From Apilactobacillus timberlakei (lineage in GTDB: Bacteria > Bacillota > Bacilli > Lactobacillales > Lactobacillaceae), in contig NZ_POST01000001.1 of NCBI RefSeq assembly GCF_002993965.1, positions 170,520 through 209,552 on the forward strand: DNA of 39,033 nt, written 5' to 3'. The notes under the pieces were generated by a model, which saw nothing but the letters and a program-made list of their open reading frames with translations, made no database searches and was not told where the DNA came from. Position 1 is the first letter of the stretch. Each line of letters begins with the position of its first letter. This document shows positions 1 to 39,033 of this stretch, in pieces. Position numbers and translations under genes: made by a program.

Positions 1-1
1 A

Positions 2-943
2 AACCATTTTTATATTTTAGATCAAACATTACTCAATAATAAGCTCAATGATATTGAATTAATAAAATTAACAAAATCAATAACTAACAAAGATAATGAT
101 TTGAATCCAGCAGATGGCTTATTAGTTGTTAATGAATCAAGTCATCAAGATGCTTTAGCTCAAATGAGAGTAATCAATGCTGATGGTAGTGAAGCCTCAA
201 TGTGTGGTAACGGCTTAAGATGTGTAGCTAGATATTTATCCAATAAATACCATAAAGATAGTTTTAAGGTAGAAACTAAATCAGCTGATTTATTAGTAAA
301 CCAACATGCAGACTTATCACATAATGTTGCTGCTTTTAGTGTCGAAATATCACCGGTTTATTTTGATGGTAAATATTTTCCATTTCAAAATTTAAACACT
401 ACTAACATTTTAAACACTGCATTACCACAATTAAGCGACCATTTAAGATTTACTGCAATTGCGGTTCCTAATCCACACCTAATTAGTTTTGTAGAAAATG
501 ATCATGATTTAAATGAAACTTTAGGCGAAATTGGTAAAAAATTAAATGACCCTAACCCTTATTTTACTGATGGTGTTAATGTTAATTTTGCTAAAATATT
601 AAGTCGCAATAAGTTATTTGTACATACTTATGAACGTGGTGTCGGTTTCACTAACGCTTGTGGAACTGGAATGTCAGCAACTTCATTAGCATTTGCAATT
701 AACTTTCCTAATTTAGTAAATACTAAAGAACCGATTGATGTGTATAATCCTGGTGGAATGGTCCAAACTAAAGTTCATAACACTCCTAATAATCAGTGGA
801 TTGAATTAATTGGTAATGCCACTTTTGTTGGAAAGCTATCAATTTCAGAAGAAAATTTACATGCTGCAGAAGTTAATAATATTAGCTTTACTGATACAGG
901 TGAAGAATTAGATTATCAAAAATTTGTTGATTCAATCAAATAA
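2..943 (+). CDS. dapF: Diaminopimelate epimerase, 5' end outside the window
   Basis: DapF interconverts LL- and meso-diaminopimelate in the cytoplasm, giving the precursor of lysine and of the peptidoglycan cross-link. Both catalytic cysteine motifs are visible: MCGNGLRC, about 65 residues into the visible part, and NACGTGMSA in the C-terminal lobe. The frame is open from base 2 and reads NHFYILDQT, which matches the family's N-terminal strand (usually preceded by a G-x-x-N loop). The gene therefore starts upstream of the window, and the TTG at 101 is internal. About 313 residues are visible, so only a handful are missing. A hairpin terminator follows the stop directly. Identification is secure; only the start is unseen. 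Confidence 0.95.
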   Translation, partial: NHFYILDQTLLNNKLNDIELIKLTKSITNKDNDLNPADGLLVVNESSHQDALAQMRVINADGSEASMCGNGLRCVARYLSNKYHKDSFKVETKSADLLVNQHADLSHNVAAFSVEISPVYFDGKYFPFQNLNTTNILNTALPQLSDHLRFTAIAVPNPHLISFVENDHDLNETLGEIGKKLNDPNPYFTDGVNVNFAKILSRNKLFVHTYERGVGFTNACGTGMSATSLAFAINFPNLVNTKEPIDVYNPGGMVQTKVHNTPNNQWIELIGNATFVGKLSISEENLHAAEVNNISFTDTGEELDYQKFVDSIK

Positions 944-948
944 AAGAA

Positions 949-976
949 GGCATTCACTCAAAGTGGATGTCTTTTT
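949..976 (+). terminator. Intrinsic terminator after dapF
   Basis: A 10-bp stem (GGCATTCACT with AGTGGATGTC, two G-U pairs) closes a 3-nt loop and is followed by five T. It begins 5 nt after the dapF stop. Confidence 0.8.
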
Positions 977-1038
977 AGTTAATGCAAATTCATTTTATCT
1001 GATACAATATTAGATAACTAAGTTAAGGAAGTGAAAAT

Positions 1039-2445
1039 ATGAAGCATAAACAAATGCTTATTATTTTGTCTGTAGCAATTGTTTCATTTTTAGGAACAGT
1101 GGATATGAGCATTGTAAATACTGCATTACCGCAAATTTCTAAGGACTTAAATGTTCCAATGAATCAAGCAGAATGGATTTCATCAGCATACCTAGTCCTA
1201 ATATGTATGTCATTGATTCTTTTTGGTAAGCTCGGTGATCAATTAAGTAAAGCTAAGATCTTTCAACTAGGAACTTTAGTTTTTACAATTAGTTCATTAG
1301 CTTGTGGGATTAGTACAAATCTGGTTATCCTGTTGATTGCTCGTTGTCTGCAAGGATTAGGTGCATCAATGACTATGGCAACCAATCTAGGTATTATTAC
1401 CGAATCAGTGCCATTTAGTTCACGTGGTAAAGCATTAGGTATTAATACCACAATTGGACAATTAGGATACATTGCTGGTCCTGCAGTGGCTGGAATCATA
1501 TTATCAATTGCTAGTTGGAACTGGATCTTTTTATTCAATGTGCCAATTGGAATTGCAGCATTTATTTTTGGTGAATTTGTTTATAGTAAGCCTGATAAAA
1601 ACAAACCCAATCCCAAATTAAATATTGATTATTTAGGATTTATAACATTAGCACTGGCTATTGGCCTATTCTTTATTGCAATTTTTACTGGACAAGAAAT
1701 TGGTTTTAGTAATTTAGGTGTGATTGTTGCATTCATTATTACTGCCATTTTAATTATTTCTTTTATTAGAATTGAGCTAAAAGTTTCAGAGCCTATTTTA
1801 GATTTATCATTATTTAAAAACCCTGGTTTTACAATCAGTATTATTTCTTTAATGTTCATGTATATTATTATTTACTTTAATAACGTGTTATTGCCATTTT
1901 ATATTCAAGATAATCTAAAATTTTCCCCTTCTCAAACTGGTTTCATGATGAGCGTTCTACCGGTGGTAAATGTCTTTACGGCTTATTTAGGTGGAGTGCT
2001 TTGTGATAAATATGGTGCTGTTAAAATGTCATTTAGAGCATCCATTATCTTTGTAATTGCTGAAATCATCTTTGCTGTGGTTCAACCAACTTGGCCGTTA
2101 GCAATTCTATTATTTGGTTTTATGGTATTTGCCACTGCAAATGGATTATTCCAAAACAACCCAATGGTAATGGAAAATGCTAGTAAAGAACAGCAAGGAG
2201 TTGCTGGTTCAGTACTAGCATTAAGTCGTAATATTGGTTTTACCGTTGGATTATCCCTATCAACATCGTTGTTATATACCGGAATGAGTTTTAAAGCTAA
2301 TCGTTCAATAACAACTTACCCGTTTGGACATGATGATTGGTTCCTATTTGGGATGCATTTTACCTACTGGATAGCTGCCTTAATTATGATGGCAGTTACT
2401 ATAATGCTAATTTGGTTAATGCATCATCGTAAAAATATAAAATAA
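1039..2445 (+). CDS. MFS drug:H+ antiporter, DHA2 (EmrB/QacA-like) family
   Basis: This is a predicted proton-driven exporter of drugs or toxic metabolites in the cytoplasmic membrane. The 468-residue hydrophobic protein fits the 14-helix DHA2 layout. Helix 1 carries VDMSIVNTALP, typical of EmrB/QacA-type proteins. The motif A loop is GKLGDQLSKAK near residue 63, and motif C is IAGPAVAGIIL near residue 145, followed by the SWNWIFLFNVPIG signature. A Shine-Dalgarno (AAGGAAGTG) sits just before the ATG. It is monocistronic, with terminators on both sides, and converges on the PEP carboxylase operon. The substrate cannot be told from sequence. A second DHA2 paralogue lies at 20.6-22.0 kb. Confidence 0.9.
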   Translation: MKHKQMLIILSVAIVSFLGTVDMSIVNTALPQISKDLNVPMNQAEWISSAYLVLICMSLILFGKLGDQLSKAKIFQLGTLVFTISSLACGISTNLVILLIARCLQGLGASMTMATNLGIITESVPFSSRGKALGINTTIGQLGYIAGPAVAGIILSIASWNWIFLFNVPIGIAAFIFGEFVYSKPDKNKPNPKLNIDYLGFITLALAIGLFFIAIFTGQEIGFSNLGVIVAFIITAILIISFIRIELKVSEPILDLSLFKNPGFTISIISLMFMYIIIYFNNVLLPFYIQDNLKFSPSQTGFMMSVLPVVNVFTAYLGGVLCDKYGAVKMSFRASIIFVIAEIIFAVVQPTWPLAILLFGFMVFATANGLFQNNPMVMENASKEQQGVAGSVLALSRNIGFTVGLSLSTSLLYTGMSFKANRSITTYPFGHDDWFLFGMHFTYWIAALIMMAVTIMLIWLMHHRKNIK

Positions 2446-2452
2446 AAAATAA

Positions 2453-2486
2453 AGCCACTACTAAAATTAATTAGTAGTGGTCTTTT
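2453..2486. terminator. Bidirectional terminator between MFS and ppcA
   Basis: A 10-bp perfect stem (CCACTACTAA with TTAGTAGTGG, 6-nt loop) has a T-rich tract on the plus strand and an A-rich tract upstream, which reads as T on the minus strand. It can end both convergent genes. Confidence 0.85.
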
Positions 2487-2487
2487 A

Positions 2488-3999
2488 TTATCCTAAGAAA
2501 TGTCTTATTTTCGCCATTTTTTCAATTAAAATATTACGAACTTCTTCATCATTAATTCTAACTAAATCATTAGCTAATTTAGCATGTTCCATTTCATCTT
2601 CATCAGTTGGACCAGCGGTAATATCAAAGATATCTTGAATAGCATCAACATCTTCTTTTACGCCTTGCCAATTATTATTTTGTTTAATTAATGAATCTAA
2701 AGCATTTGCACTAAAGTATTTTAACACGTGTTCAAAATCATATTTAATATTTGGATAGTATTGAGTTAAAGTTTTAAATTCTTCCTTATCCAATTTCTGC
2801 AAAATACGACCCGTTCCAAGCACTTCTGGTGGCACTCCTACTGAATATAAGGAGCCAGTAAAAGTAATTGCACGAGGCATTTTATAGCCATCAACGTCAC
2901 GAGAATATCCAATAATTCCAACATGTTGATGACGATCACGACGTTTTGGAAAGGCATCAAAAACAGATTGTAAATCATTAATTAAAGGATCTAGCGTTTT
3001 ATGATATTCAGCTGCTGCTTTATCTGCAACATTTAGCAATGTTTGTTGATCTTCATCATTGATAATTTTAAAAGCATTATGTTGTAAACCATCACGTAAT
3101 TTAGCAATTGCTGGTTTGACCACTGAATCTAGTGGATAGTCATATCTAAATGCTGACTGAATGGTTGCAGTCTTTAATCCCGGAAATTCTTCTAGATAAC
3201 GATCAACTAACTTAGGAGATAACCCCCCTCTAAAAATAGTGCTACCAGTACCGGCAATTGGATAAATATCAATTCCAGACTCAGTTGAAAATTCACCTAA
3301 TTTAGTCAATGCTAATTTGTTTCCAATAATACTATTTAAGAAACCATTTGATAGTGCTGAATCAGAACCAGCTAAAAATACACGCATATATTTTAAATCT
3401 TCACCAAAGTTTTTCTTATATAGTTCTACATATTTTTTCAAAATTTTAGGTGCATTATATTGAGCTTCAAAGCTTTCAAATAATGGAATCATTCTCAGAC
3501 GATCGGTATTTTTATGACCATTACCAAATTCTCGGTCTTTAAAATGAGCTAAGCTAGAAAATTTTTCTTCCATTTTTAATAATTGATCAGCAGTTCTAGC
3601 CATTGGTAAAATTGCTTCAAATAATGGACGATTTTTAAACTTTAAATCATCAGCAAAATCTTCTGCTAATAAAATTGTTGTCATAGCCTGCATTAAGCTA
3701 TAGCCTTTTTCTTCCCAAATATTAGGTAATCTAAAAGTAAGAAATTTATCATTGCCTAGTGGATGTTTTTTAAAATATTCATAATGTTCTGAATATAATC
3801 GATCAATTACTGAGGAATCAGCATGTTTGCCTTCCCAATCCCACATATATTCATCAGCATCCAAAACATCATAATTTTGATATGCCTCATTAATTTCATT
3901 AAAAGCTGAAACAAATGGTTCGCCATCTTTTTTAAAAAATGGAACGTTAGCGTTATCTGGGTGTTGAGTGCCCATAATGTTCGGTATTCTTCTATCCAT
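2488..3999 (-). CDS. ppcA: Phosphoenolpyruvate carboxylase, archaeal type
   Basis: PpcA carboxylates phosphoenolpyruvate with bicarbonate to oxaloacetate, an anaplerotic step. At 503 residues it is the short archaeal-type enzyme, about half the size of the usual bacterial PEPC. Visible family hallmarks are the N-terminal MGTQHPDN, the WDWEGK block, GSTIFRGGLSP, the basic KRRDRH loop, RAITFTGSLYSVGVPPEVLG, and the C-terminal RHFLG ending in the invariant glycine. The start is the ATG at 3999, about 8 nt after a GGGGG ribosome-binding site. A longer frame from a TTG at 4014 would put that site inside the gene. It lies 21 bp downstream of the aminotransferase, so the two are probably one operon making oxaloacetate and then aspartate. 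Confidence 0.93.
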   Translation of the reverse strand: MDRRIPNIMGTQHPDNANVPFFKKDGEPFVSAFNEINEAYQNYDVLDADEYMWDWEGKHADSSVIDRLYSEHYEYFKKHPLGNDKFLTFRLPNIWEEKGYSLMQAMTTILLAEDFADDLKFKNRPLFEAILPMARTADQLLKMEEKFSSLAHFKDREFGNGHKNTDRLRMIPLFESFEAQYNAPKILKKYVELYKKNFGEDLKYMRVFLAGSDSALSNGFLNSIIGNKLALTKLGEFSTESGIDIYPIAGTGSTIFRGGLSPKLVDRYLEEFPGLKTATIQSAFRYDYPLDSVVKPAIAKLRDGLQHNAFKIINDEDQQTLLNVADKAAAEYHKTLDPLINDLQSVFDAFPKRRDRHQHVGIIGYSRDVDGYKMPRAITFTGSLYSVGVPPEVLGTGRILQKLDKEEFKTLTQYYPNIKYDFEHVLKYFSANALDSLIKQNNNWQGVKEDVDAIQDIFDITAGPTDEDEMEHAKLANDLVRINDEEVRNILIEKMAKIRHFLG

Positions 4000-4020
4000 A
4001 ATATTTACCCCCAAAATAAT

Positions 4021-5196
4021 CTAATTTAAATATGATTTCAGTCTTTTTAGTGCTTCATGAATAGTTTCATCAGATGCCGCATAGGAAAATCTAATATGGC
4101 CTTCACCGCCAGGTCCAAATGCACTTCCTGGAATTACACCAACTTTAGCTTTTTTGGCTAAATCTAATGCAAATGCTTCATCGTCTTTACCAAATTGATC
4201 TGGAATTTTGGCAAACATGTAAAAAGCACCTTTAGGTTGTGGCATATCAAAACCTAATTCAGTTAATCCTTTTTGTAAGATATCACGACGTTTTTTATAA
4301 ATTTTGCTCATTTCAGTTGGATCTTGCATTCCATTTTTTAAGGCTTCTTCTGCTGCAACTTGTGCAGAATTGGTAGTGGCTGTAACTAAAAATGCATGCA
4401 CCATTGATAATTTTTTAATAATTGGACTAGGTCCACAAATATATCCTACTCGATAGCCCGTCATAGCATGTGATTTGGACAATCCACTAATATATAAAGT
4501 TTGTTCTGGTAACATTTCAGCAATTGAATAATGCTTTACATCATAAGTAATGTCACTATAAATTTCATCAGAAACAACAAATAATTTACGTTTCTTAATA
4601 ACATTAGCTAATTTTTGTAAATCATCCTTTGAATATTCCACTCCAGTTGGATTACCAGGATAGTTTAATAAAACGGCTTTGACTGATGAACCTTCTTTAT
4701 CCAATGTTTCTTTTAATTTTTCTGGACTTAAAACAAAATCATTATCAGAAGTATCAACTTTAATAGGAGTTGCTCCTAAAATCTTAATAATAGGAAAATA
4801 CAAAGCAAATGTTGGTGTAGGAACAATTACTTTATCACCTTTATTTAAAATAGTTTGAAAAGCTGCATAAATCGCTTCAGTAGCTCCTACAGTAACAACA
4901 ACTTCAGATTCAGCATCATAATTTAAATTATGCATTTTATTTAAATAATTAGAAATTGCATCCCTTAATTCTTGCTTACCAGTTTGAGTAGCATAATGGG
5001 AATCATTATTCATGATGCTATCGGCACCCGCTTTTTTAACATGTTCAGGAGTATTTAAATCAGGTTCTCCAATTGTTAATTTAATAATTCCATCAATATT
5101 AGAAATCTTTTTATCAAAACTTCTAATTCCAGACGGTGCTAATAAATCTAAACTTTTATTGTATACATTGTTTAATGATGAAGCCAATTTTGGCAT
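4021..5196 (-). CDS. PLP-dependent class I aminotransferase (AspC/PatA-like)
   Basis: This is a cytoplasmic fold-type I aminotransferase of about 391 residues. It has the NYPGNPTG motif, the SDEIYSDITYD segment with the PLP-contacting Asp and Tyr, the SGLSKSHAMTGYRVGY block with the Schiff-base lysine, and a C-terminal GEGHIRFSYA with the carboxylate-binding Arg. In lactobacilli such proteins are called aromatic, aspartate or N-acetyl-diaminopimelate aminotransferases, and sequence alone does not settle which. Co-transcription with ppcA favours conversion of oxaloacetate to aspartate; nearby dapF also makes a diaminopimelate role possible. The start is the ATG at 5196 behind AGGGGGAAAAGTA. 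An in-frame ATG upstream lies inside a leader hairpin and is probably not used. Confidence 0.88.
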   Translation of the reverse strand: MPKLASSLNNVYNKSLDLLAPSGIRSFDKKISNIDGIIKLTIGEPDLNTPEHVKKAGADSIMNNDSHYATQTGKQELRDAISNYLNKMHNLNYDAESEVVVTVGATEAIYAAFQTILNKGDKVIVPTPTFALYFPIIKILGATPIKVDTSDNDFVLSPEKLKETLDKEGSSVKAVLLNYPGNPTGVEYSKDDLQKLANVIKKRKLFVVSDEIYSDITYDVKHYSIAEMLPEQTLYISGLSKSHAMTGYRVGYICGPSPIIKKLSMVHAFLVTATTNSAQVAAEEALKNGMQDPTEMSKIYKKRRDILQKGLTELGFDMPQPKGAFYMFAKIPDQFGKDDEAFALDLAKKAKVGVIPGSAFGPGGEGHIRFSYAASDETIHEALKRLKSYLN

Positions 5197-5218
5197 TACT
5201 TTTCCCCCTAAATTAACA

Positions 5219-5263
5219 AAAAGAGACCCTTGTTTTTTCATAAAACAACGGGTCTCTTTTCAA
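5219..5263 (-). promoter_or_regulatory. Terminator-like hairpin in the aminotransferase-ppcA leader
   Basis: On the minus strand an 11-bp arm (AAAAGAGACCC with GGGTCTCTTTT) continues, after one bulged G, into a second 7-bp helix (TTGTTTT with AAAACAA). A T run follows. It lies between the likely promoter and the ribosome-binding site. No plus-strand gene ends here that it could serve, so it is a candidate attenuator of the operon. No T-box motif or credible leader ORF was found. Confidence 0.6.
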
Positions 5264-5292
5264 AGAACAATTCACATTTTAATGTTAATAAA

Positions 5293-5321
5293 ATCATAGT
5301 ATAACTTATTAATAAAATCAA
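5293..5321 (-). promoter_or_regulatory. Likely promoter of the aminotransferase-ppcA operon
   Basis: On the minus strand a TTGATT -35 (5316-5321) and a TATGAT -10 (5293-5298) are separated by 17 bp. Transcription would start near 5287, giving a leader of about 90 nt that contains the hairpin at 5219-5263. Confidence 0.5.
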
Positions 5322-5411
5322 CATTGTTTTATAACCATATTATAATCAATAATTTAATTTTCATTAGTAGGCCTTATTATATGGGCATTTTAACTAATCA
5401 AACACCTCTTT

Positions 5412-5425
5412 TTTGGTTTGCCTAA
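5412..5425. promoter_or_regulatory. DtxR/MntR-type metalloregulator-like dyad
   Basis: The 14-bp imperfect palindrome TTTGGTTTGCCTAA has the half-site layout TTxGG-N4-CCxAA of MntR/DtxR-family operators in Firmicutes. It lies about 35 bp upstream of the -35 of the VIT transporter genes. The match to a metalloregulator box is inferred from pattern only. Confidence 0.35.
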
Positions 5426-5459
5426 CTTTTTCTTTCAATATACAATATTTTATAAAGAC

Positions 5460-5488
5460 TTTACAAGATCGCAATTTAATAATATAGT
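5460..5488 (+). promoter_or_regulatory. Promoter of the VIT transporter pair
   Basis: A TTTACA -35 (5460-5465) and a TATAGT -10 (5483-5488) are 17 bp apart, each one base from consensus. The start site would be near 5495, about 45 nt before the first VIT gene. Confidence 0.6.
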
Positions 5489-5538
5489 TATAATTGTTAT
5501 TAATTAATAATCATTATAAACTAAAAGGTGAATATTTA

Positions 5539-6225
5539 ATGAAAAATAAAAAAAGTTTAGCTCAAAAAATAAACGTTATTAGAGCTAGTGTGATGGGGTC
5601 TAATGATGGCATCCTTTCAGTTGCTGGAATTGTCATCGGAGTTGCTGGAGCAACTACTAATACTTTTTCAATTTTCATTTCAGGAATTGCTGGAATGATT
5701 GCTGGGACTGTTTCAATGGCAATGGGTGAATATGTATCCGTTAATACCGAAAGTGATTCTCAAAAGCGAGCTGTTATGAACGAAAAATATGCTTTAAAAA
5801 ATAACTATGATGAAGAATTTAATTTTGTCAAAAACAAATACATGCAAAGTGGTATTTCTGAAGCACTATCTAATAAAGCAACTAAAGAAATGATGAACAA
5901 AGATGCTTTAGTTACAACTGTTCGTGAAAAATATGGCTTTGTTGTTAATAATTTTACTAGTCCATATGATGCAGCAATTGCATCAATGATTTCATTTCCA
6001 ATTGGATCTATATTACCATTATTAGCCATATCGTTATTTCCATCCGGAATTAATATCATTGCTACCTTTATTGCCGTAATCATTGCTCTTGCAATCACTG
6101 GATATATTGCAGCAATTCTGAGTCATGCTAATAAATTAAGATCAATGATCAGAAATATTATATCTGGAACATTAACAATGATTGTTACATACTTAATTGG
6201 TTTATTAGTTGGGATGTTTAGTTAA
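5539..6225 (+). CDS. VIT1/CCC1-family metal transporter, copy 1
   Basis: The predicted function is Fe2+ or Mn2+ transport across the cytoplasmic membrane, by family resemblance to yeast CCC1 and plant VIT1. The 228-residue protein shows the family N-terminus RASVMGSNDGILSVAGI in helix 1 and the helix 2 motif SMAMGEYVSVNTESDSQ. A charged cytoplasmic metal-binding segment (about residues 75-135) follows, then three C-terminal helices. The start is the ATG at 5539 behind AAAGGTG; an upstream in-frame TTG overlaps the promoter and is unlikely. It is followed after 17 bp by a paralogue of identical length, so the two are co-transcribed. The upstream metalloregulator-like dyad fits metal control. 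Confidence 0.87.
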   Translation: MKNKKSLAQKINVIRASVMGSNDGILSVAGIVIGVAGATTNTFSIFISGIAGMIAGTVSMAMGEYVSVNTESDSQKRAVMNEKYALKNNYDEEFNFVKNKYMQSGISEALSNKATKEMMNKDALVTTVREKYGFVVNNFTSPYDAAIASMISFPIGSILPLLAISLFPSGINIIATFIAVIIALAITGYIAAILSHANKLRSMIRNIISGTLTMIVTYLIGLLVGMFS

Positions 6226-6242
6226 CAGGAGATTAAATTATT

Positions 6243-6929
6243 ATGCAAAAGAAAAAACAAAATATGAATGAAAAATTAAATACCCTAAGAGCAGGAGTTC
6301 TTGGTTCAAATGATGGGATTTTAACAGTTGTAGGAGTATTATTCTCTGTGGCCGTTGCTACACCAAATATATTCACCATTTTCATTGCTGGACTTTCTGA
6401 CTTATTGGCATGTGCATTTTCAATGGCTTCTGGTGAATATGCATCAGTTAGTTCGCAAAGAGATGCTGAAAGTTCTGCTGTAAAAGTTGAACAAAAATTA
6501 TTACAAGATGATATTAGTAGTGAAATTAAAGCTGTAAAAAAATACTATGTAAGCAGAGGTATCAGTGATGAAACATCTACTGAAATAGCTAAAGAATTGA
6601 TTGAAAAGAAGCCTTTAGATACTGTTGTTAACACAAAATACGGTATTCAATTAGGACATTATATGAATCCTTGGAATGCAGCTTTTTCTTCATTGGTATC
6701 TGCATCTTTAGGAGGAATCTTTCCATTACTAGCTATGAGTCTAACTAGTGGTATTTATCGTTGGCCATCAACTATTGTTGCTGTAATTCTATCAGTCGCC
6801 ATAACTGGTTATCTAAGTGCTAAATTAGGTAATGGTTTAGCTAAAACCGCCGTTATCCGTAATATAATTATTGGTATTTTAACTATGGCGATTCACTTTG
6901 CGCTTGGAAAATTAATGAATCAATTTTAA
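6243..6929 (+). CDS. VIT1/CCC1-family metal transporter, copy 2
   Basis: This is a second 228-residue VIT-family protein, from a tandem duplication with copy 1. It shows the same landmarks: RAGVLGSNDGILTVVGV near residue 16, then SMASGEYASVSSQRDAES, a charged middle segment and three C-terminal helices. The ribosome-binding site AGGAG lies in the 17-bp gap after copy 1. The two paralogues have clearly diverged in the middle (metal-binding) segment, so they may differ in metal preference or form a heteromer, which is inference. No convincing terminator follows, and readthrough into the M20 deacylase is possible. Confidence 0.87.
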   Translation: MQKKKQNMNEKLNTLRAGVLGSNDGILTVVGVLFSVAVATPNIFTIFIAGLSDLLACAFSMASGEYASVSSQRDAESSAVKVEQKLLQDDISSEIKAVKKYYVSRGISDETSTEIAKELIEKKPLDTVVNTKYGIQLGHYMNPWNAAFSSLVSASLGGIFPLLAMSLTSGIYRWPSTIVAVILSVAITGYLSAKLGNGLAKTAVIRNIIIGILTMAIHFALGKLMNQF

Positions 6930-7007
6930 TTAAAATATAATATTGATTTTTTAGTTATTATCCCATAGAATTATTCTAATCGTTATATGATTTTAGGAGG
7001 ATGTTCT

Positions 7008-8264
7008 ATGGAAAAAGTCGAGAAGATTCAAATTTTAAAGAACATTGTAAATATGCCCACTGTTGATGATAATGAAAATGATGTTGCAAAATATCTATCA
7101 GATACATTCAAAAAACACAATATTAATAGCAAACTAATCATGCAATATCATGGTCGTAGTAATTTAATTGTTGAAATTGGAAATGGCGAACATCCTAAAT
7201 TAGGTTTAAGTGGTCATTTAGATACTGTTCATCAAGGAGATGAACGGACTTGGCTATCTGATCCATTCAAAGCCAATATTAAAAATGGTCGTTTATATGG
7301 TCGTGGTGCTTCTGATATGAAATCAGGGATAGCACAAATGGTTATTTCAATGATTGAATTATATGAATCATCCTCTAAAATTAACGGTACCATTAGATTT
7401 ATTGCCACTATTGGCGAAGAATTAAGTGCAGCTGGTGCAAAATATTTAACTGATAAAGGTTTTGCTGATGACTTAGATGCAATGATTATTGCTGAACCTA
7501 GTGGTGTAAATCTTCATCGATTAAGAAAATATGTTAATAGTGATGGTGTGACTATTGCACCTGAAACATTAAAAGAATTGTTAAAAACATCATTCCTGTC
7601 AGATGCTAATGAACAGCATTTTATAGTTAGTGCTCATAAAGGATGGATGGCTTATCGAGTAACTGCCCATGGTAAAGCGGTTCATAGTTCAATGCCTCGT
7701 ATGGGAATTAATGCTATTGATACTTTAATAAAATACTATTTAAAAGAAAAGGAATTTTATGCTGAATTAAAAGAATCAGATCCTGAATTAGGAAAAACTG
7801 TTTACTCTCCTGATATTTTTCGTGGTGGTAAACAAATTAATTCAGTTCCTGATTTAGCATATGAAATCGTTAAGGTTCGTACTATCCCACAAGTGGATAA
7901 TGAAGAATTAACTAATCGCCTTCAATGTATGATCGATAAAATGAATACAGAACCAGGAATTGATTTAGAATTAACAATTGAACATAGTGAAATGCCCGTA
8001 AAAAGTGATAATCACACTGGTTTAATTCAAATTTTACAGAATAATGCTAAAAACATTATGGATGAACCAATGCCCCTACCAAAAATTGGTGTTTCCTTAG
8101 GTACTGATGCATCAGAGTTTCGAAGTCGTAATAAAGACATGGATGTCATTATCTTAGGTCCTGGAAATACAACTGCGCATAGTCCTAACGAATATGTAGA
8201 TATGCCTAGTTACTTCAATATGATTAATTTACTCGAAAAAACAATTAAAGATTTTATGAAATAA
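7008..8264 (+). CDS. ArgE/DapE-family M20 metallopeptidase (deacylase)
   Basis: This is a cytoplasmic di-zinc amidohydrolase, probably an N-acyl-amino-acid deacylase or succinyl-diaminopimelate desuccinylase. Zinc and catalytic residues are visible: H70 and D72 in SGHLDTVHQGD, D103 in GRGASDMKSG, the EE pair at 137-138, E163 in IAEPSG, and a C-terminal His in TTAHSPNEYVD. The dimerisation segment is GKAVHSSMPRMGINAID. At 418 residues it is longer than the usual 375-385. The excess falls at about residues 168-207, between IAEPSG and the AHKGWM strand, which are nearly adjacent in ordinary DapE. The start is the ATG at 7008 behind a perfect AGGAGG. The DapE role is plausible beside dapF but unproven. 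Confidence 0.85.
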   Translation: MEKVEKIQILKNIVNMPTVDDNENDVAKYLSDTFKKHNINSKLIMQYHGRSNLIVEIGNGEHPKLGLSGHLDTVHQGDERTWLSDPFKANIKNGRLYGRGASDMKSGIAQMVISMIELYESSSKINGTIRFIATIGEELSAAGAKYLTDKGFADDLDAMIIAEPSGVNLHRLRKYVNSDGVTIAPETLKELLKTSFLSDANEQHFIVSAHKGWMAYRVTAHGKAVHSSMPRMGINAIDTLIKYYLKEKEFYAELKESDPELGKTVYSPDIFRGGKQINSVPDLAYEIVKVRTIPQVDNEELTNRLQCMIDKMNTEPGIDLELTIEHSEMPVKSDNHTGLIQILQNNAKNIMDEPMPLPKIGVSLGTDASEFRSRNKDMDVIILGPGNTTAHSPNEYVDMPSYFNMINLLEKTIKDFMK

Positions 8265-8304
8265 AAGAACCGCTAATCTATAAATTAGATTAGCGGTTCT
8301 TTTA
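8263..8304. terminator. Bidirectional terminator
   Basis: A perfect 15-bp stem (8266-8280 with 8286-8300, 5-nt loop) is flanked by AAA and TTTT. It ends the M20 gene and the leftward gene at 8308. Confidence 0.9.
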
Positions 8305-8307
8305 TTA

Positions 8308-8796
8308 CTATAGCAAGGTAAAACCTTGTTCATATAATAATTCAAATAATAATTCAAATACATCCACAGCAATAAATATTCCAATCATTGTGAAGAAAGT
8401 TAATTTATTAGATTGTTGTTTCAATTTCAAAGTTTCATTGTCATACTGCCAAAGCTTTTTGATAAAATTAGTGTTTTTAAACTCATTAATAATATAAATA
8501 GCCTCAATAACTATTAAAATCAAAATCATCCAATTGTTGGCAAGTTGTACATAAAAAATACTTAAAATAAAAATTGTAAATATAATTGCAATTAAACTAT
8601 AACGAAGATTTAAGCCAGTTGATTGTTTACCTTGATTATTAAGTTTCGCAATTAATGACTTATCATTCAATGAAGTTGTGATATTTTTATGGACTTGATT
8701 ATTAAGTTTCCTAATTTTGGGATAAACTTCTAACAATCCAAACAATACCGCAGCTGCTAATACAAATAATAAAACAATATAAACCATAGTATTCAT
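8308..8796 (-). CDS. Small polytopic membrane protein of unknown function
   Basis: I do not recognise this protein. It has about 162 residues, an N-terminal helix (VYIVLLFVLAAAVLFGLL), then a polar Asn/Lys-rich stretch of about 40 residues. Two central helices and a C-terminal helix (FFTMIGIFIAVDVFELLF) follow, so it has about four membrane spans with one cytoplasmic loop. The start may be the ATG at 8796 or a GTG three codons upstream; the ribosome-binding site (GAAGTGGA) is weak for both. It lies 65 bp downstream of the S9 peptidase on the same strand and has its own small inverted repeat upstream, so it could be a fourth operon member or independent. Confidence 0.7.
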   Translation of the reverse strand: MNTMVYIVLLFVLAAAVLFGLLEVYPKIRKLNNQVHKNITTSLNDKSLIAKLNNQGKQSTGLNLRYSLIAIIFTIFILSIFYVQLANNWMILILIVIEAIYIINEFKNTNFIKKLWQYDNETLKLKQQSNKLTFFTMIGIFIAVDVFELLFELLYEQGFTLL

Positions 8797-8819
8797 AAAT
8801 TCCACTTCACTTTCATATG

Positions 8820-8836
8820 TAATGTTATTTACATTA
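8820..8836. promoter_or_regulatory. Short inverted repeat upstream of the small membrane gene
   Basis: TAATGT and ACATTA are separated by 5 bp in the 65-bp gap before the gene ending at 8308. It could be an operator, but it is short and AT-rich. Confidence 0.25.
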
Positions 8837-8861
8837 TCACACTAATTTTATAAATAAAAAA

Positions 8862-10793
8862 CTAATTAAGATGTATATTGAACCATTCACATATATCATT
8901 CATTCTTGTGACTCTTAAATTTGGTAAACCATTTCTTGAAAATCCATGAAATGATTGAGGATATCTAATATAATCACTTTCAACATTGTTACACTTAATA
9001 CCTTGAAATAATGCCTCACTTTGATTAACAGGACAGCGCATATCCCACTCACCATGCTGAATTCTAGTTGGCGTATGAATATTATGAACATATTTTAGTG
9101 GGGAACGATTCCAATAAAAATTGAGTCCATATTTATCATATAAATCTAATCCCAATTCATTTTTTGAAAAACGTACTCCAATATCAGAAGTTCCATAAAA
9201 TGAGTGCCAATCAACAATAGGTCTTTGAACAATGGCTGCTTTGAATCTATCAGTATGTGAAATAATCCAACTAGACATGAATCCTCCGTAGGAACCACCA
9301 GCTATAAAAAGATTATTCTGGTCTAAATGCTTAAATTTATTTAGTGCATAATCTAAACCGCTCATGATATCTGCAAAATCTTCTTTTCCCACTCTACCAA
9401 CAGATGCTTTTTCAAATGCTTGACCATAGCTGCTAGAGCCTCGCGGATTAATAAATAAAATTGCATATCCATGGTTAGCAAGAAATTGAAATTCATAGAA
9501 AAAACTTTCACCATATGTTTCATGTGGACCTCCGTGAATATACAAAATAGTAGGATATTTGTCTCTTTTTTGATTAGGCAATAATAACCAACCATTTATA
9601 TTAAACAAGTTGTCTTTAGAAATAGTAGAAAATTTATATGAACTACAGAATTCATGATTCAAAGTAAACTGCTTATTAGGATCATATATCAATTTTTGAA
9701 TATTGTTACAAAAATCAAAAATGATTAATTGATTGGGTAATTTTTGAGAAGAAACACTTAATAATAATTTTTTATTTTTCAATATACTGAAGTCATATAT
9801 TTCTGTTTTATCATCATATATTTTTTGAATATCACTATTTTGTCCTAAATAAAGTTGACTCCGCCCATGATGAGTAGCATGAAAAATATACTGCTGATTG
9901 TTTAGCCATTTAACACCATTGTTACTACGATTCTGTACAAAATCAGTTGCTAAACCGCCATTATAACTTGGTTCTATATCAAAAAGATTTTCAGTAAGAT
10001 TAATGAGCTTATTTTCAAAAGAATTAAATAAATAAAGACTAAAAACATTACTACTACCATAAATATTATAATTACCCACTAATAATATGCTTTTACAATC
10101 TGGAGAATATACTGCCTCATTAAAATTACCATCACTAGTAGTTATTAATGATTTTTCCATATTAATTAGATTAATTTCGTAGATTCGAGAAATACTCTTT
10201 TCATTAGAAAAAACACTTTCACTAAATAAAATATGCTCCCCAGTATTATCAACATCTAGCATTTTAAAATTTTGATATGTAGATTTTAATAAATTTATTT
10301 TCCCTGTTTGAACATCTAATGCATATAAATAATAAAGCGTCTGATTATCTTTCCAACCAAAACCATCAGAACGATTATCTAGTTTATTTATATACCTAGT
10401 TTTAGGGAATTTGTTTACAGAAAATTTAGGAACAGTAAACCTCTTTGTAGTTTTAAAAAATAATTTTTTGTTATTTTTGGAACTAATCAAATTGCTTACT
10501 GTATCACCAAAAGTAAGCTGTTTACTGCAATCATTATTTAAAGACATCTTAATTAATTGCATTTTTGAATCGATACTAGCTAAATAATAAAGTGAATTTC
10601 CTAGTTTAATCGGGTTAGTACTGAAATTTTCATTAGTGCATTGCTCTACATTAAAATTCGAATCTAAATGAAATATTTTTGCAGTATAATTATTTTCAAT
10701 TTTATTTATACCATTTTTAACGAAAAATCCATCACTATTTAATTGTGTTAATGAAAATAAATTATAAATGTCCTCAGAATTGATTTTTTGCAT
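8862..10793 (-). CDS. S9-family serine peptidase (acylaminoacyl-peptidase/prolyl oligopeptidase type)
   Basis: This is a cytoplasmic serine peptidase that removes residues from, or cuts, short peptides. No signal peptide is seen. The 643 residues split into an N-terminal beta-propeller-like half (to about residue 390, with repeats such as VYSPDCKSILLVGNYN) and a C-terminal alpha/beta-hydrolase domain. That domain opens at LYIHGGPHETYG, with the nucleophile at S501 in GGSYGG, D584 in GEWDMRCP and H616 in SFHGFSRNG. It is the last gene of the yibE-yibF operon, 12 bp after yibF, with AAGAGG in that gap. The propeller half is AT-richer and less conserved than the catalytic half. Family is certain; exact specificity is not. 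Confidence 0.9.
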   Translation of the reverse strand: MQKINSEDIYNLFSLTQLNSDGFFVKNGINKIENNYTAKIFHLDSNFNVEQCTNENFSTNPIKLGNSLYYLASIDSKMQLIKMSLNNDCSKQLTFGDTVSNLISSKNNKKLFFKTTKRFTVPKFSVNKFPKTRYINKLDNRSDGFGWKDNQTLYYLYALDVQTGKINLLKSTYQNFKMLDVDNTGEHILFSESVFSNEKSISRIYEINLINMEKSLITTSDGNFNEAVYSPDCKSILLVGNYNIYGSSNVFSLYLFNSFENKLINLTENLFDIEPSYNGGLATDFVQNRSNNGVKWLNNQQYIFHATHHGRSQLYLGQNSDIQKIYDDKTEIYDFSILKNKKLLLSVSSQKLPNQLIIFDFCNNIQKLIYDPNKQFTLNHEFCSSYKFSTISKDNLFNINGWLLLPNQKRDKYPTILYIHGGPHETYGESFFYEFQFLANHGYAILFINPRGSSSYGQAFEKASVGRVGKEDFADIMSGLDYALNKFKHLDQNNLFIAGGSYGGFMSSWIISHTDRFKAAIVQRPIVDWHSFYGTSDIGVRFSKNELGLDLYDKYGLNFYWNRSPLKYVHNIHTPTRIQHGEWDMRCPVNQSEALFQGIKCNNVESDYIRYPQSFHGFSRNGLPNLRVTRMNDICEWFNIHLN

Positions 10794-10805
10794 ATAATTA
10801 GCCTC

Positions 10806-11561
10806 TTAGTTATTATCTTTCCGCCATTTTTCAGCAATCACTAATGAAGTAATTGGAATTGTTAAAATAACTCCTATTAATGAAAATAAAATTACGATTA
10901 GTTGAGCATCAAAGACCTTGTCATTAAGAATATTACCAAATGAATAATTCAAACTATGAAACCAAACAAATAAAGATAAAGATCCACCAAAAAGTCCAAA
11001 AAATAATGTATTTAAGGTAGTCCCAATAATTTGTTTCCCAACATAAATACCATCAAATAATAATCGGCTTGGTTTAATTTTTGGATGCTGCTCTTTAATT
11101 TCATCTAAGCCAGATGCAATCGCCATAGTTGCTTCAGCAATTGCACCTAGTGTACTTAAAATAGCTGTTGCTATTTCAATCTTAACAAAATTAATACCAA
11201 TCAAAATAGATAAGCCTTCTAAGTCATCACTATCTTCTAATCCGAATCCCTGAACTTGTGCCCAGTGTTCCACTGGAATAATAAGTAAAACTAAAATAAA
11301 TAAGACTAAAATTGAAGATAAAAAAGCTAATCCACTAGTATTATCATCGGTTCCACTTAAAAAAATTGTCAAAGCTAGTACAATAACACCAGTTATAACA
11401 GTTACAATAATTGGCGGAAAATGAAAAGCAATTAAAACAATTGCAAAAAACAAAAAACCAAAGTTTAAAATTAAACTTAAAAATGATTGTAACCCTTGTT
11501 TCCCACCTACTAATAACATCAAAATAAATAAAACAATTCCTAATACAATAATTGCACTCAT
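10806..11561 (-). CDS. YibE/F-family membrane protein (second gene of the pair)
   Basis: This is a multispanning membrane protein of unknown transport function, 251 residues with about seven helices. The YibE/F core motif is visible in the middle: GAIAEATMAIASGLDEI, followed by DGIYVGKQIIGTTLNTLFFGLFGG. Its ATG overlaps the stop of the larger partner by 4 bp (ATGA), so the two are translationally coupled and probably form a heteromeric complex. The S9 peptidase follows 12 bp later. The family is widespread in Lactobacillaceae as adjacent gene pairs, and no substrate is established. Confidence 0.82.
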   Translation of the reverse strand: MSAIIVLGIVLFILMLLVGGKQGLQSFLSLILNFGFLFFAIVLIAFHFPPIIVTVITGVIVLALTIFLSGTDDNTSGLAFLSSILVLFILVLLIIPVEHWAQVQGFGLEDSDDLEGLSILIGINFVKIEIATAILSTLGAIAEATMAIASGLDEIKEQHPKIKPSRLLFDGIYVGKQIIGTTLNTLFFGLFGGSLSLFVWFHSLNYSFGNILNDKVFDAQLIVILFSLIGVILTIPITSLVIAEKWRKDNN

Positions 11562-12661
11562 TTTTGATTCTCCTTAGCAAATAAACTAGTTAATGCACTA
11601 GCAACTGGAATTGCTAAAACAATTCCAATACCACTAATAAGACTTTGAACCATGCCTAATGACATATTCATAGAAAAAGAATAACCCCAACTATTACCGT
11701 TCTTTAAGAACAACAATGTCATTGGCAATGTTTCTCCCATAAAAATAAAGAACAATACATTAATTAGAGGTCCCATAATGGTTTTACCGATATTTCTACC
11801 GGAAAGGAAAATTTGTTTTTTAGATATTTGTGGACGTTCCATTTTTAATGCAAATAAGGAGGAAATAATATCAGTCGACTCATCCATGACAGCACCTAAT
11901 GAACCAATAATCGTGGATGCCAAAAACAATGGTCGAGGTGGTTGGGTCACATATTGCATTGATTCATAAAAGATGCCCTTTTCATGAGTAAATTTAAAAA
12001 CAATTAAACTTAAGATAATTGAAATAACTGTACATATTAATGTAGAAGCTAGCGTTACATACATTTGTCTGTTATGACCAATAATTACCAATAATGTAAC
12101 AGCTGAAAAGATGGCAGCTAAAATACTAAAAATAATTAAAACATTATTCCCGTTATTAAAGCCATCCAAATATATAGCAAAAATAAATAAAATAGTATTA
12201 ATGATAATACTACCAACAGCAGTAATTCCAGAAAATTTTAGGAAAATACATAGCAATGCGATTGCTAAATATATTAAGAATATAATAGGCACATCCCGCT
12301 TATAATCTTTAATTGTGGCATTTAATCCACCAGATTTATGTAATATGATAAATGCTTTTTGTCCAGGATAATATTTATGATCCATTGCTCTAGACATCGT
12401 GTAACTATTATTAATAGAAATTCTTTTACCTTTATACTGACCATTTGTGATATGTCCTGTTAAGTTTTGTTGATAAGTATAATCAGTATTTTGAAAGCTA
12501 TCTTTACTCTTGTCGGTGCTAATTTGCTTAGCAGTTTCTACTTTAAAAATTGGTTTTTGATATAAGAAATCATCGTGATTAGTAAATGTAATTAGTAATA
12601 TTCCACCTAACAAAAATGCTAAGATCATTTTAATAGGTAACCTTTTCAATAATTTAACCAT
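11558..12661 (-). CDS. YibE/F-family membrane protein (first gene of the pair)
   Basis: This is the larger partner of the YibE/F pair, 367 residues. An N-terminal helix (IKMILAFLLGGILLITF) is followed by an extracytoplasmic segment of about 90 residues (roughly 35-125). That segment resembles the SH3-like domain of YibE in its GHITNGQYKGKRISINN stretch. About seven helices follow, with the core motif GSLGAVMDESTDIISSL and GRNIGKTIMGPLINVLFFIFMG. It opens the leftward operon with the smaller yibF-like gene and the S9 peptidase. The ribosome-binding site is weak (GATGAAAAG). Substrate unknown. Confidence 0.82.
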   Translation of the reverse strand: MVKLLKRLPIKMILAFLLGGILLITFTNHDDFLYQKPIFKVETAKQISTDKSKDSFQNTDYTYQQNLTGHITNGQYKGKRISINNSYTMSRAMDHKYYPGQKAFIILHKSGGLNATIKDYKRDVPIIFLIYLAIALLCIFLKFSGITAVGSIIINTILFIFAIYLDGFNNGNNVLIIFSILAAIFSAVTLLVIIGHNRQMYVTLASTLICTVISIILSLIVFKFTHEKGIFYESMQYVTQPPRPLFLASTIIGSLGAVMDESTDIISSLFALKMERPQISKKQIFLSGRNIGKTIMGPLINVLFFIFMGETLPMTLLFLKNGNSWGYSFSMNMSLGMVQSLISGIGIVLAIPVASALTSLFAKENQK

Positions 12662-12815
12662 GCACTTTTCATCTCATTTTTGGTAATTTGTACTACAATG
12701 TAATGTAGATAACGTAATTTTAACATAGTTCAAATAAATTACTAATAAAGTGCATAACTTTAAGCTATAGAAGCACTTCATCCCGTCAAATCAACTTTTC
12801 AAAATGGTGTAAAAT

Positions 12816-12844
12816 TTGACATAACTGTTACTTTCTTGTAATAA
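12816..12844 (+). promoter_or_regulatory. Promoter of the opuA operon
   Basis: A consensus TTGACA -35 (12816-12821) lies 17 bp from a TAATAA -10 (12839-12844, read on as TAATAAT). The rest of the 239-bp gap to yibE holds AT-rich sequence and a loose AAGTGC/GCACTT inverted repeat, with no clear operator. Confidence 0.6.
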
Positions 12845-12900
12845 TGTTATTTATGCGTTTACACTTATTATAGTATCTATAATTTTTAAGGAGGAATTTT

Positions 12901-14100
12901 ATGACCAAAAAAGTTGAAGTTAAACACCTAACTAAAATTTTCGGTCATCATACTGGTCGTGCAAAAGAAATGATCAGTGATGGTAAGTCCAAAGACGAAA
13001 TTTTGGCAAAGACTAATAGTGTTGTTGGTGTTCATGACGCCAACTTCGATGTTAATGAAAATGAAATCTTTGTTATTATGGGACTATCCGGAAGTGGTAA
13101 GTCTACATTAATCAGAATGTTAAATCGTTTGTATGAACCAACTAGTGGTGAAATCATCCTAGATGGACAAAACGTTACTAATTTTGATAAAAAACAATTA
13201 CGTGAATTTAGACGTAAAAAAATGAGCATGGTTTTCCAAAACTTTGCGTTATTCCCTAATCGTACAATTTTAGGAAATACATCTTATGGTTTGGAAATTC
13301 AAGGCGTTGATAAAGCTACTCGTGATAAAAAAGCTCATGAATGTTTAGAATTAGTAGGTCTTCATGGCTATGACAATCGTTATCCTAGTGAACTATCAGG
13401 TGGTCAACAACAACGTGTTGGACTAGCTCGTGGATTAGCTAATGATCCTGAAATCCTACTAATGGATGAAGCTTTCTCTGCCTTAGATCCACTTAACAGA
13501 AAAGAAATGCAAGATGAATTGCTTGAATTACAGGCACATTTAAAGAAGACAATCATATTTATTTCACATGATTTGAATGAAGCTTTACGTATTGGTGATC
13601 GTATTATGATTATGCGTGATGGTGAAATCGTTCAAATCGGTGGACCAGAAGATATTTTACAACATCCTAAAAATGAATACGTTGAAAAATTCATTGAAGG
13701 TGTTGATCGTACTAAGATTCTTACTGCTAGTCGTGTTATGATTCGTCCAAATGTTGTAAACATTGAAAAAGATGGACCTAGAACTGCATTAAGATTAATG
13801 CAACATAATGAAGTTTCAAGTGTCTTCGTTGTTGATTCACAACATCATTTCAAAGGTTTAGTTGATGCTAAAGAAGTTATTAACTTAATCGAAAATGATA
13901 AACGTGATCTTACTGAAATTTTAAATACTAGCATTCCAACAACCTCTCCTGATACTCCTATCAAATCAATTTTGAATGATATTTCTAAAACTTCCGTTCC
14001 TTTCTCAGTTGTTGATAATGAGGGTCGTTTATTAGGAATTATCCTTAGAAGTTCTGTTCTTGAAGCAATTTCTGGAAGTGAGGTTGAAAATAATGGCTAA
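12901..14100 (+). CDS. opuAA: Glycine betaine/proline betaine ABC importer, ATPase with CBS domains
   Basis: This is the ATP-hydrolysing subunit of the osmoprotectant importer OpuA, 399 residues, peripheral to the membrane. The OpuA/ProV-type N-terminal extension (TKIFGHHTGRAKEMI) precedes Walker A at residues 61-69 (GLSGSGKST, K67). The Q-loop is MVFQNFALFP, the ABC signature LSGGQQQR, Walker B ILLMDEAFSALDP, and the H-loop FISHDLNEA. Residues from about 275 form a tandem CBS module, known in lactococcal OpuA to sense ionic strength or cyclic di-AMP. The ATG follows a perfect AAGGAGG. It is the first gene of an opuAA-AB-AC operon and overlaps the permease gene by 8 bp. Confidence 0.95.
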   Translation: MTKKVEVKHLTKIFGHHTGRAKEMISDGKSKDEILAKTNSVVGVHDANFDVNENEIFVIMGLSGSGKSTLIRMLNRLYEPTSGEIILDGQNVTNFDKKQLREFRRKKMSMVFQNFALFPNRTILGNTSYGLEIQGVDKATRDKKAHECLELVGLHGYDNRYPSELSGGQQQRVGLARGLANDPEILLMDEAFSALDPLNRKEMQDELLELQAHLKKTIIFISHDLNEALRIGDRIMIMRDGEIVQIGGPEDILQHPKNEYVEKFIEGVDRTKILTASRVMIRPNVVNIEKDGPRTALRLMQHNEVSSVFVVDSQHHFKGLVDAKEVINLIENDKRDLTEILNTSIPTTSPDTPIKSILNDISKTSVPFSVVDNEGRLLGIILRSSVLEAISGSEVENNG

Positions 14101-14959
14101 TTTATTCACATTAAATATGACACAAATTCCTTTGGCAGATTGGATTAACAAGTTTGTTAATTGGTTAACTCAATTTGTTGGATTCTTTAATGGTATTACT
14201 AATTTTATTGGTGGAATTGTTAACGGTTTTCAAGCTATTTTTGATATTCTACCTATTTGGTTATTTATTATTATTGTTCTTGGTATTACCTACTGGGCTT
14301 TACATGATAGTAAGCACTGGGGATTAATGTTATTTGAAATATTAGGTTTATTATTAATTTGGAACCAAGGTTACTGGCGTGATATGACTCAAACTTTAAC
14401 TTTAGTTTTAACTTCTAGTTTGATTATTGTAATTATTGGTATTCCATTAGGTATTTGGATGGCTAAAAGTCATACTGTTCATTTGATTGTTAAACCAATC
14501 TTAGACTTTATGCAAACCATGCCCGCCTTTGTTTACTTAATTCCTGCTGTATCATTATTTGGTATTGGAATGGTTCCAGGTGTTATTGCTTCAGTTATTT
14601 TCTCACTACCTCCAGTAGTTAGAATGACTGATTTAGGTATTCAACAAGTTCCTGCTGATTTAGTTGAAGCTGCCGATTCATTCGGTTCAACTGGTTGGCA
14701 AAAATTAATTAAAGTTGAATTACCAATTGCAAAGAGCACATTAATGTCTGGTGTAAACCAAGGTATGATGTTAGCACTATCAATGGTTGTTATTGCTTCT
14801 ATGATTGGTGCTACTGGTCTAGGTGCTCAAGTTTACTTTGCCGTTGGTAGAAATAATGCTGGTTCAGGATTTGCTGCTGGTATTGCTATCGTTATCTTGG
14901 CAATTATCTTAGACCGTATTACACAAGCATTTAACAAAAGTAAAAAAAGTTCAGACTAA
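14093..14959 (+). CDS. opuAB: Glycine betaine ABC importer, permease subunit
   Basis: This is the membrane channel of the OpuA importer, about 288 residues. It has an amphipathic N-terminal region, then about six to seven helices. The permease EAA loop reads EAADSFGSTGWQKLIKVELPIAKSTLMSG, and ASMIGATGLGAQVYFAVG follows it, as in ProW/OpuAB. The start is the ATG at 14093, which overlaps the opuAA stop by 8 bp with GAGGT upstream. An earlier in-frame ATG at 14060 lies deep inside opuAA and is unlikely. Unlike lactococcal OpuABC, the binding protein is a separate gene here. Confidence 0.93.
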   Translation: MANLFTLNMTQIPLADWINKFVNWLTQFVGFFNGITNFIGGIVNGFQAIFDILPIWLFIIIVLGITYWALHDSKHWGLMLFEILGLLLIWNQGYWRDMTQTLTLVLTSSLIIVIIGIPLGIWMAKSHTVHLIVKPILDFMQTMPAFVYLIPAVSLFGIGMVPGVIASVIFSLPPVVRMTDLGIQQVPADLVEAADSFGSTGWQKLIKVELPIAKSTLMSGVNQGMMLALSMVVIASMIGATGLGAQVYFAVGRNNAGSGFAAGIAIVILAIILDRITQAFNKSKKSSD

Positions 14960-14974
14960 TTAAGGAGGATTATA

Positions 14975-15883
14975 ATGAGAAAGAGACTTAAATTTGTTCT
15001 TGGAACTTTATCAATGTTTCTTCTTGCTACAGTATTAACTGCTTGCAGTAGTGCTACTTCACCTTATAATTCTCATAAGAAGTTAGGACCTCAAATCAAT
15101 TACACAATTACTGGGATTGATGCTGGTGCTGGTATTATGGCTTCTACTCAAAATGCTTTAAAGGAATATCCTTTAGCAAAAAATAATTGGCAATTACAAA
15201 CAAGTTCTACTGCTGCTATGACAAGTACTTTGAACAAAGCAATTAAATATAAACAACCAATTGTTATAACTGGTTGGCAACCACATTGGATGTTCAAAAA
15301 ATTCCCTATTAAATTCTTAAAAGATCCTAAGAATGTATATGGTAAAGCTGAACAAATCCATACCATTGCAAGGGTTGGCTTGAAGAAAGATAATCCTGGT
15401 GCCTATCAACTTCTAAAACAATTCCATTGGACCCCTGCTCAAATGTCTGATGTTATGTTAAAGACAAATGCCGGAGTTGATCCTAAAAAAGCTGCTGATG
15501 ATTTCATTAAGAATAATCCAAAATTAGTGGCTGAATGGACTAAAGGTGTTCCAAAGGGAAATGGTAAGCCAATTAAATTATCTTACGTAGCATGGGATTC
15601 TGAAATCGCATCTACTAATGTTATGGCTGAACTATTAAATCATTTAGGCTACAAGGCAAATATCCAAGCTCTAGAAATGCAACCAATGTTTGCATCTATT
15701 GCAACTAATGCTGCTGATGCTTCACTAGCTGCTTGGTTACCAAACACTGCTGGTCTTTACATGAAACAATATAAAGGCAAGATTGATGATGTTGGTACCA
15801 ACCTAAATGGTGCTAAAGTTGGTTTGGCTGTTCCAAAATATATGAAGAATATCAATTCAATTGATGATTTAATCAATAAATAA
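14975..15883 (+). CDS. opuAC: Glycine betaine-binding lipoprotein
   Basis: This extracellular, lipid-anchored receptor delivers betaine to OpuAB. The 302 residues begin with a lipoprotein signal (MRKRLK, hydrophobic core, lipobox LTAC with the Cys near residue 24). The mature part has the two OpuAC-like half-repeats, with candidate aromatic cage residues in GWQPHWMF, VAWDSEIAST and AAWLPNTAGLY. A TAAGGAGGAT ribosome-binding site lies in the 15-bp gap after opuAB. It ends at a strong terminator, which closes the operon. Confidence 0.93.
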   Translation: MRKRLKFVLGTLSMFLLATVLTACSSATSPYNSHKKLGPQINYTITGIDAGAGIMASTQNALKEYPLAKNNWQLQTSSTAAMTSTLNKAIKYKQPIVITGWQPHWMFKKFPIKFLKDPKNVYGKAEQIHTIARVGLKKDNPGAYQLLKQFHWTPAQMSDVMLKTNAGVDPKKAADDFIKNNPKLVAEWTKGVPKGNGKPIKLSYVAWDSEIASTNVMAELLNHLGYKANIQALEMQPMFASIATNAADASLAAWLPNTAGLYMKQYKGKIDDVGTNLNGAKVGLAVPKYMKNINSIDDLINK

Positions 15884-15887
15884 AATG

Positions 15888-15922
15888 AAAAACCATTCAC
15901 ATAGCTTGTGAATGGTTTTTTT
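15888..15922 (+). terminator. Terminator of the opuA operon
   Basis: AAAAACCATTCACA pairs with TGTGAATGGTTTTT around a 5-nt loop, followed by further T. It starts 5 nt after the opuAC stop. Confidence 0.9.
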
Positions 15923-15970
15923 GTATATTATAGTTTGATATAGATTATATTTATAAGATGAGGTGTTCTA

Positions 15971-17893
15971 ATGAATAATAATGAAATTAGTGATTCAAAA
16001 ATTAGAAATAACTTTTATGATGCTGTGAATGGTGAATGGATTAAAAATGCTACCATCCCTAGTGATCATTCATCTACTGGTGGATTTATGGACTTAGTAG
16101 ATAATATTGATAAAACATTAATGAATGATTTTAAAGATATAAAAGCAGGTAAAATTAAGCTTCAAAATGATGATATGATTGAATTTAAAAAGCTATACGA
16201 ATTAGCGACTGATTTTGATAAACGTGAAAAAGATGGTGCAAAACCAGTTAAATCTATTTTGGAAAAAATTGAAAATATTAAATCATTTGATGATTTAAAC
16301 AATCAATTAGCCAACTGGACTTTGGATGGGCTTCCCCTTCCATTTAATTTTGGTATTGAAGCTGATATGAAGAATGCAAAATATAATGCTTTATATGCAA
16401 GTGGAGCTGGAACTTTCTTACCAGATAAAACTTATTATGATAAAGACAATCCTGCTGGTGCCAAATTAATGCCAGTGTTTAAAGATATGTCTAAAAAATT
16501 ACTAGTAATGGCTGGATATAATGAAGCACAAGCTAAAAATATTGTTGATTCTGCTGAAAAGTTTGATCGCTTAATTGCACCAAACATTAAATCAGCTGAA
16601 GAAAGTGCCGATTTTACAAAGATGTATAATCCTATGTCATTTGATTCTTTATCAAATAAAGTAGACAAATTTAATTTAAATAGTTATGTAAAGGATTTAA
16701 TTGGACAAGAGCCAGATCAAGTAATTGTATCAGAACCTGAATATTTTGATGCATTTAACAAAATTGTAAATGATGATACTTTTGCGATGATGAAAAATTG
16801 GATGTTAGTTAAAACAATTAATGCTTCCACTGGTCTTTTAACTGAAGAATTTAGACAAGTTGGTGGCGAATTCTCTAGAACCTTATCTGGTAAAAAATCA
16901 GCTGTTAAGAAAGAAAAAGCTGCTTATTACCTCGCATCAGGAACTTTTGACCAAGTAATTGGTGATTACTATGGTCATAAATACTTTGGTGAAAAAGCTA
17001 AACAAAATGTTTACGACATGGTTGTGAAAATGATCAATGTATATGAAAAACGTTTAAACAATAATACTTGGTTAAGCGAAGATACTAAAAAAATGGCAAT
17101 TAAGAAATTAAATGCACTGCAAATTCATGTTGGTTATCCAGATAAAATCAATCCTTTATTTGATACTTTCAAAGTTAATGGCAAAGATGAAAATGGTGAT
17201 TTATTCACTAATGTTCACAACATTGGTAAATTAGTTATTAAAGATGAATTTAGCAAGTGGAACAAACCAGTAGATAAAAGTTTATGGGATATGAGTGCTA
17301 ACACAGTGAATGCTTATTATTCACCATTAGAAAATGTAATTGTCTTCCCTGCTGCTATTCTGCAAGCACCTTTCTACAGTTTAAAACAATCATCAAGTGA
17401 AAACTTTGGTGGTATTGGAGCTGTAATTGCACATGAAATCTCACATGCATTTGATAATAATGGATGTCAATTTGACGAAGAAGGTAATTTAAACAACTGG
17501 TGGACTAAAGAAGATCATGAGCACTTTGATAAACTAGCTCAAAGCATGATCAAAGAATTCGATGGTATTCCATTTGCCGGCCAAAAAGTTAATGGTAAAC
17601 TTACAGTTTCTGAAAACATCGCTGATGGTGGTGGCTTAAGTTGTGCAGAAGAAGCAGCTAAAGGCGAAGAAGATTGCAATTTACGTGATTTCTTCATTAA
17701 CTGGGCTAAAATCTGGCGTACAAAGTCAACTGAACAATTTAAACAATTATTATTATCAATTGATGTGCATGCTCCTTCTGAATTAAGAGCACAAGTTCAG
17801 GTTAAAAATTTATCTGATTTCTATACTACATTTGATGTTAAACCTAGTGATAGTATGTACATGAAACCTGAAGATCGTGTAAATATTTGGTAA
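15971..17893 (+). CDS. pepO: Neutral endopeptidase PepO (M13 family)
   Basis: PepO is a zinc endopeptidase that cuts oligopeptides, cytoplasmic here because no signal or membrane anchor is present. The 640 residues fit bacterial PepO. Zinc ligands and the catalytic Glu are H488-E489-H492 in VIAHEISHAFDNNG; the third ligand motif is ENIADGGG (E548, D552). The N-terminal M13 landmark NFYDAVNGEWI and the C-terminal MYMKPEDRVNIW are both intact. A GAGGTG site precedes the ATG. It is monocistronic between two terminators. Together with the S9 peptidase it suits peptide-based nitrogen nutrition. Confidence 0.95.
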   Translation: MNNNEISDSKIRNNFYDAVNGEWIKNATIPSDHSSTGGFMDLVDNIDKTLMNDFKDIKAGKIKLQNDDMIEFKKLYELATDFDKREKDGAKPVKSILEKIENIKSFDDLNNQLANWTLDGLPLPFNFGIEADMKNAKYNALYASGAGTFLPDKTYYDKDNPAGAKLMPVFKDMSKKLLVMAGYNEAQAKNIVDSAEKFDRLIAPNIKSAEESADFTKMYNPMSFDSLSNKVDKFNLNSYVKDLIGQEPDQVIVSEPEYFDAFNKIVNDDTFAMMKNWMLVKTINASTGLLTEEFRQVGGEFSRTLSGKKSAVKKEKAAYYLASGTFDQVIGDYYGHKYFGEKAKQNVYDMVVKMINVYEKRLNNNTWLSEDTKKMAIKKLNALQIHVGYPDKINPLFDTFKVNGKDENGDLFTNVHNIGKLVIKDEFSKWNKPVDKSLWDMSANTVNAYYSPLENVIVFPAAILQAPFYSLKQSSSENFGGIGAVIAHEISHAFDNNGCQFDEEGNLNNWWTKEDHEHFDKLAQSMIKEFDGIPFAGQKVNGKLTVSENIADGGGLSCAEEAAKGEEDCNLRDFFINWAKIWRTKSTEQFKQLLLSIDVHAPSELRAQVQVKNLSDFYTTFDVKPSDSMYMKPEDRVNIW

Positions 17894-17904
17894 TTAATAT
17901 AACT

Positions 17905-17939
17905 AAAAAGGACTGTCCTTATAAGGACAGCCCTTTTTT
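17905..17939. terminator. Bidirectional terminator between pepO and the ABC operon
   Basis: A long stem centred on CTGTCCTT/AAGGACAG extends through AAAAAGG/CCCTTTTT with one mismatch. T runs on both strands serve both convergent units. Confidence 0.85.
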
Positions 17940-18813
17940 ATTCACTTTGTTTAACTTTTGTTTTAAAAATTTCATCTAAAGTCGGATAATGCTGATTAAA
18001 AACTGGTAAATAGCCTTCTTTAGTTACATCATCAAAAATATATTTTCCAAAGCTCACATCATTTAATGTTATATGCGCAGAATTATCATTAATTATATCA
18101 ATATTTTTAATTCCATTCATACCTTCAAATTTTTGCAAGTTATTATACCCTACAATATCTAATTTAGATCTACCAAATTGATTATATATGTCGTTTAGAG
18201 TACCCTTTAAAACAGTTTTTCCATGGCTTAACATAACAACATAATCAGATAGTTTTTCAACGTTTTCCATGTTATGAGTAGAAAAGATAATCATTGTTCC
18301 TGACTTTTTAGCTTCCAACACTGCTTTGATTAACAGATCAGCGTTAACTGGATCCAATCCAGAGAAGGGTTCATCCAATATTAATAAGTCTGGATTAAAC
18401 ATTAAACAAGCAATTAATTGAACTTTTTGTGCATTACCCTTAGAAAGGCTTTCCACCTTATCTTCAATATCACCAACTACATTTAATTTTTCCATCCATA
18501 CTTTTATTTTTTTTAAAGCTTCAACACGTTTCATTCCATGCAAAGAGGCAAAATAAAGCATTTGATTCTTTATGCTCTCTTTCAAGTATAAACCACGTTC
18601 TTCTGGCATATACCCTATATTTAAATTATTATTTCTATTAATGTTACCACTACTAGGTTTTATAAAATCCAGCAGCATATGAAAAGTTGTTGATTTACCT
18701 GCACCATTTTGACCAATTAAGCTTAATATTTCTCCTTTGTGCAATTGAAAGGATAAATTATTAACTGCTTGAAATCCATCATAACTTTTTGATACATTTT
18801 TAAATTCAATCAA
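17938..18813 (-). CDS. ABC exporter ATPase (NatA/YhaQ-like)
   Basis: This is the nucleotide-binding subunit of a predicted ABC-2 exporter, about 291 residues. Visible are Walker A GQNGAGKST near residue 37, signature LSKGNAQK, Walker B LLILDEPFSGLDP, and H-loop STHNME. A C-terminal extension of about 80 residues of the DUF4162 type contains KLDIVGYNN and YPTLDEIF. The probable start is the TTG at 18813, 6 nt after GAGGTG; a GTG three codons earlier overlaps that ribosome-binding site. It follows two permease genes, giving the complete set ATPase plus two different ABC-2 permeases. NatAB (sodium) and YhaQP are the closest named relatives by layout; the substrate is unknown. Confidence 0.85.
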   Translation of the reverse strand: MIEFKNVSKSYDGFQAVNNLSFQLHKGEILSLIGQNGAGKSTTFHMLLDFIKPSSGNINRNNNLNIGYMPEERGLYLKESIKNQMLYFASLHGMKRVEALKKIKVWMEKLNVVGDIEDKVESLSKGNAQKVQLIACLMFNPDLLILDEPFSGLDPVNADLLIKAVLEAKKSGTMIIFSTHNMENVEKLSDYVVMLSHGKTVLKGTLNDIYNQFGRSKLDIVGYNNLQKFEGMNGIKNIDIINDNSAHITLNDVSFGKYIFDDVTKEGYLPVFNQHYPTLDEIFKTKVKQSE

Positions 18814-18832
18814 TATAAGCACCTCAAAATAA

Positions 18833-19693
18833 TTATCTAAATTTAAATCCTTCTATGAAAATATTCTTCTTTTTGTTGGATAATAATCCATATTTAAAAA
18901 CATGAATCGACTTAACATACAATATGTACATAATCATGATTTGAATAATCAATGTAGAATATGCGAATAAATATGAAATATTACCTGATGCGATTAAAGA
19001 TGGTGTAAGCGTTGACCCAACAGGTGGCCACATACATATTATATAAAAAATCCAAATCATATTATCTCCATCAAATCCTACAGAATTATATAATAAAGAT
19101 AAACTAAAAAATTCTAACAAAAAAATCATTGGTGGCATTGTAGCTGAACTAATTTGACTAGTATCAGTTATAAAACATGAGAATTGTACCGTGATTGCTA
19201 AAAACATAAATAATGAAACAAATAATGCTAGTATTGAATAAACTATCAGTCCTATTTTTACACGACCAATAAATAAAAATAGAAAATTATTATTCATTAC
19301 TTTGCTTAAAATTAATATAAAAATAGTATAAAAAGCAATTTGAAAACATAGTAATAAGTAAATTCCCAACATTTTCCCATTTATTTGTTCTTTTGCATCC
19401 ACAATTGACATCAACATTTCAGATAACTTAGATGTTTTATCTCTTGCAACAGAATTAGCTATTATTCCTATATAAATTAAACAAAAGAAAAATGTTAACA
19501 CTGGTATAGAAAATCCCCAAACCATATTTATAAAATTAGAATTATTAAAATTAAATTTTAAATTTACATATTTAAATAATGCTGTAACAACAATTAGAGG
19601 TATAACAAACATCATCCAATAAGAAAAGCTATTAAATTGATTTAAAAATTCGTGTCTAGCGACCGCAAATAATTGTCTCATTTTAAAGTTCAA
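18833..19693 (-). CDS. ABC-2 exporter permease (NatB/YhaP-like), second subunit
   Basis: This membrane subunit of about 286 residues begins FAVARHEFLNQFNSFSYWM, the usual NatB/YhaP opening with the first helix. The coupling segment ANSVARDKTSKLSEMLMSIVDAKEQINGK matches the family's EKssri-EvLlssv pattern, and about five helices follow. The start is probably the TTG at 19693 with GGAAG 7 nt upstream. The next ATG (19681) lacks a ribosome-binding site, and longer frames run back into the upstream gene. It is co-transcribed with the other permease (22 bp upstream) and the ATPase (19 bp downstream). Confidence 0.75.
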   Translation of the reverse strand: MNFKMRQLFAVARHEFLNQFNSFSYWMMFVIPLIVVTALFKYVNLKFNFNNSNFINMVWGFSIPVLTFFFCLIYIGIIANSVARDKTSKLSEMLMSIVDAKEQINGKMLGIYLLLCFQIAFYTIFILILSKVMNNNFLFLFIGRVKIGLIVYSILALFVSLFMFLAITVQFSCFITDTSQISSATMPPMIFLLEFFSLSLLYNSVGFDGDNMIWIFYIICMWPPVGSTLTPSLIASGNISYLFAYSTLIIQIMIMYILYVKSIHVFKYGLLSNKKKNIFIEGFKFR

Positions 19694-19715
19694 AATATCA
19701 CTTCCATAATAAATT

Positions 19716-20510
19716 TTATTTAAATAAATATTTTTTATGTTCTTTATTAAAAAATCTAGCAAATATATATATTTCTAAAAATTGAATAATTATTTCTGAG
19801 ATCAATAAATAAATATTATAATTGTCCAATAATAATAATTTAGAACTAAATAATTGCGATAATATTGGTAGGAACATAGAAATAATAATCAAACTTTTAG
19901 CATAAAAATGTAAAGTTATAAATGCAGATATTCCTATAAATAGATAAATTGGCAATAATGAGTATAAAATTTTTTTCTTATTTTTCACAAAAATGCTAAT
20001 AAAAGAAGCAAATAAAATAATCCATATAATTCCTAGTATCATTAGAATAAATAATTGGATTAATGTTATTGTCCCTATATATGTATATATTTTTGAAAAA
20101 GTTATTTTAATTTCATTTTCATTAAAAATAACAATTAGAAGTAAGCAAAAATAAGTTAATAACGTAAAAAATATTAAATTAATAATGCCTAAAATTTTAC
20201 CAAAAATAATATTTCGACTATTACTAATAGAAAAAAGATACTCATTAATTTTTGACGAACGATCATCAATTAATTCATTACTAACGATAGGAGAAAAAAA
20301 CATAGCAATAAACAATATTAAAGATATCATTATAGTTAATAAACTAAGTTTACTATTATAACTATTAATAGCATTTTTATTTAACAAAAGCATGGTAAAT
20401 AAAAAAATAGATGTAGATATTGGTAAAGTGAACCAAATCCAATAAGACGTTTTTTTAATATTAGTCTTAAAAGTAAATTTAGCAACTGAATTTAAATTAT
20501 GTATATTCAT
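19716..20510 (-). CDS. ABC-2 exporter permease (NatB/YhaP-like), first subunit
   Basis: This is a divergent permease of about 264 residues with about six helices. Its coupling segment SNELIDDRSSKINEYLFSISNSRNIIFGKILGI is the same motif as in the downstream permease, so the two are paralogues that probably heterodimerise. Ile, Phe, Asn and Lys dominate, and the gene is visibly AT-richer than its neighbours. The start is probably the ATG at 20510, 8 nt after GGATGG; another ATG lies four codons upstream. It opens the three-gene unit behind its own promoter. Family level is supported by the coupling motif and the neighbouring ATPase; substrate unknown. Confidence 0.7.
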   Translation of the reverse strand: MNIHNLNSVAKFTFKTNIKKTSYWIWFTLPISTSIFLFTMLLLNKNAINSYNSKLSLLTIMISLILFIAMFFSPIVSNELIDDRSSKINEYLFSISNSRNIIFGKILGIINLIFFTLLTYFCLLLIVIFNENEIKITFSKIYTYIGTITLIQLFILMILGIIWIILFASFISIFVKNKKKILYSLLPIYLFIGISAFITLHFYAKSLIIISMFLPILSQLFSSKLLLLDNYNIYLLISEIIIQFLEIYIFARFFNKEHKKYLFK

Positions 20511-20545
20511 ATTAAATACCATCCATCTTATAATTAGTTATGATT

Positions 20546-20574
20546 AGACTAAAACTAATGAAAGTATAAGTCAA
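20546..20574 (-). promoter_or_regulatory. Likely promoter of the NatAB-like operon
   Basis: On the minus strand a TTGACT -35 (20569-20574) and a TAGTCT -10 (20546-20551) are 17 bp apart, just downstream of the MFS terminator. Confidence 0.4.
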
Positions 20575-20577
20575 TAC

Positions 20578-20613
20578 AAAAAAGCTTCTTAAACAATGTT
20601 TAAGAAGCTTTTT
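20578..20613 (-). terminator. Terminator of the second DHA2 exporter gene
   Basis: A perfect 16-bp stem (AAAAGCTTCTTAAACA with its complement) is followed on the minus strand by a T run. It starts 10 bp past the stop at 20623. Confidence 0.9.
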
Positions 20614-20622
20614 AATAAATGT

Positions 20623-22029
20623 TTATTTTACTTTTTTAGTATTTTTTAACATCAAAGCCATTACTAATCCAATAATCTCAATTACAAAGAATGTAATAAA
20701 GACAACATGATAACCGCTTTGTTGTGCTAAAGCATGACTCATTCCATTAGATATATTATTAGTCATAACATTTGATAATATCAATGTTGCGACTAACACT
20801 CCAGTGGATCCTAAAATTTGTCTAAAGGTACTAACCACCGCAGTTCCATCTGAAATAAATTCATTAGGTAGTGAATTAGCTCCCATAGTTACCGCTGGCA
20901 TCATAACAAAGGCATTTCCACCTTCAATTAAGGCTGCAAGAATCATCATTGGCACTAAACTAATTGTGGCACCAATAATGCTTAATGTTCCCCAACCGAT
21001 TAGGATCATTACCATTCCAATTAACATTACACGTTTAAAACCAATCTTATCAGCTAATTTACCAGTAATTGGATTTAACAAACTTAATAGAATAGCTCCT
21101 GGAGCTAATGCTAAACCTGAAATAGTTTTAGAAACTCCTAAAACATTTTGATAATATAATGGAAAAATAACTGTCACTACAATTAAAGCAATATAAGAAG
21201 CTCCAGTCAATCCAATTGATAGATCATAATTAAAACTCTTTAATACTCTTAATTGTAGTAATGGTTGTTTAATTTTAAATTGTCTAAATACAAATATCAC
21301 AATCATTAGAATACTTACAATTAATACAATCAAAGCTAGTGTTAAATCAATATTAGCCTTCCCAATCATATTAACTACATATAAGATTCCAATTAGTCCA
21401 AAAGACATAATAACTGATGTAATATCTAAATGGCTCTCTTTTTGAGGCATAACATCTTTAATTGCATATAAAGAAATCACAAATAGTATACTAATAATAA
21501 CCATAAATACTATAAATAATCCTCTCCATGCAGAGAAATGCAACACGATAGCTGACAAAATAGGACCACAAGCAAGCGCAGACCCCATAATCAACCCAGC
21601 ATACCCCATTGTAGAACCACGTTTTTCCTCAGGAGTAATATATAGCAAAACTGATTGGTAAGATGGAAATAAGATTCCAACTGCAACTGCTTCTAGTGCA
21701 CGCCCTAACATCATAATAGAAAAGTTTGGTGCAACAACAACAATTAAAGTTCCAACATCAAAAATTGCCAGTATCATTAAAAATAATTGCTTAAATTTTA
21801 TATTATTTAATAACCAAGGACTAACTGGCATCATGACACACATAATTAACATAAAACCAGTGGTTAACCATTGAACTGTTGAGGCATCAATACCGAAAAA
21901 TTGCATTAAAGTTGGGTAAGCTGTTGAAATAGAAGATTGACTAATCGACATCGTAAAGCTACCTAACAACATAATAAAAACAAAAAGGACTCTACTATAA
22001 GGTTTCCCATTTAAATCATAGTTCTTCAC
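20623..22029 (-). CDS. MFS multidrug exporter, DHA2 family
   Basis: This is a predicted proton-coupled exporter of about 468 residues with about 14 helices. Hallmarks are SISTAYPTLMQFF in helix 1, QWLTTGFML in helix 2, the motif C region GLIMGSALACGPILSAIVLHFSAWRGLF, and GKLADKIGFKRV in the central loop. It belongs to the EmrB/QacA/LmrB type. The likely start is the GTG at 22029, about 8 nt after GGAAGG; a GTG three codons earlier lies inside that site. It is monocistronic. Its relation to the exporter at 1.0-2.4 kb is at family level only, so this is not a recent duplication. Confidence 0.88.
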   Translation of the reverse strand: MKNYDLNGKPYSRVLFVFIMLLGSFTMSISQSSISTAYPTLMQFFGIDASTVQWLTTGFMLIMCVMMPVSPWLLNNIKFKQLFLMILAIFDVGTLIVVVAPNFSIMMLGRALEAVAVGILFPSYQSVLLYITPEEKRGSTMGYAGLIMGSALACGPILSAIVLHFSAWRGLFIVFMVIISILFVISLYAIKDVMPQKESHLDITSVIMSFGLIGILYVVNMIGKANIDLTLALIVLIVSILMIVIFVFRQFKIKQPLLQLRVLKSFNYDLSIGLTGASYIALIVVTVIFPLYYQNVLGVSKTISGLALAPGAILLSLLNPITGKLADKIGFKRVMLIGMVMILIGWGTLSIIGATISLVPMMILAALIEGGNAFVMMPAVTMGANSLPNEFISDGTAVVSTFRQILGSTGVLVATLILSNVMTNNISNGMSHALAQQSGYHVVFITFFVIEIIGLVMALMLKNTKKVK

Positions 22030-22117
22030 AAATTTCACCTTCCAGTTTAGAATGTTTATAATTTAATAACAATATCAATTCTATACCAAAAATGAAATAA
22101 GTAAAATATCTTGCTTT

Positions 22118-23002
22118 TTAATTTTGATCAAATAAGAAACGAGCAATAATGTGATCAACAGCTATATTATTATGCAAATTGGAATGCTGACCATTAACAC
22201 CATAGATTGGAATTTCTTGATAATCTTTTACCCTTTTAGAAATTAAATATTTCATTGATTTAGCAGATGCAGTCGAAACAATACCATCTGAATTAGTATT
22301 ACTGTTGTCATTACCATAAATATTTAATATTTGAACATTAGTAGGAAAGTCTTTGCAGTCATTCAATAATGAAGTATAAGCTGGGTACCATTTATTAGCA
22401 GGATACATAATGCTAGGCTTACCATTATTGCTAATATAATTAGTATTTGGACGATCATTAATTGTTAAGATACCATCATATGGACCTGCAATTGATACAA
22501 ATTTTTGTAACTTCGGCATATCATTGTCTTTATTATGTTTTGCAACGGTTTCCAGAATAGATACTGCTCCAGTTGAATGTCCTAAGGCATTATAAAAATT
22601 AAATCCATAATGACGCTTTAATCTTTTTAAGATTTCATGAAGCCATTTAGTTTGTTGTTTAACCGGTGTAAATTTTTTCTTAAATATCACTTGAATAAGT
22701 GGTTTACTAGTTTTTAAATTTAAATTTCCTTTATAATTAATGGTTCCATCTTTTTCTACAAAAACTGCTAGTGCTTTATGTCCACCATCACGACTAGCTA
22801 TTTTAGTTAAATGAGATGTGGATTTAGTTGAACCACGCATTCCATGAACATAAAGTGTTGGAACATTATTTCCACCAAAAGACCCATTATTTTTACTATT
22901 GTTTATAATACGATCACTACGAATTGCAAAAAATACTGCAAAAAAAGCAACTATAATTGTAATAATTATTAAAATAACATTAGTTCTTGCTGTCTTACTC
23001 AA
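22118..23002 (-). CDS. DUF915-type alpha/beta hydrolase, membrane-anchored
   Basis: This 294-residue protein has one N-terminal helix (VILIIITIIVAFFAVFFAI) and then an extracytoplasmic alpha/beta-hydrolase domain of the DUF915 family common in lactobacilli. The domain opens with PTLYVHGMRGS. The nucleophile elbow is GHSTGA, with Ala where the second Gly is usual. The acid is probably in NSDGIVS, and the His in GQHSNLHNN. It starts at a TTG behind a near-perfect AAAGGAGGAG. No substrate is known. No clear terminator was found in the 88 bp between this stop and the MFS gene, so the two may be partly co-transcribed. Confidence 0.85.
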   Translation of the reverse strand: MSKTARTNVILIIITIIVAFFAVFFAIRSDRIINNSKNNGSFGGNNVPTLYVHGMRGSTKSTSHLTKIASRDGGHKALAVFVEKDGTINYKGNLNLKTSKPLIQVIFKKKFTPVKQQTKWLHEILKRLKRHYGFNFYNALGHSTGAVSILETVAKHNKDNDMPKLQKFVSIAGPYDGILTINDRPNTNYISNNGKPSIMYPANKWYPAYTSLLNDCKDFPTNVQILNIYGNDNSNTNSDGIVSTASAKSMKYLISKRVKDYQEIPIYGVNGQHSNLHNNIAVDHIIARFLFDQN

Positions 23003-23144
23003 GAAAAAACTCCTCCTTTGCTCCTATTATTATGATACTAGAAAATGAAAAAAATTACATTAATTATTATAATTAGCCAAATCGTCTAAATTGTAGTAGA
23101 TTAGAGATATAGATTCATTATTCAATATCAAAGGAGAATTTATT

Positions 23145-23945
23145 TTGATTACACTAAAATCACCAAGAGAAATTGAAATGATGGCTAAATCAGGTGCTGT
23201 TTTAGCTGGTGTCCACAAAGGACTAAGAAAAATGATTAAACCAGGATTAGATACTTGGGAAATTGAAGAATTTGCTAACAAATATATCACTGAACATGGT
23301 GCAACTCCTTCAGAAAAAGGATTTGATGGATACAAATTTGCTACTTGTATTTCAATCAACGATGAAGTCGCTCATGGAATTCCACGCAAAGGTCTTTTAT
23401 TAAAAGAAGGCGACGTCTTAAAAGTTGATATGACTGTTAATAAAGATGGCTTTGAAAGTGATTCATGTTGGACATACAAAGTTGGTAAGATGTCAGCTAA
23501 AGATGAAAAACTAATGCAAGTATGTCATGATGCTTTATATCGTGGAATTGATCAAGCTGTTATTGGTAATCGCCTAGGTGATATTGGTTTTGCTTGCCAA
23601 GATTATATCGAAAATCAAAACCATATGGGTGATGTTCGTGAATTGATTGGTCATGGTATTCAACCTACTATGCATGAAAAACCAAATGTCCCAGCCTATG
23701 GTGAAAAAGGACAAGGTCTTCGTCTAAAAGAAGGTATGACTATCACCATTGAACCCATGGTAAACTTAGGTACTTGGGAAATCACTGATCGTTATGACAA
23801 AAAAGATGACTGGACATATTATGTTTCAGCTGATGGTACTAATTCGGCACAATATGAACATACTATCGCTATTACAAAAGATGGGCCTAAAATATTAACA
23901 TCACAAGATGATGATATCGATGAAAAATATAAATTAAACTTTTAA
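23145..23945 (+). CDS. map: Methionine aminopeptidase, type I
   Basis: Map removes the initiator methionine from nascent proteins in the cytoplasm. The 266 residues carry the five expected metal ligands: Asp in KVDMTVNKDG, Asp in FESDSCW, His in IGHGIQPTMHE, Glu in ITIEPMVNLG and Glu near the end in QYEHTIAI. The start is a TTG with AAAGGAG 10 nt upstream; the N-terminus MITLKSPREIEMM is typical of lactobacillar Map. It stands alone and ends at a perfect palindromic terminator. Confidence 0.95.
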   Translation: MITLKSPREIEMMAKSGAVLAGVHKGLRKMIKPGLDTWEIEEFANKYITEHGATPSEKGFDGYKFATCISINDEVAHGIPRKGLLLKEGDVLKVDMTVNKDGFESDSCWTYKVGKMSAKDEKLMQVCHDALYRGIDQAVIGNRLGDIGFACQDYIENQNHMGDVRELIGHGIQPTMHEKPNVPAYGEKGQGLRLKEGMTITIEPMVNLGTWEITDRYDKKDDWTYYVSADGTNSAQYEHTIAITKDGPKILTSQDDDIDEKYKLNF

Positions 23946-23950
23946 TATAA

Positions 23951-23990
23951 AAAATAACCACTAACAATTGTTAGTGGTTATTTTATTTTT
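23951..23990. terminator. Bidirectional terminator between map and the dehydrogenase
   Basis: A perfect 34-bp palindrome (23951-23984, AATAACCACTAAC arms) ends in T on both strands and serves both convergent genes. Confidence 0.9.
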
Positions 23991-24924
23991 ATAGTCCATT
24001 TACACAATGATCAGGTTTTTCACCATTTAGAACTTTGTTAATCTCGCTAACATCCATATTAGCAATTTTAGTAAATGATTCGATTGAGTTACTTGCACTA
24101 TGTGGGGTCAAAAAGACGTTGTCTAATTTTCTTAATTCACTATCCATTGGAAGCGGTTCTGTTTCATAAACATCTAAACCAGCACCAGCAATTTCACCAT
24201 CTTTTAAAGCACTGACTAAATCAGCTTGGTTAATAACGGCACCACGAGCAAAGTTTATGATGTATGCTGAATTTTTCATCATTTTAAAGGATTCTTTATT
24301 AATTGATCCAATAGTTCCTTTAACAGCTGGAAGATGTAATGAAACGAAATCTGATTGTTTAAGTAAATCATCCCATTCCACGAATGTGCCATATTGAGAT
24401 TCTTTCTCGGTACGATTCCAAATTAAAATATTAACGCCAAAACGAGAAAGTAATTTAGCAACATATTTTCCAATATTACCATAGCCAATAATTCCCACAG
24501 TTTTACCTCTTAGATCTCTTGAAGGATTGTCAAAAGCATATTCATTATCACCATTACGCATATGTTTAGATACATTATATAAGTCTTTTGATATTAACAG
24601 CATATCAGTTACAGCATTTTCGGCAACTGAAACTTCATTTCCAGCTGGTGTATTGGTGACGTATGTTCCTCTTTCATTAGTATAATCTAAATCAACATTA
24701 TTATAACCGACCCCAAAACGAGAAATAATTTTTAAATTAGGCATTTGATCCAAAATTTCTTTAGACAAAGGAGAAGTATTAATTACAATTCCAGAAGCAT
24801 CTTTATGTTCTAAAATTGCACTTTCATTTTCACTAACCAATGAAATTACTTCAAAGCCCTTCGCTTCTAGTGATGGTCTTAAATACTTTTCAAATTCTTT
24901 AGGAACAATAACTTTTTTAGTCAT
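23989..24924 (-). CDS. D-isomer-specific 2-hydroxyacid dehydrogenase
   Basis: This NAD(P)-dependent cytoplasmic oxidoreductase acts on a 2-hydroxy or 2-keto acid. The 311 residues show the Rossmann motif GIIGYGNIGKYVA and the catalytic Arg in NFARGAVI. The catalytic Glu lies in the LDVYETEPLP segment and the His in LTPHSAS. Layout and length are closest to phosphoglycerate or hydroxypyruvate dehydrogenases without the C-terminal ACT domain. The start is the ATG at 24924 behind GGAGG; a longer in-frame extension crosses the promoter region. A 6-bp inverted repeat lies directly upstream. Exact substrate unknown. Confidence 0.88.
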   Translation of the reverse strand: MTKKVIVPKEFEKYLRPSLEAKGFEVISLVSENESAILEHKDASGIVINTSPLSKEILDQMPNLKIISRFGVGYNNVDLDYTNERGTYVTNTPAGNEVSVAENAVTDMLLISKDLYNVSKHMRNGDNEYAFDNPSRDLRGKTVGIIGYGNIGKYVAKLLSRFGVNILIWNRTEKESQYGTFVEWDDLLKQSDFVSLHLPAVKGTIGSINKESFKMMKNSAYIINFARGAVINQADLVSALKDGEIAGAGLDVYETEPLPMDSELRKLDNVFLTPHSASNSIESFTKIANMDVSEINKVLNGEKPDHCVNGL

Positions 24925-24945
24925 TTTGATACCTCCATTATTTAT

Positions 24946-24963
24946 ATAGTATATAAATACTAT
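24946..24963. promoter_or_regulatory. Inverted repeat over the dehydrogenase promoter region
   Basis: ATAGTA and TACTAT are separated by 6 bp, 22 bp before the dehydrogenase start. A TATACT -10 candidate lies inside it on the minus strand. It is a possible operator, but AT-rich and short. Confidence 0.3.
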
Positions 24964-24970
24964 CATAAAA

Positions 24971-25010
24971 AGAAAAGAATCACTTATTAAATTACTTAAT
25001 AAGTGATTCT
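24971..25010 (-). terminator. Terminator of the BCCT transporter gene
   Basis: A 15-bp perfect stem (AGAATCACTTATTAA with its complement, 5-nt loop) is followed on the minus strand by a T-rich tract. Confidence 0.85.
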
Positions 25011-25018
25011 TATTATTT

Positions 25019-26668
25019 TTATTTAGGCTTTTTATTAATTGTATTTTTGGGCCATAAAATTAATTTACCTTTAATGGCACTCTTTCTTTCAGCAGTAGCC
25101 TTCTTTTTACGACGTCTACGATTTATATATCTCTTAGTACTAATGATTGATTTGTCTTCTCGAATCATTTTAAAAACAGAAATGATAATTAAAATACAAA
25201 CAAACATTAGTGGAAAACCAGCCAACGTACAGAAAGTTTGCACTGTTTCAAATCCACCAACTAATACCAAACTAAATGAGAAGATAATGAAAACAACTAC
25301 CCAAGTCATTCTGTTAAATTGGCTTGGTTCTTGACCTGGTTTTAAAGGTACACTAGTAAATGATGAAAGAACAAACGCTGATGAAGAAATTGTGGTTGCC
25401 AAAAAGACAAAACAAGACAAGAAATAAATGGCAAACATTAGATATTTCATCGGCAATGTTCCAACGACTGCTGAAATAACAGCAGCTTGGCCTTGAGTAT
25501 TCAAAATATGAACTAAATCAATTACTCCATTTTTTTGCAACCATAATGAATAACCACCTAAAACCGCATAAAAACTCATGCAACCTAAGGCACCATAAGT
25601 AAGCATCCCTACTAAAACTTGACGAATAGTACGTCCGCGAGAAATTTTAGCAATGAATAACCCCATGAAAGGCATGTAAGATAACCACCAACCCCAATAG
25701 AAGATGGTTTCTTGTTGCTCAATACTTGGATGACCATTAGGAACTGTATTCAAACTCATTGGAATGAATTTTTGAATAAGGACTCCGACACTATTAGTCT
25801 CAGAGTTTAAGATATAAACAGTTGGTCCTAATATCAATACAATTGCTAAGAAAGTAATCGCTGTCCAAATATGAGCATTACTTAACTTATCAATTCCACC
25901 ATTAAGTCCCTTAAATACAGCAACAGAGAAAATAACAAACAGAACTAAGAACAATCCTATTTTCATAGCCAAATTATCTGGTAAGCCGGTTAAAGAACTT
26001 AATACATTAGAAATAATAGGAATTTCCATTCCAACAGAGGCTCCAACACCTCCCATTATTCCAAATACAACCAAAATATTTACAATTTTTTTAGTAATGT
26101 TTTTCCAAAGTGAATCGCCATCTAAAATAGTAATGGCATCACTTAATGATTGAATTTTACGTTTCTTATTATACATCATATAACCAATAGCAACTGTAGG
26201 CGCACCAAACATTAACCATGCCATAGGACCCCAGTCATATTGACCATACATATGTGCTAAATTATAAGCAGTCTCAGAAAATGGTTTAACACTACCTTCA
26301 GGACTTTGAACATATCTTAAAGGATCAACCATACTCAACATTAAGATACTTGCATCAATTGCTGTAGCAAAAACCATACTTCCCCACTGGAAGTTACTAT
26401 ATGCAGGCTTGTCATCAACTTCACCTAAACGAATATTTCCATACTTAGAAAAAATAAGATAAGCAAAGAAAATGAAATTAATTATGTAAATCCACATATA
26501 ACCCCATCCCATGTTACCAGTAACACAGTTTAGAATTGTTTGCAACACTCCCTGTAGTGAAGATCCACCAATCATTAGAAAAATGGAAACTGCAAAGAAT
26601 AAAATTACAGTAGGAATAAAGACTAGTTTGTCAATATTTTTACTTTTAAAAATAGTAATCCTCCTCAT
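25019..26668 (-). CDS. BCCT-family betaine/carnitine/choline transporter
   Basis: This is a predicted secondary transporter for a quaternary ammonium compatible solute, about 549 residues with 12 helices. Family motifs are the MGWGYMW helix region, MVDPLRYVQSPEG, YWGWWLSYMPFMGLFIAKISRGRTIRQ (the BCCT signature before helix 8) and a highly basic C-terminal tail (RYINRRRRKKK), a regulatory region in BetP-like carriers. The start is uncertain. The ATGs at 26668 and 26677 have no ribosome-binding site upstream, and a perfect GAGGAGG lies just inside the frame. It may be the counterpart of OpuA for uptake during osmotic stress, but a carnitine or choline role is equally possible. Confidence 0.88.
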   Translation of the reverse strand: MRRITIFKSKNIDKLVFIPTVILFFAVSIFLMIGGSSLQGVLQTILNCVTGNMGWGYMWIYIINFIFFAYLIFSKYGNIRLGEVDDKPAYSNFQWGSMVFATAIDASILMLSMVDPLRYVQSPEGSVKPFSETAYNLAHMYGQYDWGPMAWLMFGAPTVAIGYMMYNKKRKIQSLSDAITILDGDSLWKNITKKIVNILVVFGIMGGVGASVGMEIPIISNVLSSLTGLPDNLAMKIGLFLVLFVIFSVAVFKGLNGGIDKLSNAHIWTAITFLAIVLILGPTVYILNSETNSVGVLIQKFIPMSLNTVPNGHPSIEQQETIFYWGWWLSYMPFMGLFIAKISRGRTIRQVLVGMLTYGALGCMSFYAVLGGYSLWLQKNGVIDLVHILNTQGQAAVISAVVGTLPMKYLMFAIYFLSCFVFLATTISSSAFVLSSFTSVPLKPGQEPSQFNRMTWVVVFIIFSFSLVLVGGFETVQTFCTLAGFPLMFVCILIIISVFKMIREDKSIISTKRYINRRRRKKKATAERKSAIKGKLILWPKNTINKKPK

Positions 26669-26699
26669 GATATTCATGATATTTATAAACCCATTTTAC

Positions 26700-26756
26700 G
26701 CAAAAAGCTGCCAAAAAGTGATTCGAAATGACGAATAACTATTTGCACAGCTTTGC
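26700..26756 (-). promoter_or_regulatory. Long hairpin in the BCCT 5' leader
   Basis: On the minus strand outer arms GCAAAGCTG and CAGCTTTTTGC enclose further pairing (CAAA-AGT with ACT-TTTTG) and an inner ATTCG/CGAAT stem. Together they make a nearly continuous hairpin of about 57 nt in the untranslated leader. No T run follows, so it is not a terminator. Role unknown. Confidence 0.4.
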
Positions 26757-26802
26757 TAAGGTTATACAAAATAAGTTGATTTTATATTTACATATCAATT
26801 AC

Positions 26803-26830
26803 ATTATACACAAATAAGAAAATATGTAAA
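26803..26830 (-). promoter_or_regulatory. Promoter of the BCCT gene
   Basis: On the minus strand TTTACA (26825-26830) and TATAAT (26803-26808) are 16 bp apart. The leader would be about 128 nt long. Confidence 0.55.
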
Positions 26831-26855
26831 ATGCTTTAGGTAAGGGGTTTATAGT

Positions 26856-27407
26856 TTATTTTACTGTTTTAATTACACGTGCGGGATTTCCTACTAAAAC
26901 AACATTATCCCCAAAAGATTTAGTAACAACTGATCCAGCACCAACAACGACATTTTCACCTAACTGAACACCTGGTAATACAGTAACATGACCACCAAAC
27001 CAACAGTTATTACCAATTGTAATTGGTTTACCTGATTCAACATCTGCTTTCCTTTTATCTGGATCAATTGGATGAACTGGAGTATACAATCCAACATCAG
27101 GGCCAAAATAACAATTATCACCAATTATAATTGGGCAGGTATCAAGTAAAGTTAAATGGTAATTACCATAAAATGAATCTCCAATATGAATATTGTATCC
27201 ATAGTCAAATTCTAATCCATCTTCAATCCATAAATTTTTGCCGCAATCACCTAATAGTTTAGCAATAAGTTCATTTTGTTTTGAGTTATTATCAATTTTA
27301 GAAATTGATTTTAATTGTTTACGGATAAAACTACGACGGGCTTGTAATTCTTCATCAAATTGTTCATAAGGTTCTCCATCAGTCATCTTTTGTCGTTCAG
27401 TTTTCAT
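26856..27407 (-). CDS. Sugar O-acetyltransferase (maltose acetyltransferase/LacA type)
   Basis: This cytoplasmic acetyl-CoA-dependent transferase of about 183 residues belongs to the left-handed beta-helix (hexapeptide repeat) family. The N-terminal Mac domain begins MTDGEPYEQFDEELQARR. The repeats include IHIGDSFYGNYHLTLLD, ITIGNNCWFGGHVTVLPGV and NVVVGAGSVVTKSF, ending in VLVGNPARVIK. The catalytic His is in TPVHPIDP. The start is probably the ATG at 27407, behind GTGGGAT; an ATG six codons earlier has no ribosome-binding site. The acceptor sugar is not predictable. Confidence 0.88.
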   Translation of the reverse strand: MKTERQKMTDGEPYEQFDEELQARRSFIRKQLKSISKIDNNSKQNELIAKLLGDCGKNLWIEDGLEFDYGYNIHIGDSFYGNYHLTLLDTCPIIIGDNCYFGPDVGLYTPVHPIDPDKRKADVESGKPITIGNNCWFGGHVTVLPGVQLGENVVVGAGSVVTKSFGDNVVLVGNPARVIKTVK

Positions 27408-27458
27408 TAAAGATCCCACTTTCATATATTTAAAATTAATTATATCACAATAATATAA

Positions 27459-28304
27459 TTAACTAAAAAATCCCATTTGTTTTAGATTTTCTTCTATATT
27501 ATTAATTGACTTTTCTTTATCAATATATTTATCTCTATGTTTCATTTTATCTTTGTTTTTTATAATATTTGAATGATTATTTTTGTTGCCTTCATTTGTA
27601 TTTTTATCATCAAAATCGTACACTTTTAGTTTATTATTTTTGCCATTTTCTAAATCATCCATTGTTTTATTTAATAAATGATCTACAAAGTTATTTCCTT
27701 CATCATTAGCATGGCCTTTAGTCCAATAGAAATTAATATTGGAGAATTTAGGTAATAAGTCGGCTAATTGAATAAATTCTGCTTTATTCTTAATCGTTTC
27801 ACCACTACTTTTACGCCAACCACGTCTTTGCCAACCATATATCCACTTATTATTAATTGCATTCAATACATATTTAGAATCCAAGATAGCATCGATGTTG
27901 CAATTATTTAAATGCATTTTTATTAAATAGTCTAATGCATTCACTAGTCCTAGTACTTCCATTTTATTATTAGTTGCACCAAATTCACCAGCAGAATTGG
28001 AATATCTTTTACCACTGTTATTAATTAAATATGCCCAAGCTGCTGGATCATTACTTTTAACATGTTGGCCTAATTTATTACCATGATTTCTGGATCCACC
28101 ATCGGTATAAATAACAATTTCACTACTTTGATTAAATTTTCTAGAATCATCTAGTTTGATAAATGTTTGAGCCTCTTTTTTAGTAGCAAAACTTTTAAAT
28201 TGTGCTCCTGAAAATCCATTTACTTGTTTTTGCGTATCTGACCAGGTTTGATAAATACCGGGTTTCCTACCTTTTTTAACGGCATAATATTTTTTCTTAG
28301 CCAT
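27459..28304 (-). CDS. rnhA: Ribonuclease H with N-terminal viroplasmin domain
   Basis: This enzyme cleaves the RNA strand of RNA-DNA hybrids. The 281 residues comprise a viroplasmin-like domain (about 1-50, KKYYAVKKGRKPGIYQTW...FKSFATKKEA) that binds hybrid or double-stranded RNA, and an RNase H1 domain (about 62-212). The four acidic catalytic residues are D68 (YTDGGS), E116 (NNKMEVLGL), D142 (LDSKYV) and D208 (NNFVDHLL). From about residue 215 an Asn/Lys/Asp-rich tail of about 65 residues continues without obvious fold and is unusual for the family. An AAAGGAG site precedes the ATG. Confidence 0.9.
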   Translation of the reverse strand: MAKKKYYAVKKGRKPGIYQTWSDTQKQVNGFSGAQFKSFATKKEAQTFIKLDDSRKFNQSSEIVIYTDGGSRNHGNKLGQHVKSNDPAAWAYLINNSGKRYSNSAGEFGATNNKMEVLGLVNALDYLIKMHLNNCNIDAILDSKYVLNAINNKWIYGWQRRGWRKSSGETIKNKAEFIQLADLLPKFSNINFYWTKGHANDEGNNFVDHLLNKTMDDLENGKNNKLKVYDFDDKNTNEGNKNNHSNIIKNKDKMKHRDKYIDKEKSINNIEENLKQMGFFS

Positions 28305-28324
28305 CTAAATTCTCCTTTTATATA

Positions 28325-28356
28325 CAAAAAAAGACCCAGTAACATACTGAGTCTCT
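28325..28356 (-). terminator. Terminator after the 40-aa gene
   Basis: On the minus strand a 10-bp stem (AGACTCAGTA with TACTGGGTCT, one G-U pair) is followed by seven T, 6 nt past the stop of the small gene. Confidence 0.85.
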
Positions 28357-28362
28357 AAAAAT

Positions 28363-28485
28363 TTATTTAGCAGGTGATGACTTCAAGAATTTTCTTAAGT
28401 CAGCTACTTCTTTTTGTTTTTTATTACGTTTGTTGGTGTTAATTGGACGACGTCCTTGTACACCATTTGGATGACAAGCTCTCAT
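28363..28485 (-). CDS. Small basic protein of 40 residues, unknown
   Basis: I do not recognise this product. It begins MRACHPNGVQGRRPINTNKR and continues with a Lys/Arg-rich helix-like segment (KKQKEVADLRKFLKSS), strongly basic overall. It looks like a real gene. AAAGGAG precedes the ATG with good spacing, a promoter (TTGCGT, 18 bp, TATAAT) lies upstream, a 22-bp palindrome covers the -10, and a clean terminator follows the stop. The charge suggests RNA or ribosome binding, which is inference only; it does not match the small ribosomal proteins L34, L36 or S14 that I compared by eye. Confidence 0.75.
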   Translation of the reverse strand: MRACHPNGVQGRRPINTNKRNKKQKEVADLRKFLKSSPAK

Positions 28486-28519
28486 TTCAATTACTCCTTT
28501 ATCTAAAAACTTAACTCAT

Positions 28520-28552
28520 GTCATTATAATACAATAATGACATTTAACGCAA
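28520..28552 (-). promoter_or_regulatory. Promoter with overlapping 22-bp palindrome (40-aa gene)
   Basis: On the minus strand the -35 TTGCGT (28547-28552) and the -10 TATAAT (28523-28528) are 18 bp apart. The perfect dyad GTCATTAT-N6-ATAATGAC (28520-28541) covers the -10, which is where a repressor would act. The regulator is unknown; the arms resemble Fur/PerR/Zur-type AT-rich boxes only loosely. Confidence 0.5.
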
Positions 28553-28649
28553 ATTAGTCTTAATCAAATATTATTATATATATAATGATTGAATTTATCA
28601 AGTTTATGTTAGAATGTTATTAATTTAAATATCAGGGATGTGTTAATTT

Positions 28650-29447
28650 ATGGTAAATGAATTTCCGCAAGCTTTAACAATTGCAGGTTCAGACAGTGAT
28701 GGTAGCGCTGGCATGCAAGCTGATTTGCATACTTTCTTTGTAAGAAAAACTTATGGAACATCGGTAATAACCGCCTGTGTTGCTGGTAATTCTTATGGAA
28801 TTCATGATAGTGTGACAATGCCTGAACATTTTATTAATCAAGAATTTAAAGATTTGGCCGACGACTTTAAAATTAGAGCGGCTAAAACTGGCATGTTAGA
28901 CGATACTAATATGATTAATATTGTTGTTGATAATTATAAGAAATACGATTTTGGTCCATTAGTTGTTGACCCTGTAATTGTCACAAAACACGGTAACATG
29001 TTATTAAAAACAGATGCTTTGGAAACATTAAAAGCAAAATTACTGCCATTAGCAACTGTAATTACACCTAACTTCTATGAAGCCGAAAAATTAACTGATA
29101 AAAAAATTAAATCTGATAATGATATTAAACAAGCAGCTAAAGAATTAATAAAAATGGGTGCAAAAAACGTCATTATTAAAGGCAAACACATTGCTGGAAA
29201 AACCGATAAAGTGAGAGACTATGTATTATTAGAATCTGGCAAAAATTTTTGGATTGATGGTCCTTATTATAATACTACCCATAAAAATGGCACTGGTGAT
29301 TCATTATCAGCAGCAATTACTGCTGAAATTGCTAAGGGTACTGATATTGAACAAGCAATTCGCATTGCTGATGAATATGTAGATCGAGCTATTAAAAATG
29401 GGATTGAAGTTGGTCACAAATTCGGCCCAATTAATCATTGGTCATAA
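28650..29447 (+). CDS. thiD: ThiD/PdxK-family kinase (hydroxymethylpyrimidine or pyridoxine kinase)
   Basis: This is a ribokinase-fold ATP-dependent kinase of 265 residues that phosphorylates HMP(-P) for thiamine synthesis or pyridoxal-type vitamers for salvage. The substrate motif is AGSDSDGSAGMQADL, where GG is more usual than the DG seen here. ATITPNxxEA-type sequence appears as TVITPNFYEAEKL, and the anion hole with catalytic Asp as KNGTGDSLSAA. The C-terminus FGPINHWS resembles Bacillus PdxK, which is a ThiD homologue, so the choice between thiamine and B6 is open. The ribosome-binding site is weak (AGGGATG). No thiamine genes or TPP riboswitch are seen nearby. Confidence 0.82.
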   Translation: MVNEFPQALTIAGSDSDGSAGMQADLHTFFVRKTYGTSVITACVAGNSYGIHDSVTMPEHFINQEFKDLADDFKIRAAKTGMLDDTNMINIVVDNYKKYDFGPLVVDPVIVTKHGNMLLKTDALETLKAKLLPLATVITPNFYEAEKLTDKKIKSDNDIKQAAKELIKMGAKNVIIKGKHIAGKTDKVRDYVLLESGKNFWIDGPYYNTTHKNGTGDSLSAAITAEIAKGTDIEQAIRIADEYVDRAIKNGIEVGHKFGPINHWS

Positions 29448-29460
29448 TAAAAATACAGAT

Positions 29461-29488
29461 AAAAAACCACTCATAAGAGTGGTTTTTG
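29461..29488. terminator. Terminator after the ThiD/PdxK gene
   Basis: AAAAACCACTC pairs with GAGTGGTTTTT around ATAA. It starts 13 nt after the stop and can also end the leftward 58-aa gene. Confidence 0.85.
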
Positions 29489-29489
29489 T

Positions 29490-29666
29490 TTACCATTTAT
29501 CTGGGCTCCAAGTTCTTCCATCTAATTCATCTTGGGCTTGTTGTAATCTTTTAGTTTGTTCAGCCGCTAATGACTTAGTTCCTTCTAAAATAGAAATTAA
29601 CTTAAAACTAGTTTCATCTGTTTTTAAAGCATTAATTTCTTGATCTAACCATTTATTAGTTTCCAT
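29490..29666 (-). CDS. 58-residue protein of unknown function, coupled to the oxidoreductase
   Basis: I do not recognise this protein. The ATG at 29666 lies 2 nt after the stop of the oxidoreductase gene, so it is translationally coupled, with GAAGAAGA as a weak ribosome-binding site inside the upstream gene. The product is acidic and predicted helical: METNKWLDQEI, a central helix, then KRLQQAQDELDGRTWSPDKW. It is soluble, with no motif known to me. Coding sense is supported by the ordinary codon use, the tight spacing and the terminator directly after its stop. Confidence 0.65.
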   Translation of the reverse strand: METNKWLDQEINALKTDETSFKLISILEGTKSLAAEQTKRLQQAQDELDGRTWSPDKW

Positions 29667-29668
29667 TA

Positions 29669-30370
29669 TTAGTCTTCTTCTTTCTTAATCATGTCTAATT
29701 CCCATTTTATTTCATCAAGTCGATCATAATTATCTTGCAAATAATCAATAATAATGTCCAGTTTGGCTTGTTTTTCTGAACTTAGATTACTTCTTAATTG
29801 TTTTAATTGTGACAAATACCAAATTTGTTTGCTACCAAAGCCATTAATATCTTCGTTGGTTAGATAATTCCGATAGTCTACCAATAATTTACCCTTTTCA
29901 TCATCAGTCATATATGCAAACTGATCAACAGCAAATGGTTTGATAAACTTCATCCCCGATTTAAAAGCCAAGGCTTGATATGGCTTTAATATTTCATTAA
30001 TACTAAAGCCTTCACTACCACCAACGGTATAATTTTTTAAGGGCTCCCCTAAAGTAGTAATGATACCTAATTCTTTGCCCTTTAATTTTCCATCTTCATT
30101 AGCATAAGTAAAACTTCTCGTGAAAATATCATCTTCATATTTTTTTAACAACGCTGGTGAACTGTACCAATACATCGGAAATTGCAGAAGAATACGATCA
30201 TATTTAATTAGTCGATTCTGTTCTTTATCTATATCAAATTCATAATTATTAGTTAAATGATCCAGAACTAACCAATCTACTTCATCGATATCATTTTGAC
30301 ATTGTTGTAAAAATGATTCGGTCATTGAGTTGTCATATTCGGGATGTGAGACGATTACTAATGTTTTCAT
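29669..30370 (-). CDS. NAD(P)H oxidoreductase, flavodoxin-like fold (quinone reductase type)
   Basis: This FMN- or FAD-dependent two-electron reductase of quinones or similar acceptors has 233 residues and is cytoplasmic. It has the MKTLVIVSHPEYDNSMTESFL phosphate-loop region, the QFPMYWYSSPALLKKYEDDIF block that lines the active site, and TTLGEPLKNYTVGG, all typical of the MdaB/KefF/YwrO family. The C-terminal 50 residues (charged, helical) extend past the usual 190-200 residue domain. AAGGAG precedes the ATG. A 58-residue gene follows after 2 nt, so the two form an operon. Confidence 0.87.
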   Translation of the reverse strand: MKTLVIVSHPEYDNSMTESFLQQCQNDIDEVDWLVLDHLTNNYEFDIDKEQNRLIKYDRILLQFPMYWYSSPALLKKYEDDIFTRSFTYANEDGKLKGKELGIITTLGEPLKNYTVGGSEGFSINEILKPYQALAFKSGMKFIKPFAVDQFAYMTDDEKGKLLVDYRNYLTNEDINGFGSKQIWYLSQLKQLRSNLSSEKQAKLDIIIDYLQDNYDRLDEIKWELDMIKKEED

Positions 30371-30502
30371 TTATATATTTCTCCTTAATTTGCTTATGCT
30401 GATAATTCTAAACGATTCTATTTAAATAATAAATAATTTATGCTCCTAAATTAACTCTAGACTATAGTTATTAAAATTAATAAAATTTGTTTCAAAATTT
30501 GT

Positions 30503-30531
30503 TTGACAATAATATGTATATAGGGTATATT
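30503..30531 (+). promoter_or_regulatory. Strong promoter of the cold-shock gene
   Basis: Consensus TTGACA (30503-30508) and TATATT (30526-30531) lie 17 bp apart. Start near 30538. Confidence 0.8.
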
Positions 30532-30537
30532 ATTAAC

Positions 30538-30669
30538 TAATGTGTTACAGAGGTTCGAGTTTCTAAGGTTACTTGTTTTATAGTTTTATGAAATAACTTC
30601 CTTGATTCAGGCTTTATGATACATTAGAATTCAAGCACATCTAGTGCGATTTTATGGAGGTTTCATATT
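30538..30669 (+). promoter_or_regulatory. Long 5' leader of the cold-shock gene
   Basis: About 130 untranslated bases lie between the inferred start site and the ATG, ending in a GGAGG ribosome-binding site. Such leaders control stability and translation of csp mRNAs at low temperature in other bacteria. I did not resolve a specific fold here. Confidence 0.5.
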
Positions 30670-30873
30670 ATGAAACAAGGTACAGTTAAATGGTTCAACG
30701 CTGATAAGGGTTACGGTTTCATCACTACTGATGATGGTGACGTATTCGTTCACTTCTCAGCTATCAACAAAGAAGGTTTCAAGACTTTAGACGAAGGCGA
30801 AAAGGTTACATTGGACGTTGAAGAAGGCGACCGTGGCCCACAAGCTGCTAACGTTACTCCTGTTGAAGGTTAA
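30670..30873 (+). CDS. csp: Cold-shock protein, CspA family
   Basis: This single-domain OB-fold RNA chaperone of 67 residues binds single-stranded RNA and DNA and melts secondary structure. RNP1 is KGYGFI (13-18) and RNP2 is VFVHF (25-29); [18 protein letters not shown] is the canonical start. Codon use is noticeably richer in C-ending codons (TTC, AAC, GAC) than in neighbouring genes, as expected for a very highly expressed gene. It has a consensus promoter, a long leader and its own terminator, so it is monocistronic. Confidence 0.97.
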
Positions 30874-30892
30874 TGTTTAGATAAAAAGTTTT

Positions 30893-30932
30893 AAAAAAGA
30901 GTTCTTAGATTTTATCTAAGAACTCTTTTTTT
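30893..30932. terminator. Bidirectional terminator between csp and the TetR gene
   Basis: AAAAGAGTTCTTAGAT pairs with ATCTAAGAACTCTTTT around a 3-nt loop, with T runs on both strands. Confidence 0.9.
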
Positions 30933-30937
30933 ATTTC

Positions 30938-31462
30938 TTAATTAATTTTAAAGTGCATATACTTAGAAACAAAAATAACTAGTGATTGAACTGGTTCAGA
31001 CATTCCATCTTCAGTCCATGTAATTATAATTTCAGTTAATCCCCCTGCTATTAAGGAAACCAACATTTTAGATGATTCTTCTCTAGTTTCTAAAACATCT
31101 TCATCAATTAAATCAGATATATAATATTTTAATCTTTCAAGTAAAATCATCGAAAGGTTATTGTTAATAATCATTTCCATCATATCTTGATCTTCTTTTA
31201 CAATTTCAAAGAAAATGGTAGCAATGTCTGATAAATTATGCGAATGACTAGATGCAAGTCTTTGAACGAAAGTTGTAAAAGAACTATCAAAACGATAGAT
31301 AATAATATCTTTCTTGTTATGAAAATTACGATAATAAGTCATTCGTGAAACATCAGCTTGAGAACATATATCTTTCACATTAATCTCATCGAATGGCGTC
31401 GTCTTAAGTAATTCAAACATTCCATTAACAATTTTATTTTTTGTTGCAAACTTATCTCTCAT
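30938..31462 (-). CDS. TetR/AcrR-family transcriptional regulator
   Basis: This is a predicted DNA-binding repressor of about 174 residues. The N-terminal helix-turn-helix spans about residues 10-55 (KIVNGMFELLKTTPFDEINVKDICSQADVSRMTYYRNFHNKKDII). The C-terminal helical domain is of the short DhaS-like type. The start is the ATG at 31462, 8 nt after GAGG; an adjacent upstream GTG is the alternative. It is transcribed divergently from the 79-residue gene at 31642, and an inverted repeat lies in the shared 179-bp gap, so that gene is a candidate target together with autoregulation. Confidence 0.85.
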   Translation of the reverse strand: MRDKFATKNKIVNGMFELLKTTPFDEINVKDICSQADVSRMTYYRNFHNKKDIIIYRFDSSFTTFVQRLASSHSHNLSDIATIFFEIVKEDQDMMEMIINNNLSMILLERLKYYISDLIDEDVLETREESSKMLVSLIAGGLTEIIITWTEDGMSEPVQSLVIFVSKYMHFKIN

Positions 31463-31544
31463 CACTTTTGCCTCACTTTATTATATTTAAAAATATATAC
31501 GAAATTATTAATAAATGCAAGCCATCATAAATGAATTATTAATC

Positions 31545-31572
31545 TATACAATTTTTATAATAATTTTGTATA
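31545..31572. promoter_or_regulatory. Inverted repeat between the TetR gene and the 79-aa gene
   Basis: TATACAA and TTGTATA are separated by 14 bp, ending 6 bp before the -35 of the 79-aa gene. It is a candidate operator for the divergent TetR regulator. Confidence 0.4.
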
Positions 31573-31578
31573 TATATG

Positions 31579-31607
31579 TTCACATAATAGACCAATAGAA
31601 CTATAAT
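31579..31607 (+). promoter_or_regulatory. Promoter of the 79-aa gene
   Basis: TTCACA (31579-31584) and a consensus TATAAT (31602-31607) lie 17 bp apart. Confidence 0.65.
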
Positions 31608-31641
31608 AGAAATTGAGCTAAATTTTAAGGAGGAATTAATT

Positions 31642-31881
31642 ATGGCAGAAACTGCAGAAGAAAAAGTAGAAGAAAGAGAACGTGTATTAGATACACCTAT
31701 GGATAAAGAATTTGACTGGGCTAAGAAAGATGATAAAACTCCAGTTAGAGATGCTCTTTGGGATCACTACATGGAAGCTGATGGCAGAGATACAATGAAG
31801 ACTGAAGCTAAAATGCACCCATACTTAGACATGTCAAACGACGAAGTCGCTGCAAATGCCGAAAAGTTACTAAAGAACTAG
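31642..31881 (+). CDS. Acidic 79-residue protein of unknown function
   Basis: I do not recognise this protein. It is small, soluble and strongly charged (MAETAEEKVEERERVLDTP..., with DWAKKDDKTPVRDALWDHYM in the middle), predicted helical, with no Cys and no membrane segment. It has a very strong TAAGGAGG ribosome-binding site, a near-consensus promoter and C-ending codons in the 3' half (GAC, TAC, AAC), which suggests high expression. It is divergent from a TetR regulator with a dyad between them. A stress-induced or abundant accessory protein is one possibility, but nothing in the sequence names a function. Confidence 0.75.
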   Translation: MAETAEEKVEERERVLDTPMDKEFDWAKKDDKTPVRDALWDHYMEADGRDTMKTEAKMHPYLDMSNDEVAANAEKLLKN

Positions 31882-31920
31882 TTTCTTTATCTAATTAATT
31901 TTTTCGACGCTTTAACTACA

Positions 31921-31949
31921 AAGCTCAACTTATTTTTTAAGCTCAACTT
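31921..31949. repeat. 11-bp direct repeat downstream of the 79-aa gene
   Basis: AAGCTCAACTT occurs at 31921-31931 and again at 31939-31949 in a 100-bp non-coding gap. No further copies are obvious nearby. Confidence 0.5.
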
Positions 31950-31967
31950 GGCAATAAAACGCCAATG

Positions 31968-32004
31968 AAAAAGACTTGATGATTTATTCATCAAGTCTTT
32001 TTTT
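31968..32004. terminator. Bidirectional terminator
   Basis: AAAAAGACTTGATGA pairs with TCATCAAGTCTTTTT, with T runs on both strands. It overlaps the end of the leftward 104-aa gene. Confidence 0.85.
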
Positions 32005-32298
32005 AGCTTCATCTAAAATATCATTAGAAACATATTCACTAGTAAATCTTTGTAAGGGTGTAAAATTATGACGATTATTGAACTTCAATGGATAAGTAGC
32101 AATCACTGCCACCATCATATTATTCTCAGTTAAAAAGATTTGTCCTAACGATTTGTAACTTCCCTTGGTATGTTTACCAGTTCGCCAATCATGTAATTTA
32201 AAATCATTATGATCATCTTTTTTTATTATATAATTACCGGAAGCATCACTTTCGATAGGTATTCCTTTATATCTTGTTACTTTATATTTACCCTTCAT
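31984..32298 (-). CDS. Hypothetical protein, 104 residues
   Basis: I do not recognise this protein. It is small, basic and soluble, beginning MKGKYKVTRYKGIPIESDASG, with a central beta-rich part (GSYKSLGQIFLTENNMMVAVIATYPL) and a C-terminal helix (SNDILDEAKKRLDE). The start is the ATG at 32298, 6 nt after AAAGGATG; another ATG three codons upstream overlaps that site. Its 3' end lies inside the terminator stem it shares with the converging 79-aa gene. Possibly a single-copy cytoplasmic accessory gene; no context helps. Confidence 0.7.
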   Translation of the reverse strand: MKGKYKVTRYKGIPIESDASGNYIIKKDDHNDFKLHDWRTGKHTKGSYKSLGQIFLTENNMMVAVIATYPLKFNNRHNFTPLQRFTSEYVSNDILDEAKKRLDE

Positions 32299-32378
32299 TT
32301 TAATCATCCTTTATAATTTTTTATAAAAACTATCTTTTTATTGTGATAGTATAGAATTTAGTTAAACAATATTAGGAG

Positions 32379-33077
32379 ATGTTAATTATTAGTTCTGTTA
32401 ATACGTTAAAAACAAGAATTTTTGCTTTAATTTTTGGATTAATTCTAAATGCATTTGGAAACTCACTAACCATTATATCAGCAAGTGGTTCAGGTATTTG
32501 GACTGCTGCAGCCGTTAATATGAATGAAATCTTTGGAATTGAAGTTGGAACTTTAATCTTTATTTTAGGAGTTATTAATGCTATTACTAATCAAATATTA
32601 ATTGGCAGAATTGATGTTTTTCGCTTTATTGAAGAAATTATATTTATTACCTGTTTTAGTTATTTTATCAATATTTTTACTAGTATTTTTAGATCTTGGG
32701 GGTGGGCCGATACATCTATTTGGATCAGAATACCCATGGCAATAATAGGAGTTATGTGTTTTTGTACTGCTATTTCATTATATCAAAGAGCAAATATATT
32801 CATGCATCCAAATGATGATACTTCTAATATTCTACGTTTCAAATTTTTAAAAGGTAGTGCAATTAAATCACAGTTATTAGATATGACACCACCAATCATC
32901 ATAATTATACTTTGTGCTATAAAGTTAGGTCATGTCGATTCAATTGGTATTGGAACCATCTTTTCTGTAGCATGCAATGGTATTTTAATTGAAGCTGCTG
33001 ATAAATGGATATTTCCAAAGCTTAAGCATAATAAAAATATTAATCAAGAGCTTGCTGAACATAACAGTAAAAAATAG
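32379..33077 (+). CDS. YczE/YyaS/YitT-like integral membrane protein
   Basis: This is a membrane protein of 232 residues with about five helices. The N-terminal pattern FGLILNAFGNSLTIISASGSGIWTAAAV resembles the YczE/YyaS family opening (a helix, then a Gly-rich turn and W). The family has no assigned substrate. The start is doubtful. AGGAG directly abuts the ATG at 32379, which is too close, while an in-frame ATT at 32385 has the ideal spacing of 6 nt. It is monocistronic, with a terminator after it. Confidence 0.7.
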   Translation: MLIISSVNTLKTRIFALIFGLILNAFGNSLTIISASGSGIWTAAAVNMNEIFGIEVGTLIFILGVINAITNQILIGRIDVFRFIEEIIFITCFSYFINIFTSIFRSWGWADTSIWIRIPMAIIGVMCFCTAISLYQRANIFMHPNDDTSNILRFKFLKGSAIKSQLLDMTPPIIIIILCAIKLGHVDSIGIGTIFSVACNGILIEAADKWIFPKLKHNKNINQELAEHNSKK

Positions 33078-33082
33078 CTTAT

Positions 33083-33110
33083 AAAAAGGCGCTTTTATAG
33101 CGCCTTTTTT
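33083..33110. terminator. Bidirectional terminator
   Basis: AAAAAGGCGC pairs with GCGCCTTTTT, with T runs on both strands. It serves the YczE-like gene and the leftward GT-C-like gene. Confidence 0.9.
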
Positions 33111-34816
33111 AGTTTATATAAATATTTATACATAGTATATGAAATTAGTATAATCCAACTAATAACTGTAACCCAAAGCATCATAATCAACAGTTTAGAT
33201 CCATGGTAATAAAGTTCTAGCTGATTCTCCCCTACTTTAGAATGAACAATTACACTACCAATATTAGTTAATGATACATTACTAATATGTTTACCATTTA
33301 AAATAATGTTACTATCTTTATATTTTACAATAGGTAATTGTATTTTATCATTATTATTACTATGCCAAGTTAAAATTAAATGTCCAGCTTTATTAACATG
33401 CTTTTTAACATTTCCAGAATCATCAATAATTTGTTCAGTATAACTACCATATGGGTGATAATTAAAGTAGTTAAAAGGAGTTACTTTATATTGAACCGGT
33501 AAGTAATCTGGAGTACTTTTAGTTAAATATTTCAATACTTTTCCCGTATCTTCATCAGATAAGCTTCTTCTAACCTTGTCAGTATCATAAGTATGATAAT
33601 TTAAATTATAGTCGTTTTGTACTACCTCAGGTGAAAAATAAGCTTTAACACCATTTTGGACAGATTTTGCAGCATTCAATGCTATTAAAACAACGATTAC
33701 AAATGTCCCTAAATATTTTACATAATTAAGCCATTTATTTTTAAATGAATCGTTAATCATAACCCCAAAACAAATAATCAAAAGAACAAATGTAATTACT
33801 GTAAATCGACGAGGCATCTGAATTAGATAGGAAATACTTGGAAATCTATTATCCAAAAATTGCCATGGGAAAAATGTCGATGAAATCCAAAAAAACAAAA
33901 TTCCTGTAACAAAAATAATACGACGATATGTAGAAATTTTCTTCCAATTATATAAAAAATAAATAGTAGTTAAAATCAATATTAAAGAATAAATTGATGG
34001 TAGGACAAATACATTATGACCAAAAAATGCAATTGAATCAGAATTCATATCTAATTGAGGTGCAACCGGTAATGCATGATTTGTGAAATCAATTTGAATC
34101 ATCCCATACCACACGTTTGCAGTTAAACAGAGTGTAATTAAAACTGAATAAATTGCATTAAGTAACATTTTTCTTCGATTATCAGTTTCTAAATAGCCAA
34201 TGATAAAGAATGGTATCAGTGCAAGTGCTCCAATCAAACTAGTCATGATATGCGTTTGTAAAATAAAAGTCATCGGTATTGCTAAACGTAAAACATTGAT
34301 TTTTTTATAGTCAACCATATCAAAACCAGCATTTAATAACCAAGGTAATAAGGCAGCCGCTAATCCCGTAAACTGATTACCAACTACCCATCCCATCACG
34401 ATATAAGATAGCATATAAACAATTGCTACAACTAACGAATAAATTTTACTAATTCTTGTTCTTATCGCCAAATGGTACATTAATGATCCACCAATAATCA
34501 TCACTGACAATGATGATAAAATTTGAAATCTTACCCAATTACCAGCAATTATTAAAAGTAACCCATTAAAGTAAGCAGCTAGTGGACCATATAGTGCATT
34601 AATGATTCTACCCGATTGTTGGTATCCATAAATAGATAAGAAATAACTAAAATGACCTGTTTTTATCTGCATTGCTGCTTCATAAAAACGATTCATGTGA
34701 AAAATTGAATCCACACCTAAGATATATGAACCAGTCACAATTTGTGGAAGTAGAATTAAAATTGCAACTAGTGATATCAATAAATAAGGCCATAGTTTTT
34801 TTATTGCTTTTTGCAT
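33095..34816 (-). CDS. Polytopic membrane protein, GT-C/PTPS-related type
   Basis: This is a large membrane protein of 573 residues with about 11 helices in residues 10-400, then an extracytoplasmic domain of about 130 residues and one final helix with a basic tail. The early loop GVDSIFHMNRFYEA, an acidic residue followed by a His after helix 1, recalls the catalytic loop of GT-C glycosyltransferases. The loop LDNRFPSISYLIQMPRRF recurs in lactobacillar proteins annotated as YfhO-like or 6-pyruvoyl-tetrahydropterin-synthase-related. A role in cell-surface glycan modification is inference. GAGGAAG precedes the ATG. Confidence 0.65.
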   Translation of the reverse strand: MQKAIKKLWPYLLISLVAILILLPQIVTGSYILGVDSIFHMNRFYEAAMQIKTGHFSYFLSIYGYQQSGRIINALYGPLAAYFNGLLLIIAGNWVRFQILSSLSVMIIGGSLMYHLAIRTRISKIYSLVVAIVYMLSYIVMGWVVGNQFTGLAAALLPWLLNAGFDMVDYKKINVLRLAIPMTFILQTHIMTSLIGALALIPFFIIGYLETDNRRKMLLNAIYSVLITLCLTANVWYGMIQIDFTNHALPVAPQLDMNSDSIAFFGHNVFVLPSIYSLILILTTIYFLYNWKKISTYRRIIFVTGILFFWISSTFFPWQFLDNRFPSISYLIQMPRRFTVITFVLLIICFGVMINDSFKNKWLNYVKYLGTFVIVVLIALNAAKSVQNGVKAYFSPEVVQNDYNLNYHTYDTDKVRRSLSDEDTGKVLKYLTKSTPDYLPVQYKVTPFNYFNYHPYGSYTEQIIDDSGNVKKHVNKAGHLILTWHSNNNDKIQLPIVKYKDSNIILNGKHISNVSLTNIGSVIVHSKVGENQLELYYHGSKLLIMMLWVTVISWIILISYTMYKYLYKLKKAL

Positions 34817-34873
34817 ACACTATAACTTCCTCAATCTTTAAAATTAAAAAAACAACATATTAATAATATAACA

Positions 34874-34911
34874 TAAAAAAAGTTGTACCCGAAAAGTTTC
34901 AGATACAACTT
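34874..34911 (-). terminator. Terminator of the EamA transporter pair (copy A)
   Basis: On the minus strand a 14-bp stem with two G-U pairs (AAGTTGTA...TACAACTT outer arms) is followed by a run of T, 9 bp past the stop at 34920. Confidence 0.8.
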
Positions 34912-34919
34912 AAAATCAA

Positions 34920-35861
34920 TTATTCTTCGCTATGTTTATCAATAGTTAATTTACGATGTGAATTTTGTAGAACAAATATTGCTAAAATAACTAATAAAGC
35001 ACCAATAATTTTAATTAGATTAATTCCTGTATTAAAGAAAATAATGCTTAAAATAAATGTAACTACTGGTTGAGTAGCATCAACCAAACTAACCACTTCT
35101 GAAGGTGCAAAATTTAATGAATGCAATAAGATTATGAAAGGTAAAATTGTACCAAGCAATATTATTGCACCAACACCTAAAACAATTCCAGTAGTTAAAT
35201 GAGGAGCATCAACCCACAAAGGTTGTCTAATATTAAAAATAATTCCAGCAATTAATGTTCCCCAACCTAGAATAACCATTGGTGAACTAGTTTTAACAAT
35301 TGGGCGAGGTAAAACTACATATAAAGCAGCAGTAACTCCTGATAGGATTCCCCAAATTAATGATTCCATTGAAATAGACAACTTACTAAAATCACCTTGT
35401 GTTAAAGATAAAATAATTCCGGAAATCGCAATTACGAAAACTACCACATCAATGGGCAAAGGTTTCCTTTTTTGAAAAATCATCGAACCTAATAAAATAA
35501 ATAGTGGTGATAAGTATTGTAAAATAGTTGAAGCATCTGCATTACCAGTTTGAACACTCATAAAGAATGTATATAAATTAGCACCGATTCCAAAAACTCC
35601 ATAAGCAACAATACATAAAAACGACTTCCAAGAACCAAATACATTAAATATATGTCCCTTGTAGACAATTGCAGAAATGACTAATAATATTATTCCAGCA
35701 ATCATAGTTCTAGTAGATAAAAACCAATTTGCTTCTAATTTTTCTTGTTGCGAAACAAATTGAAGTACAGTTCCAGAAACTCCCCAAAGAGCAGAAGCAA
35801 TAAATGCCCAAAAGATTCCCTTTAAAACGTTAGTTTCTAAAACACCTTTTTCATTATTCAT
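34920..35861 (-). CDS. EamA/DMT-family transporter, copy A
   Basis: This is a predicted ten-helix drug/metabolite-type exporter of 313 residues made of two EamA halves. GIFWAFIASALWGVSGTVLQF opens the first half, and SLIWGILSGVTAALYVVLPRPI the second, followed by FAPSEVVSLVDATQPVVTFILS. GAGGTG precedes the ATG. It is a close paralogue of the gene at 35997, on the same strand, with a terminator and about 135 bp between them, so each is probably separately expressed. Amino acids or related metabolites are common substrates of the family; none can be assigned here. Confidence 0.88.
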   Translation of the reverse strand: MNNEKGVLETNVLKGIFWAFIASALWGVSGTVLQFVSQQEKLEANWFLSTRTMIAGIILLVISAIVYKGHIFNVFGSWKSFLCIVAYGVFGIGANLYTFFMSVQTGNADASTILQYLSPLFILLGSMIFQKRKPLPIDVVVFVIAISGIILSLTQGDFSKLSISMESLIWGILSGVTAALYVVLPRPIVKTSSPMVILGWGTLIAGIIFNIRQPLWVDAPHLTTGIVLGVGAIILLGTILPFIILLHSLNFAPSEVVSLVDATQPVVTFILSIIFFNTGINLIKIIGALLVILAIFVLQNSHRKLTIDKHSEE

Positions 35862-35962
35862 AATTACACCTCAATAAATATATGTATAAAATGTGTTATT
35901 ACTATTTTTATAAAATAAATCGTACATTAAATACATTATCATATTTATATTAAATAAACCAT

Positions 35963-35994
35963 TAAAAAAAAGCCATTATTTAAATGGCTTTTTT
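35963..35994 (-). terminator. Terminator after EamA copy B
   Basis: AAAAAAGCCATT pairs with AATGGCTTTTTT, with a T run on the minus strand, directly past the stop at 35997. The remainder of the 135-bp gap to copy A is AT-rich and holds the promoter region of copy A, with nothing else recognisable. Confidence 0.85.
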
Positions 35995-35996
35995 CA

Positions 35997-36935
35997 TTAT
36001 CTAATATCAGGTGCCTTTTTAGCACGTTTTTGATGTGATCTTTGTAAGAAGTAAATAGATACAATAATGATAACTGCACCTAATGCTTCAAAGAAACTTG
36101 GAATTTGCTTAAATACAATAATACTTAAAATAATTGTAACAACCGGTTCAACAGCATCTACAATGCTTGAAACTTCAGATGGAGCAAATTTTAGACTGTA
36201 TAAAACAGATGAAAATGCAAAAATAGTACCAATTAAAATTATTCCACCAATTCCTAGAACAATCCCAGTATTTAATTTAGGTGCATCAGTCCAAAATGGA
36301 TGATAAAGATTAAAACCAATTCCAGCAATCAATGTTCCCCATCCTAAAACAACAAATGGTGAATTATCTTGTGTTAAAGGTTTAGGAACTGAATAATAGA
36401 TTGCAGCTGAAACAGCTGAGAATAATCCAAAGATTATAGAAATCATTGGTACTGATAATTCACTAAAACTTCCTTTAGTAATAATCAAGAAAACACCAAC
36501 TAAAGCAAACAAAAAAGAAATAATATCAACTTTAAGTGGCTTTTTATGCAAGAAAATCAATCCATACAAAACGATAAATACAGGGGCCAAATACTGCAAT
36601 ATGGTTGCAGTAGAAGCGTTACCAGTTTGAATACTTACATAGAATGTTGACATATTAACAGCTAAACCAAAAATAGCATATATAAACAATCTAATAATTG
36701 ATTCTTTTGACTTAAATACATCAAAAATATGTTTCCCAACAAATGATGCACCAATAATTAATAATAAAATACCAGCAAATAAAGTTCTAACTGAAATAAA
36801 CCAGTTTGTTGGTACATTTTCTGATTGCGAAACAAATTGAGTAATTACACCCGAAATTCCCCAAAGAGTTGAAGCCATCGATGACCAAAAAATACCTTTC
36901 ACAACATTTTCCGATGTTTTATGTCGTTTTTCCAT
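35997..36935 (-). CDS. EamA/DMT-family transporter, copy B
   Basis: This paralogue of copy A is about 312 residues with ten helices. Many segments are shared word for word or nearly so, for example the opening GIFW-S-ASTLWGISGVITQFVSQ, GWGTLIAGI, TGIVLGIGGIIL and FAPSEVSSIVDAVEPVVTIILS. A local duplication followed by divergence explains the pair. The start is the ATG at 36935, 8 nt after TAGGAG; a TTG two codons earlier is too close to the site. Its own terminator separates it from copy A. Confidence 0.88.
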   Translation of the reverse strand: MEKRHKTSENVVKGIFWSSMASTLWGISGVITQFVSQSENVPTNWFISVRTLFAGILLLIIGASFVGKHIFDVFKSKESIIRLFIYAIFGLAVNMSTFYVSIQTGNASTATILQYLAPVFIVLYGLIFLHKKPLKVDIISFLFALVGVFLIITKGSFSELSVPMISIIFGLFSAVSAAIYYSVPKPLTQDNSPFVVLGWGTLIAGIGFNLYHPFWTDAPKLNTGIVLGIGGIILIGTIFAFSSVLYSLKFAPSEVSSIVDAVEPVVTIILSIIVFKQIPSFFEALGAVIIIVSIYFLQRSHQKRAKKAPDIR

Positions 36936-36965
36936 TTTCAAAACTCCTAAAATTATATTTATAAT

Positions 36966-38363
36966 TTATTTTTCGTTATTAGTACGACTATGTTTAATAC
37001 CATATCCAAAGTAAATTACTAAACCAATTATAAACCATACAATTGCTGTTAACCATGTTTCTAATGATAATTGAGTTAACAAATAGATACATGCTAAAGC
37101 AGATATAATTGGCAAAATTGGATAAAATGGCACTTTAAATCCATTAGAATTATTAATATCTTTTCTTTTCCTAAGTGGAATGATCCCAATTGACATGAAA
37201 GTAAATGCTATTAGTGTTCCTATATTAACTAAACTAGCTAACTTGTCTAATGAAACCAATCCACCCATAAAAGCAATAATAATAGTAACGAATATGATAC
37301 TACGCTTAGGAACATTATTTTTCTTATTAATTTTACTTAATTTTTGTGGTAATAATCCATCTCTACCAATAGAGTATATTAGGCGAGAACTACTATAAAT
37401 CATATTAATCATCATAGTAAACATTCCAGCTAGTGCACCTAAAGATATTAAAACACTTAATTTATCTAAATGAATTACTTGTAAGGCATAAGTAACTGGA
37501 TCAGACACATTTAAAGCTGTGTAAGGAACAATTCCTGTTAAAACAATTGATACCAAAATATATAGCACTGTACAAATTAATAATGTACCAATAATTCCGA
37601 TTGGCATTGTTCTCTCAGGTTTTTTAACTTCTCCAGCTGAAGATGCAATCACATCAAAGCCTAAATAAGCAAAAAACACTAGCGATGCACCTTTGAAGAT
37701 ACCATGAACTCCAAATGGTAAAAATGGATTCCAATTACCTGGCTTAACAAAGAAAATTCCTGCAACCACGAAGATAATAATGATAGCAATCTTTACTAAT
37801 ACCATAATGTCATTTAGCTTTGTAGATGACTTAACATTATTAGTCAAAATCCATGAAATAAATACAACAATTAAAATAGCAATTATATCAACATATGTAC
37901 CTTTACTTGGATTATAGTTTGCAGAAATTGCTTTGGGTATGACAATCCCAAAACTGCGCAAAAATGACTGTAGGTATGCTGACCAACCAGAAGAAACCGT
38001 GGCAACTGACAACATATATTCAAGAATTAATCCCCAGCCTATTACCCAGCCGGTTAGTTCACCAAAAATAACATTCCCAAACGAGTAAGCACTTCCAGCA
38101 ATTGGTAATGCTGAAGAAAATTCTGCATAACACATCGCACAAAGTGAACATACAATTGTTGCTAAAACAAAAGAAAGTATAATTCCTGGACCAGCTGTAG
38201 TGGCAGCAACTGTACCTGGTAAAATAAAAATACCAGTACCAATAACTGCTCCGATTCCCATCATTATTAAATCTTTTGTATCAATAGTTCTTTTTAGATT
38301 CTCATCTCGATCAATGAACTTAGATAATGATGTCTTACGATTCACCTTTGAAAGTAAACTCAT
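36966..38363 (-). CDS. APC-superfamily amino-acid permease (YfnA/CAT-like)
   Basis: This is a proton- or exchange-driven amino-acid transporter of 465 residues with 12 helices. Family landmarks are the helix 1 unwound motif GIGAVIGTGIFILPG, AEFSSALPIAGSAYSFG in helix 3, FFAYLGFDVIASSAGEVKKPERTMP in helix 6 with its cytoplasmic loop, and SSSRLIYSIGRDGLLP. It resembles the cationic amino-acid transporter branch (YfnA/YhdG), but specificity in that branch varies. A long GGATGGGGGG ribosome-binding site precedes the ATG. The 240-nt leader carries a leader ORF and two tandem terminators with mutually exclusive pairings, so expression is probably attenuated by amino-acid supply. Confidence 0.9.
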   Translation of the reverse strand: MSLLSKVNRKTSLSKFIDRDENLKRTIDTKDLIMMGIGAVIGTGIFILPGTVAATTAGPGIILSFVLATIVCSLCAMCYAEFSSALPIAGSAYSFGNVIFGELTGWVIGWGLILEYMLSVATVSSGWSAYLQSFLRSFGIVIPKAISANYNPSKGTYVDIIAILIVVFISWILTNNVKSSTKLNDIMVLVKIAIIIIFVVAGIFFVKPGNWNPFLPFGVHGIFKGASLVFFAYLGFDVIASSAGEVKKPERTMPIGIIGTLLICTVLYILVSIVLTGIVPYTALNVSDPVTYALQVIHLDKLSVLISLGALAGMFTMMINMIYSSSRLIYSIGRDGLLPQKLSKINKKNNVPKRSIIFVTIIIAFMGGLVSLDKLASLVNIGTLIAFTFMSIGIIPLRKRKDINNSNGFKVPFYPILPIISALACIYLLTQLSLETWLTAIVWFIIGLVIYFGYGIKHSRTNNEK

Positions 38364-38391
38364 AGAATTCCCCCCATCCTAATAAACAAAT

Positions 38392-38423
38392 AAAAAACGC
38401 ACCGGTTATTCTTAACCAGTGCG
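38392..38423 (-). terminator. Leader terminator 2 of the permease
   Basis: On the minus strand CGCACTGGTTA (38423-38413) pairs with TAACCGGTGCG (38408-38398), 11 bp with one G-U pair and an AGAA loop, followed by six T. It lies in the untranslated leader, before the permease ribosome-binding site. Confidence 0.88.
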
Positions 38424-38426
38424 ATT

Positions 38427-38474
38427 AAAAAAGCACTAGAAAGAATAACTGTTACCAGCTATTTTTCTAGTGCT
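38427..38474 (-). terminator. Leader terminator 1 of the permease
   Basis: On the minus strand AGCACTAGAAA (38474-38464) pairs with TTTCTAGTGCT (38442-38432). After one bulge an upper stem of about 8 bp (AATA-G-CTG with CAG-T-TATT, GTAA loop) continues. Six T follow. It is upstream of terminator 2 and of the permease gene. Confidence 0.88.
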
Positions 38475-38518
38475 CGAAGTTTGAATCATAACAAAATAAT
38501 TTCTTCTGCGTACTATAC

Positions 38519-38593
38519 TTAACAGCTAGTAATGTTAAAGAAGAAATTATTATTATCTCGTTTTATAGTCTCAATTCTATAAACAATCGTCAT
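38519..38593 (-). CDS. 24-residue leader peptide of the permease attenuator
   Basis: This short ORF has an AGGAGGT ribosome-binding site at the ideal 7-nt distance from its ATG. The product opens MTIVYRIETIKR and continues DNNNFFFNITSC, so it has an uninterrupted Asp-Asn-Asn-Asn-Phe-Phe-Phe-Asn codon run near the end. No membrane segment or signal is present. The codon run coincides with one arm of a downstream hairpin, and the stop codon lies inside a second pairing arm, as expected of a leader peptide whose translation speed is sensed. Asn or Phe tRNA charging is the simplest candidate signal. Alternatively the peptide itself could arrest the ribosome. Confidence 0.75.
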   Translation of the reverse strand: MTIVYRIETIKRDNNNFFFNITSC

Positions 38594-38631
38594 GATTTAA
38601 ACCTCCTAATATTCGTTTATTTATTATAGTT

Positions 38632-38660
38632 ATTTTAACTAATATCTTATTAAAATGCAA
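38632..38660 (-). promoter_or_regulatory. Promoter of the permease leader
   Basis: On the minus strand TTGCAT (38655-38660) and TAAAAT (38632-38637) are 17 bp apart. The start near 38625 lies just upstream of the leader ribosome-binding site. Confidence 0.5.
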
Positions 38661-38663
38661 GAA

Positions 38664-39033
38664 CTATTTATTATTGGTTTTATTTTTTCTTTCTTTTAAC
38701 TCATCCTTCAATGAATCTAACCTCTTTTGCAAAATGATAGAAACTTGTTCATTTTTTCTAATATTATCATTGGTTCGATTAATTAGTTCTTCAATCTCTG
38801 CTTCGGAATATCCCGACATGTTTTTTTGCATAATGTAAGTATTTTGATAGGCATGTAATACAATATTGTAACTATTTTTACCTAATTCCAATAATCCACC
38901 AGACACATTATGGAAGCTTGGCTTTTCACTAAAATGATCAATATGAATCATAATTCCACGACTAATAGTATTGTTCCAAAAATTAATTAAAGATCCCGCA
39001 AAAAATGCTGTAAATAAGGTCATAATTCCAAAT
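38664..39033 (-). CDS. Membrane/coiled-coil protein, 5' end outside the window
   Basis: I do not recognise this protein. The frame is open to the right edge, and the ATG at 39023 falls within a hydrophobic stretch (FGIMTLFTAFFAGSLINFW), so the true start is probably beyond the window. About 123 residues are visible. They comprise one membrane segment at the left, a middle part (SGGLLELGKNSYNIVLHAYQNTYIMQKN), and a charged coiled-coil-like C-terminus (RKNEQVSIILQKRLDSLKDELKERK). It could be a small single-span membrane protein. It ends just before the permease leader promoter, without a clear terminator. Confidence 0.55.
   Translation of the reverse strand, partial: FGIMTLFTAFFAGSLINFWNNTISRGIMIHIDHFSEKPSFHNVSGGLLELGKNSYNIVLHAYQNTYIMQKNMSGYSEAEIEELINRTNDNIRKNEQVSIILQKRLDSLKDELKERKNKTNNK

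Follow-up and report, generated by a model that had tools for sequence, protein, structure and literature searches.

A probable phenylalanine-sensing leader-peptide attenuator upstream of an amino acid permease gene in Apilactobacillus and related Lactobacillaceae

The window, a 39,033-nucleotide stretch of Apilactobacillus timberlakei DNA, encodes on its minus strand a 465-residue amino acid permease of the APC superfamily, followed after a 24-nt gap by an EamA-type transporter and by a second EamA-type transporter in tandem (Table 1). From this arrangement, the permease and one or both EamA-type genes perhaps form a single operon under the region described here. The nearest NCBIfam model to the permease is the branched-chain transporter BcaP (615 bits, under the cut-off of 690), and the solved structures that match it best, 5oqt and 6f34, are each named "Amino acid transporter." Upstream of the permease, a promoter-like site falls between the end of the preceding reading frame (38664) and a short leader open reading frame (ORF), which is followed by two hairpins, T1 and T2.

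Table 1. Coordinates of the leader features, the neighboring genes, and the pheS T-box (positions are those of the window unless a contig or locus is given)
Feature	Position	Strand	Basis or remark
Attenuator region before the permease	38388-38607	(-)	read directly from the sequence
Promoter-like site, TTGCAT-17-TAAAAT	38632-38660	(-)	read from the sequence; not listed by a consensus scan
Leader ORF ribosome-binding site, AGGAGG	38602-38607	(-)	read from the sequence
Leader ORF, 24 codons, MTIVYRIETIKRDNNNFFFNITSC	38519-38593	(-)	SD and frame through FFF in 16/16 genus loci
Phe codons TTC TTC TTT, proposed sensor codons	38537-38545	(-)	invariant in 16/16 genus loci
P1, 5' strand (part of leader SD and start codon; partner 38477-38494)	38587-38604	(-)	folding, covariation
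P1, 3' strand, just before T1	38477-38494	(-)	folding, covariation
Segment A, P2 5' arm (13-bp helix); shares positions with Asn/Phe codons	38539-38551	(-)	pairing in the genus alignment
Segment A', 3' arm of P2, past the ORF	38495-38507	(-)	98.1% of cells paired, no two-sided change
Segment B, end of leader ORF; partner is the T1 left arm	38521-38532	(-)	covariation, duplex z-scores
Segment C, T1 left arm (B-pairing part of the 12-bp helix, 38452-38463)	38456-38475	(-)	pairing alignments
Segment D, T1 right arm (core CTAGTGC, 38433-38439, pairs with T2)	38431-38451	(-)	
Hairpin T1, C:D	38431-38475	(-)	read from the sequence
U-run after T1, six U	38427-38432	(-)	kept in 14/16 genus loci; absent from L013 and L014
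Segment E, T2 left arm	38413-38423	(-)	terminator scan, covariation
Segment F, T2 right arm	38398-38408	(-)	terminator scan, covariation
Hairpin T2, E:F	38398-38423	(-)	terminator scan
U-run of T2	38388-38397	(-)	terminator scan, genus alignment
Permease, APC superfamily, 465 aa	36966-38363	(-)	family search
EamA-type transporter	35997-36941	(-)	family search; 24-nt gap after the permease
EamA-type transporter, second in tandem	34920-35861	(-)	family search
T-box above pheS	C2:296520-296737; L148:1501-1718	(-)	about 320 nt upstream of the matched pheS domain

The leader region folds to -87.4 kcal/mol, compared to -42.1 ± 4.1 kcal/mol for shuffled sequences (z = -10.9; 200 dinucleotide shuffles, none as low). 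T2 was the sole site reported by a simple terminator scan of a 3-kb region, but it is unremarkable on its own because shuffles of that region average 1.1 hits. Several alternative pairings connect the leader ORF with the hairpins. P2 (A:A') encloses B, the end of the ORF, which can instead pair over 12 bp with the left arm of T1. The right arm of T1 can pair with the left arm of T2 through segments of 7 and 9 bp, both of which are present in the window. A further helix that the preliminary description did not include, P1, pairs the Shine-Dalgarno sequence (SD) and start codon of the leader with the RNA just before T1. A comparable pairing of the ribosome-binding site with downstream RNA has been proposed for the trp leader of Escherichia coli.

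A DNA search with the leader matched all 16 Apilactobacillus genomes, two of them (L015 and L016) over 55 nt only. One genome (G007) matched at a rounded 100% across the 341-nt query, yet it carries a base difference in T1. The SD, an in-frame ORF through the FFF codons, and the hairpins are common to all 16 loci. The earlier reading of a 24-codon ORF with a perfect ribosome-binding site holds for the window. The leader peptides vary ahead of the Phe run (MTIVYRIETIKRDNNNFFFNITSC, MATCYILTIKQDNNNFFFNLN, MVTCYKLTLQQDNNNFFFNFELAI, and MTIYRPTSIYSFNNFFFNFSSYLV) and the position of the stop codon shifts, while FFF is constant; it is preceded by NNN in 14 leaders and by NN in the remaining two. The promoter-like site (TTGCAT or TTGCAA, a 17-nt spacer, and a TA-rich -10 element) was found in all 12 of the 16 genus upstreams that were examined.

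The pairings are kept to different degrees within the genus. The 13-bp helix is full in 14 of 16 sequences and retains 11 of 13 pairs in two; the 12-bp helix retains 11 or 12 of 12 pairs in 14 and 9 in two. Both helices had been claimed from the window and both stand. The T1-T2 pairing, described as 9 plus 7 bp, holds in its 7-bp part, where the antiterminator is best preserved (full in 14/16; 4 of 7 in two with a shifted alignment). The 9-bp part is uninterrupted in only two sequences and was rejected as a general element, though 10 more sequences retain 7 or 8 of its 9 positions and four retain 4 or 5. Likewise, two hairpins with U-runs in series are present as described, but termination at T1 does not appear obligatory. 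The T1 U-run is missing in two Apilactobacillus sequences, and the equivalent hairpin lacks one in 11 and 4 aligned leaders, respectively, from two other genera (g21 and g25). This suggests that the conserved role of T1 is that of a relay, which holds or releases D, comparable to the his attenuator.

Homologues of the permease were sought in 397 genomes of the family, and the loci fetched are part of the matches listed. The 114 upstream regions from outside the genus belong to the highest-scoring homologues among those matches, a nonrandom sample collected in three rounds (14 + 40 + 60). A terminator-like site is present in 41 of them, and in 20 a terminator comes after an ORF that has a ribosome-binding site and encodes a cluster of aromatic residues. 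On the antisense strand the same detector found 3 of 114, and in five dinucleotide shuffles 1, 0, 0, 0, and 0 of 114. In two further loci (L119 and L122), the leader lies slightly outside the scanned range.

FFF-type leaders precede the homologous permease in 11 of 12 g21 loci, and Phe-run leaders are found in all six g25 loci. Genus g32 provides one clear leader (L097) and one weak one (L104), and g36 provides one weak leader (L106); L104 and L106 contain one Phe each and were kept as weak, and the L106 permease match has one TAA inside. In the twelfth g21 locus (L152), the leader is gone while the permease remains, and a coding sequence stands in its place that, by our own reading, may be the end of a TnpB-like gene. 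Six more g21 loci outside the main permease clade have no leader (L168, L169, L186, L202, L203, and L206). An Rfam scan of 20 leaderless sources detected no T-box or riboswitch before the permease; the one hit was an FMN riboswitch (L095), downstream of the permease start on the other strand.

For a midpoint-rooted permease tree, 86 of the loci obtained were selected by hand. Of these rows, 37 are labeled as having a leader, including L214 and L215, whose leaders are weak, and 49 have none; five leader-bearing loci (L110, L111, L114, L119, and L122) are left out. The leader-bearing permeases of Apilactobacillus (labeled g1), g21, g25, g32, and g36 group together in a single 32-row clade (support, 96/80). 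All but one of these rows are labeled with a leader, including the weak L214 and L215, and the exception is L152. L168, L169, and L186 fall outside the clade, while the leader-bearing copies from the same genomes fall inside it. The leader label changes four times on the tree, compared to a mean of 28 in shuffles. Since the leader-bearing permeases of five genera, two of them represented by weak examples, share one clade, the leader is probably ancestral there.

Other leaders lie outside this clade. The five fetched g24 loci (L135, L141, L191, L194, and L201) all have leaders ending in FAFSLFG or AFSLFG, with a different layout and, in four of them, two terminator-like sites. As the main clade does not include the g24 permeases, these leaders may have an independent origin. 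In Fructilactobacillus sanfranciscensis (L039:126-191), the peptide MINHNSKTNIYYFAYFWRLAD, which contains YYFAYFW, and then a terminator precede the homologous permease. This leader has the start-site pairing, and its permease lies on a long branch outside the main clade in an unsure position; the leader may likewise be independent.

Covariation was scored for the two sets of pairings in alignments of 11 g21 and 16 Apilactobacillus sequences. The readthrough fold (B:C and D:E) is paired in 90.8% of cells in g21, where versions with one strand slid reach at most 42%, and in 92.8% in Apilactobacillus. Counting cells, a measure that counts sequences rather than events and that relatedness inflates, both sides changed in 8 cells in g21 (3.4 by shuffling; 0/500 shuffles as high) and in 11 in Apilactobacillus (3.9; 0/500). 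The terminating fold (P1, P2, C:D, and E:F) gave 33 such cells in g21 (11.0; 0/500) and 23 in Apilactobacillus (7.1; 0/500). Counted as pairs, the readthrough fold has 4 two-sided changes in g21, a number reached by 72 of 500 shuffles, and 5 in Apilactobacillus, reached by 41 of 500. The number of pair types was not above shuffles for the readthrough fold in either genus or for the terminating fold in Apilactobacillus.

Two-sided changes affect 5 P1 pairs in g21 and 2 in Apilactobacillus. One D:E pair in g21 is UA in seven sequences and CG in four, a concerted change that argues that the pairing matters. As duplexes, B:C had z ≤ -2.1 in 14 of 16 representatives (median, -3.2) and was not significant in F. 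sanfranciscensis and L097; D:E had a median z of -3.0, was weaker than -2 in 6 of 16, and, given the core word common to both hairpins, is to be expected in part. Together, the alignments indicate that P1, B:C, C:D, D:E, and E:F covary, with mutually exclusive terminator and antiterminator pairings in two genera. The compensatory changes that the preliminary description had proposed to look for in relatives were thus seen in the 12-bp helix and in D:E but not in the 13-bp helix, where neither alignment contains a two-sided change. P2 is conserved and hardly varies, and covariation gives no proof of it. The g25 alignment varies too little for covariation to be informative.

These data bear on whether T1 and T2 could be ordinary terminators of the upstream gene, with a spurious ORF and the permease promoter below them. 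Tandem terminators are common, a reading frame does end just upstream at 38664, and the consensus scan did not list the promoter-like site. That site, which sits after the end of the upstream frame and ahead of the leader, is nevertheless present in all 12 genus upstreams examined, the frame through FFF is kept in 16/16 loci, the alternative pairings covary, and leader-plus-terminator arrangements recur on the sense strand of homologous upstreams far above the antisense and shuffled counts. The absence of the T1 U-run in two Apilactobacillus, 11 g21, and 4 g25 leaders also disagrees with constitutive tandem terminators. We therefore give this explanation next to no credence.

On the comparative evidence, the leader is very likely a transcription attenuator of the ribosome-mediated type, through which the supply of charged tRNA-Phe sets the expression of an importer gene; a leader-peptide attenuator at this position had been proposed from the window, and the retention of the ORF and the covariation of its pairings agree with it. 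We infer the ribosome stalling, the order of folding, and the regulated termination as follows. When Phe is ample, the leading ribosome would reach the stop codon and cover B, which after release would be shut inside P2. T1 and T2 would then form, and transcription would stop at T2 and, in most Apilactobacillus, probably at T1 too. When Phe is short, a ribosome stalled on the FFF run would cover A, and the free B would pair with C as C emerges, leaving D for E. T2 (and T1) could then not form, and the permease would be transcribed. This is the competition first read from the window, in which the end of the ORF opens T1 and the right arm of T1 captures T2, and its pairings covary in relatives. 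P1 would favor the terminating fold while the leader is untranslated.

The residue first proposed as the signal was a joint Asn/Phe run. Its Phe part is invariant in 16/16 genus loci and persists in g21 and g25, whereas the Asn run is absent outside the genus (MLDRLISISQRFFFFFNQPGYQPVS and MNSMQRVAFSFFFKLPSNRLVD), which makes Phe the likely signal. Sensing of Asn, alone or jointly with Phe, draws on the NNN or NN that precedes FFF in every Apilactobacillus leader and on an equally workable geometry, in that a stall on the AAT run would also free B. Apart from its absence in other genera, the conservation of the AAT codons in Apilactobacillus can be explained by their position in the 5' arm of the 13-bp helix. 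We regard a role of Asn in sensing as improbable.

The switch was examined by folding. At equilibrium, the probability of T2 in the full leader is maintained despite stalling in 11 of 13 representatives, the exceptions being L098 and L116. Equilibrium folding was rejected as a model of the whole switch for this reason, and any switch must then be kinetic, operating during transcription. Transcripts ending at the T1 apex were used instead, for 14 representatives, with equilibrium folding and assumed ribosome footprint sizes. With a ribosome at the stop codon, B:C pairing was 0.00 in 12 of 14 (0.26 in L116 and 0.99 in L100). With the ribosome instead stalled where the Phe run begins, it was 0.92 to 1.00 in nine. 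In five Apilactobacillus sequences (L001, L005, L008, L011, and L013), the stalled ribosome alone gave 0.01 to 0.08 because P1 and local pairs win. Four of the nine, all from g21 (L093, L098, L116, and L150), formed B:C at 0.98 to 1.00 without any ribosome, which the simple model does not predict. The simple folding models thus back the switch in part.

When a second ribosome was placed at the start codon, an added assumption, B:C rose to 0.92 to 1.00 in 14/14 representatives. This raises a two-ribosome version, in which readthrough, because of P1, would require another ribosome loading at the leader start while the first is stalled, so that the leader would read initiation as well as Phe supply. 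The two-sided changes in P1 in both genera favor it, as does the rise of B:C in the five Apilactobacillus sequences to 0.98 to 0.99 with the second footprint and not otherwise, the two footprints fitting 11 to 14 nt apart. On the other hand, this comes from equilibrium folding with assumed footprints, the second ribosome is unneeded in the other nine representatives, and in L093, L107, L113, and L120 the two footprints would overlap by 1 to 4 nt. We therefore treat this version as tentative and rather doubtful.

The proposed Phe attenuator fits the predicted physiology of the genus. Prephenate dehydratase (PF00800) was found in none of the 16 Apilactobacillus genomes, compared to 14 of 14 control genomes. 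This predicts that Apilactobacillus is a Phe auxotroph and that Phe probably must be imported, and we propose Phe as the putative substrate of the permease. The BcaP match speaks against this, since that family carries branched-chain rather than aromatic amino acids. A different kind of stalling leader, responsive to a drug or to its own nascent peptide as at erm, msr, and cat, is known from Gram-positive bacteria, and according to one article such leaders are able to control transcription termination (PMC4335068). Here, however, the downstream gene is an amino acid permease, what stays constant is a series of codons for a single amino acid, and the genus has no detected prephenate dehydratase; a leader of that kind is very improbable at this locus.

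A T-box was rejected as the sensor at the leader. The T-box covariance model (RF00230) has no match there, as the preliminary description had stated, although it has 23 matches in the genome of the window, 10 of them over the cut-off. Furthermore, every Rfam family stays below its threshold at the leader, and no leader-peptide family is among the 11 matches at E values up to 10. T-box riboswitches sense uncharged tRNA and control termination, and one lies above pheS in this genome. By our own reading of the alignment, the apparent specifier, which directly follows GAA in the specifier region, is UUC (Phe). Together with the importer leader, this suggests that the genome reads Phe supply in two ways. 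Lactobacillaceae usually use another kind of sensor for this job. The pieces can be assembled into a fuller, family-specific Phe attenuator: a relay of B:C, C:D, D:E, and E:F combined with P1 as a start-site lock, the importer being on only when one ribosome is stalled at Phe and another is loading; a relay hairpin that in Apilactobacillus has turned into a second terminator, so that the off state is guarded twice; and Phe read also by the pheS T-box. Taken as a whole, this scheme is a possible but unlikely one.

Several known attenuators resemble the Phe leader proposed here. In the his scheme of Salmonella and E. coli, with its segments A to F, the codon segment A pairs directly with B. Here, A instead pairs with A' beyond B and so encloses B, a U-run follows the extra hairpin itself in 14 of the 16 Apilactobacillus sequences, and the amino acid and the gene differ. 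One his study describes a leader peptide in which codons for a single amino acid follow one another, as found here, and an extra hairpin between leader and terminator that is thought to block the antiterminator unless a ribosome is in the control region (PMC1183508). T1 likewise lies between leader and terminator and, on the covariation evidence, would be dissolved by B:C. The pheA and pheST attenuators of E. coli (pheL and pheM) also combine an FFF-rich leader peptide with transcription attenuation, but they control biosynthesis or synthetase genes in Proteobacteria rather than a permease.

Leader-peptide attenuation is already known in Firmicutes, and the contrast originally drawn, with leader peptides in Proteobacteria and T-boxes in Gram-positive bacteria, is too sharp: such leaders have been described or predicted in Bacillus, Staphylococcus, Listeria, Lactococcus, and Streptococcus. 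Studies of the ilv-leu leader of Staphylococcus aureus (PMC5794164) and of Listeria Rli60 (PMC5864092) give genetic support for leader-peptide attenuation of branched-chain amino acid biosynthesis operons, which differ in both respects from the present case, and the former also cites predictions for Lactococcus and Streptococcus. Histidine leader peptides, which differ in the amino acid sensed and are likewise predicted Firmicutes attenuators, lie upstream of hisZ/hisS* in bacilli (PMC2965389) and of the his operons of the Bacillus cereus group and others (PMC9413887). The latter article names T-boxes as the commonest control of histidine genes in Lactobacillales. Among the papers listed from the open-license PMC literature, no description of a Phe leader in Lactobacillaceae was found. 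Within this known mechanism, we take as new the amino acid Phe, the transporter target, the relay with its B-enclosing helix, the doubled terminator, and the start-site lock.

If the proposed attenuator is correct, slowing of ribosomes at Phe codons probably lets a bee-associated relative of Lactobacillus switch on an amino acid importer, by a device inherited across several genera. This would add to the lactic acid bacteria an inherited Phe leader-peptide attenuator that acts on a transporter rather than on a biosynthetic operon and that coexists with a T-box sensing the same amino acid. It would point to the substrate of an importer in bacteria predicted to be unable to make Phe, and it would provide a natural case for testing why a single gene retains a sensor that works by translation when a tRNA-binding RNA is available. 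It would also suggest how, inside one genus, a relay hairpin can acquire or lose the role of second terminator.

Elsewhere in the window, on the plus strand, positions 30555 to 30929 match the Rfam cspA thermoregulator barely over its threshold (78.7 versus 78 bits), and this match covers a 67-residue ORF (30670 to 30873) that resembles a cold shock protein.
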